64,000 nt of DNA from Phorcus lineatus (taxonomy: Eukaryota; Mollusca; Gastropoda; Trochida; Trochidae): the NCBI GenBank assembly GCA_921293015.1, contig OV121090.1:992001-1056000 (forward strand), in the 5' to 3' direction. The notes beneath the pieces are model-generated. The model was not told the origin of the DNA, did no database searches, and was given only the letters and a program-made list of their open reading frames with translations. Position 1 is the first letter of the stretch; every line of letters starts with the position of its first letter. The position numbers and the translations under genes are program-made. Below are positions 1 through 64,000 of this stretch, in pieces.

Positions 1-98
1 ACAGGTCACAGCGTAGTGGGGTTATATCCCAGGGGTATATGAGTGGAACGAGATCGTATACATTTTCCCCTGAGACAGGATGTTCAAAGCCATCTTAC

Positions 99-164
99 CT
101 GACAGTTTTAGCCTGCATTTTCTTCATCGGGTCTATCTCCCTCACGATGTTCAAGTCAGTTCGT
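99..164 (-). CDS. NDRG: NDRG exon, last one in window
   Basis: 66 nt, acceptor TTTTCAG, donor GTAAGA. It completes KR and encodes TDLNIVREIDPMKKMQAKTV. The family has RRDLEIERP here. The open phase-2 end and a good donor show that more exons follow outside the window. Confidence 0.9.
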
Positions 165-3100
165 CTGAAAAGAGGGATCAAGGATTAAGCTTCTAGCACC
201 TAACAGACAAGTGGATGAAGTGTGTAATATAACAGAATTGAAAGAACAAGACATGTAAAGAAATAAAGCGAGGTAAAAATTGCCAGCAGATATCAGAGTG
301 ATCTAACAGTCTATTGATATCCATACGACTCTGGGCAGTACTTAAAAGTCTTTTAAAAGATGTGTCTTGGTCACTCGTTTTGTACATATCTCACTTATTT
401 AGGGCTGCATCCATATTTTAGCTTCTCATGACATTTAACAGTTTTCATAACGTGATTGTGTGTAGCCATTTGAAAAAAGAACTGCAGTTCTATAAAACAG
501 ATAGAATTGGGATAGGGTGAAGGGTGGGGGGTTGGAGGTGTTGTGGGAGAATGGAGGGGACCTACTTGAGATAGGACTCGGTGATGAGGGCTAGGTTCTG
601 GGGGTTGATACACTTGACGTAGTCCTTGTACACCGTGATCAGGTCATGGTTCTCCCAGCGAGTTTTCTGAAACATCACAACATGTTGTAGAAATGTGGTG
701 GCTTACCTACTTAACTGCCAGAAAATGAAGGTAGTATTTTCAAAGGAGGTTTTGTTTATGTGTTATCCTCTTGAATAACATGACGTGTGCTGGCTTAATT
801 TCAAGAACAGCAAATTGGTGTAAGTCAATTTCTTTACTCTGAATAACACAACATTTTGTTTTCAACTTCTAAATCCCCTTTAATTAGTGATCTCACTTGT
901 AATGACACTATTTAATGCCTTTATCTTCATGAGAACACAAGCCTTAATATATTAATTAAGGATTGTTGGATAAAGGAATCTATTTGAAAGATTATTCATT
1001 AATCCCACAATGCAACTCACCTTTCCAAACCAGTGCCACAAGAGGTATTCCTCGGTGAAGTTCGTCACCTGGCCGGAGAACAGGTACCACGAGTTCATCT
1101 GTCAGCAACAGGAAATAATTGACTATTAACCATTAAGAATGTCAAACATACCATCAAACAGCATAATTGAAGAAAGACAATAGACCGATCCATTAAGCCC
1201 CGCCCCCTAACGACCGCCCCTAGCAACCGCAAACCTCGGACAAACATGCGGAAGTGTCCGACACATGTGTTTTTGAGTACGAGTATTCTGCCGACGACTA
1301 CGGCTAATTAGAGTTTTGTCATGTCTCAGAAACGGTTGAATTATTGAAAATATAGTCTATTGATAATGTAACTGCAGAAATTGGAACAAAATAACTGTTT
1401 AAAAATATTTGATCACGCGAAAACAGGTCCTCTGTCGCGTCAATGGGCCCTGATTTATATTTAATTGTGAAATCGAGCAACAATAAATTTGCTGATGATG
1501 GTTTCAGGTGTTTTTCATTTCTGAGAACTGCTGGTAAAAAACCCTGAAAAAATCGTAAAATCCTGTGGTTCATATACATTATGTGTGCGTGCACTGCCTA
1601 TTTATAGCAACACGTACGGACTGGATCACATGATTTTCATCTCGCAGACTGATCTTTTCTAAAATTGTATTCGCCTTCAACACAGTCGTTTTTAAAAAAT
1701 TAATCTAGCATCAGTGAAAATAACAAGCTTCTTTTATGAATCTATGAGTTGAAACCCGTGGAAAGTTTATGACACATCGTAACATATGTCAGTTATCTCC
1801 CTTTATAGTGTTCTATCATGTAATATTTTGACTGTTTTAATCATTTTAAAACTGTATTTTGGCTAAATCATTCCTCCAGTGACTGGACATGACCTGTATT
1901 TAGAGTAGATATAATTGTTTTTACTCATGAAACTTGTGATAACTATCAATATTTAACTATATAGCAATTCATAGGGAGAATGTGATATGTGCTTTTTTTA
2001 TAATAATATCATTTGATGAAGAAACAATTATTAATTCAATTCAGTAAACATTTCTGCAAAAAGAAAATATTAGAAATAATTTACATTCAATAAATGAATC
2101 ATGCCTAAAATATGAACTCTTATAAGTACCTTTATATAATTATTAGTACATTATAGATGTTGTCACAATATATGTATTTATGAATGTATTTATAGGACTG
2201 TATTATTCTGCTCAGATACAATCAGATTAATTTGCAAACTATTTTGCTGAAGTATTTAAAAGATTTTATCTAATGAATGAGAAAACAATGATTTCACTTG
2301 TATCATTATTCAATCATAAAAATAATTAGGTATATTTTACATGCTGCTTTATTTGCCCATGTCATACTGTTTTTACATCTGTACTTATTAATGATGGGCA
2401 GATTTATCAAAACCCTTTGCCTCCTTGACTCTGAAAAAAGGAACACAAGCTTATGAGTGTGTTTTATTCATGCATCAACTGACTTTTCTTTTCATCTAAC
2501 AATCAATAAGGGTGTAAACCTGAAAATATTCTAACTGATGGTTTGCAAAATTACATAAATAAAAGAGTGTATGGTTTGATGATAGTGATAATTAACAGCC
2601 TTTCAAAATAAATTAAAAACTGGCAATGTTTATTTTGATTGTTCACATAAAAAGAAATTGATTATGTGCATATTAAACTTATTAGATAGACATTTTGACA
2701 AAGTCAGTGTTATCAAATCAGATAAAATAAATAGTCTGACCAAATTATCATTATTATAGATCTAGCAATACAAACTGTAAGAATTAGTTAGAAGGCTCCA
2801 CTTGCTGGTTGTTTTTTAATATTTTATACAGACATGACGATTGTGTGTCTATATAGGATCATTTTCATTAAATTATTTCACCTTTGTCGAAAACTTATTT
2901 GACAATTATATATTCATGAAGAGAATGTCATCAATTATATGTCTATATTTTCAAGAATTTTTGAAGGTTAGAATTAATTGTCCTATTAATGAGATGATCT
3001 TTTCACAGACTTTAGGCCTATATATGTTTAATCCATGAATATAGTATTTCATCAATGTTTTCATGAGATTATTTTTTACTTAATCTGACATTCTATTAAT

Positions 3101-6100
3101 TGGTATCACATCTAATGGAAACTTGGAAAAATATAATTAAATTAGTTTTTAATCTATGAAATTCCAATTCATACATCTATTTAGAATGTATTTAGAATAA
3201 TTATTGTGTTATTTGTTTCACCCCAACCTGTCGGGGAACAAATGCCTTCTATCGATCGATTTCAACTTAGCCTTTAGAAATATATTATTTGAAAAAGAAT
3301 ATTTGAGTCTATTTATTCACCTCGCCTGAGGCAAACTTACCTTTAAATTAATTCAACTTATTTTACTGTACGGGAAAATTTAGCTTGAAATAACCCCCAA
3401 AACACTTTTATTTATGTAAACAAACCGAGCATGGTGCACTCACCTCTCATTATTTTATTGATACATCTCCGATGTGAGTCGGATATGCTGTCTCCGATGT
3501 ATTTTTCTGAAATAAAGGACCCTTTTTGCAATGTTACTAATACTGCCATCGACTATATTGACTTGATATTACTGCAATTTCTTCGTAAAATGTCTGGACG
3601 AAAATCCTGTGTCATAAAGACAGCCCGCCATGTTGCCTGTTGATGTCCGAGGAAGCGATCGCGGGAAGGTAGGTCAAAAATACGGCGCGCCGATTGGTCG
3701 AAAACCTGTAGGGGCGGGGCTTAATGGATCGGTCTATTATCAGTTTTATTAGTCATCCTTTAATGTCATATACAAAATATATACAACTTTTCATAATTTA
3801 GTTTAAGAACAAAGGTTTATGCATTAACATTATCAAATACATTCAACTGAAGAATCGAGACATTAATCCTCCCATTAATTGACAGTTTGATAATTTCCAC
3901 AAACTATGAACACTAACTAGCTGTAACTTTGTGCATCTGATGTTTTAGAACCAATCTTGACCTGAACTTTCTGAGGAATTAAAAAAAAGAAAAATGTCTC
4001 ACCTTCTGGTATCCCCACTCGACCCAGCCGGCCTGAGTGGCGGTGTTGTTGATCAACACTAGCGAGTCAACATGGTCGGGGTGGCTCAGCTGAAAACAGG
4101 GGAGGTAATTCAGTTCATGAGAAGTTAACTTTTTTTATTGTTAAAAGGAAATTGAATTCAATATAAGTCATAAACTGACAACAATTCATCATCGTTCTTT
4201 AAGGATCTGCTTACAAGATAAACTCACATACCTCATAACGTGTCAGAATGTTGGCGCCCATCCCAACTCCAAACCCGATGAATCTCTTTAACCTGAAATC
4301 ATAATATTTATTTTATTAATGAAGATGTTTACACTGCATATCATTTCCTTGAAATTAAAACAGTAGCTTTTCACTTCTGATAAAAAGTGCCTAGCTGAAA
4401 AATAAAAACGGGAGAAATATATAGAATAATCATAACAAAAACTGTTCCCTTACCCATAATGCTCCACCACGGAATGGAGACCCTCGGCAAGCTCGTCCAT
4501 GGAAGGGTAGACGAACCTGAATAAGAAAATAAAAACTTATCATAACAAATGTTTAAGGAAGAGAATTTCAAATAATTTTACTCCTTAAATCAAACTTTCA
4601 ATATTTCACTTTTGAAAACTACATAGAAAAATTTTATTACTCGTAAGTTATATTGAAAACATTGTATCATTCATGCAAATGAAACATCATTCTATATGAG
4701 AAATAAAATATTTTAGTGTTTACTTCTTAAGTGTTATGTTAGCAAATTGAGTTCAGAAATTTCAATTAAATAAGTTTTTTTAAAGTAAATTTCAGAATAC
4801 TATTGTCTTAAAAAGTTATTCAAGCAAGTGTGACTCTTCACTGCCTGATAAATAATATCATTCAAAAACCAAGGACAATTAAATTTTAGTTAAAGTTAGT
4901 TCTGCCCTGGTTTTAAAGAACACAGGTTCATAGAGCATCAGATCAATATCACATTCTTAATATTCTAAATCTACGATATAACACCCCTCCTCGTATCACT
5001 ATGTACACAAAACAACAGATTTACAACATTTAATTCATGCAATACATGAAAACAAAAACAAATGAAAAGATATTGATAAAACTTGACAAACATTTTCCCT
5101 CATGCTGTCAATACAGTTAAACACTAAACACTAGTGAACTAAAAATTGACAAAGAAATTTATCAAAAGGCTATCTTTTAAATCATCTTTTTAAGATCTTT
5201 CGAATCACTGGCGTTTAAACGATACCACAAGTTCTTCGGTGACCAGTCCAAGTCTAATTTGTCTATTCTATGGAAAAGCTTTTAATATATAATGTGTGAT
5301 GTACGGTAAGTTAAATTGTTAGTTTCTTATTTTAATTCACTGACACAACTAAAGTAAAATGTAGGATAAAAACCAACTGACACCTATGTTGAAATTGGAT
5401 ATTTATGAAAGTAACACTTAGTTGTCATAAACAGAATTAATAAGGTTAAAAATTTTCATAATGTAAAAAAACACCTTCAGCTAAAACAATTAACAGTCAA
5501 GGACAGACAACTGTAGAAAGTAATAAAATCAAGAAATTCTAAAAATAAACCAGAATGGGTCCAAAAATAACTTTTATCGGTCGCAATGACAACAGGTCCT
5601 TTATTCTGACACTGTTTAGAAGAAGTCGAGTCCTTGTCACATCAAGGGGAGATCTCGTAAGGCTGTTTAAATATCAGAATCATACTGCCAGCAAGGTTAA
5701 TATGTTAATTTTTACGTTAAGGCAACATAAATGGCCCCTCACCGTAATAATGAATGTTAATTTACCCCACTTATAGTTTCTTGTATATGATTTTGATCAG
5801 AAAACAAAAACAGTATTTTCCTTTTCAAAGATCATTTGTATTTGCCATTGATAAGGTTTGTAATATAATAGATACATATGAATAATTAGCTGTATTATAA
5901 AATGTTCTTTATGTGATATTTGTCAATCAAATAATCACTTAGAAACAAAATGAGTGACTTTTAAAAATAAAAATAAAACAGGTAAAGCTAGGTCTCATTT
6001 GTGCCTCAAATAATTCAGTGACCATAGAAAGTTGACAGGTGAACGGTATGTACATAAAGGGGCGGAGTCTTCAGAAGTGGGCGGAGTGAGGTTAGAGTGG

Positions 6101-9100
6101 TACAGTGAGCACAGCTTGTCACATGACCAACATACCTGCTACCTAGCGAATCAGGGTTACCCAGAACATCGTGTCTGTTTGAATGAATGACAGAGTCGGT
6201 TAAAGTACATTCCTGACATACAGACACGTAGTTACATCTTGTCCCTCTCTCAAAATGTTAACAGTGAAATTTACCATGAAGCTGCATGGTGATGTCTCTT
6301 AATATGTAACAGGTACTACATATACTTCACATGTATATTTCTCTGACACATTTTGTAAACTTTGAGAGTTTGTAAGAAACGAGATTCCAGAGTTTGTACA
6401 AATAAGTTATAGATGCAAGCTCATGAAACGTCTATTAAATTTGACACAGAGCTGAAGATGAGCTTATGATGAAAATCCTACTAAAATAACCATGGACACG
6501 ATGCAATGCATGCTGGTTGACATACACATATCTGCATTCAGAACTCGGCTAGTTAATAGCTGACAAGACGTACAACAGCTTGTGGTGTAAAGATGTACAC
6601 AAACTGTCTGAAACACCCTGGCATTCTTCATCACTCATCAACGTGTCATATCTACACACTTCCTTGAAATTCTTTGTTCTACAACGCTGGATGTCAAAAG
6701 TCATTACTATGAAGACAAGGAAGTCTAGGAAAACTGAACCTAACCTGAATTGATGCAGCAATCCAAACATGGTTTTTAGGTTTAAATCTATTGTACATTT
6801 GATGTGGGACTAGAGATGTGACGGTGAATAGGTTCTCATTTCTTAACTAATACAATGTTTATCACATCAAGACAGGAAGGATTTATAATGATGTTAAACT
6901 TGCAGACCTTCATTACTTTACAGGTGTACTAGTGACGTCACGTTATTTCCGCTCTGCTCGTATCTTTGCATCGATCTTTCAAAATCACACTTCATTTTAC
7001 CAGAGCTTGACCTGAGGAGGGTTATGAATCAACATTTCTCGTTGTGAGTGAAAAAATTTAACTTGAACTATATTAACATAACTGATTGAATTGTTCACAC
7101 ATTTACAGATTAATCACTTAGTAATGACCACATTTGCAAAACAGTTTTTCTAAATAAAGGGTTCCTTATAATATATTTTTGTGTAAATATAATGAATATG
7201 TAGATGTTAGTAATGTTAAACATTCATTCAAAAACTATTATTCTACAAGAATATCTAAAACATGCACATTCCCTCAGTAGCCTGGCCTATGTTCACAAAG
7301 CCCCCTTAGTTCAATGTGAGCCTTAAGCCCATAGCCTAAACATAAGGGAGCTTTTACATGTGGGCTCTGATTTTCAACAAGCATTCATGAATAAACAACT
7401 AGGACGCGTCTAGGAAGAACCATTAGCAGAATCGTTCATTATCAGAGACAAGACTCTTGCATCCACACTTTAGATGTTAATGATAAGCCAACTCATCAGC
7501 AAGGCATTATTGCGGCAATTCTAATCACTGTCTAATCACTGAAAGCCTTGAAGCATAACCTATCTGTGCCAGCCCATTGGCCTACTGCGGCTGAACTTGA
7601 CGACAGAAATCTTCTAAATGTTGCAATGTTTTGCAGGAAAGGTCACTGCATTTAATCAAGTAATTCTGGTACAATGCAGCAAGCCTTAGATTAAACAGTG
7701 GTGTAGACTGGCACAAGACATGCCTTGTTGGTAGAGTTGATGAAGAGCAAGCAAACACTCTATCATTATATTAGGCAAAAAATATAAAGAGTTCAATATA
7801 AGTCATTTCAATTAGTTAACCCTGATAACTATGGGCAACTAGAGTTTATTTTGCACCATCTGATTCCTATGTGTACTTAATTTCAAATGTCTTGACATTA
7901 GGGTAACTTTTGACCAATGTATATTCCAAAACAAAGTTGTGAGACATTTTGTATAAAAGATACTGCCAATGATTTTGCAATGTCTTGGAGATTAGATCAA
8001 AGTTATATATTTTTCATTCAGTCATGAATATACATTACGTTTCGATTATCAACTAGCCTCTAATATTAGTGTTGGATATCATCAGTAATATTGTTTCAAC
8101 TTAGCAATGCACATAATTATGTTTGAAAGTTTTGTTTTGTTATTTCAAGGATAAGCACAACGTTTTGAAAAACTCCAGATCAAACATTTTTCACCAAGTA
8201 TCTCAATCATCTTTATGAAAATAAGGTGTGAGATTTCATTTGAAAGATGCTGTTCTTTCTTGTCTAAGTATTTCCCTCAAAGATTTTCCCAACATATTGA
8301 AGATGAGTATAACATTTTGTACTCACTCGGGTTTCAACTGAAGAGCTCCCTCTTCCTGCCCGGGTGCGTTCACGTGGTACACACAGAAGTGTCTCAGAAT
8401 GGGCTGCATATCCGAGTAGCTGAAGAATCCTTGGAAACAGGTGATGTCTGCAGCGAGAAACAAACATCATTAGGGCTGTGCAATATTAACAGTATATACA
8501 AATTGTTATGAGCTGTGCAATACCATAATTTCATTATCATTTTTGTTTTGACAATAAACTGCACCAAAAGGATTTAAACAGAAATATATAGATATAGATA
8601 AAACTATGTAACTTGTTTAAAGGTAAAGTTGCAGGTTGACGATGTAGGAAAATGCTCTTGGATTGTAAGAAATATTTTAATTGCATCCGTGGCAAGAATG
8701 ATTTTTTACTTTGAATTTCAGGCAATTTATCATTTAAATTTTACTCCCCGAGTGATGATTAATATTTTGAAAGATTTAACAGTTTTATATGGTGTTATGC
8801 TGAACACTGAATACATTCACCGTATTGCAATATTATCACAATACAGGAGATCATATTGCAAGATGTTGCAATACAAATTTAGGTCCAATATCTAGCCCCA
8901 AACATCATAGTTGAATGTCAAGTTGTATTTTTCAGTAGTAGGATGGAGGGGAAGTTGGAGTTGGGGGGCTTGGAAACAATGTCTACAACATCAAGCAGTT
9001 CCCTGACTAATTATCCAGAATATTCCTTTCAACTGAGTCAGCTGACAAATACTACTAGAAATTTATTCACTTAATAAAATTGTGCCAATCAGTATTTACA

Positions 9101-12100
9101 GTCACAGCATCAACATATTAAGCTGATTTTTCAGACTCAGTTTTTGCTCTATTTTTATATATACCATTATAGCAGCTGAACATTTCTATTTCAGTGCTCT
9201 GGCTTCTAGGATAAAATATAGAAAGTGATGGCTATAATCATTTGTTTTAATATTTAGTTAACAACAGTAAGCATATCACTTATCTATATCAAATGCATGC
9301 TCAACACATCGAGATTAGCTGAATACTATCTTTGTCATGCCAAAGGTATTTCATAATAACTGATCAAAATTCATATGCATGGCTTTCTTCGTGTCACATT
9401 AAGTGTAGAACAGAAGAAAGTCCAATAGACAGCGTAAATCAAACGGTAATCCTAAGTCACCGTGAGTCATCCACCAGAGACATGACTTTACTAAATGAGC
9501 AAAGTTGGGCAATAGTTCAGGTGTCTAGGAGAATCACCAAGCACTAAGCAATTCAGGAGACTCCAGGATCAGACTTGGCTTGGCTTTAAAGAATCTGTTG
9601 TTAAAACAAAAGGTTCTAAAGTAACAAAATAAATCTTCCATTATCTATATAAAAAAATGGTCACAGCCACAACTCATTGCCAATATAAAGGACCAGGGCC
9701 CACTTTCACAGAGATCACTTATACTTAGGTTATCATAACTCAATCTAATAACTTCTGAGGGACTTTGTGAAATTAGTGTCCGGACTTATCAAAAGGAAGT
9801 ATGGTTTGCAAAGATACCTTGTCATAATCTGCATGCTATATGGTCAGTGATAATAGATGTCAGAAAAGCAATGACATTGTTGATTATAACTGTATTAAAT
9901 GAGCTAGAAAAACAGCAAGTCTGATAGCAAGACTTGTCTATATTCATCAAGAGAAAGAATTCATCATGATAAGAAAATCTAAATCATTCATAGTGCAACT
10001 GCAAATATCACAATATCAACATAAAAAAGGTACTAGAATGGAGCAGAAACTTTAGCATGAATAAAAAGTTTGGGTTTCATTCCAGTCTGATTAAAATCGA
10101 CCGTGTTCGGAGGAATAAATGTTTTAAAATATTGACTCTATCGAGATTCGAACTCTATCTGTCCTGGCTATCCTCTCCACAATGGTCTGAAGGCAGCCTC
10201 ACTGCTCGCACATGCTGACACCAGTTTAGCGCAGATAAAACCTAGTCATTAGCGAACCAATCACATCATCGCGTTTAAAATAAGGATAGCGGCGATCAAG
10301 GTTAACAAATGGTAAATGGGAGTTACTTGCTTCTAGCAAGGATAGCCTAGACAGACAGAGTTCCAATCTCGGTTGAGTCAATATTTTTAAACTTTAATTC
10401 CTCGGAACACGGTCGATTTTAATCAGACTGGGTTTCATTCATAGTACATCTACAATTATTATTAACTTAAAAAAGCACAATATAAAAGCAGAATCTTGAC
10501 CATGAGTAAAAAGTTGTCATTTATAGTGCAACTTCAAATATCATCATCAACAAGACTAAAAATAAGCAGAAACTCACGGTTGAGACCAATGTCGTGGAAG
10601 GTGAGGATGGCAGTCTTGGAGCGGTCGCCCTGGATGGCCACGTGCATGTTTCCGTACGGAGTCTCGATGTCATCCTCCTGCAGCACAACAGAGAGTCTTA
10701 GTTCAGTAACTTTCGCCGATAAGTGAAAACAAATTGTTCTACCTGGTAATTGCTGTACAAAGTCTCGATGACCTCCCCTGCAGTGGAACACAGGCTGCTA
10801 CTTACATTGTTATCAGCAATCTTCAACAAGTGAACCAAGTCAAGCAGCCATGTGTTGTATTTCATTCTCATTCAATGAACTTTTGATAAATAGTCAAAAT
10901 GTTATTTTCACATTGGGTTGCAGTAATAAGGATTTTCAAAGGGGTGAGCTTACTTATGGACACTTAGATTTTAGAATGAATGTCTGGCATTTGGGGAATT
11001 AAAACACAAGCATCCCTCTTAATATTTCCATGGGACAAAATTCCAAACAAATCAAAATGAACTGTACAGAATAAAGAATGGAGGATATCTCCAACAATTA
11101 AACAACTGTGAAAAACATTTCTTTATACTCATTCAATTAACATGAGTTAAAAGTCGATATTGAAATTTCATTCCAAAATTAAGGAAATAAAAATTCGCAA
11201 ATTTTACCCATCTTTTTTTAAATATCATTTAAAGCTAGAAAAATGCACCACTTATGTGCCAGATAAAAGAGTCTAAAATGAATCTTGTAAACATGGTCAG
11301 AGGCTGATGCTCATCAGCTGAATTAAAGTAATTCTATTGGTAGCCAAACAAATTCAAAATTACATGTCCATTGCACTTTGATCATGAATAAACTACAAAA
11401 TACTAGGAGTGCAGCTATCTATCAAAATAGGAGTATGATTTTATTTCTCCTAAAGTAGAAAGCCTGATGTAGCTATCTTTGTAGCAATGTTACCAAAGCA
11501 GCTATAAAAAGATATAAAGCTGCCTAAGAGATGGGTAAAGCAGACTTGTCTACAGGAAGTGGTAACTAATGGCCAGGGATTGGGAAAGGTAGGGGCCATG
11601 GGCCATTTTGTACATTGGATGAACTAATGGCCTATTCAAATTAAAACTTTTACCATAGCTACAAAAGGAATGGCCCATGTAAATTTCTGAAAATGACTGA
11701 AAGCCATAAAAATAGCCAATTGTCAAAGGTGTCTTTCCCAATCCCTGATAGTATGTTAAAACATTATTGTTAGGTCAAAATATTTTTGTTGATATGTCAT
11801 GATTGAATTAAGTCAAACCTTGAATTAAGGTCAGATACTTCATCACCTGTACATAACAAACAACCCTCCATTACAACAGACAATAGCTCGGTAACAATTG
11901 TTGAAGTGCACATGACAAAACAGTCCCTGAACTCACTGCTTTTGTTGGGGCTCTGTTTAATGTATCTACTTGTTGCACAGAAGTTGTATTTATGTCTCTA
12001 CACAAATGACATACACATACCAGAAGTCACTGTTAATTCCTCGCTCCTCACATTACAGCATGTTCAGAGGTCAATTCAAAAACTCTGTTTACTTTCAACT

Positions 12101-14124
12101 TTCTTTTGCACTTGTAATACGAAATTAGAAATAAAATAGAAATAAAAAATCTCTGAACTCCTTGTGAGGACTTATTTTTTTAAAATCTTTTCATATTTTA
12201 GAATATAAATCTCAGAAATGTTTACAAGTTTTGTATGTTGATCAAAATCGCCTTACTTATTCTGTGACAACTCTTAAGACGCAGAAGTCAAAATTAAGTT
12301 TGTTTTGACAGTGATATATATGATTTATGAATGACATAAATAAAGCGAACACATGAGTGTTGTATAAAAACTTTGTTGGCAATATATCTTAAATATAGAT
12401 GGATATGAATCTCTGGAAAATCTTTGCCTAGAGAGACCAAGGGGAATAAATCATTACAAATGTTCATCTTTTTATTTCTCTAAGGTGACAGAGTGACAGA
12501 TCAAATTGATACGTGCCAAAATACCATTCATATTGATATGAGTTTAATCCACAATCCATATTCAGCCACAAAAGTCAATCATATAAAACAGAAATAGAAA
12601 AAATAAAGTACCCTAAATATTTTTACATACTTACCGATATACCTACTTCTCCAAGACCTACTTACTCAAGGCTATTTGTGGATGTGTTTACCACTAATAT
12701 TGCGCGTCCTAAAACCTTGTAAGGAGCCAGAGTTGTCATCATAAAAGTGAAAGATTTACTGGACTTTGATGACCACAATGGCTGCCCCTGTTACATGGAC
12801 TACATGATAAGCGATTTTACTCTACCTGACTTTGCTCACAGCCGTACTCTCTACATATCTCTAATGTGGTCAAAATGTGATTTTAACACTTCAGATGTTG
12901 AATTAAATGATAAAACTATTCTGAGTGTACAGGTATAAACTTGTTATGGTCGATCATGATGCTTGCTCAATCCCCGTGGGCTAGGTTGTCACCACAGGAT
13001 TAAAATTAATATTCCTGAAGTAGCAATTTGGGCAAGTATATTTCAGAACATATTGGCCAAAACTCCTACCAACATTCTCTTATCTGTAACAGGACAAAAT
13101 TACTCCCCCCCCCTGCAATGTTAACCAGCTTTGTACAATATCGAAACAAAGCCTTTATACACACTTTACTCGCCAAACATCTTCCTCATCTACATTGACC
13201 ATCACAGTAAATCAAAATGTTGTATCTTCAGAAACTTCACATAATTTGTAAAGTATTCATAATAACAATTTTTGGTTTGGCCCAAACTTTTTTCCAGTTC
13301 ATTATCTCAGAGTCAATATTCCACCCTAGTCAACAGTAAACAGGGCCACAATGGTAGGTACATGTCTACAAACGAGCTGTTGAAAGTGTTAACACCCTGT
13401 GATGACAAATTGCCTAATATCTCTATATCTCATAGAGACCCTTCAGGACAGACCACTGTGTGAAGACCTATTACATAACAAAGTGTTAATTCACATTCGC
13501 CTCAGGTGACCTGCTGAGCTGTTTTCTCTGTAAATGCTTGTAGATTGCATTTGTTTGTATCAATGTTGATTGACAGGGGTTAATTAAGCTTGATTGACAC
13601 ACAATATATATACACCTTTGTTTTACAGGCAGGTGAAAATGTATGATGAATGCCAAATTTTAGACTTTGTATTGTTTGTAGATGGTTGTAGATTATGAGA
13701 TGATGTTTCTGTGTTGATTGACAGGTAGATGTTTGTGAAGCTTTGATTGACACTTGATTGACCTGACTGTGATTGACACATCTTTGTTAGCAATGTACTT
13801 TTCGTGTGTAATTGTTGATATAAAAGTTTGGCAAAATCAGTACTGAAAACAAAATCTGAGATAGAACATAAAAAAACATACATTTTCCTTATGCATATGC
13901 CTTAAACATTCAATGTAAAATTATACTTTTCATCACAGATTGTTCAAAATGCAACAAATATGAAACAATTACACTCCGAATAATTTCACTTATGTATCAA
14001 ATTGTGAAAACAAAACAAAACCTACCTGTATCAGAATGGCCGTTGCGTCAGTGTTTGCAAATGACCTTGGTTTCGGGTCAGTGCTGTCAATACTAGTGAG
14101 CTCGATGTCCGTAAGTTTCTCCAT
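99..14124 (-). CDS. NDRG: NDRG-family protein (N-myc downstream regulated), 3' end outside window
   Basis: Joined exons on the minus strand: 14124-14026, 10677-10578, 8447-8327, 4516-4454, 4292-4232, 4089-4003, 1098-1021, 666-566, 164-99. All junctions keep frame, giving about 258 residues; the family is usually 340-390, so the last part lies beyond base 1. Visible landmarks are DIETPYGN (36-43), TFHDIGLN (59-66), HVNAPGQEEGA, YPSMDELAEG and the elbow GVGMG at 136-140. In active alpha/beta hydrolases the elbow is GxSxG; here glycine 138 replaces serine, as in known NDRG proteins, which are regarded as catalytically inactive. Family members act in stress response, differentiation and endosomal or vesicle traffic; the role here is inferred only from the family. 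Which of the vertebrate NDRG1-4 it corresponds to cannot be decided, since the family expanded in vertebrates. Confidence 0.95.
566..666 (-). CDS. NDRG: NDRG exon: YKDYV...NLALITESY segment
   Basis: 101 nt, acceptor TTTCAG, donor GTAGGT. It encodes KTRWENHDLITVYKDYVKCI and then NPQNLALITESYL. The family has TYRxHIxxxxNPxNLxLFxxxYN here. Two bases of a Lys codon carry over. Confidence 0.92.
1021..1098 (-). CDS. NDRG: NDRG exon: cap-region helix
   Basis: 78 nt, 26 complete codons from MNSWYLFSGQVTNFTEEYL to HWFGK, acceptor GACAG, donor GTGAG. It aligns with the family's helical cap before the HxFG[KQ]E motif. Confidence 0.9.
1181..3738. mobile_element. 2.56-kb inverted-repeat element, no ORF, in NDRG intron
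   Basis: GACCGATCCATTAAGCCCCG at 1183 has its reverse complement ending at 3736, giving perfect 24-bp ends (GACC...GCCCC), each flanked by TA as in Tc1/mariner-like insertions. The interior is very AT-rich, with short GC-rich stretches near both ends, and has no transposase. The element lies wholly within the intron between the exons at 1098 and 4003. Confidence 0.6.
4003..4089 (-). CDS. NDRG: NDRG exon: HPDxVxSLVLIN segment
   Basis: 87 nt, 29 complete codons from LSHPDHVDSLVLINN to EWGYQK, donor GTGAGA. It matches the family stretch HPELVEGLVLINVxPxAxGW. Confidence 0.94.
4232..4292 (-). CDS. NDRG: NDRG exon: degenerate nucleophile elbow
   Basis: 61 nt, donor GTATGT. It encodes LKRFIGFGVGMGANILTRYE. 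The GVGMG elbow lacks the serine of true hydrolases, the hallmark of the NDRG family. Confidence 0.95.
4454..4516 (-). CDS. NDRG: NDRG exon: YPSMDELAEG segment
   Basis: 63 nt, acceptor TTCAG and donor GTAAGG. It encodes FVYPSMDELAEGLHSVVEHY; YPxMDELAEML is the family motif here. It joins in phase 2 to the exon ending at 8327 and leaves two bases of a Gly codon. Confidence 0.93.
6136..6174 (-). CDS. NDRG: Candidate NDRG cassette exon (13 codons)
   Basis: Inside the intron between the exons at 8447-8327 and 4516-4454, the minus strand has an acceptor (TTCAAACAG), 39 open bases and a donor (CAG then GTATGT). The length is divisible by three and, read in the required phase 2, it has no stop: it would insert HDVLGNPDSLGSR between KPE and FVYPSMDEL. 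I do not recognise this insert from other NDRG proteins. It may be a chance exon-like unit. Confidence 0.35.
8327..8447 (-). CDS. NDRG: NDRG exon: HVNAPGQEEGA segment
   Basis: 121 nt between a CTGCAG acceptor and a GTGAGT donor. It encodes HITCFQGFFSYSDMQPIL and then the strongly conserved family motif HVNAPGQEEGA. The exon ends with two bases of a Glu codon (phase 2). Confidence 0.95.
9691..9781. repeat. Short TTCACA-type inverted repeat
   Basis: GGGCCCACTTTCACAGAG and, at the other end, CTTTGTGAAATTAGTGTCC form an imperfect inverted repeat. Related TTCACAAAG.CCCCTTAG strings occur near 7295 and 37277. Probably a small non-autonomous DNA element. Confidence 0.35.
10083..10430. mobile_element. 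Foldback MITE with 10-bp target duplication
   Basis: CAGTCTGATTAAAATCGACC at 10083 matches the reverse complement of the right end at 10430, and the similarity runs inward for most of each arm. GGTTTCATTC flanks both ends directly, a clear 10-bp target-site duplication as in Mutator-like elements. It lies 150 bases from an NDRG exon. Each arm has a GTTC[GC]AATC stretch resembling a Pol III B box. Confidence 0.75.
10578..10677 (-). CDS. NDRG: NDRG exon: start of hydrolase-like fold
   Basis: Acceptor CTGCAG and donor GTGAGT bound 100 nt. It encodes EDDIETPYGNMHVAIQGD and the family signature TFHDIGLN; one extra base carries over to the next exon. Vertebrate NDRG has DIETxxGxVHVTI and LTYHDIGLN at this place. 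Confidence 0.95.
10743..10772 (-). CDS. NDRG: Candidate NDRG micro-exon (10 codons) resembling next exon
   Basis: Just 65 bases upstream of the exon at 10677, the minus strand has GGGGAG, then 30 bases encoding VIETLYSNYQ, then a GTAGAA donor. It fits phase 0 between the first coding exon and EDDIETPYGN. Its DNA resembles the start of the following exon (ATCGAGACTnnGTAC shared), which suggests partial exon duplication. The alternative acceptor CTGCAG five bases earlier would break frame. Confidence 0.35.
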
Positions 14125-14130
14125 TCTTCT
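14026..14130 (-). CDS. NDRG: NDRG coding first exon, isoform 1
   Basis: A long pyrimidine tract and TAG acceptor precede base 14130, six bases before an ATG at 14124-14122. The 33 codons (starting MEKLTDIELTSID and ending AILIQ) end at a GTAGG donor in phase 0, which matches the next exon. The start resembles vertebrate NDRG starts such as MDELQDVQLTE. Because there is an acceptor, at least one non-coding exon must lie further upstream. Confidence 0.85.
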
Positions 14131-15545
14131 CTACAATCATAAGAAAAAAGAAATCTAGACACAAAACTTTAACTTCATTACCTTGAAACTTGTTATAATT
14201 CAAAGCAAACCTCATTTTCATCCTGCATCTTGTCATGTGTTTCTCTTGAAGTGACCTCTGCTATTGCAGAAACTAGTCTGCTTGACCCCATGATCCAAAT
14301 GAAATAAATATTTTCACATGTGATGATTAATGATTAACAATGGCAAACCTCTTCCACATCTTTGGCTGCCATTTGAGACGTCTGCTTCAATCAAAAGTAT
14401 TTCTGTTATTGACGTCTGCTTGATACAAAGTGTCGTCTGCTGTGCTACAATGTGGTTATTTACACCTCCTCCAAGTTCTGATCTTCAAGCACTGGAGGTG
14501 TGGTCTTGCATAAGCAATGATGCACACTGATAAGACTACAGAGAGCAGGGACACCGAACCTACTGATGTCTGTGTAGTGGGTCACTAATGTTGTCCCAAA
14601 GATTTTTAAAATAATAACCTGGTGTTGAAGCAAAGATACATGTCACCTCTACAAACATGGTCCCGAGACTGTCCTGACTTGATCTAACCTATATTGGCAC
14701 TCCAAGTGGATCATATTTCTAAGTAGCATATGTGATGCCCTTCTCAACGATATCCACCCTACCTTCCGATATAAATCATAAAGAAGTACCCTTGAGGAGA
14801 GAAATTACCCTTTATTACAAATATAGAATAGTTATTGCAAGGTCATATTTAAAGAAGAATAAATTCCGATGTCTGTGTATGATAGAGGTATTTTGATCAA
14901 TCTTGCCGTGTGAAAGTGAAATCATCTCCAGAAAGATGTACACAGAATCTTGTCATGAATACTAATCTATTGATTCTGGTGAAACTGATCAGCTGATGAG
15001 CAGATAAGGTCACATGGATAAAAAGAATAAAGCACCTGACTTTACTGGACAAATCTGGCTGGAACCTTCTTTCACTGTATGGAGAATCAGGTATTGTACT
15101 TTACTGCACTATTTTATTACTTTTTCTAAGGAGTGTCTTTTGGGTTAATATGTTACAAGCAACATCAAGATCAGGTGGGAGAATGTTTTTCTCTCGGAGA
15201 AATCATTTACTATTATTATTAAACGGTTTTAAATATTATTTTCATGACTAAGTGTTATGACAACAGTTATCCAAGTCAAACTCTTAATACATTACAAGTA
15301 AAAAGCCAATAAGCTGCTGTTTATGACTGATGATGTTTCTATTAATATTCATATTAACTTCTTTCTGCTACAAAAAACATGTATTGCACACACAAAAAAT
15401 CAAAATTATCATAACTTGAAAACGACTACCTGAATTACAATGCTATCACAGGAAAGGCACAAAACAAATTTTCATATGTTACAAAAACTGACAGTATATA
15501 AGAAACAATAAAACTCATCACTGTGACCTTAAAACAAGACAGTAC

Positions 15546-15620
15546 CTCGTGTGGGGCAGTAATCCGGTGTAACTGACTTTCTCGGTGTGTGAAGTCAACT
15601 GGGAGGAACAATGTTATGTC
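15546..15620 (-). promoter_or_regulatory. Possible untranslated exon upstream of NDRG isoform 1
   Basis: The minus strand reads ACACGAG then GTACTG, a plausible donor, 1.4 kb upstream of the isoform 1 coding exon. No clear core promoter is visible. Confidence 0.18.
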
Positions 15621-17076
15621 AACCTACAAACTGGGGTCACTATGGTCCATGTCTTCCACTAGCCCCTGGACTTGATTAAGATGACCGTACCCGTAGCACT
15701 GGTCTGACTGGCCACTCACTCACTGACCGGCAGATAGCCACAGGGCATGTGTAACTCATACATGCAGCTACTCATATTATGGGGCTGTTACACGACTTAC
15801 AGACATGTCAGTGGTGGATCTAGTCCCCAACCCCCAAACCCTTCTTTACAAAGATTATTTAGATATGAACCCTCTTTTGAAAGCTTCTTGCTCGCCTAAC
15901 GTATCACTCGAGCAAAATGTTACAGTATTGCATTTTATGGCCACAGATATAAAACAACATAAATGGAGTGTAAAATGCTGAATAAGATGTTTACAATTTT
16001 GCTGCTGATTTGAAAATTGCGGGATGACGCAGTGTTGTCTTCTTTCAAGGATATCACCTCCTTAGCACAGAGAATATTTCAGGATTTTCCACTCGCTGAA
16101 TATGCGATTTCTTGGAATATGAGGGATAAATTTCAATAAGTCACTTGTACAATCAGAGACAATGCTACCATTACATCATCAATTATCTATGCATAAGGTC
16201 CATGCTTTGTACAATGGTCTATCTCTTCTCTGGCCACTCACTAATAACCCCTATAGCCAGGGGGCAACTACTGACAGTATCCCACCGTCATATACTTGAG
16301 GGACAATGTACCAATGAGGAACAATAACACCATTAATCAGCAGATCAACTGTTATTTTCACCCATATCTTCACCTCATTCACAAACAAACCACTAACTTT
16401 ACTAGTGCCAAGGGGAATATGTTATGGGTGTATATTACATACCAATTATATGTTTTAATGCCATTCAAAGGTACAAGTACAAAGTTACAATTAGGCTACT
16501 CCTCAACAATTTACACAAGCGCAGTAAATATCCACACTTATCGTCACAAAAATTAACTTTTCATGTTCTGACTCTTCACCAATAAAACCAGCTCCGAGAC
16601 CATTCATTAATTATGAGGATTGAAACAGTCACTAAAATACAGTAAGTAAACCGCTTTTTTATTTTTTGATTGTTGTACCATAGATTAAAGTGTTTTGCAC
16701 GTCATCGACTTAATTGAATTTTTTTTTTTTTTTTTTTTTCAGTTTTACATTCTTCTTAAAAATGTATTCAGTTGTTATTAATGATTCATAAATTTCTTTT
16801 CATCATTCAACAAAAACAAACTGAAAATTTCATCACTTGGCACTTTCAATAAAAACTGAAAGCTGGAATCATCAAACTATTCTCTCACTTTTTAACATAG
16901 AGAATATTGCTTCTAATACAAATACTACTGTGTTGAAAATGCAAATAGAGTCGATGTCCATAAATCTGAAGGTTTTTTTATAAGAAGTTTATATAAAGTG
17001 ACACCATAAAAAACTCAGAAGAACAATGCAACAATTGACTCTATTGAGTAACATAACACCTCTAAATTACAAAATG

Positions 17077-17295
17077 TTCTGCCTATGACCAAACCTGACC
17101 AAACACCACCACACTCACTACTCATGTACAATCCACGAGTCACCTAGAGTCCTACAAGACCATCTGTACAAATACTACTGTGTTGAAAATACAAAATTTT
17201 CTGCCTATGACCAAACCTGGCCAAAACACCACCACTCACTACTCACACCTCATGTACAATCCACGAGTCACCTAGAGTCCTACATTACCATCTTG
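17077..17295. repeat. Tandem duplication of about 122 bp
   Basis: CTGCCTATGACCAAACCTG at 17079 recurs at 17201, and both copies continue to CACGAGTCACCTAGAGTCCT. The preceding ACAAATACTACTGTGTTGAA also recurs (16919, 17168). No coding potential. Confidence 0.75.
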
Positions 17296-18107
17296 ATCAT
17301 GGCTTCCATCAACAACTCTCAGATCAGGTATGAGTACAATATCTCCTGCTTAATGAAAGCCTCACTGCTGGTGCTGATCTCACTGTCTCAAACTGTTGGC
17401 TGTGTCCTTGTTGAATCTCATGATCTTATATCCATCAAACGATCTCTTCAAATCCTTATGCAACCAAGAATGTGATTTGCACAGTCGAAACATTTCATTA
17501 CAATTTTAACCACTTCAGTGAATGAACAATGACACAAATGTTTTTACCACGAGGACATTGTTTTAATTAAACCCTGTTACATGCTCCTTTTGCATTAAAA
17601 ATCTTTTCACTAGTTTCTATTGTTCACTTACATAAATATTTGTTTACCAAAACTAAGTTCTACTGAACCACCCATACACTGACCTTGAAAATTCATTTAG
17701 TTTAAACTTTTCTTTTTAATACAATTATAACTGAATTGGAATTTTCTTATTCAATAATTCAATGACAAAACCTTCCAAATTGGTTACTGTTACTATTACT
17801 ATATTCATTTATTACCTACGTTAAGACATTATTCCATTTCAGATTTAACTGCATCCATATATATTTTATTCTCTTAACCTACACAAATGCACATATTAAT
17901 GGAAAACTCTCTAAAATCACACTCTAAATGAACACAACATAAATCTATAACTTACATCACCCTCCATAGTCATATGGGAATTTTGCGACATGTAAAATCC
18001 ACTACGCAAAACGAAACAAAATGGCAGAAACTAGAAGACAGGATTATGAAAAATGGCCTGTCTTGTGATGAGGTCGGGGGTCAAATTGTGCAATGTTACC
18101 TTCTTAC

Positions 18108-18200
18108 GGGAGAGTTCTCTTTCTTGTTGCCTGTAGACAATTTGCTCGTCACTGAGCCAAGAGGCGTGGACTGTAGATTGTCAGAGCACAGCTTATAGTG
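18108..18200 (-). promoter_or_regulatory. Candidate internal promoter and non-coding exon of NDRG
   Basis: On the minus strand CTATAAG (18198-18192) is followed by about 80 bases and a GTAAGA donor (exon end 18108; an alternative GTAACA donor lies just downstream). A coding reading does not match the phase of the next NDRG exon, so only an untranslated exon is possible. Confidence 0.25.
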
Positions 18201-21200
18201 ACAGGAGGACCTGACATCTTGACTGAGATGGGATGGGAGGCAGGGAGGTATGTTTTACTCATTGACTTTCATTATCACTTTCATAATATGAGAAAACTTT
18301 AATCTTCAAACTACCTTTATGAATGTTGCCTTGTATGTAGTATTCTAGTGTCAGAGAACTAAAGGATTAAAGCTTTAGCTTATGTTATTAGAAACAAAAT
18401 ATCATAACAGATAATGCTGTTAAGAGATTTTCAATCGCAAATGGTAAATAAAAAAAATGTAGCAACATATTGCCATTGAAAAACATTTTAATTGTTATAA
18501 AATAAAGAAAAAAGGATATTTCTTTTATATAAACTCTAACATCATCTATCAGACTAGAGACCCTATTTATGATACATGATTAATTCAGTACTAACAGTAT
18601 CTGTTTTAAAAAAAATCAATTTCTGTTACCTCATGCGCCAAGAGAGACAGCTGGTAGGATATTATGTAATCTACTTTAGTACTGAATATTTTATTGAGGT
18701 ATCTGAATATAAACATCTCCAAAACACCTAATTGTTTTAGCATAAAGATTGGTTGTTTGTGAGTGTTTATGCACTTTGCTTTTCTCCCCAATAATTAATT
18801 TGTCAATGAGTGTCATTGTGGTGGAAGGTGATAACCTCATTTTATTTTACATAGCTTGGCAATCTAATATGTTTAAACTGTGAAATTATATACTACATTA
18901 TTGGAGTAGTTTGTACTGTTATCTATCCAACATAACTAATGATAAAATGTTTGTTCCCTGGGGCTAAGGCCCCAAATACAGATATAAAAGAATTGATTTC
19001 ACGCTCTTATTGATTAAAGGTTAATGTAAACAGATCGTTTTTAATGGTCATTCATATTTTGTCAAAATGTTAAGAAAGGGTTTTACAAATGAAATTTGTA
19101 TTTAAATGCAGTGGAGAAGCCAGTTAATGATGTTCTGACAACAGACATGGCATGAGGACCAGTTTCATCACACCAAATAGACTTATGATTCGACTATAAA
19201 ACAAGTTCCAAAGAATTCCGATTGGCCAATTAACAGTCATAGGGTATCTTTAACTTGATACCAAGACAATCATGAAAGCATTGGAAGTTCTTTATTAGAA
19301 TAAATCAACATCATTACCATATTATCACTAGAAAGGTAGTAATAAGTAGTAATAAGTAATAATAAGTAATAATGTTTCTCTCTGAATATTAACAGTGTCT
19401 GGGAAATATCCATCTCCAGTTGAGAGACTTGTGATGTGAACTTGGGCATGAGTTTGTGTGCCTCTATTCACCCAGCAGGAAATGGTTTACTGTTAAAGGG
19501 GTGTTTCCTTCTTGCAACATATGTCAGCTGGATTAGTCTAGAATTAAATGTTTGTAGCATCTTGAGCATGCGTTAGTGCAATTTAAATACAGATACATTT
19601 TTAACATTTATAAAAACTAGCATCAAGTCTATGTAATGTCAACTGTGATTTATACTGTAGCTGTTGTTTCTTAATTTAATCTGTCATATATGTAATTCTT
19701 TTATCTTACGCAGATGGAGCCTTAAATCTTTTTGGTAGGAGTTGTGTATAAATATTGTTTAGAAAATAGTTTTGATATACATGTATTTGGATGAAATTAA
19801 ATTTGTTTGTTAAGGATAAGAGACAGAAGAAGACAGATTGACCATAGGTTACAAGATACATCCTGCAAATCTCTGGTATACATCTTCCCCTCAAAGGAAA
19901 ATAATCCTGATGTATCTTTCATCATGAATTCAGGTGATAATTTTGACAAGTAAGTCTGGAATGATAAGCCTATATTTACGCAAAACAATTTCAACATGAT
20001 GAACAAATCTGTGTTACAGACTCAAATTTAAATTTATGATATTCAAATAGCCGAAGTCTCAAACATCGTATTGAAGATTTTAAATTCTCTAATGGAAATG
20101 ATTAAGAATGGGTAAAAATTAGATTCAATAACAGATTTAAATGGGTTAAATGAATTTGATAGCATGAGCACTCTATGTCCTATGCTGTCACAGTCAAAGG
20201 GAGACAACCCATGATCACGGTCACAGCTCTCCTCACAGGGTAAGAGTATGGATAAGCAAGAATGAAAATAGTACATTGTATTTGTTTAAGCAAACTGTGC
20301 ATCACTAAAAACTTAGATTGGGAATTGACTAACTGAAAACCCCCCAATGTTTGTGTATGTCAGCTGTGACTGAATTTAAAGAATTGTGGTACTTAGTATT
20401 TTTCTTCAATAACAACATGACATCCCAAGACGTGACCTTTATGAAGCAGTAGTTTAAATCAGAATAAATAAACAGCAATTGCTTTGCGTCAATCTGATTC
20501 GCTTCAGTTCATACCTCCATAAACTTAATTTCATGACGTCACATCATTTTAAGCCACGCCCATCGACGGAACTATTTGAAAACGAGTTACGTTTTTCTAA
20601 CAATAGCAACACTTTGTGCAATGCCACTTCTTGAAAGTATGTAAATAAAAAACTAACATAATTCAGTTTTAAATAATTATTGTTGTCAAAGGTTCTAAAG
20701 GTAGTTGTTTTCATAATTAACAAGAGAGCTCTATCAGAAATTACAACCGATCGTGTTACACCCCACAGAAGGCAAATGTCATTGTTCAATGCTCTCGCGG
20801 CCGTTGCAGGGAGGTTGGCAAAGTATTGTCGTTAAGTTCATGAACAGAGTTAAGCTTGGCTCCTCAAAAAGTTTAAGAACTGTGTGCTGTTTAATAAGAT
20901 TCCGTTAGATCGAGATCATAACACCACCAGTATATGGCATCTATGAAAGTAAATTCGGCTGGTTTCCTCTCCGAGTTCTACGTTTGCGATTTGTGTTTAC
21001 AACTGTGAGAACTAGCAATGTCAAGGCCACATGTGACGGACGTCCGATAAGTTCATGGCCACGTGCGTTGTAGATTTTCATTGGCTGGTGAACGTTTTGT
21101 AGGCAGGGCTAGGGATCCGATGACGTTTTGATTGACATTTTATCTCTTTCATGCTGTTGAGCGTTGAATTCATTCGCGTATATAGTGCAGCTCTATTTGG

Positions 21201-21265
21201 TGCAAATATGTATATTTAAAGCAATAAAATGTTTTAAAAACAACTAGTATGTATATATTTATTTA

Positions 21266-21424
21266 TAAGAATTGACTTCAACATTTATTAAGTTCATGGA
21301 GGTATAAACTTAAAAACCGATGTGCAAACTAGGCGTAAATCCGCTACGCGGATTCACACAGTTTGCACATCGGTTTTTAAGTTTATACCTCCATGAACTT
21401 AATAAATGTTGAAGTCAATTCTTA
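21266..21424. repeat. Nearly perfect 65-bp-arm hairpin
   Basis: Bases 21266-21330 are the reverse complement of 21360-21424 with no mismatch that I can see. The 29-base loop contains a second small inverted repeat (AATCCGC/GCGGATT). A similar stretch (CATACCTCCATAAACTTAAT) occurs at about 20513, so 20.5-21.4 kb may be one composite foldback element. Confidence 0.8.
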
Positions 21425-22444
21425 AAAACCAGCGAGGTTCAACTCTTAGCTCTTAATGAGACATTGATTTCATTAAAGACCCCTTTTTGTATCCTCCATT
21501 CAAGATGGTAGAAAAAATTTAAATTTAAATATTAAAAACTCAATCAGGTCTTACATGATAAAGTTAATAGCTTTATCTAACAGCATAGTCAATCATAACT
21601 TTGGTTTAGAGACAACAACACACATGTTAACAGAATACACATGATCTACTCTTGTGTTTCAAAGTCTATTACGAAATTGCTTTTCATAAAATACAGGGGA
21701 AATGTTGCTTTTTTTGAAATTCAAGTTAAAATATGTTTTGAAAGAAAAACATAACATCAACATTCATACTGCCCCTAAATAATAACAAATATTTTTGGAA
21801 AATAGATTTCCAAACTTGGATGAACTTCAAACAAAGGACAATAAAAGGACCACTTGAAAACACACTATCAACACCGCTCATACATAATAAACACACATAA
21901 AATAGATCAAGGCACAGGACACGAGTAGCAATGCAAGGTAACTTACAAATCACATTACAAGCACTCCAAATATCTCTTGCAGCAAATCTTGGAAAGCAAG
22001 AATTTAATTACCTCATGCATTTCTCTCATCAACTACACAAATTCTGATCATGCCACAAACAGAATATATTGATTTACCATCCAAATCCATTTTCTCATCA
22101 CTCTATAGGCCAGGTTAATATTTGTAAATATAAATTGTGATAAATATGATGTTAACATACCATGGCTCATGATGCAATGAAATAATTTTGAAAGCAGTAT
22201 AAGTGTTTTCCTATGTACACCATACAAGTTTTTTTGCATCATTTTATTTGTTCCTCTGGTTGTCATATCAAATTTTAGATTTTAGCTGTATATGTCAAGA
22301 CAAAGTACTGAAAATAAATATAATGTCCCTCTATACCATAGCGACTTAAACCAAGAAACATGTAAACTGAACTGCACAACTGAAAGCAAATCAGACCTTT
22401 CGCGTCAAATGGACCTAAAGAAATAACCATTTTCGAACAAAAAT

Positions 22445-22721
22445 CATCCTGCTACATCAGCGAATTTGTCTCCGCCTAGCTCCATTATATACCCTGATAT
22501 CCTTCGGCCTAAAACGCTTGTATCGCTAAATATAGCAAGCCAATGAATTGACTCTTATCCAGCTATAATGGCACCATCCGGATGAGAATTCAAACAAATG
22601 TCAATGTAGGCTATAAATAGCCATGAGTAGGCAGCCGTAAGCGATACAAGCGTTTTGGGCCGAAGGATATCAGAGTATATGATGGAGCTAGGCGGAGACA
22701 AATCTGCTGATTAACAGGATG
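22445..22721. mobile_element. MITE with long inverted repeats and 9-bp target duplication
   Basis: Ends are CATCCTG...CAGGATG, with arms of about 90 bp that share TTTGTCTCCGCCTAGCTCCA and ATATCCTTCGGCC. AACAAAAAT occurs directly on both sides. No ORF. It lies in the NDRG gene's large 5' intron. Confidence 0.75.
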
Positions 22722-23570
22722 AACAAAAATAAAAATAGTAACAAAATATAGGAAACTCAAGCAATTTTTTCAAATAAAAAAGATACTTATTCTAGGTATA
22801 AAAAATGAATGTAGAAATTAAAGATGGAAGTTAAAAATATATCTTAAACATTGCATGGTTTGCATAAATGAAATCATGAATTCAACAAATAGGGATCTTT
22901 TTGGCCAGGGATTTTGAATTTTTCTTATCTTGTGAAAAAATAAGTAATATTCAAAAGACATTTTTGTTTTAGAAAAGCCTATTACTAAATGTATTAATGT
23001 TACAAAAGATCATGCCACTTTTTCTCATCTTGTAAGGGTAAAAGGATATCACCCGCAGACAATTTTTCTAGCACGATCCCAATTATAGTATTGCTTGTAC
23101 AGAAAGCCCTGTTTATTTGGCAACTTTTCCACTGACATAATAATAATAGTTAGCAACCTGATATAAATAGATTAGGATTCACTGATAAACTTTACTAGTT
23201 CAATACATTTTAATCAAATTCTCAAAGGTTATGGTCATTTTGACTAAAATATATGTACCGGTAAGTAGGTGAATCAACAATGTCGTCACTTCTAATAATT
23301 TTGTTTCAGTTCAAATAAGCTTTGAAAGAATAAATCTAGAAAACGTTTAATGCAATCTTATACTTGAGTATACGAAAAAATAAAGACAGTTTTCAAAAGC
23401 AATGATTAAGAAAACAAACTATTAGTAGCAAAGCAGTGGTTTTCCTAGTAGGGGTCCAGGAGCATTTGCCCACCCTTTGAGCTTGGTGTCCCTTGAATTT
23501 AGGAACAGTTGGATACTTTATTCATTGTAAATGCGCTATTATATTTCTTTAAATAGAATTAACTAAAATG

Positions 23571-23690
23571 AGGCGTGGTGAGGTGATACGGGGTTTAACG
23601 CCAATTTGAAGAGTATATCACGGCTGCTAGTACTATTGCAGGGAGAAAGCCTGCAACACTATGGTTTTATGTATTGTAGTGATCCTGTGA
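23571..23690 (-). mobile_element. SINE-like repeat, copy 1
   Basis: The minus strand reads GTGTTGCAGGCTTTCTCCCT, ATACTAGCAGCCGTGATATA and then GGCGTTAAACCC. The same string, about 80% alike, is found on the plus strand at 58465-58550. The GGCGTTAAAC motif with a CACT-rich tail is typical of retroposons I associate with abalones. Confidence 0.55.
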
Positions 23691-23830
23691 GCATGGGCTT
23701 GAAGAATAAAATGACCACCGGAGTTGGTCACATAGGAACAACACTGGTAAAGAGAGAAATATAATACTTTCTTATAGTAATTTAAAGAGAAAATAAATGA
23801 GTAAAAAAATAATAAACAAAGCATGCAGAC

Positions 23831-23918
23831 CTGTTCAGAGGAGGCGGTGAGGAGACGATGGGTCTCAGATTCCTGCAACTCTTGCGGGTCCATCTTAGCT
23901 ATTCTTCTACTCAAGTCG
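23831..23918 (-). CDS. NDRG: NDRG alternative coding first exon, isoform 2
   Basis: ATG at 23893-23891 opens 21 codons (MDPQELQESETHRLLTASS plus EQ) ending in CAG before a GTCTGC donor, in phase 0, so it splices in frame to the exon at 10677-10578 in place of isoform 1's first exon. The MDxQELQ...LL pattern is like the N-termini of vertebrate NDRG proteins. The upstream acceptor (CGAGCAG ending at 23919) is weaker than that of isoform 1, so the exon's 5' edge is uncertain. Confidence 0.7.
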
Positions 23919-25957
23919 CTGCTCGAAATGGCAAATCAAACATACAAGCAACAAAATCACACAGAAACAAACTTTAACAAACAAGGAAAAGGGTAAATAT
24001 CCACATTCAGCCATGAATGACACATACAGATTAAAGGGATTATAAATTTAAAAGCTTCTAAACATTTTCTATAAAATACTTCAAGATTTTTCAAGTGTAT
24101 CTAAACATTTCTCAATTTTATGACACATGTTTTGATTTAGCTTTCAGGTAAAAAAACGAAGCCTGAAATAAAATATATCATCTAGACTACAAGAAAAATA
24201 AAAGATTTCAACAAAACACAACAGCTAACTGTTGTCAGTGAATGAATCGTGAAAAGTTTGTTACAACTTTCTCTATCGTTTGATAGCCTATATCAATCAC
24301 CCTATCATATCAATCATAATTCCCACTCTTTTCAGTCATGCATGGCTGAATGCAAAAAAAAGTTTTCAATTCATACGTGAAGAATAGATAAAAGATACAG
24401 TAAAAAAACGAATAGTTATTGAAGATTACATAAAATGCATAATAAAGATGCACAATGAAAAAACATATATTGATATGTAACATTATTGTCATAATAAATA
24501 AAAACACTCAGATTGTTTTGAAATAAGGACACAGAGAATAAGAAAAAAAACTAACTTTCTTTATTAAAGATAAAAATTTTTTTTTTTTTTGTAATTTAAG
24601 GCTCAAACTTGACAAAGAGTCAAATATAGTTTTCTGTAATATTTTTGTCTCAAACATACACATTAACTTGATCACTGTAATTTGAAACATCTATGTTAGT
24701 CTTGATTGAGTGCTGTAAATTTATATGCTAAGATTATTAATACCCGGTACATAGGTTAAATAACCATCCATCCTACTTACCTTATAAAATGCTTTCTAGT
24801 TTTTTTTTCCACTTTGGAGTATTAGAACCTAAAGCACTAGTTACATTCATAAAACTGGTATTTCAAGTCCAATGCAACAGCAATTATCACCTGCACAGAC
24901 ACCAATGTAGCGTTTTTTAGAATTAACAGAACAAAGGGGTTGCCTCAGGATATCTCAACATGCTAAAGTTTATGTACTGAAGTCATTCAGGTGTAACATG
25001 CACACAAAGGGTCAAACCAGGTCAAAGGTCGTGGACCAAGGATAGTGGCCTTGACATGACAGGCAAATGAATTTCATCTCATAATCCTTCTAATCACTAA
25101 CGACATATATATATATCGTTTCTCTATCTCTGTTCAGCTACATAGCTACTTTGGGTCATGCTTATATTTCATAATTTTATTCATTGATCATTAAACATGT
25201 TAATTTTTAAGAAGCAAAAATAATTTTAAAAGACATTTTTATAAAACAGGAATTCAATTAACAATTATTTAAGTTATCTGTAATATTTCACCTGTTGAAA
25301 CACATAATAAGGAAGTCTTATCAACTGACTTGAATTCATTACACATATCCTTGTTTACTGCATAATGATAAGGTTCCTGTTCAAGAGATCACTGAATACC
25401 TGAACTGTTGTACAGGAAACAAGGTGACTTTAATGAATAAATCATTAGATTTTTTAAACTATAACATTGCTTTTATCAGTTGCGTTTGGATACCTTTATT
25501 TTGTTTAAATAGATTGCCAAATTAAATTGTTCATTAAAATTTTAGGTTCCTATCATTATCATTCTTTACGACCATGCTTCCATCATGAATATTTTCGTAA
25601 ACAAAATGTCAGTTTTTGAACGAAAGTCACGATCAGCTGAGTGTTATTTGTCGTTTCTATGGCCGAGTTTGACATTTCGTTAGTCAATATCTCATAATTT
25701 AATATCATTTGGTTTATAAAATCATCAAAACAGCACTAAATGCGCAATGAACGCTGTATGACCTCTATGAACATCGATTACAACACATCCTTATTTTGTC
25801 TAGCCTCTATCTGGAAGTCTTGAGAAATAATTTGGCACAAATGTAATAAATCTTCATGGATATCCGGATGAATAGAAACTCTGTCGCATTCTAAACATTG
25901 CAGATAGCTTCACAGATGTACTCTGTCCTAAACACGATGAATGTTAAATGTACTCAC

Positions 25958-26160
25958 CAAGGGTTGTTCTAAATATCGTGGATTTTACCCCAAATGATTT
26001 TATGTCACAAGAACTAGAAGCGATCGTAATTAACCGTGATTAGAAACGAGTGAATTCATTAGCTGACTGGCTCATCATTTAGCCAATGAGGATTCCCGTT
26101 ACATCGGAAACTCACGGGCAGATAACTCTCAAGGACCTACGTTTCGCCACGCCCCCATTA
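25958..26160 (-). promoter_or_regulatory. Candidate NDRG distal promoter and non-coding first exon
   Basis: On the minus strand a strong donor (TTG then GTGAGTA, exon end at 25958) follows about 140 bases without long AT runs. Upstream are an ATTGG (inverted CCAAT) near 26092 and a GC-box-like GGGGGCGTGG at about 26146-26155. This fits the required non-coding exon for the NDRG transcripts. No transcript evidence is available, and the start site is not fixed. Confidence 0.4.
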
Positions 26161-26169
26161 GTAAAGGCA

Positions 26170-27779
26170 CATGTTGTTTTCTGCTTTCTACCTACCGGTT
26201 GATAAATCCAGTCATAGAAATGTATTAATAATTAGTCTAGTGTATGAAGTATGTTGAGGTCACGAGTGAAATTTCCTGATATATTTACGGTATATAGAGG
26301 GGCGAATAGTTGTTATGTATTTATTTTTCATAAAATAAACAGGAAATCAATTTGTTGTAAAAAAAAGTAGAAGTTTACATGTCATTTTTATACTTTAGAA
26401 TGTCATCTAAAGATTGTGGGTAATCTCTTACTTATAAAGATAATCTATCAGGATGAAAAAATCAGTTGATTCAAATTTCTTGTAATATTATTTTTAACAA
26501 TATAATAATATTGCATTAAAAATATGATTACATTGTTAATTCGTTATATTTTCCCGTTTTATGAGTTCAAACACAAGGGATGGTTATTGCAAAGCTGAAA
26601 TAGGTGGGTACATTATTCGTCTCTTTACAGGGATTTACATAACACAAATTCCTCGTTATCCTTTCAATTTTCTAAAAGTATTTGTTTAACATATTGAAAC
26701 TAGGCCTCGCGTCGTCAAAGACATTTGACTTTAAGAAAAAAAATCTGTTTTTGCAGACGGCATTTAAGTCATACATAGATTCACACTTTAACTAAGGTTA
26801 TGACGTCTCGAAAAGATTAAAACATTTACGCAAGCAGCTTGGGAAATAAAGATTGATAAATGCGGGCTTCACATCTCTAATGAAATGTATGTTAGTAAAA
26901 GAAAATTGGGATTATGAATAGAGAGCTTAGAACTTGTCAATTGACTTATTCGGAAATAACTAAGGACGAATATGCTTGTTTCTTGTAAACTCTACCTAGA
27001 TAACCGTCGCAACATACACACCATGCATGTTAAATACAGGTCTCAGATTTTTTCTTAGAGAAACGTACACAACGAGTACATGAGAAGCTTTTGATCAATA
27101 TATTTGAAACTGCTTTCAAGTCTGTCTTTAACGATATTCAATTAATTAAGTTGCATTTTTCTATACAGCAAATTAAAAAAAAATAGGTACAGTTTTAAAC
27201 GCAAATTTTTATTATAAATTCTAGATTTTTGTTCTTGGCTGCCTCTACATTACTACGATTCTGATGAATTAACAAAGAGTCCTGTAACATAGCATACTGT
27301 AGCATTGTTTTAAATATATCGACCCGTGATATCAACATACATTCCATTTTCAGCCTATAATTTAAGAACATTTGATATGAAACTTGAAACATTTTTAAAA
27401 TCTCTAGTAATAACTCGGTGAAACCAACAGTAAGAAATACATATGAGGAATAAATTGAGGATACATATTGTAGCCTGATAGTAAATATATTTTATTGTTA
27501 GTATCATGAATCCCTCATCTACTAATTTTCGCTTTCGTATATTCACCACGTATTTTAAATTCTCCATGACATATGTTTTTTCATGTATTCTGTAGCGGTA
27601 TTCAGCTAACCTATTGCAGCTTGTTTACCAATCAAATTCTTTCAAGAAATAAATATGATTAAAACAAATGAGGATTCGAATAAGGAATTTTTAACCTATA
27701 TGCATCATATGCCACCAAAAACACCAAATCTACTTCCACCATCCATATCAAAGTTGCATTTGGTTTACATATTTTTGTC
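26170..27779. other. Gene-free spacer between NDRG and the sulfatase cluster
   Basis: AT-rich sequence with no credible exon, repeat array or structured element that I can see. The short ORFs here show no known family. Confidence 0.5.
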
Positions 27780-28260
27780 TTAAACAGTCACTCCGTAAGT
27801 TGTTGGAGTCATATACGCCAAACTTAATCAGGGGTGACATTTGATCGCGAACTTTCCACTGTTACCCCAAAAAAACATTTTAAAGTTTATTTGGTTTTTT
27901 TTTACAGTGACAATATGAAGGTAGAACGTCGCAATTATGACCGAAAACCGGACATTGGCGCGCGTCAAATAGTCAAACGTAATTTTGGAGACTTATCTAA
28001 AACAGCCAGGAGGGCAGTTAGGAGTTGATAGTGTTTGTTAGGTTATATAACTAATATCCATGTATATTTGACGTGATATCTACCCATTTGTGCATTTATG
28101 AGGCTGTTTTAAGATTTTCATGGAAAACCAGTATTTGTCATATATATGTCTTTTGGACATGAAAAGTTAAGATGTTTTGATTTTCTATCACCATATATGA
28201 CATTTAGGTTCGTATCAAAGGTAAATAATATGTTATGAAAATCACGGAGTGGCTCTTTAA
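27780..28260. mobile_element. TTAA-ended repeat, copy 1
   Basis: Starts TTAAACAGTCACTCCGTAA and ends CACGGAGTGGCTCTTTAA, an imperfect terminal inverted repeat with TTAA at both edges, as left by piggyBac- or Kolobok-type transposition. About 90% alike to the copy at 40875-41342. It contains a short open frame (MKVERRNYDRKP...) after an acceptor-like TTTTTTTACAG. Confidence 0.7.
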
Positions 28261-28653
28261 GTATTTTATGTAATTACTATATCTTATTAATTACATGTAT
28301 GCGGTTAAGTTTTGAAGAATAGTATGATCATGGTTGATTTTACATTGCAAGAGGGATTGTGATATGACTCAAAATCACGCTTTACACAGCGCTGAATAAA
28401 ACCCGCTAACATAACTACAGTTACATTACCAAATAGGCTGTTTGATACTGACGTCTCTTTTTAAATACCTTAAAACTGCAGTTCTACAGCAAGCCCGGTT
28501 AGCGTTTCTAATATTTCCGAACGATTTTGAAATGTGTATTATTATTGTGAGTCATATTTGAACTATCTTAATGATAAACCCGTTTACGCCGACGACACCA
28601 TTTAATACATAAACATTTAAAACTCAACTTAATTATTGCAAGCAGAGAAAACA

Positions 28654-29765
28654 TCAATCCTTTTCAAAACATGACATAATATTTCTAAAATTAACAAACC
28701 CCCCTTCTATGACAAAGTCTCCAGTAGCAAATGACGTTAGAGCCGCCATTTTGCTGACAGTGATTTCTCGCCATGTTGATTCAGTCGTAGAAACTTTAAT
28801 CTCATAATTCTTTGTCTCTCTATCCGTTACCATGACAACAGAGTTGCGTATTGCTAGTGAGATAACAGTTTTCGTGTCCGTGAAGTTAAAGAGAATTGTG
28901 GTATTAACTGTGGTACAATCTTCTGCCTTGTATCGAACTCTCAACATCGTCATGAGGGTTAATATGGGAGCCACTCTGACAAAATCTTCTCTCCGTTTTC
29001 CTTCATTTTGTCGAGTTGAGATACCCCCAACAACTTCGAGCGCAGACGTGAAAAAGTAGTTCCTTCCATTTGCACTTATCTGTTGGTTTCCAAGTTCTAT
29101 CATTGCCCTTGATGCTATTTCCCGTACAAGCTTGTTGTCAGGATCGACCCGTATCACGTGAGAAGCCAAAGTTAGCGCCCACCGGAAGTCCTGCTTCCCA
29201 AGAGCTTCTTGAGCAGCTGTTGCACATCTATCGACACCACCACTAAGTTCAACATATCGGTTGGCCAGTTCATCAGGGGTCAAAGGTGATAGTTCAGCAG
29301 GGTCACCACTGAACCAGCCAATATAGGTGTTAAAAACTCCTTTGACCGACCATTCTGTAGTTCCGTACAGTTCGATGAGGTACGGATGCGTTGCCAGATT
29401 CTCGGGCAGACGAACTTTTGCAGCAATCTCGTCTGGCATGAATCCCTTGTTCATGAACCGGATGGTCTGGTCGTGCACGAACTGGATAGCGTCTCTGTAG
29501 CTCGTCAACAGATCCTTGATGGTTTCAGCACCCTGTATCGGCCTCGTGTGACTGGGCACAATATACTCGGGTTGAAGTTCAAGGATCTTGTCGAGGGAAG
29601 TAACCCAGTCGAGCAGACTGCGGGAGGGAGTTCCCCTGATGGCGTAGAGGTTTGGGAAGGCACGGTACACGTCGTCTGCACATAGGAACACTTTCTGGTC
29701 GGGTAACCACACCCCGATCTGGTCGGCAGTCTCTCCGGGGATGTGAACCAGTTTCATTTTGATCC
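28654..29765 (-). CDS. Alkyl sulfatase A, exon 4 to stop
   Basis: 1,112 nt after a TTCAG acceptor: GIKMKLVHIPGETADQ, ADDVYRAFPNLYAIRG, IVPSHTRPIQG, the dimerisation region (WSVKGVFNTYIGW, SPLTPDELANRY) and a C-terminal domain ending FEKD and TGA at 28656. No AATAAA signal is evident in the few hundred bases downstream. Confidence 0.95.
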
Positions 29766-31751
29766 CTGAATCAAGACATTTCAAAACAGATTTTACTTTG
29801 GTACCACTTATTGCATGGGCCAAAAGGGCTCCAAAGCACATTTGTTGATATTCAGAAGGGGTAAGGTCATACTGATCTCGAAAACAGATAAATTATGAAG
29901 AATTGTTTATTGCCATTATCATAAATAAGAAAAGGGCTTTCGATTAAATAAAACAAAAAATTGGAGAAATCGTTGGGCCAACAGTTGGCACGTTTGGCCT
30001 AGTTCTGCACACCGTGGATGTTTTATGGTCCTCGATGGGAAGATCACGCACCTGCTACCTGTATGTCCCTCTCCAGACCTGCAAACAGCTTGTTGGGCAT
30101 GACGAGTCCAATAGAGTCCCCTGATTCTCCAACTCTCAGCTTCATTCCGATACCAGAGTTGATGTGGTCGGGGATAAGAACTCCGAACTGCCGCAGTGCA
30201 CGCCGGGAACCAATGGGCGCCGAGAAGAAGAAGGAGTGGATCTCTCGGACAAAGCTCTGGTGTGCCCATATGTTTGGTTTTGGTTGCCCTTCTTCGATGA
30301 ATGCCTGGACGTAGAGTGAAATTCAGGGTTTGTCGTAAAAGTACATCAAATCATGATTTGTCACTGCCTCTTGAACCATTTGAAACCTACCCTTCACGAA
30401 GTCGGTAGATCTTAGCAAAACATATAAACGTAGTCAATGCCAAGTCTTTCCTATTTAAAACATTTTTAAAGTTATCTTAACCACAATTACCCTTTTGAAA
30501 TGTTCGATGTGTAAACGTTATAGAAATCGTTTAATTGGTTGCAATCAAAAGACATTGAACATACTTGTGCCCCAAAGGTGTGGTCTGCGTGATTGTGGGT
30601 GTAGACGATTGCCTTGATGGGTTTGTTGGTGATCTCCCTGAAGGCTGCCATCACCTCCCTCCCCGACACAACACTCTCTGTGACGTCAACCACGACCACT
30701 CCGTCCTCGCCCTCGATCAGGATAGAGTTGGCCAGGGCAAAGCCGATAGCCGAGTAGACGTTCTTGGTGACCTGTATTGAGTTTGAAATAATATCTCGAA
30801 ATTATAACCTATATTGGCTTAGAAAACGAAGGTCATAAACAAAAAATGTATTGTATGGACTGAGACTGGTTTCTTGTTTACTTTTTGCTCTTTAAACATA
30901 GATCTACTGACTGCAATATACAGGATCCAGATAGGTGGATTTATGTTTATAAAATAGATCAGCTGAGGGGAGAGTTGATTAACACATCAAAATTATGACA
31001 CTGGGTTATTTTAGCTGAAATAAGGCTCTGTGTAGACATGAAGGCCTGGCATCATTTCTGCTCATTGCTACCCTCGACATGAGATCAAAGTAACTACTAA
31101 AGGCCAGTTAAACATAAGCGCTACGGCATTATAACTTACATGACCTATCAATGAAAATATATTCCATACCGGCTAAACCAACAACGCTTCATTGGCTGTC
31201 ATAGACCCAAACTCATTTGATTTTGATCGTATATCGTGAATAACCCGCATTATTATTGTAAAGAGATAAGGCTAATGTGGGACCCCTATATCTTTTCTTA
31301 CAAACGCCACTCAAGTAATTTATACGACGCTATCTCTGTTAAAAACTGACTGTTTCATGGTTCTCTGAGCGGTTAATTTTTGCAAAATGTATCCTTCCTC
31401 ATTTCTATCCAATCAACGATCGGCTTATATGGAATCGGTATTCTAGCCTAGAAATTGCTACACTGGTAACAGAGGTCAAAAGTAAAGACATTTGGTCAGC
31501 TCTGTAAAAGAAGAATGATTGACAAGGTTGACGCCCTGCTTGGATGCATTTTTTCAAACAAGCGCCCATCTCACCTTGATCACTTCTTTCTTATTAAACA
31601 CGTTGGAATGTACTTTCAGGATTTCTGGACCTCGAACCCTGCTGGCCAATCTTTCGATTTGGACCTTCTGAACATGTCTAGACCACAGCCAATTTCCGGT
31701 CAGTGCAAGTAGTGCCAGAGCGACAGACACAACCACACCCGTGTTCGCCAT
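28654..31751 (-). CDS. SdsA-type alkyl sulfatase, copy A
   Basis: Exons 31751-31575, 30771-30565, 30304-30052 and 29765-28654 join in frame to 582 residues. A hydrophobic segment at about 5-22 suggests a signal anchor or signal peptide. The metallo-beta-lactamase zinc motif THNHADH sits at 117-123 (ligands H118, H120, D122, H123); E224 in PGETADQ and H285 in PSHTRP match the remaining ligands of bacterial SdsA1 as I recall it. An alkyl-sulfatase dimerisation domain (about 335-455) and an SCP2-like C-terminal domain follow. Bacterial members split alkyl sulfates to alcohol and sulfate; the animal substrate is unknown. An in-frame ATG lies 25 codons upstream, but MANT aligns with the start of copy B, so I chose it. 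Confidence 0.93.
30052..30304 (-). CDS. Alkyl sulfatase A, exon 3
   Basis: 253 nt from AFIEEGQPKPNIWAHQ to LERDIQVA plus one base. I chose the donor GTGCGT at 30051 rather than the GTAGCA seven bases earlier, because only the former keeps the reading frame into exon 4 (GIKMKLVHIPGE) and matches the phase of copy B. Confidence 0.9.
30565..30771 (-). CDS. Alkyl sulfatase A, exon 2 with zinc motif
   Basis: 69 complete codons from VTKNVYSAIGFALANSILIE to the zinc-binding AIVYTHNHADHTFGAQ, acceptor ACAG, donor GTATGT. Confidence 0.95.
31575..31751 (-). CDS. Alkyl sulfatase A, exon 1
   Basis: 59 complete codons from MANTGVVVSVALALLALTG to NKKEVIK, donor GTGAGA, phase 0. It encodes the N-terminal hydrophobic helix and the IERLASRVRGPEILKVHS segment. 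Confidence 0.9.
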
Positions 31752-31829
31752 GCTTGGAATCTGACGGACGGAGTAGATGAGATTGTAGAATGACAATAAA
31801 TGGAATTGATTAGGTAATATGAACATTGC

Positions 31830-33830
31830 AATTTCACGATATCAGCTGTTCATTTGCTTGATAACACATTCATAATGTTCTTCTCCATCCTCAGTTCATT
31901 AACCCTGGACGTTTCGATGACGTTTATCTCTTTGAAGGAGGTTGACTATGCTGGTGCTAAACGCAACCTCTGTAGCGGATACTTAAAAAGATTGTTTCAA
32001 CATAACCTACAATACTATATGCATTGTTTTGAAATATACGAGCGTCGGATGGAGCAAACGAAGGCCTGTTGGATTTTTAATTCTCTAGTGTCTGAGCTGT
32101 TTACGATTAGAGGAGCAACCCTTTTAAACTGATTTTGTTACTGCACTAGAACCTGGCACCTTTCTAGAAGAAAGTTGATCTTTCTGGTGACGATATCACA
32201 GACTGCATAAATCAGCACTGTCTAGTGGCAAACGCTGGCCAATTCTCCTGTCGTGTACTCACAGATATTAGACGTCATATGGTTGGCATCTTAGTAAAAA
32301 AAAGCAAAATATCAGGTTGCTACAAAGACTTTTATTATTTATTCAATATCATAGTTTATTTGATCTTTCCTTGGTGCGTTCTAAATTAGAAAATATGATG
32401 GAAAATGTTCACTTCTTTAAAATAGGAGAAAGGTTTTATTATCATTCTGTCCAATTACTTATGTAAAGAAATTAATGTACGAAATGATTAAGAGGTGATT
32501 GTAATCAAGGACATAGACATACGGTACTGTTTTACATTTATCACGATGTTGTAAACACATGTACCATCATGTTTGAATTTGAATATATGGATTTTCTTTG
32601 CATCTCCCATTCACTTAACGAGTTTCAAGACATTCGGAACGACAATCTACATCGTATAGAGTTGTATGTCTGACAGAACAGTAGTACACATAGCCGTAAT
32701 GGCTCTGTTTGTTTGACCCAATAGCAACATTGTAGCTGTTAGTGTATCAATTGACACTTACAAACAGGAAGTTAAATACATAAAACAAACATAAACAACA
32801 CTCACGACATGCGTTACGAACCTATCAGCTGACGTTATGGATCCGTGGAGCTTCTCGCTGAAGACATGTTATAGAGATACGATGTGCACATGCATATCTA
32901 GGTCAGAGGTCAAAATTTAGGACATTACCCAGGTGTCAAGCACAGATATCGTATGTGGTGGCGTGGGGGAGTCACTGTTTGGCTTGTCAATGTTGTTGAA
33001 TGTTGAAAGTTCATACATGCAGCGCGATTTATAAAAAATGTACGTCCAAGTCTTTAAATAAGAAACAATCCTTTCTTGATAACAACTTCTTATTGCGAAA
33101 CATCACGGCGTTTCTTAGTATAAGCTCATCTCACAAAATAACATAAAGCGTGGTGATTTTTCACAATAAAGAAGTTCTTCTCAAGAAATTTAGCTGTTCT
33201 TGCTGTAATTATAACACGCTGATCTCACAAACGAAGACTACCTTATTCAAAGATTAATTAATCTGTTAATGAAGTTATAACTGTACAAACAGCGATAATG
33301 AATGATATTCCATAGTGTTATCACAAGATCATTGAAAGTGTATATCTATAAAAAAAAAAAAAATTAAAAAATTTCATAATTTTATATTTGTTTGACTACT
33401 TCCATAGAATTAGAAGAGTAAGTTGTACTCGGATTGACAGTGAATTGATTTGGCAAAATCTCTTGAGCAAAATTGTCATCCTGACCGGGAAAGTTTTATT
33501 TGAGGCAGAGCTTAAAATTCCACCGAGACTGAATAAGGTTTTCATGAAGCATACGGAAAAACTGAGACGTTTTTGAAACTACGGCAATAACTGTACAACT
33601 ACCTTTGATTGCACCTAATCGGGCCTCTACATTTCTAGACCGAGAAACGCTCGCATTAGAACACAGTTTAGTATATAAATTAATGACGGAACTACCCTTG
33701 TTTGATGAGAATGCCGTCAATCATTCATTTTTTTAATTTTTTTCTCAGCAAATCATGAAATTGTAAGAAGAGAAAACTGAAGTTTTAAACTTAGAATATA
33801 ACTACCATTGAGAATGAACCTATCACGAGC
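31830..33830. other. Spacer upstream of sulfatase copy A
   Basis: Should contain the promoter and perhaps a non-coding exon of copy A, but I see no clear core promoter. There is an A-rich run at about 33350-33370. No other gene is recognised. Confidence 0.45.
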
Positions 33831-33832
33831 CA

Positions 33833-34163
33833 TCCCATTCTCTCCCAAAAGAGGTAACCCCGTCATAAATTTCTATAGATATATGTATAGGAATTTAAGA
33901 CGGTGCTACCTCTGTGGGAAGAGAATGGAATGTAAAGGAATTTATGACGGAGCTACCTCTGTGGGGAGAGACAGGAATGTATAGGAATTTATGACAGAGC
34001 CACCTCTGTGGGGAGAGAAAGAAATGTATAGGAATTTAAGACAGAGCTACCTCTGTGGGGAGAGAATGGAATGTATAGGAATTTAAGACGGAGCTACCTC
34101 TGTGGGGAGAGAATGGAATGTATAGGAATTTATGACAGAGCTACCTCTGTGGGGAGAGAAAGT
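33833..34163. repeat. 47-bp minisatellite with one inverted unit
   Basis: GGAATTTA starts at 33890, 33937, 33984, 34031, 34078 and 34125, an exact 47-bp period, with the unit core GAGCTACCTCTGTGGGGAGA. The bases at 33833-33876 are the same unit in inverted orientation. The array lies between the two sulfatase genes. Confidence 0.9.
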
Positions 34164-34169
34164 AGCCAT

Positions 34170-35220
34170 CCATACCATTTCGTAACTGCCGACCTACAAT
34201 CGTAGTTGAACATGGACTTATCGAGGTTATGTAAACTGGACTAAACCTGTTTTTGTATAGGAATGAAAATGTTGGGAAATCATTTATCCCAACCATTCTA
34301 TATCGAAACGTTTCATTTGCATTATTTGATGATTAAGCAAAAATAATTGATAACGAGTTCACGGATTGCCAAAGGACTATTATTCGTTTATTATTATTTT
34401 TTGTTGTCAAAAAGTGTATTTTTAAGTAAGTATTTTGTAAGTTTTGCACTTAATAAAGTATATCCCGAGATGTAAAAAAAAACCCAAAAGATTTATTCGT
34501 CATATTATTGTGAACAAACGTTATCCACCCTTATTATAACCCGCACGACATCCGAAAAGCTGTATTATTCATATCAAAATTTTGATGTTAGGAAAACGTT
34601 AGAGATATTTGTCATGTTATCCTTTAGCATTATCTACATCAGATATACAGGAAACTCCTTTACATCAGAAAGTTGTTTTGGAGAACAATTGGTTTAGTGT
34701 CATTTTTGTCTTTTCAATATATTCTAATGTATATTTGTAAACTTTAATTTTGTTTATACATATATGCATTTTCAACACAGATATATCGTAAAACATTTTA
34801 TTGCAAAATAATACATTTTCGAAATTACTCACTGTATGTGTAAACTAAAAAACATTATTACAATAAAAGTAAACACGGAACACTGTACAAACTGCAGAAC
34901 TAACTTCGGTAAACATAAAATTTCAGGAATGGTAATATTATGCCAATATAAAGATCAAGACTATTAACTTTCTCGACAAGACACGCCTCGCACCAGTCGT
35001 CCTCACCGGCTAATGGAGCCTTCTTGCATTGTGCTAACATTGATTATATCACCTTCATCAAAAATGAAGTTTATTTATTTCTTATAGCAGTTTCAAGTTG
35101 TTCAGCTGCATTTTGAAAAGGAGCGAGCACAGGAATGTTGAAGAAAGGAAAAGACTTTATTATGCTAGCAACGAGTCTGGTGCGAGGTTTTCTTCGCGGT
35201 GTAGATGTATCACCATTTGA
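34170..35220. other. 3' spacer of sulfatase copy B
   Basis: AT-rich, no coding region recognised. The 35.0-35.2 kb part, just after the stop codon in the direction of the gene, is less AT-rich and is probably 3' untranslated sequence. Confidence 0.4.
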
Positions 35221-35226
35221 AAGTGT

Positions 35227-36335
35227 TCAATTGTCTTTGAAACAAGTAAACAATGTTTCAATTATCTGAACATTTCCTTCAACCTTAAGGTCAGACATAC
35301 GAGCAGGAGTATCATCAATTAACTTGGCTATCGTGATTTCTCGCCATTTCTCGCTGTCAGCGGTGACCTTGACATTGTAGCTACCCTGAGGCCTGTCCTT
35401 GATGATGACTACCGAGTTTCTCACTTGAAGAAAAACTGTCGACTTTGGATTCTCAAATTCGAACAGAACGGTTGTGTTAAGGTTTCCACATTTCTCAGGC
35501 GCGAACCTGACGCCGAATACGTTGAAGAGAGTCAGAAGAGGCATCTTCTTGATGAAAGACGCCATGGTGCCGGAAGTAGTTTTTGTATTGGCCTCACCTA
35601 TTACCTCTAATGCGGCCGTGTGGAAGTAGTTCCTTCCGTTCGAACTGATCTGCTCATTACCAAGTTCCATCATGCAGACAGAAGCAATTTCTCGTGCTGC
35701 TGAATTCCTGTCGTCTGCTCGGATGACGTGTGATGCAAGTGTAAGTCCCCACCGGAAGTCCTTCTCCTCCAGCGCTTTACGAGCTTCTGCAACAACGTTA
35801 TCTACCCCTCCTCCAAGCTTTACATATCTGTTGGCGAGCTCGTCTGGTGTCAGAGGTGACAAGTTCACAGCATCTCCATCGAACCAGCCAAGATACGTGT
35901 TGAAGACACCCTTGACGGACCATTCAACTGTGCCATAGAACTCCAGCAGATAAGGATGTGTTGCTAGATTCTCGGGCAGACGAACTTTAGCGGCAATCTC
36001 GTCTGGCATGAATCCCTTGTTCATGAACCGGATAGTCTGGTCGTGCACAAACTGGATGGCGTCTCTGTAGCTCGTCAACAGATCCTTGATGGTTTCAGCA
36101 CCCTGTATCGGCCTCGTGTGACTAGGCACAATGTACTCGGGTTGAAGGTCAAGGATCTTGTCGAGGGAGGTGACCCAGTCGAGCAGACTGCGGGAGGGAG
36201 TTCCCCTGATGGCGTAGAGGTTTGGGAAGGCACGGTACACGTCGTCTGCACATAGGAAGACTTTTTGGTCGGGTAGCCACACCCCGATCTGGTCGGCCGT
36301 CTCTCCGGGGATGTGAACCAGTTTCATCTTGATTC
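35227..36335 (-). CDS. Alkyl sulfatase B, exon 4 to stop
   Basis: 1,109 nt after a CACCAG acceptor, from GIKMKLVHIPGETADQ to the C-terminal FKDN and TGA at 35229. The 365 bases at its 5' end (36335-35971) are nearly the same as in copy A; the rest is strongly diverged. Confidence 0.95.
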
Positions 36336-39300
36336 CTGGTGCAAAAATTTACAGAGGTGACAGATAGCCCTAATATATGCAATCAAAGTTCGCTTGTTTT
36401 CGATAGTCTTTGATTATCGAATAAAAAGAAAGTGTTCTTTAAAGTGAAGTCATCTTGCAAAGACAACTTGCAGTTTTGCAAAGGTTTAATAACACGAAGA
36501 TGAATCTACTTTGATATAGCAGGACATGATCACAAACTCAGTAACATTATTATATTTAGGATCACATGCGCCAACTTGAATAGAACAAATTCTTGTTTAT
36601 TTCAAGTAAAGTCCCTTGTGGGTTTCCAGCCACACCCCCACAGTAAGATAAAAAAATCGCCAACACTAACTGAACCAATAGTTCAGCCACTCATCCACCA
36701 GGCGATTCGTTCTGTCCAGACTCTGAGGGCATTGGTTTGAATATCACAAAGGACTCAACCCGAAATAGTATAAGAAATTCTTCTTTTCCAGGTAGCTTAA
36801 ACTCAGATTAATTTTTTTTACATTTATTTAATCTCTAAATGGCATGAATATCTAACAGTATAACTTAAATGCTTTGAATGATCCATTTACAACATCTTTA
36901 TTTTCACATTGGTGTAATAATTTTCTCAAGTGGAACTAATTGATAGAAAACTCCTAGCAGTTTACCTCCATAACTTATATCACGCTCAGACCCTGTGAAG
37001 AGCTTATTAGGCAGCACGAGACCAACGTCCATGTGACTCTTGTCCATGCTGAGTTTGAATCCTATTCCGGAGTTGATCTGGGCGGGGGTGTGGGTGCCGA
37101 ACTGACGGGCGGCTCTGCTGATCAGAATCTCACTGCTGTAGAACCATCGCTGGAATTCCTTCATGATCAGATGGTGCGCCCAGATGTCTGGCGGGTGGGA
37201 TGGGTCCTCTATGAACGACTGCAATACCATGGTTTAGAGTGGTTTAGTTGGTTCTATCTCATGTTTACAAGGCCCTTATTTCACAAAACCCCGTAGTCCA
37301 ATGGCCGCCATATTGAGTTAGGATCACTACAAGTCTCATTGTACGAGTGCGACGTTTCGGTGCAGATTCTAACACATGTGATACTTAACATGATTTGTTT
37401 GTGATTACACTGAAGCATCGAAATCTACACCGAACGTCGCACTATCGCAATAAAGAAGTTGGGAATACAAAGAACTCTTCCTTATTGATCCCACTGTGGA
37501 TTTTAAAACATTAAACAAGTTAACTGAATAAAAAAATTTCAGGCAGATATAGTGTTTCTTTTCGAGTGAACTTTAGTTAACATTACTTTACTGACATTAA
37601 GTAATACATCGAAGCTGCGAGTCAAACTGCATTGAGGAAAAAAGACCTCGGGAATTTTCTAACCTAACCTTTTGTAATCTCAAGAAAAGCAAGACCTAGA
37701 TTACGGTCTCTTATTTCACATTCCTCTTAGTCTCCTTTTACGTATTTTATAAAACTGTCACTTTTATATGAATTAATGATTAAAAATTTATTTTTTTCCG
37801 AGAGGAAATGTCAGTCTAACTCGGACAAAGACACCAGTCTCACCGATAGACTGTAATTCATTATATCAACCTAAAGTTCACCTTACTCCGAAACATATCC
37901 TCGAGAAAATCAAATCTAGATTCTAAATGAACAACGTGAATCTCATTTCTCTAAAACTCTGTCCTATATTTGATAAAGTACTCCATTTTGTAAGAATACA
38001 TTTTCAGAGGCTGAGAGTTAGTGTGGTGAAAACTTCAGCAAGTATCAATCAAGTCTAGATATAGGATGGAAAACATGAATCCAGTTCTCTGTAGCTCATT
38101 TCCTATATTAAATTTAAAAAAATCTTTCAAAGTAGCACGATTTTTTATATGAATAAAATTATCTCACGAAAACGAAAATAGACGTTTCTTATTGCAAATC
38201 AATGTTTAACCAAAGAAAGCAGTTTTAAAACGAACGTACCATGGTCGGTTAAGCTATGAAAGTCCCTTTTCCTACCTCAAAAGGTTATCACACAAAAAAG
38301 GATGCCAGTGGTTTTGCTTAATACTTGATGACATTTTAATGAGATTTGACTCTCTGAAGATTATATATGTAGCATAAACTGATATTTATTTGGGGAAAAT
38401 TTGAGAAATAAATCTTTCAAAAAACGTCCTAATGCCCCTTAGAGTATTTACTTACCACCTTAATGTAGACACTAGCTAAGTTCATTACTGCTAATTGAGC
38501 AGCTTACCTGAGCGCCGTACGTGTGGTCAGCATGGTTGTGTGTGTAGACAATGGCGAGGACAGGTTTCTTGGTGATGGCTCTCAGGTCTCGGAACACCTC
38601 CCTCCCCGCTGCAGCGCTCTCTGTGACGTCAACGATGATGACGCCATTCTCCCCCTCGATCATGATGGTGTTGGCGAGAGCGTAGCCTATAGCGCAGTAG
38701 ATGTTCGGGGTAACCTGTGGATGGAGTAAATGTCACTTCAATACACGTACGTCATCAAATATCGATATTTGTAAAGGAGAGCACCCGAATCTGTGAGATT
38801 TTTAGACATGGAACGAGTTGTCCTTTTGCCCATCCGTTAAAAGATAGCTCTGAATCCGAGGGTGTCCTAAGTATGTAAACTCTTACATCATATATTAGAT
38901 TTAGCATCTTCCCTGCCCTGCATGGCTTTAAGTTGCACCAGTCTTTATCACTGGCTAATTTAAACCTTGCTGCCAATCCGCAAAAAGTCTTCTTTTGAGT
39001 GCAGCGCCCTCTTAGGCGAAAAATTCAATTCTCATATCATTTCTCATTGGACTATTGAGATTCGTTGCAGCAGCCTGGACTGCAAGCACAGAATCAATTA
39101 GGAAATGCGATAAGGCCTATCTTAGCAAGTCATTAGGGCTGGTGCAAGTATTAGCCATGCAAGGGAAGATGTAGATTTAGTGAAAACAGTTAATGCAGAG
39201 GCATGGATGGATGTCCATATTCGTTAATATGAAAGGTAGTTTTCATTTTAATAAAAAGGAAGCTAACATTTTTAACAAACCTTTATCACTTCTTTCTTAT

Positions 39301-39454
39301 TAAACACTTTAGAGTGTTCTTTCAGAATTTCTGGAGCCCGGACTCTGTTGGCCAGCCGCTCGATCTGCTCCTTCTGCGCATGTCTTGTCCACAACCAATT
39401 TCCGGTCAGTGCCGCGACAGCCAGGCAGACGGCAACGACTGCGGTATTCGTCAT
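35227..39454 (-). CDS. SdsA-type alkyl sulfatase, copy B
   Basis: Exons 39454-39281, 38714-38508, 37218-36966 and 36335-35227 join in frame to 580 residues, one codon shorter than copy A in exon 1 and one in exon 4, with identical intron positions and phases. N-terminal hydrophobic segment at about 5-20. Zinc motif THNHADH at 116-122. It shares PGETADQ and PSHTRP with copy A. Exon 3 and the C-terminal domain differ from copy A at roughly half of the residues, yet all visible metal-site residues are kept, so both look active. It lies 3.5 kb upstream of copy A in the same direction, a tandem duplication. Confidence 0.93.
36966..37218 (-). CDS. Alkyl sulfatase B, exon 3
   Basis: 253 nt, the same length as in copy A, from SFIEDPSHPPDIWAHH to SERDISYG plus one base, acceptor TTGCAG, donor GTAAAC. 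Confidence 0.92.
37340..37447. repeat. Inverted repeat in sulfatase B intron 2
   Basis: GTGCGACGTTTCGGTGCAGA near 37348 is mirrored by TCTACACCGAACGTCGCAC near 37440, with a weaker match between them. It lies next to a TTCACAAAA-type repeat end at about 37278, so this is likely part of a small DNA element. Confidence 0.5.
38508..38714 (-). CDS. Alkyl sulfatase B, exon 2 with zinc motif
   Basis: 69 codons from VTPNIYCAIGYALANTIMIE to AIVYTHNHADHTYGAQ, acceptor CACAG, donor GTAAGC. Confidence 0.95.
39281..39454 (-). CDS. Alkyl sulfatase B, exon 1
   Basis: 58 codons from MTNTAVVAVCLAVAALTG to NKKEVIK, donor GTTTGT, phase 0. The start is the first in-frame ATG and aligns with copy A. Confidence 0.88.
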
Positions 39455-39850
39455 TGTGGTACTCTTGAAATTAGGGATTAATATTTGATTATGACTGCTT
39501 TTAAAAACCGATTTTGTTTAAACAGGAAGAGTGTGAGGATAAGTTACTTGATATTTGTAGTCAAGAAGAGGTGTAATTGGCACCATCTGTAGTCATCTGA
39601 GATATGAGAGTCCTGGTGAAAATAATTCAAAGAATTGAGTCACGATTCCAGCTAATTGTATAGTTGACTCGTACCACATGTGTGACACGCCCTCTAGACC
39701 TGTGACGTTTTCGGTCTGCCTTACATTCGATATCCTGACATTAAAATGTATCATCTATCCCCACGAAGGAGAGACGTAGAAAATAAATAATACAATGACT
39801 TTTGTGAAGAATGGTTAGGGAAACAGACTAACAGATACATCATGAGAACG

Positions 39851-40148
39851 AAATTTATCATCCAAAACTCTGTTCCACAGGAGATATCGCTTGTGGAAGA
39901 TCAAGCGATATCTCCTAGGAGATATCTTTTTGGCAGTAGATTTTGAACAATGCCCCTCTGACGTCAAGTATATGACATCACAGTTGTTTTACATCATCAA
40001 GTAATGACATCACAATGCTATGACGTCATAAACACTACGACGTCACAATGCTATGACATCACCGCACTTGGAGTCTTAGGGCAGCAGGGTGTTCAGTAAT
40101 GTTCATTTGTCAATCAAATGTAATGAAAAATGATTTTGGATGATAAAT
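39851..40148. repeat. Inverted-repeat-bounded block with inner hairpin
   Basis: ATTTATCATCCAAAA at 39853 and its complement TTTTGGATGATAAAT ending at 40148 bound the block. Inside, CAGGAGATATCGCTT and AAGCGATATCTCCTAG (39878-39918) form a second hairpin. It is probably a non-autonomous DNA element. Confidence 0.5.
39959..40064. promoter_or_regulatory. Cluster of CRE-like sites upstream of sulfatase B
   Basis: TGACGTCA at 39959, TGACGTCAT at 40021, GACGTCAC at about 40039, and TGACATCAC at about 39973, 40005 and 40053, within about 105 bases, 0.5 kb before the start codon of copy B. TGACGTCA is the CREB/ATF consensus. Another TGACGTCAC lies at 40397. The spacing suggests degenerate tandem repeats, so binding function is only an inference. 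Confidence 0.45.
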
Positions 40149-40294
40149 AGAATCTCACCCTCGTGTCTTCTGATATCAAATATATCAACACTCGTTGATA
40201 AAAGTAAAATATCCTCGGCAAGCCTCGGATATTTGTAACTTTTATCAACTCGTGTTGATATATTTGATATCAGAAGACACTTGGATGAGATTCT
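40149..40294. repeat. 146-bp foldback
   Basis: AGAATCTCA...GTGTCTTCTGATATCAAATA at 40149 is mirrored by TATTTGATATCAGAAGACAC...TGAGATTCT ending at 40294, with a centre at GGCAAGCC. A few mismatches. It directly adjoins the 39.85-40.15 kb block. Confidence 0.7.
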
Positions 40295-40874
40295 CTATAT
40301 CTATACGTAACCATTATTGGGGTTCATATCATTCATACGATAGCCATTGGTCACAGTATCCTCTATCATAGAGATGTCGTGTCATAATCAACCCCATGAC
40401 GTCACGAAAGGATTTCAGCGTTTCAGACAATCTCATTAAAATATATTAAAATATTGCTGCACTACGTCACGCAAATTACAGATCTCACAAAACCCCATTA
40501 CTCGAGCCATCAGGTTCACCTTGACTACATTTGCGTGTCTCTAGAACACCATTAATGAAGATGCAAGTAATTACAAAATGTATGATCTATACGCGTAATG
40601 TAGTGGAGCATTATAGATTTCTTTTTATTGAGATTGGCGTTTCAGAGGGAACAATATAAAAAATCATCATAATTGATATGTAGACAATGATTCAATAAAA
40701 AGAAAGTTCATATGTTTCAAATATTTTGTAAAGAATATGACATATTCGTCTTTGAAAAAAGATGTCATAATGTTTAAGAGATTAAGATTAATTTTAGTGT
40801 ATCAAGAAATATGAATAACCTTATGTTCTTGCGCGAAATGGAATGTCGTCATAAAGGGCTTGTTAGCATTCATC

Positions 40875-41342
40875 TTAAAGAGCCACTCCGTGAGTTGTTG
40901 GAGTCATATATGCCAAACTTAATTAATGGTGTCATTTGATCGCGAAGTATCGACTGTTACCAAAAAGACACATTATAAAGCTTATTGTTTTTTTTACAGT
41001 GACAATATGAAGGTAGAACGTCGCAATTATGATCGAAAACCGGACAGTGGTCCGCGTCAAAAAGTCAAACGTAATTTTGGAGACTTATCTAAAACAGCCA
41101 GGAGGGTAGTTAGGAGTTGATAGTGTTTGTTAGGTTATATAACTAATATCCATGTATATTGGACGTGATATTTACACCCCCTTGCAATTATAAGGTTGTT
41201 TTTAGATTTTCATGGAAAACCACTATTTGTCTATATATGTCTTTTGGACACGAAAAGTTCAGATGTTTTGATTTTATATCACCACTTAGGTTCGTATCAG
41301 CGGTAAATAATATGTTATGAAAATCACGGAGTGGCTCTTTAA
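40875..41342. mobile_element. TTAA-ended repeat, copy 2
   Basis: Begins TTAAAGAGCCACTCCGTGA and ends with the matching inverted TCACGGAGTGGCTCTTTAA. 468 bp, the best-preserved copy, upstream of the second sulfatase gene. The short internal frame differs from copy 1 mostly by amino-acid-changing substitutions. Confidence 0.75.
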
Positions 41343-42696
41343 CAACTTTAAATTATCCACGGAGTTAACGGACGAATTGCACAATTAATACATACTCGTC
41401 TCGGATATTTGAATGTATGCTTAGCGAGTTATACACACAATCATGAACACAAACACAAACCTGCTTGGAATTCAGGGCTTACACAACAGCTTAATAGACT
41501 TTCTCATATGGCTCCTTATACCTTTTCTTCGTAAACTTAATCTTCATCTCTACGTGGTTAGTTTAAGAAGACTCACCTATATTTTCTGCAGTGCCCGAAA
41601 CAAAATTTCGATCTTGCAACTTTTCAGAGTTTTAGTAACCTATCCACTTTTTGTCAAGAAGTTAGTTTCCCCGACTTAGAGTCAGTCTATGATATAAAAA
41701 CAGGTCCCGGGGTGAGACTAAGGGTAGCGAAGGGACGCAAGGGGGTTACGCTTCACTGGTGACCCTGACCTGTTTAAGCCTGATTGTTATCAGTGAACCG
41801 TCTCAAGTTTGATGGTTTGAAAACATAGAGTAACACTTAACCTTTCTGCGAACCTGACCTGATGAAGGCTTGATTGAAGAACTGTTTGAAACTGAATTGC
41901 TGTGCAACGAATGTTTATCATTTCAGATTCCAAACACTAAGCAAAAGCAAAAACTAAAAAAGGGCATTGAAAGGAAAATGTTTTCTGTAATAGCCATACC
42001 CTACAGAGTGAAAACTGCTGACGTTTTAACACGAGACGAGATTACATGAATATGATTATAACCGCGTGTCCTTCTTGCCACTCAAGGTTACTCCAAAAAA
42101 TTGTTACCCCCCAAAAAAAAGAAAAGTTTTTAGTCTGAAAGAAAGCAAACCAGTCATTACCTCGAACAATTCATAAAAACATATTCTGATATTGATGTTA
42201 CAGCTTAATTTAGTTTTCATAGAAGAAATAAATCCGCTTATATGGTTTTCATACTTGCGACTCATCAGAATGAATTCTTTGATTAACAAATTGCAGATGT
42301 AAGCATATAATTCTTATTCAAGAACATTACATTTTCATATCAACATATCATCTGAAAGTCTTGCTTTTCTAACGTAGCTATCGGTCTTAAAACTTACCCA
42401 AACAACCAAGAGCTGGAAATATCACTGACGATATTTCTTTCGTTTATTCTACTATGACCTTTTGAACTCTTGTAAACAAAGTGTCACAGCATACCCAGGT
42501 AAACAGATCTATAATGCTTCACTGCCCGGCTGACCAGCAGTTACCAGTGGTCAAATCGCCTAATCTGGGATTTAGTGTATGCATGAAGACGAACATAGGG
42601 TCCGTATCTCTTATAGTATAGTATAGTATAGTATTATACGGTAATTGACGATGTTATACAGGAACGCAGCATTTGTATGATACAGTAATCAATGAA
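41343..42696. other. Gene-free spacer
   Basis: No recognised coding region. A (TATAG)n microsatellite lies at about 42614-42635. The short ORFs show no known family. Confidence 0.45.
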
Positions 42697-42962
42697 TTAA
42701 AGAGCCACTCCGTGAGTTGTTTGATCCAAAATTAATCAATGGTGTCATTAGATCGCAAAGTATCGACTGTTACCAAAAGGAAACATTTTAAAGCTAATTT
42801 GTTCAGTACAGTGACACTATGTGAGGTAGAACGTCGCAATTATGATAGAAAACTAGACAGTGGCGCGCGTCAAATAGTCAAACGTAATTTTGGAGACTTA
42901 TCCAAAACAGCCAGGAGGACAGTTAGGAGTTGATAGTGTTTGTTAGGTTATATAACTAGTAT
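42697..42962. mobile_element. TTAA-ended repeat, copy 3 (3' truncated)
   Basis: Starts with the same TTAAAGAGCCACTCCGTGA and follows the other copies up to GGTTATATAACTA at about 42959, then changes into a KRBA2-like transposon fragment. The right terminal repeat is absent. Confidence 0.7.
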
Positions 42963-42974
42963 GCACAGCTAAGA

Positions 42975-43373
42975 GTGAATCAACAGAACATCGAGGTCCA
43001 GAAGAAAAGAGCTGCAGATGGTCAGCTTTCACAAGCTGAACGTATGGTCAAACGTAGTCGTTTAGAGCATGTTACTGGCAACCCGGGTGACAATGTGACC
43101 ATTCTTAAGGGGCACTACAGCAGAAATCAGTTTGATCTGTGCACCCAGAAGCTGTTTACCATCAAGGACATGTCCAGGGATGTTGAAGTTGGCCTACGTC
43201 ATGCAGTACAGAGTGAGTCCCGATTTGGTGGCAGGGGATATGCTAAATGCAACTGTGCAGCAAATGGCAAACAATGTCAGACCAACAGATGTAAATGTGC
43301 AACAGCAGGTGTCACTCCAGCATCACATGTCCAAACAAAAATTGAAATAATCCATATGTCAATAAAACTATGA
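42975..43373 (+). pseudogene. KRBA2-like transposon-derived protein fragment
   Basis: 132 codons, of which about the first 107 look like a family of mobile-element-derived proteins often named KRAB-A domain-containing protein 2-like in molluscs: RMVKRSRLE, YSRNQFDLC, then a cysteine-rich CXC module (YAKCNCAANGKQC, NRCKCATAG). Two breaks are seen: a segment usually present between GDNV and LKG is missing, and the expected Cys/His end of the CXC module is replaced by unrelated sequence. The integrase part is absent. It directly follows the truncated TTAA-ended repeat. Confidence 0.6.
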
Positions 43374-43424
43374 GCATCTACATTACTGTTTGTTACTGTT
43401 TTGACCCATTAATGAGCATAATTA

Positions 43425-43615
43425 ATTTCAGTCTATCTGTCTGAAAATCAGCTTGAATTTTCAGTCAATCTGTACATTGACTGCTTTTTTCAGTCAATCT
43501 ATACATTGCCTGAGTGAATCAGGCAATCTACAGATTGACTAAAAATTTCAGTCGATCTACAGATTGACTAAAAATTTCAGTCGATCTACAGATTGACTGA
43601 TTTTAGACATTGACT
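43425..43615. repeat. 29-bp palindromic array
   Basis: The unit TCAGTCGATCTACAGATTGAC... repeats at 29 bp (CAGATTGACT at 43531, 43560 and 43589), with degenerate copies before. The core CAGTCAATCTNNAGATTGACT is itself a palindrome. Confidence 0.75.
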
Positions 43616-45055
43616 GTAACATATATAACACACCATTCATAACCGTTGCACAATTGGTAGAAGCACTCGTAAAATATTGAACGAGGCTTCATTTTCCGTG
43701 TTTGCTAAATGGCTCATTCGCGTAATGGGAAAAGCTATATATTTGAGTGCCCCAAGTGAACCTAGTTCTCTTCAACCTCGTTAATTCCCATGAATCAGTA
43801 GAAGGAGGAGTTTTTTACATTTGATTTCCCATGTCTGTCACCTCGTGTACACAGTAATTCAAGTTGATAAAGAGAAAAAAGTGATAATCTAAACTTATTC
43901 AGGTTGGCACAACAGTACAACCCCAGAGAAATGTTAACCTTTCTGTACTAAAACATTCAGTACTCGTTACGTTCGATCATTCATGGGGGAAACAACTTTT
44001 ACTGATGTTCATATTCACCGGGATCTTCTATCAATATGAAACAGAAATATAGGAAACGACTTCAGAGACAAAACGACCATTATAATTTTTTTTATTTTAT
44101 ATAGTGTGTGTTTGTGTTTATGGTTCAGTGTGTGTAACAATGACCAATAACCCAAGAGACTGTGATGAGATCTGCAAACAACGCTAATGGGATCGCTTTT
44201 CTCAGCAGGCAGACATATCCAATCGCACAAACTAGATACAGCCCGATGTTAATTTCTGACAACCCTTCACATGTGTGGAAGGATCTTCAGATGTTAATCA
44301 CGATTGGAAGCAGACTATGATTGATATCATTCCAAATGAATGATAGTTTTCCAACGAGCAGCCTCATTACAATACGTCACATGCTGGAGAAGAAGAAATA
44401 TCACGTAATCAGAGACAAATGCAATTTCCTCCTCTATAATGCAGGAGGTTATAATTACTCTGATGTCCTTTGTAATTGAAAGACAGAGAATTACGAAATC
44501 TTCCCTTGATTGATAAAAATATTTCGAATACCAAAGTCTGAATTCTGATGATCTTAATCCCAGTTTAATTTATGAAAAGGAGGTTAAATTATTGGAAATT
44601 TATACCTTCGTTTATGTAACTGAAATTCGTTATACGAATATATCATTTAGTAATTTGAAAATCGGGTTGATTACCATCTTACTGAACTTAGTTAAACAAC
44701 CATGACCATTCACATTTGAATCTCTATACAGTTAATTTAACTTCACGGCTTTGCATATTTTGCAAAGTAAATACTTTATTTATGAACAGATTAGAAAAAC
44801 TCGTACACCTTTTGGGCACTTATTACAAAGTCCTAAAATTGCGCTGCAAATGTACGTCTTATTATTTATCGAGTTTTAAGTTTTTTAAACTTAGTGAAAA
44901 TACAACATAAATAGCTTCTTGTTATTAGTCCTTCGGCATTTATCGTTTTCAAATTATACGGAAATTACAACCGAAATAGCCTCCTGCTAATTTCCATGGT
45001 AATCTTGAAGGTGTTTCAGATCAAAATCATATATATTTTCAATGAAATTTAATTC

Positions 45056-45236
45056 GTCCCACTTTCGATATAATATATCAATCCGTATCACTTTTGATAT
45101 AATACATCAATTAGTCACACTTTCGATATAATATATCAACCCGTATCACTTTTGATTTAATATATCAACCCGTCACACCTTTGATCTAATGTATCAAACC
45201 GTAACGCTTTTGATAAAATATATCATCTCGCCACAC
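45056..45236. repeat. 29-bp array of TGATATAATATATCA units
   Basis: GAT of each unit is at 45067, 45096, 45125, 45154, 45183 and 45212, an exact 29-bp period. Each unit has a near-palindrome TTGATATAATATATCAA followed by CCGTATCAC. Six diverged copies. Confidence 0.85.
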
Positions 45237-46022
45237 CCTATAACACTTACACACAATACATACCGACATGGAATGTTGAAAACCAATGTCTATAAAACAG
45301 CTAAAATAATCAACAAATGTGACGAGGTCAAAAGTCTCAGTCTAAAGTGGCAATAGTGCTACAGTCAGGCTGCTGAGCGACTTGGCCATGGGGAGCCCAT
45401 CCGGGACCCTGAAAAATCAAATTTAAAACTGACTATTACAATGTTGCATTGAATAAGGCACCGGGATGGTCTTGCATAGCAGTCTTCATGGTGTGCATAA
45501 ATCAATCTCAGCTACCTCAGCGAGGGACCTGCAATAACTGGAATTGTCGTGGCTTTTGATCTAAAACAGATATTCACGACATAATTTTCAAGGATCTTGA
45601 GATCTTAAAATACACTTTTATACATACATTTTACAAAAAAGTGACAGGATTTAAAAGCAGTATAAATACGGATGATCGTCTTTGGAACATTACTATTATT
45701 AAAAGAAATGTTAGAATTTTAACAACCAAAACATCCAATCAACGTAAAGCTTTAAAAAAGTGAAAAAATACTATTTGTATAAGAAAAACCAAAAGATTTA
45801 TATGATGTAACTTCAGAAATAGGAAAAGACTTATTTCGTGAAATTGAGAATGTTCCACCATAAATATTACTAAATGAATGACATGGAAAATCAATCGATG
45901 AAATTCAATGGTTGTCGATTTCTGATTGAAATTGGCATTTCCTATGACTCGGTATTTGGTGTACGCAAATATTCGATTTGGATGGCAATATACTAAACAT
46001 TCAATGCTAATAGTAGGGCAAA

Positions 46023-46750
46023 GCAATATTAATCACAGCCCACTGGTGTCAACGTTCAACACGTATATCACAAAGCAATATTAATCACGGCCCACTGGTG
46101 TCAACGTTCAACACGTATATCACAAAGCAATATTAATCACGGCCCAGAGGTGTCAACGTTCAACACGTATATCACAAAGCAATATTAATCACAGCCCACT
46201 GGTGTCAACGTTCAACACGTATATCACAAAGCAATATTAATCACAGCCCACTGGTGTCAACGTTCAACACGTATATCACAAAGCAATATTAATCACAGCC
46301 CACTGGTGTCAACGTTCAACACGTATATCACAAAGCAATATTAATCACGACCCAGAGGTGTCAACGTTCAACACGTATATCACAAAGCAATATTAATCAC
46401 GGCCCAGAGGTGTCAACGTTCAACACGTATATCACAAAGCAATATTAATAACGGCCCAGAGGTGTCAACATTCAACACGTATATCACAAAGCAATATTAA
46501 TCACGACCCAGAGGTGTCAACGTTCAACACGTATATCACAAAGCAATATTAATCACGGCCCAGAGGTGTCAACGTTCAACACGTATATCACAAAGCAATA
46601 TTAATAACGGCCCAGAGGTGTCAACATTCAACACGTATATCGCAAAGCAATATTAATCACGGCCCAGAGGTGTCAACGTTCAACACGTATATCACAAAGC
46701 AATATTAATAACGGCCCAGAGGTGTCAACGTTCAACACGTATATCACAAA
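46023..46750. repeat. 52-bp satellite-like array, 14 copies
   Basis: GCAATATTAATCAC...TCAACACGTATATCACAAA repeats every 52 bp. There are two main unit types, CCCACTGG (units 1, 2, 4-6) and CCCAGAGG (others). Units 7-8-9 reappear as 10-11-12 with the same diagnostic bases (CGACCC, CGGCCC, TAATAACGG with AACATT), a three-unit higher-order repeat. Confidence 0.92.
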
Positions 46751-47116
46751 ATGAATAACCATCGTCATGTGATTGAGGGAAGAATGAGCCATTCCTTCTT
46801 TTCTGATTTAAGCAACAACTTTATTCGTGAAAGCATAAATGAGCTGTCATTCCAGATATCCAAAAACCAATTCGGACATGTTAATCGTGTATCGCCTGTC
46901 AAGGAAACAGAGTTAAGGTTGGGAAATGAGACAAGAAACACCAACCCTAACCAACAGTTAAATAGCATATACAAGCGAGGGGAAGAGAGCAAACGTTTCA
47001 TGGAAAGTGAGACCACACGAAGTGACCCTAGCCCAGACCTGGTTGATCAGCAATCACAAATGAGGGAAGAGAGCAAAGGTTTCATAGAAAGTGACACCTC
47101 CAACATGAACCTTTGA
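46751..47116 (+). other. Open frame of 121 codons after the 52-bp array, unknown
   Basis: It starts with ATG at the exact end of the array. The product would be hydrophilic, with an internal repeat (EESKRFMESET and EESKGFIESDT). I recognise no domain and no splice context. It may be chance; the internal repeat is a DNA repeat too. Confidence 0.15.
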
Positions 47117-48299
47117 CCTCACTCCTTGAACCTGACTGTAGAACTAATATACAAAATGAATTAAACCATTCTCAGTGAGGAAGATTAAACCGTTTGTGAC
47201 GATGGTTAAATTTTACATCCCTTTTCGGTCCCAAAGAGATATTTTTTACTTAATGTCCTTTCAAAGTGACAATTCAGCTTCATCCAGATGATTCTTGTTC
47301 TAGAAGAAAGGACAAAAATGACCACGTCCCTCTTGCTTGCATAGATGCGTGGTTAGTTTCATGAAACTCTTTCTGAAATTGTTTTACGAATTATCTCCTC
47401 AGAGATTTTAAGCTTTAGAGTGTTTGTAAAGCTATCAAGGCTAAGCACTGATTGAACAAGTGTTATGAGTTTCAAATAGCATATTAGAGCAAAGCCTTAA
47501 CCTATAAACGTGTCGATACAGATTATACTTGAATACTGAAACGATCAGGAAATGAGATCTGACGACATTTTACAAGAAATAATAAAATTTTCACTGAAAT
47601 TGCTCCTTTGATGTTTTGACACCGAGCACTGAGTTTTTTGTAAAATAATTCAAAATCTAAAATACTTCTAAAGATTTAAAGACATATATCATGATGATTA
47701 TTTAGTTTCTGACCTGCATCGACACTGAAATTTATGAAGGGTTAAACTGGCATTATCAAAAATCTTATATGCTAAAGCTTCTTAGCTATTGGTTGATTTA
47801 TCTGACATACTTGACCTCAAAGTGTTTTTGACGATGTGTTTACTGTTAACCAAAACAAATCAAACATAGCCCAACAGGTACTTATATCATACTTGAAATT
47901 CATTCTATACCAACCTTCATCATCCAAAGTAAAAAAAAATAGTCCGAATCATTGTTATACAATTTACTCTAAAGTTATGTTCTTGAAAAACGTTTTGAAC
48001 AAAGTAGGTCTTGATTGATGAAAATTCGAGAAGATATGACCTCCCTAAAACAAATAGAACAGAGTCCGTTTTATCGATCGTCCAGTTAACATGAGATGAC
48101 CACCGTTGTACCTGAAGAATCTATACGTTGGTAACTATTGAGCCTGGATTGTATAGTTTCTGGACAAGCAATTAACAGACATTTATTAATGATATAATAT
48201 ATGAAAAATATTGGTTTTGTTTTTGTTACTCATCTAATTAACCAAATCAAAACAGTAATTGTCTCGTGTTAAGTTGAAAAGTGGATTTGATGCAAAGCT

Positions 48300-50000
48300 C
48301 CAACGAGCACATTTCCTAATAAAATTGAGTATCGATTAGAACAGGTGGTCTTTATCAATCTTTTATGATGTGATCTGACTTTCCCCTGGGCTTACAAATT
48401 GCAAAATCTTCAATTTAGTTTCACGATTGGAAATGCTCTGAAGATTTAACTTTAGGGGATGATGGGTATTGTAACAACGCGAAGGAATGGTTGTAATATA
48501 ATTGTTACATATCGATTGTGTTGACGCGTTTAAACATTCTGGTGAATGGAGAACACATGTTAGGCTAATATAGTCTGTTGATAATTCATTTGAAACTTCA
48601 AACTTCTACTGGTTCGAGAATGACCGATGGCTGTGAATTTTGTCACATATGGTTCTGAGATATGGGGAATTAGATATAATGATTCAGTTGAAAAAGTCCA
48701 TGCTTTGTATTTAAAATATTTTAGGCGTTGGTAAATATCCCTCTTACAAGGCTATTTTAGGAGAAACTGGTCGTACGAGCCTATTTGTCACATCTCATTT
48801 ACAGGTGATAAAATATTGGCTAAAGCTGCTGCGTATGAATTCAAATAGATTACCTCTGCAATTTTATTATATGCTAAAAAGATTAGACTATAATGGTAAA
48901 GACTCGTGGGTGTCAGATATAAAAAATATACTATTTATGTCTGGCCTTTCCTGTGCCTGAATTTCTCAAGATGTTGGAAATGATAAATTTTTACCTATAT
49001 CCTTAAGCAAAGGCTACAAGATATAAATTTATATTCACAAACTTAGCATAGTCAAGTATCATCTTCAAGATTTCTATGTCATTATTCAAATATAACATCT
49101 TTGCTTGCTCCTAAAAAATATCTATTTGAACTACAGAATACAACTTCAAGAAGATCGTTTTGTAAATAACGAATATCATTACACGATTTTAATCTAAATA
49201 TTCTTAGAAAGAAAAGTGTAGAAGATAAAAAAAGTTTATGTTATTAATTTAATGAAGGCTGTTGAAAAAGAATATCATGTTCTTCTTATTTGTAAACATT
49301 ACCAAACTCTGAGAGAAAGATACCTCCCTATGGTTGCAACTGTGTATAAAGATGAGCAATTTATGAATGATATGCTGAATTCAAGAAATATTAATACAAT
49401 AATATCTATTTCAATGTTCCAAAGAAAAAGCGTTGAATTACGAGGTACATATTTGCATTTATCTTTTACCACGTGACTCTAATAATGTCAATGTTATCCA
49501 CTACTGTACTATAGGTCATTACTAAATTAAACTTCTGTCTGTGTGTCTGAATTTCGTAACTTACAGTAAAACTAATGATAAAACATTAGTATTTATAAAA
49601 ATTATCAAATATCATAGTTCATTACTGCACACAACTTTGAAGTTTCAGATATCTCCCAATACTGCATAAATCTTAACCTAATACGACAATTCATTGCTGC
49701 AGGTAAATAGTAACATGTATATATAGCTATACAAGCACAAGCTCAACAACGCAAAGTGGCCGTCTTGTCGTATAGATTTACAATATATGTTCACCTCATA
49801 CTCACATCATATCGTTCCAAATTGATTTCCAGTGTCCTTTGCTTTCTATACTCATTTTCACTTCTCTTCACTAGGATTTATTTATTGACCTAAGTTCTAG
49901 AAAGACCTTGATCTGTTACTGTACAGGGATTCACTCCAGCACCAGCTAGAGGTTTTCAGATTGCATTCTGGAGTTTGATCGATGAAGGATGATAATAAAA
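48300..50000. repeat. Old duplication, long copy (partner at 56.05-56.88 kb)
   Basis: Shares in the same order with 56.05-56.88 kb: TTTATCAATCTTT.ATGATGTGATCTGAC, GTTACATATCGATTGTGTTG, GTGAATGGAGAAC, ACTGGTTC.AGAATGA, and ACAGGGATTCACT with CACCAGCTA. The long copy holds a LINE fragment that the short copy lacks. Confidence 0.6.
48647..49560 (+). mobile_element. Non-LTR retrotransposon (LINE) 3' fragment, decayed
   Basis: Translated pieces resemble the C-terminal region after the reverse transcriptase of invertebrate LINEs: YGSEIWGI, VEKVHALYLKYF, then after a one-base frameshift LGVGKYPSYKAILGETGRTS, then VIKYWLKLLRMNSN; later EKEYHVLLICKHYQTLRERY and FMNDMLNSRNINTI (49252-49476). Several stops and frameshifts show that it is dead. 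The older duplicate near 56.42 kb has the empty site. Confidence 0.65.
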
Positions 50001-50441
50001 AAGAAATCATGGATAAGTAACTTCTTGAGATCATTGCTTTATCTAGGCAAAGAAAATCTTTAACCTCTAAAGCTGGCCCAAGGAGCCTTACTGACATAGT
50101 CTAAACAAGAGGAGATAACAAGTTTTGGTATGTTACCTTTTGAAGCATGGATCATTTACGTCTTGGACAAGAATATTGGGGTATTACGCAGTCTTCTCTA
50201 ACTCTAACACTCGTATGAGTATGACAAATGGGTTAGAATAGCACCAACAGGTGTATTGACATTACAATCAATCTTGTCCGATGCGGTAAATTGTAAATTT
50301 CATGTTTCCACAACTGTTACTCCGAATCAGATAAGTTGCACTTCTAGGTGACTTTTTCACAATGACATAGTGAGGCAAGTTATGTAAAAAATGATAGTGA
50401 ACCCAAATGGTGTGTTCGAAACATCAGTGAGCTAGCACTCT

Positions 50442-50809
50442 TGAAGTACTATACCACATCAGCTGCATCAATTGAACCCATGATTGATTGTCAGAGTATG
50501 TAAAGTAATATCAAAAGAAGTCTAGCGAATCTGTAGAATCTTTTATACTTTAATGGTCTATGATACACTGACAAATTTTACATTGAAGCTTGAATTTAAA
50601 CAGTGATGATTATTTTAACGAAACCTGAAGTACTATACCACATCAGCTGCATCAATTGAACCCATGATTGATTGTCAGAGTATGTAAAGTAATATCAAAA
50701 GAAGTCTAGCGAATCTGTAGAATCTTTTATACTTTAATGGTCTATGATACACTGACAAATTTTACATTGAAGCTTGAATTTAAACAGTGATGATTATTTT
50801 AACGAAACC
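50442..50809. repeat. Exact 184-bp tandem duplication
   Basis: TGAAGTACTATACCACATCA at 50442 recurs at 50626, and both copies run to TTTTAACGAAACC with no difference that I can see. Very recent, or an assembly artefact. Confidence 0.9.
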
Positions 50810-52669
50810 AAGCATAAGCATATCCTCTTACAGTGAAAATACAATTTACATTGAAGCTTACCATGCTAATCATTTCAACAGAATAACACGTTTTTAATGA
50901 GTTTAATTTCTACAAATTTCCACAAATAATTATTAGTTTGTAAAGAGCAACTCATTACTGAACCCTATTATCCACAATCTATCACATATTACGCAAAATC
51001 TGCATGTGGCCATTTTAATGTGAAGACCTTTTAAGTTTGGAGTGAAGGAAATTGAATTGAGTAGCCTAACGGAACTTGTACGTTCGTTTGAAATCCTATT
51101 TTTTGGAAAAAAGGTGGTCTTGCAATAGGTAATATTTGGTTTCCTTTTCGTCAGATCACTTTATGTCCTTCAGACAACGTGCTAGATTGCCTTTAATGGG
51201 ACATTAAACAACGTTGAAATGAACATCTAATCTTGTCTGAGATTGATGGAGGGATTTTTAAAAGAAATTAATAGCTTTAGAAAATCAGATTCTAGAAATG
51301 GCTTTGGCCATCTTGATGCCATGGAACTTTGAGAGTTTTTGTGTACTGAAAAACAGTTCTATATTTGTCGAGAATGATCGAATCTGATGATTGAATCTTC
51401 GCTGAAAGATGACCTTTCTGGGTCAGCGTGAACTTATGTTGTGAGAATAGCTTGTATGTACAGACAGCTTTTAAAGGTTAATGGTTTCTTAACAACCACA
51501 TTATTTGATAGAGATTTGAAAGCAATTCCAACTTTTTTGTTATCACGTCTCTCATTTGAAGTTATTTTATTCAATGAAAATTATTCAAATAGTAGGTATC
51601 TTTATAAAGTTAATGTATTTTTTACTTTCTTAATCTACTGTCATTCAAGTGCCATCATAACTTTTATGTCTACTTTACCTTTGGCTGCTCAAATAATTAT
51701 CTAAAGTATGAACACATGTACATTATGTGAAGTACCTTGAACCTTTTATCTTCAGTTTGACGAGGTTGTTGAAAGAGGTTTTACGAACAGTGCTGTTTTC
51801 AGAATTTCCCCGTGGGTTTTAAATTGAATAGAAAAGGTAGTAAAGGAATTATTATACTTGGATGCGTGTAATATGACTTTTACGAAACACGTTCAAATTT
51901 GTGTATGAACCTTGCTCTCGCTCGGGTTAATACAAAAGGTCACAATCGTTCCGTAAAAGTCATATGACACACTTCCTACGGTAATAATCTCTATATATAA
52001 TAGTTGATATATGGTTCATATATGTATATTATAATATACCAACATTTACTCAAATATTATTTTATCTGTCACCAATCAAATGTTTTAATCTACGAACTTA
52101 ATACTTGGAAAATTTTATTCAAGCAGCTAAACAACTAAAAACCTTTATTTTGATAAAAAAAACTCATATCTTTTAATGTATTAAACTTCTAAAATACTCG
52201 AGGATTATAATTATAATTATTTCTTCGATAGTAGAATCAATTTAAATGATGTCAGCATTAGGTACGACATTACTCCAGCAAGAAAAACGCTATCATATGA
52301 AAGATATGAGAAACATCTATACTAGCTTATCTTTCACATATATCATGCATGAACTCACGTAACTACATGCATCATTTATCAGAGGAAAACGAGGAAAGGA
52401 GTAGGCGTATTCTCTAGGTACAACTTGTATCGATCTGTTTATACACCAGCAACAGTGGGCAAATATAGATGTCTTGTATAGCTATAGTTGTAACTATAAT
52501 GATATAGTGCGTAGCTTTGCAGTCTCCAATATATCAGACCTTGGAGTGCTTGAGATAAAATCATCAAACATTGTTTACAAATTTTTGAAAATTTGAACAA
52601 ATTACTCCTTTAAAACATAAAAAAATTCTTCAGTAAGAAAGAAAGCTGAATAATTCAATGAGGTAGGTT

Positions 52670-52910
52670 TCCGAAAAACTGATAATAAAGAGATCATTAT
52701 TTTGCTCCAGAACTCATTTTCAAATTCAAATCCTCTAACGATCTGTACGTCATTGCTATTCAAATCATGTCAAAGTGAAGATTTTGCAATTCCCATTATG
52801 ACAGAGACCTAAGGCTCGTCAATTCAGATCAGATTGTAAAAGATTAATAGAGGCCAGCTGCTGTAATCAATAGTATAGCTATATCTGGAACTGCACTCTT
52901 GATATATCAT
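52670..52910. repeat. Old duplication, copy 1 (partner 62390-62600)
   Basis: Shares TTTGCTCCA.AA.TCA.TTT, GATTAATAGAGGCCA.CTG, AGCTATAT.TGGAACTGCACT with 62.39-62.60 kb at roughly 75%. No coding region. Confidence 0.55.
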
Positions 52911-53405
52911 TCCAACTTGACACAAGGGAGGGTGAACCTAAGAGAAAATCACCTTTTATTTTTATCAGCACATATGGATATTTTATCTTTTGTGCAAACG
53001 CAGTTATATCCAAATTTAAAGTAAAACAGTAAATGATTAATTAGGATAATTGAACAACACTTCGCGAATTTTAATTTTTTGTTTAAATAATTGAAAATAA
53101 GAACCCAGTAGATGACATTTTACTAATCACGTTTGGTTACAATGAGCATCAGTGTTACTGTAAATAAAAACAATATCAGGAATCATGTGATCAGAATTTG
53201 CAGGTATTACAAATGCCATGGTGCTCTGATGATGAGTAGAGTACATAAAGGTATATACTCAGAAGAAAGGTGGGTTTTATCACGTGCTGGATGACAAGAT
53301 TGTTGAGATATGAATGAGCAGTATTTGAGTTTCACGATTGCATGTCACATAGACCCACTCAAATCATATTATCTTGACTGTCAAGGTGGGTGACCTAAAA
53401 ATCGA

Positions 53406-54107
53406 TTAAGGATGTCCGTTCCTTAAATTTAAAGTATTAAACTTTTTTTCTAACTTGTTTTTTTTCAAAAGTTTAGTGTATTTACTTGAAATATCAACCC
53501 AAAAAATTGATTTTCTAGATATTTTAAGACAAAGATCCCTATGTCAGTCAGAGATTTAACATGGGAGTCAATGGGGAAATGATGACCTTTCTTGAGAAAT
53601 CTTAAATTTAAATTAGTTCCTGTATCAAACTTTTTTTAATATGAAAACATGTTTGAGTTAACATAATTTTCTTCCACAAAAAAGTATAAAATATATATGG
53701 TAGTGTGGATTTTTAGCCGCTACGGCACAACATGCATTCAAACATTTCAATTTAATTATCAACATTCAAGCTATTTTTGTACTAAAAACATGCTTTCTCC
53801 CACTCATTATCTAAAAATATACATGAGCGCATACATACAAATCATATTCATTCAACAACGCCTACTTTCTGAGAAAAACAGATTATAGAACTTGCTCAAA
53901 TGATAGTTATAATTAAAATTGCTGAGTCAGCAAAATTGTGAATTATTTCAAAAAGAAAAATACTACGTTTCTTAATTTTGATGAATATTTAATCAGAAGT
54001 CATCAAAATTGAGAAATTGCCGCTTCATTTTGGTTTATTATATAAGAACATTATGATTTAAGGTTATTTGAGTTTTGTCACTGTGACTGAGGAGCGAACA
54101 TCCTTAA
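53406..54107. mobile_element. 0.7-kb TTAA-ended DNA element
   Basis: Starts TTAAGGATGTCCGTTCC and ends GGAGCGAACATCCTTAA, inverted repeats with two mismatches and TTAA at each edge. AT-rich interior, no transposase. A different family from the 27.8/40.9/42.7 kb repeats. Confidence 0.65.
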
Positions 54108-54349
54108 CAAAAATTCAAATGACCAGCAGCAAGGTTTAAACTGCTCGAATAAAATGCACCAATATAACAAATAGTTAAAGTAAAGTTAAAAAATACATAT
54201 GAAATGATAATAATCAAAATCAGAGACAGTAGCAAGATACAATACATCAGTAATGTGTTATATGGAACTTCAATGGTTGTCCAACTTATTCAAAAGGAAT
54301 CATTTTTATTGTGTTAAAGAAAAGAACTTTAAAGAACCTTTAAAGGTAT

Positions 54350-54680
54350 TTAACGAAACCAGCGAACGAAAAAGTGTACATCAGAAGGGTTTTATAGATT
54401 AAGTTTTCAGCTACAATAACATGCTTCAGTGGTTTTGATTGGGTTTGCTCTAACAGGATATAACCTTTAAGATCTCTTTAGGCATTTGATAATAAGATTT
54501 TTGTATTGTGATTACCAAGTGGGATTTATCTTGTCTTTAAATATATGTACAACAATAATTCTAAATTTTAGAAATTATGCTCAAGGTTATCTGACTTAAT
54601 TTATCTTTTGTTGAATCCAATTATTGAGTTCCTCTTTTTCACGAAATGGATATGAGTGGTTTTATGACCTGCAAAAGGAA
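54350..54680. repeat. Old duplication, copy 1 (partner 59150-59640)
   Basis: Shares CAGCTACAATAACATGCTTC.GTGGTTTGAT, GATTTTTGTATTGTGATT, TTGAATCCAATTATTGA.TTC and GACCTGCA with 59.15-59.64 kb. Confidence 0.5.
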
Positions 54681-56049
54681 AGTACATCGAGACTTTAAAT
54701 GTTATATTGAAAATTAGTGCTTGATGACTGAAAAATGTTCCGGATCGTTGCACACATAAAAATAATCCTTTCTCACAGTCGTCTCCAACCAAATCAATAT
54801 AACTTTTTATATCAGAATCAGATGCAAAAGAACATGTTCGTGACACCTGCTTATGTGAAGGCTGTTGTGTTGTCAGTAACTTCAGGAACTGTGAAACACG
54901 ATTTTGTTCATACAGCTGCTTAAGAAAAGTTTGTTTCATTACTTTCAAATTTAGTGCAAATATAATGTAAAATGGTGTTCACTTAAGAAACAATCAAGCA
55001 TCATTCATTCAAAATTGTTAGTTAATGAAGAAGAAAGTATCCCTATCATATACTTCAAGATGATACTCATAGTACAACCGTAACACATTTGGCAGAGATT
55101 TATGCAACAAATTCTATTGTAACACCATGTCAAATTCCGTGGAAACCGTATAATTTAAACGTATCATTGTGAAGCGCCCTTAAAATCTCACACTAAGTAT
55201 GTAGCAAAAGGATCATTGACATGTGATGACCTATTTCATATTGCTGAAAGCCAGAGAAACAAAGTTGCCTTAAAATTTCCTTTACTAGAATGCTTTACAT
55301 TTTGTTGTTTTTGATTTTCTCATGATGTTAGCTAAACTTATAATGTTATTGTGGAAATGTGTTGACGATTTATGACCATTTGCAAAAAAGGACTAAACGT
55401 TAAGTATAACCAGTCCTAATTTATTTCAATAGGTCAATAAATTTACAAAAATAATTAGACATGGCTTCTTAAATGATATCTGCTGTTTATGTTTCACCCC
55501 TGAAATATTATATTTTGGATTGTTATCGTTTAATTTTGTTGTCCTTTGGATTTTGTTTTATGTTTGTTTTTAACAACTTTATTTAGCTCATTTTGTTAAA
55601 TATGTGCATAATATTTCTTGTAAACATAATGCTTTAATAAAGATTTCAAGTTTTACGAAATGTTCACTTTAGCTTTGAAAATATTTTTTTCCACATGTAT
55701 AAGGTTGAATAAGGTTCTAATGTTCGCCTCAATACTAGAGTATTCAAGTACACAATTCTAAAAAATACAAATTATCAACCGCTTCCACATGATGTCAGTC
55801 TAATCTTCTTTCAAAGCGATAACAATTTTAGTTCAATTAAGGCGACACCAAATTTACGCAAATTTAATTTAGATGAAGGTTGTGCATGGGAAGAGATATT
55901 TCCTTTTAGAAAACCTCATAGTTTGAAGGTTAGATGATGGTACTTTTCCTGATATGTTGTTTTGTTTTCCTTGTTTATCTCGAAGAGCCAAACCATAATA
56001 TTCTTCCTCTCTTGTTATGTTGCAAAGGGGATTTGTTGCATGGCTCCAA

Positions 56050-56880
56050 CAAGTACACGTCTTGCTATAGCTCGAGAATCGAATAAACCAGATGGCCTTT
56101 ATCAATCTTTCACGATGTGATCTGACGATCTTTACATCTGCAATTTAGCTTTTCTGAATTGCAATGCAGGAAAAATGACGTTAAAGAATTTGAGTTTATA
56201 TTATAGGGTAGGGCATTATAATGACGTGAGGTAATAGCTGCAATGTGATCGTTACATATCGATTGTGTTGTTGCATTTGGAGTAAAGCATTTGTGTGAAT
56301 GGAGAACTATTGTTATGCTTAATAGTCTGTTTAAACTATTTGAAACTATATATATGAAACATTTCATTTACGTCAAATTTTTACTGGTTCAAGAATGATG
56401 AATGACGGTTAATTTTGTCACTTACAATATAAGAAATGATTTAACTTTTGTATTTCTAAAAGACTGTAACATAGGTAAAGTCACAGTTCACAACCGTACA
56501 AAACATGGCAGTTTCAAACATGTCTGCATACAATTTAAGCTTGATACGACACTTAATTGTTGCAAGTAAATACTAACATCTATATCTAGCCATTCAATCA
56601 CAAGCGCACCACACGTAAATTTGCCTTTCTTGTTTTTTGTCTCAGATTTACTAAAATATCATTCCTACTCTCAATCGTCCTAAAATAATTTACGTCTTTG
56701 AACCAACTGAATGTCTATCATGGTTTCCGTATCCTTTTCTTTCTATAACCATTTTCACTTCTCTTCAAAAGGGTTTCTTCATTGGCATAAGTTTTTGAAG
56801 ATCGTGTACAGGGATTCACTTCTGCACCAGCTAAATTTTTTAAGATTTGCACACTTGAAGTTGACCTGATGGAAGATTAA
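56050..56880. repeat. Old duplication, short copy (partner at 48.3-50.0 kb)
   Basis: It has the landmarks listed for the long copy without the 0.9-kb LINE insertion between GTCAC and TTACA. Roughly 70-75% alike. No coding region. Confidence 0.6.
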
Positions 56881-57240
56881 CGGTAGGTCCCTTGGTTTGC
56901 TTTTGGATACTTAATTTGTGTGTTATAAGTACACATAAGTACACAAAAGGGTTATAAGTACTCATAATTCTATTCTCAGTGCAAATAATGTAAAATAAAA
57001 GGATATACATTAACTGTAGAGAAGGGAAAATAGATTTTTTTCAAGGCTGAGTTGGTGTATTTCAATGATAGTAGATTAACGGTAGTTCCCTTGGTTTGCT
57101 TTTAGACACTTAATTTGTGTGTTATAAGTACACATAAGTATGCAAAAGGGTTAGAAGTACTCATAATTCTACTCTCAGTGCAAATAATGTAAAATAAAAT
57201 GATATACATTAACTGTAGAGAAGAGAAAATAGAATTGTTA
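56875..57240. repeat. 199-bp tandem duplication, diverged
   Basis: GATTAACGGTAGGTCCCTTG at 56875 recurs at 57074 (GATTAACGGTAGTTCCCTTG); both continue for about 165 bp to AACTGTAGAGAAG with about 5% difference. Confidence 0.85.
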
Positions 57241-57572
57241 CCGATCGAAGTCATGAATGATGAGTTTTTGTAACGGAAACCTAAAATTTCGTACAAATGA
57301 CTCATGGTAGCTATCTGAAATGTCTGTCAATGGATTCAGTGACCTTCTAAACATACATTTAGATACCAAGATTATGGTTCTATGATAATTAGAACCAAAG
57401 ATATGGGGACATCCACCTTTTGGTGTGACGCTTCAGAGATTAAGTGGCTGAGGGGGGTACCCTTGGAAATATGTAAAAATGACACATTGCATCCCAGTTT
57501 ATACACTGTTACCACTCAAATTTGCATAAAAGACATGTCAACGCTTAAAAAAAGTTGGTTTCGTTCTGTCAT

Positions 57573-57593
57573 GGGGGGGGGAGGGGGGGGGGG
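57573..57593 (+). repeat. Guanine tract
   Basis: Nine G, one A, then eleven G. It could form a G-quadruplex; more simply it is a mononucleotide tract. Confidence 0.8.
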
Positions 57594-58329
57594 TGCATGG
57601 GGATCATTATCATAAAATATGAAGTAATGTAAATTCACGTCATTCGTTCATCCTACCGGTAACCCTCATACACCATCGTGTAACGAAACTGAAATTACAG
57701 TTTCGCTGGAGGAAGCGTCTAACACTCCAACATTGATGCTGTTTATCACTATCTTTGTATTGCCAAACTTTATATTTCTTCTTAAGTACTCTTTAACGAC
57801 TTCAGAAAACGATCCAATAAAATCAATAAAAAATGGACGTCTTTTATGAGAGGAACAATTATCTATCCATAAACCAGTCTTCTATTTCTTAGGACAATAA
57901 AAAGATCGTTAGTGATTGGAGCTAGCCTGAATTTGTAATTGAGTGTGTCCACGTGGGAGAACAGTGTATAACATAACTTATCTTGTTACTTTCCAATGAA
58001 TATCTTCCTTGTTCATCGCAAATAAAATATCTTAAGTAGAGTGTTTGTCTGTGAACACGTTTTTGGTTTCATTAAAATAGATTAAAATTTGCCATGCACA
58101 CAATTCCAGATCTCTTTAAATCGAGAGATCAGTGGCTTATTTTTGCTCATCAAAAACTCCCTTTTTGTAGCTGCGACATCCACACTAAAAGGATAATATC
58201 AGTAAATGCACTGATCTAATTTCGTATATAAGAGAATTGAGACTGCGAAATTAATTTTAAAAAAGTCAAAAGTGGTTTATCAACTACCTATTTTCGACTG
58301 TACACAGCAAGTCCCGCCAGGGGTTCGGC

Positions 58330-58560
58330 AACTTTGTCTGCAGTAGAGAACTGTTCTAAACGCAGTAAGATTTGGGTGCAATGCTACGCTGAATTTCAGC
58401 GCAGTACCACCCACGGTTCCAGCCGATGGTCGCAGGTTTCACCGCAATGTATAGCATCAATGGTGTTGCGGGCTTTCTTCCTGCAATGATACTAGCAGCC
58501 GCGATATAAGTGAAATAATCTTGAAAGCGGCGTTAAACCCAAACTCACACCCTCACTCAC
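58330..58560 (+). mobile_element. SINE-like repeat, copy 2
   Basis: Contains GTGTTGCGGGCTTTCTTCCT, ATACTAGCAGCCGCGATATA and GCGGCGTTAAACCC followed by a CACTCACTC tail. It is more GC-rich than its surroundings from about 58310. The 3' half matches the minus-strand copy near 23.6 kb; the 5' edge is uncertain. Confidence 0.55.
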
Positions 58561-59149
58561 TGAACACAACAATGAAGTAGACTGTCCCTTTAGATATTTT
58601 TTCAAATTGATTAAATGCAGGTATCAACTCGTGTTGGATATCAGGGTATGGCAATCAAACTGAACATGATAAACTAAAAGACTGGTCCAACAATTCTGGT
58701 TTACCAGAACCAAGGTGTTCAAAAACAATATGCTGAAAAGCAAACGATTATAATTTATTGGGAAGATGCAATTCAACGCTAGACGGCAATACCACATTGT
58801 AAGTGTGGTGAACTCAAAAGCCACATTGATGAAGGTCAACAAGATGCATAAGTGACTTGATTCATTGATACCTTGAAGACAGTTTACACTCTCATATCGC
58901 TGCCTCGTCATTATATCTAAATGATAAATGTAACATTGATTGAAGTATCTCGTTCATGGTCGAAAGTCAAATCTTTACAATATTTCTTTTTCTGAAACTA
59001 TTTGAATATTAGATCTTTAAATACATGAAAGTTTATTTCTTCTAAGAAAGTGCTGTCACACCGAGCATCTGTTCCAGACATTAACCACAAATACTAAAAC
59101 AGAGTCATAACATCATGCAAACCAAAGCTGAAGAAACGCTTTAGAACAC

Positions 59150-59640
59150 TGACTCAGAGACCAGCTAAACGTGAATCTTAGGTCGGAAGGGACTTAAATG
59201 CTCCTTGGTTTCAGTTACAATAACATGCTCCGGTGGTTTGATGTGGCTTGCTCTAAGGGGAGGTAATCGCAAAAATCATGTTGATCACGATTTAATAGTA
59301 TTGTGATTGCACACATGGTTTTGGAACAGAACTTCAACAAAATATGAGTACAACAAATAAAAAATTATAGAATTCTGCAGTCATGTTATTATGTGAATTC
59401 AGTTTTCATGAAAGATAATGTAACTGTGTTTGTTTTGTAGATATTAATCATAAAAAGGAACCTCACTTTTATGATAATATTGTTTCGAGAGATAAAGTGA
59501 TTGTAATGGACTTTGTACTAGCCAATTCGATTTTGAACTAAACATGACTTTATTACTTTAATCTTCGTTTTGAATCCAATTATTGAATTCTTCAAGGATC
59601 CATTATCGAAATAGATAAGTGAAATGACCTGCAGGACTGA
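59150..59640. repeat. Old duplication, copy 2 (partner 54350-54680)
   Basis: Second copy with the same order of landmarks, with extra sequence of about 150 bp in the middle. Confidence 0.5.
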
Positions 59641-59649
59641 AATAGCTTT

Positions 59650-62330
59650 AATGCATGGGTCTAATTGATTTCAGATTGGTTTCTTTTCATTTGCGTTGTT
59701 AGCTCTATTTTTATGTGTTCTTAATGAACATTTGACCAATTTGGAATATTTGTTTGTTGTTTAAGGATACTATTAACCTGCATAACCCCGTGAGGTAACA
59801 ACTCACTTCTTAATGCTTCTCAACCATATAGTCCAGACATCAGATAACCAACACAGACCAATCTGAGTAAACAAATACATCGAAATAGCGTCCACTTTAC
59901 AACGGCCACTACTATATTACTGCAACGCCAAGTCTGAACATTTTATATTACAAATCAATACCTGATTCTAGCAGATGTTTTCTTTCCTTGCACAGATATC
60001 AATAATTCCTCATCAATTGCCTATAACCGTCTCCTACCAATATAACTTTGCTTATTGTAACCATAAATTTTGAAAACATTCCAATACTGATGTTTCAAAA
60101 TCCAACTGAATATTTTCCGTGCTAGAATTCGAAACTAGAGAAGAATTTAAATGATACCATTCAATACATATAGAAAATATTTTCTCTCTCTATTAAGGAG
60201 ATAAAACTGACATATCTCCGCTGCAAATGCTGTTATACTGTATTACAACTTCCAAATTGAGATCGTTGTAAAAACTGTCTATGATGTAAAGATGTAACAA
60301 GGGCCACTTGTGACAGACCAATACAAAACACAGGATTAAGAGTGTGAACACATATTTCTAGTTAAATTACAAAAAAAGCTAGCGTCTTTGAAATCATTCA
60401 GTTTTCAATAAAACGCTATGAACCGTGGGGGTAATCTCATATGTCTCATATATCTTTTATATCTATTGATTTCAGCAGCTTTCTATGAATTTTAATGTGC
60501 ATGAACTTAAATTTCATTTTCTCTAAATGTTCATTACTAACGTTTTTAATGGCTGGTTTGATGAAATTATCACACATTTTAAAAATCAGTACTTGATGAT
60601 AGGTATCTAAGAACATTTGAAAAACATTTTAGTAAAAACATTACTTACTACACGGTGTGTATATGGGAGATTGTAAGTGTTAATATGCAGGTGTAAGGAT
60701 ATGAAAAAGGTTGTAATTTCAATTCAAATACAAAAAAGGGTAACAGATTTGAATACCAAAGGGAATCGTGTTCGAGATTGGTCCTCAAGGTCCCAGGTTT
60801 ATTCAAACTTCAATTAGGCTGGTCACTACGTGCGATCCGCTCTTTTGAGGAGATGCGTTTCTGGTCGATTATTCTTTAATCTCGTGATCTTTCATGAAAT
60901 ATCCTAACATCATTTCAATAATCGAATAAAAACTGTATTATTTGCATTGTACGGATTGAACTATGTGAAACCACTAAAAATAAGGATAAAGAGATTCATC
61001 TTAGATAAAGGATTTACAGAAACAGAATAAAAATACAATTAAACATAATGTGACTTGTTGCTTAATGGTTGATAATGCTAACACCATGAATCATTAAAAC
61101 ATTTTGTTAGAAAAGTCCAAATCATTCACAAACACAGGTGGCGAGTCAGTTCTGATTTCATAGTTGCTGATGAATAAATCATATCATTACCAGAGATTCT
61201 GAACATTAAGAAGTAAAGTGATGTGTAGATGTGTATGTATTTATTGTAACGCTCTCTGTACTATTCCCCTTTCGATTCACCTGTCGACACAGAATGCTTC
61301 TTAGTGAAAGGACTAGTCCTTAACCTTCTCGTAGAAAGAAGAAAAAAATCCTTTTTTGTCTTTGGAAATTCTTTTCAATGATCACGATGAGACGTTATGG
61401 TTTCACGGCTTCATTGAGTCGCTCTGTCACCGAGGTTTCACGGTTTCATTGAGTCGCTCTGTGAAGCTCTTATATCTATTTCTTTTTAATAGCAACAATA
61501 CTTCCGTTTCCTTGGTGGTAAACTTTGAGGAATTTCAAATTACTACAAAAGGAGAACTTACTTAATGCAGCATTTCTGATGTCATCACTCAATCTTTTCA
61601 AACGATAATGTAACTATGTGCATTAGAAAATTATATTGAAAGATTGATGAAGCAATCATGCTTGAAGAATTAAAAAATACTTCTCCTGAGTTCTGTTCTA
61701 TATCTGAAACCTGAAATGTTTCATAAAAAAAATTAAGAATTTAAATATTATTAAATTATGAAAGCATTATTTTCTTAGAATCGTCCTTAATCATTTTATG
61801 GTTTTGATTAGGAAGCCTTATCTTTTTAAATCCATTCCATTTCATAATGTTCAAAGAATGTGCTCGTTCAGATGGTAATAACAACTTAAATGAAAGATCC
61901 ATATAAGTAAATGCCGCGATATTACTCAAGCAAGCTAGAACAAGCTGTACGAACATTAACGTCTCTTTCAAATATTTATAAAGTAACGCAAATAAAGATA
62001 GATTTAACCACCTGTTGAAACTCCTTAAAATTAAACACATGATAAATATCATCGATGTATACAAATTCTTTTAGTGTGAAAATGAAGGCCACAGTTTTCC
62101 GTGACTGATTCAATACATTTGTCAATGAAGAAAGAGACAGAGATATAGATGTTTGATGTAGGTTCAATTTGTAGTGATCTTGTTATAGTACAAAATGGAT
62201 CAATCTAAACAGTGCCAGTGAGGATGTAATGATAAACAAAGTTTATGGAAATCAACAAAAAGTGTTTGTCAAAGACTGCCTTTGCAAATCTCTAATCAAT
62301 ATTATCCAATAACATTCCAACCCGTCTCCT
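59650..62330. other. Gene-free AT-rich region
   Basis: No credible exon, array or inverted repeat is recognised. GAGTCGCTCTGT recurs at 61417 and 61452 as part of a short local repeat. Confidence 0.4.
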
Positions 62331-62389
62331 CTATTATTATGATAGAGATATAATCATTTGAGAGATATCATCATTTGAGAGAGATCATC

Positions 62390-62600
62390 ATTTGAGAGAG
62401 ATCATCATTTGCTCCAAAATCAGTTTTACATTCAAAGCCTCCATCATTGCCATTCATCACAAGTTGAAATGAAGATCTTGTATTTCCCTTAATGACAGAT
62501 ATTTAACAATCGTCAACTCAGTGCAGATTGTGAAAGATTAATAGAGGCCAACTGGTCTAATCAATACTTTAGCTATATTTGGAACTGCACTCAGTAGAAC
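62390..62600. repeat. Old duplication, copy 2 (partner 52670-52910)
   Basis: Second copy of the block around AGATTAATAGAGGCCAACTG. Just before it, ATCATTTGAGAGA is repeated in tandem at 62352-62400. Confidence 0.55.
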
Positions 62601-62609
62601 CATATATCT

Positions 62610-64000
62610 AATCCTCATTTAACACGACACGAGATGGTGAATATGTAGTTCTATTACAACATGTATACAAACTTAGTTATCATTTTTGCTTAAAACCACA
62701 CTATTTCCTGGGGTTTTGCGACTCATATCGATATTGTGTTTAAAATTGTTTTCTTCAAAATGAAGAAGGAAGTGTCTTTGGGCGATCACCTGTGTGTATT
62801 TTAGTAAAATTCATCTCACTTTAAGAGACTTTGCGAAATTTTATTTTGATTTTTCTATGATTTATCATTAAGTACTTTCAATTACGTTAAGAAGAGAGAG
62901 TTTTGATCATATGGTCGGAATGACCAGAAATCCTTTAGCTTTGAAATATAACCCCATCCATATAACCAATTTGAAATTAAAATTGCATTCTGAGTTGAGT
63001 GAACAGGCAGTACTCCACATCGATGCTGTTTTTATCTTTTACTCTCTAACTTCATTTTGGTTTCTAGCCCCTTTGAAGACTTCAGAAAACTTCATCTTTG
63101 ATGAGGGGGATGAACGATTATCCCATTATCAACCAGTTTTTGTTCTCTTCGTAAATGATTTGAGTGTATGATATGGTTATTTTACGGTCTTATGTCATAG
63201 TTATATAAATGGTGTTGTTGTGTACGTCGTTTTTTGGAAAACAATTTCAACAAGACAATAAGTGTATTGTCTTAGCTAAGCTTTTTTTAAAAAAACCCAT
63301 CTGTTTCATTTAAATATAAATGGAAGACTAAAGGTAAAAATATGGGGTTTTTTCAATTTCAGTCCGTCGCAGCGACCAGTTTCAACAGTCGGACAGATGG
63401 ACGGTCACAATGTAACAAAATGATTCAGCATTTTAAGCCTTATCCAGCCCTTTAATCACATTCATTTCATAATCGAAAGGAATAATTAAAATCAAAATGC
63501 TGGTTATGAATTTAAAGATTTGGTCAAAGACTAAAGCACAATTACAGTGACATGTTTTGTTATAAAGAAAATGTCATTCAAAAGGAACAAATTCATAGCG
63601 TACACTTTTTAGAAAGAGAAATCTCAACGAGAAATCTTCTAACAGCAATCCAGAAATATTTTCTCGCAACGTTATATTCTCATAAAGAACCATATCTGAG
63701 GAAAGATTGAACTATCTTTCCTTTGTTGAATACATTTATTGCACTTCTTTAGGACCTATCAATTTCACTTAACAGCTATGAGCATCGACATAGCAGGATT
63801 AAGGTAGAAAGTTTATGAGCTTTGGTGTTGAGATTCTTATCTCATAATTTGTATTTTCAACTTCAGTAACCAATAACGCTGTTACCTGTGAATGAGTGAT
63901 AATAGATGACCAAGTAACTGAATATGTCGCTTACATGAGAATTGGATGTTTTTCGTGAATCCCTACATTGCTTTGATGAGATATATGGGATTGAGATAAT
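62610..64000. other. Gene-free right end
   Basis: The part at 63010-63140 resembles 57720-57890 (GATGCTGTTT.TC, GACTTCAGAAAAC, TATC...AACCAGT), another old duplication. The 86-codon open frame across it (62911-63171) has no recognised homology. Confidence 0.35.

Follow-up and report, generated by a model that had tools for sequence, protein, structure and literature searches.

Gene conversion operates mainly between sequences of more than 80% identity, needs some 200 bp of identity to be efficient and proceeds at a low rate below these values, according to a published account (PMC3924818). Two systems come closest to the locus presented here. Interlocus (non-allelic) gene conversion has been described between the paralogues GOT1p1 and GOT1p2 of Tigriopus californicus (PMC3728101), and in newts segments were converted between Nav paralogues and duplicate exons (PMC8476164). 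The enzymes concerned are related to the S3 alkylsulfohydrolases, whose HxHxDH motif binds two zincs (PMC5066984). In the literature searched, no paper linking alkyl sulfatases to gene conversion was found.

The locus consists of two genes, A and B, lying in a 64,000-nucleotide stretch of Phorcus lineatus DNA (contig OV121090.1), the whole of which is called the window. As in GOT1p1/GOT1p2, weakly and strongly diverged parts make up a mosaic in the duplicates A and B; here, in contrast, the similar part is one block of even age and is known from one genome. As described for the newt Nav genes, a short coding segment is common to the paralogues, although for A and B no selected trait is known. 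With the S3 alkylsulfohydrolases SdsA1, PSdsA and Pisa1 (2yhe) they have in common three Pfam domains, the HxHxDH motif and the S3 consensus pattern; unlike these enzymes, A and B are intron-bearing eukaryotic genes predicted from sequence.

Results

Structure of the gene pair and the shared block

A and B are tandem neighbours of like orientation with a register offset of 6.57 kb, and both are intact, with four exons each and matching exon boundaries (Table 1). The Lactamase_B, Alkyl_sulf_dimr and Alkyl_sulf_C domains scored above the curated Pfam cut-offs in both proteins, and a PDB search with protein A as the query gave PSdsA (4nur) as its best solved relative (E 1.5e-72). The HNHADH motif was found in exon 2 at A118/B117, and the S3 consensus pattern, taken from PMC5066984, is matched by ADDVYRAFPNLYAIRGTPSR at A242/B241. 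By their domains, the HxHxDH motif and the S3 pattern, A and B are predicted S3-type alkyl sulfatases. Their duplication is old: neither the introns nor the flanks can be aligned any more, and the silent sites are saturated or nearly so.

Table 1 Positions of genes A and B and of their compared parts in the window
Feature	Position	Strand	Remarks
Gene A, 582 aa, predicted alkyl sulfatase	28654..31751	(-)	Spliced; GT..AG junctions; Pfam
Gene A exons	31751-31575, 30771-30565, 30304-30052, 29765-28654	(-)	
Gene B, 580 aa, predicted alkyl sulfatase	35227..39454	(-)	Spliced; GT..AG junctions; Pfam
Gene B exons	39454-39281, 38714-38508, 37218-36966, 36335-35227	(-)	
High-identity block, gene A	29401..29765	(-)	Start of exon 4; 16/365 differences vs B
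High-identity block, gene B	35971..36335	(-)	Start of exon 4; 16/365 differences vs A
Rest of exon 4, gene A	28654..29400	(-)	Diverged from B 35227-35970
Intron 3, gene A	29766..30051	(-)	Counterpart: B intron 3, 36336-36965

The initial annotation had noticed a nearly identical, sharply bounded block, which here proved to be the start of exon 4, and its counts were reproduced: 29401–29765 and 35971–36335, offset by 6570, form a gap-free alignment and differ at exactly 16 of 365 bases, 15 of these differences being synonymous and one nonsynonymous (E/D), while the adjoining 29341–29400 and 35911–35970 differ at 10 plus 8, that is 18, of 60 sites. Over this full extent the Ks of the block is 0.21; over the best-fit codons 216–334 it is 0.18 (0.08–0.30, 300 bootstraps), with a Ka of 0.004. 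At the protein level A and B are identical at 124 of the 125 residues of the block versus 86 of the following 120 (p 4e-11). About half of the residues of both exon 3 and the C-terminal domain had been said to differ, which is true of exon 3 (41/84 identical) but understates the C-terminal stretch, where about two thirds differ (42/124 identical; A residues 458–582 were compared). The block had also been described as coding for the active-site part of the fold. Alignment with bacterial enzymes placed three of the seven metal-ligand positions in it, namely E224, D243 and H285 of A, which presumably correspond to those of SdsA1, and the dimerisation domain begins inside the block; the HNHADH motif, however, lies outside, so that the description fits only in part.

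Silent divergence along the pair and the breakpoints

Silent divergence was examined in the 372 codons that specify the same residue in A and B (Met and Trp left out), 162 of which differ. These differences are unevenly distributed along the pair: 16 of 119 such codons differ in the block (codons 212–336) and 146 of 253 in the rest of the pair (Fisher p about 1e-16), and the same contrast was seen at the fourfold sites (11/56 in the block vs 79/119 outside). Outside the block, pS was 0.75 across all codons, and Ks reached 1.05–1.26 in exons 1 and 2; for exon 3 and the remainder of exon 4 it exceeded what can be estimated. The 84 differing codons among the 123 beyond codon 336 exceed the level of exons 1–3 (62/130, p 0.001), which may reflect codon usage or an older event.

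A model with two breakpoints raised lnL from −254.7 to −216.2, a gain of 38.6, with the best fit at codons 216–334 of the gap-free alignment and support sets covering codons 208–218 for the start and 325–338 for the end. For each of five mismatch penalties, the best silent-site segment in the conversion test outscored all of 10,000 permutations; this segment was 216–334 at penalties 2 and 3, 238–325 at 5 and 238–264 when zero mismatches were allowed, and it broadened to 9–334 at penalty 1. The permutation results and the likelihood gain of the two-breakpoint model together exclude chance as the origin of the block.

Introns 1–3 of A and B showed no more similarity to each other than to 100 shuffles of one partner; for intron 3 the local alignment score was 22, the shuffles giving a mean of 20.6 and a maximum of 29. 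In the flanks, about 1–1.4 kb on each side of A and B, no similarity above that of 100 shuffles was found either. Since the introns lack detectable homology, the 5′ edge of the block coincides with the exon 4 splice acceptor or lies a few bases off, and the other edge is inside exon 4 at about codon 334. Had the intron been converted in the same event, it would be expected to be recognisable today, given that the silent divergence of the block is only 0.18. Both genes retain their own diverged flanks on both sides. A single unequal crossover would have swapped one flank too, thus the arrangement points to an internal non-reciprocal transfer or a double crossover; the latter is possible, but conversion from the neighbour is the more economical of the two.

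Surroundings of the pair

A dispersed repeat of about 490 bp occurs on either side of A and B, with copies at 27778–28268, 40873–41350 and 42697–42965. In the P. lineatus genome it gave 3843 first-look candidates, the best 40 of which, when scored, were the repeat itself and 39 copies at 91–93% identity. The copies at 27778–28268 and 40873–41350 were considered as a cause of conversion and rejected, because the repeat is genome-wide. Tandem arrays were seen between A and B (33836–34209, 47-base unit) and at 46019–46750 (52-base unit, self-alignments 93–97% alike), and two adjoining 184-base copies at 50442–50809 are 100% identical, being either the product of a very recent duplication or a duplicate introduced by the assembly. 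Long self-complementary, palindrome-like stretches at 21262–21428, 22444–22722, 40142–40301 and 43428–43600 are perhaps small transposons. An open stretch of 137 aa (42960–43373, + strand) ends in a cysteine-rich tail reminiscent of those at the C-terminus of integrase-type transposon proteins; at E up to 1 it matched nothing in Pfam or PDB.

Alternative explanations for the block

The block could in principle be alike through protein constraint combined with codon bias. Its GC3 is indeed high at 0.67–0.70 (A/B: block 0.67/0.70, exons 1–3 0.62/0.67, rest of exon 4 0.39/0.50; neither gene stands out as the donor by these values), and in the family the block is better conserved than exon 3 and the C-terminal part, about as well as exon 2. 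These properties fall far short of producing the observed identity. At saturation, the codon usage of the block itself predicts differences in 56.6 of 114 codons; 13 differ, the lowest of 5000 random draws being 37. Exon 2 is also GC3-rich (codons 61–120, 0.67–0.80) and equally conserved in the family, yet 20 of its 48 same-residue codons differ, as compared with 20.6 expected under its own usage and 29.7 under whole-gene usage; in exon 1, 17 codons differ where 21.9 would at saturation. The family conservation was judged against six bacterial relatives taken from 172 plasmid records with a match. Protein A is 31–46% identical to them in the block and 31–41% in the 120 residues that follow, the smallest p among the six contrasts being 0.09; the values are 38–49% for exon 2, 19–31% for exon 3 and 14–18% for the C-terminal part, which four of the six possess. 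Thus, the adjacent dimerisation stretch is conserved in the family like the block, but A and B have diverged there. The codon-usage and bacterial-relative controls uphold the annotation's argument that protein constraint cannot explain the silent identity, and this alternative can be regarded as practically negligible.

Purifying selection acting on the nucleotides themselves, through an antisense ORF, RNA structure or splicing signals, might also preserve the block without any exchange. Antisense ORFs do overlap it in both copies (29293–29685 and 35968–36255, + strand); the frame of these ORFs, however, contains 13 amino-acid differences in 121, the other + frames 7 and 15 and the sense frame 1, and the antisense ORF of the A copy, the one scanned, has no Pfam match. 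Folding of the A copy gave a z of −1.33, with 7 of 100 shuffles equally good, and within the window no Rfam match reached the gathering score. Selection of this kind therefore appears very improbable, and the same low probability is assigned to an assembly error by which the reads of one gene were built into the other. The sequence comes from a single assembly, which leaves room for such an error, but a mis-built consensus would be expected to be near-identical, whereas the block carries 16 differences, 15 of them silent, as fits selection after the event, and the window sits within a 49.55-Mb contig. A third paralogue or processed copy as the donor was rejected, as none was found among the best-scoring candidates of the genome, in the window or in 10 kb on either side. 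Across the 957.8 Mb and 74 contigs of the genome, the profile of the dimerisation domain (PF14863, E up to 10) found only A and B among the best 2 candidates, the exon 4 protein probe (E up to 0.001) only A and B among the best 4, and the block DNA these two places among the best 2; no further copy was found within the window or the 10 kb on each side. A phage search gave no match, which has little bearing on the question.

Discussion

Considering the silent-site scan, the comparison of the flanks and the codon-usage, bacterial-relative and third-copy controls, interlocus gene conversion between the tandem paralogues A and B is very probably the best explanation of the block, and the core of the initial interpretation is thereby supported. 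The word "recent", which that interpretation had attached to the event, has to be restricted: with a block Ks of 0.18 (0.08–0.30) the exchange is recent only relative to the rest of the pair and its duplication. On the assumption that silent sites change at 1e-9 to 1e-8 per site per year in each lineage, the Ks point estimate corresponds to an age of some 90 to 9 million years.

The first 365 bp or so of exon 4 would thus have been copied between A and B long after the duplication, most simply if a double-strand break in one gene was repaired by synthesis-dependent strand annealing on the other as template. The edges themselves are seen in the alignment; the tract presumably ended at the exon 4 acceptor because the homology ends there. 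Since then, 15 silent changes and one amino-acid change would have gathered, counts which suggest strong purifying selection, and the recipient gene would encode a chimeric enzyme.

A mild oddity is that the identity of A and B outside the block, about 60%, is lower than is usual for conversion: today's values for the coding sequence are 60.5% overall, 68% in the next 60 codons and 46–76% by segment, and the longest identical run is ≤23 bp. Conversion may have happened as a rare event between genes that had already diverged, or else previous rounds of it may have preserved the similarity of the block. The second possibility, which is a variant of conversion and compatible with it, implies that the block was homogenised repeatedly since the duplication while the flanks escaped; the identity of the block would always have sufficed for recombination, and its present silent divergence would date the last event only. 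It would account for an exchange between genes that are now 60% identical outside the block, and the lower silent divergence of exons 1–3 relative to the rest of exon 4 (p 0.001) is such as an older event might leave. On the other hand, divergence is even across the thirds of the block (4/39, 4/38 and 5/37; p = 0.20 for the largest gap), and no younger core is clearly nested within it. The scan gave a further segment in exons 1–2 (codons 50–108) that was not significant (p = 0.09), and exon 2 has the divergence expected at saturation if its own codon usage is applied, though not with that of the whole gene; an older exchange in the first exons may nevertheless have occurred. The even spread favours one last event across the whole block, earlier ones being possible, and repeated conversion is considered the less likely history, though one to be kept in mind. 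It is rather improbable that the block has persisted over a long time as an island of concerted evolution in which selection for the shared half of the active site favours repeated conversions.

Whatever its history, the block is a clean but ordinary instance of gene conversion. It indicates that paralogues can exchange a block smaller than an exon after their introns have lost all likeness and their silent sites have come near saturation, with one edge of the tract at a splice site. If the block were an island of concerted evolution, exon 3 and the C-terminal domain would diverge freely, and the pair would explore new substrate parts while keeping its catalytic core in common. For work on the family, the locus calls for caution, as trees or dates derived from exon 4 would make the old duplication of A and B seem young.
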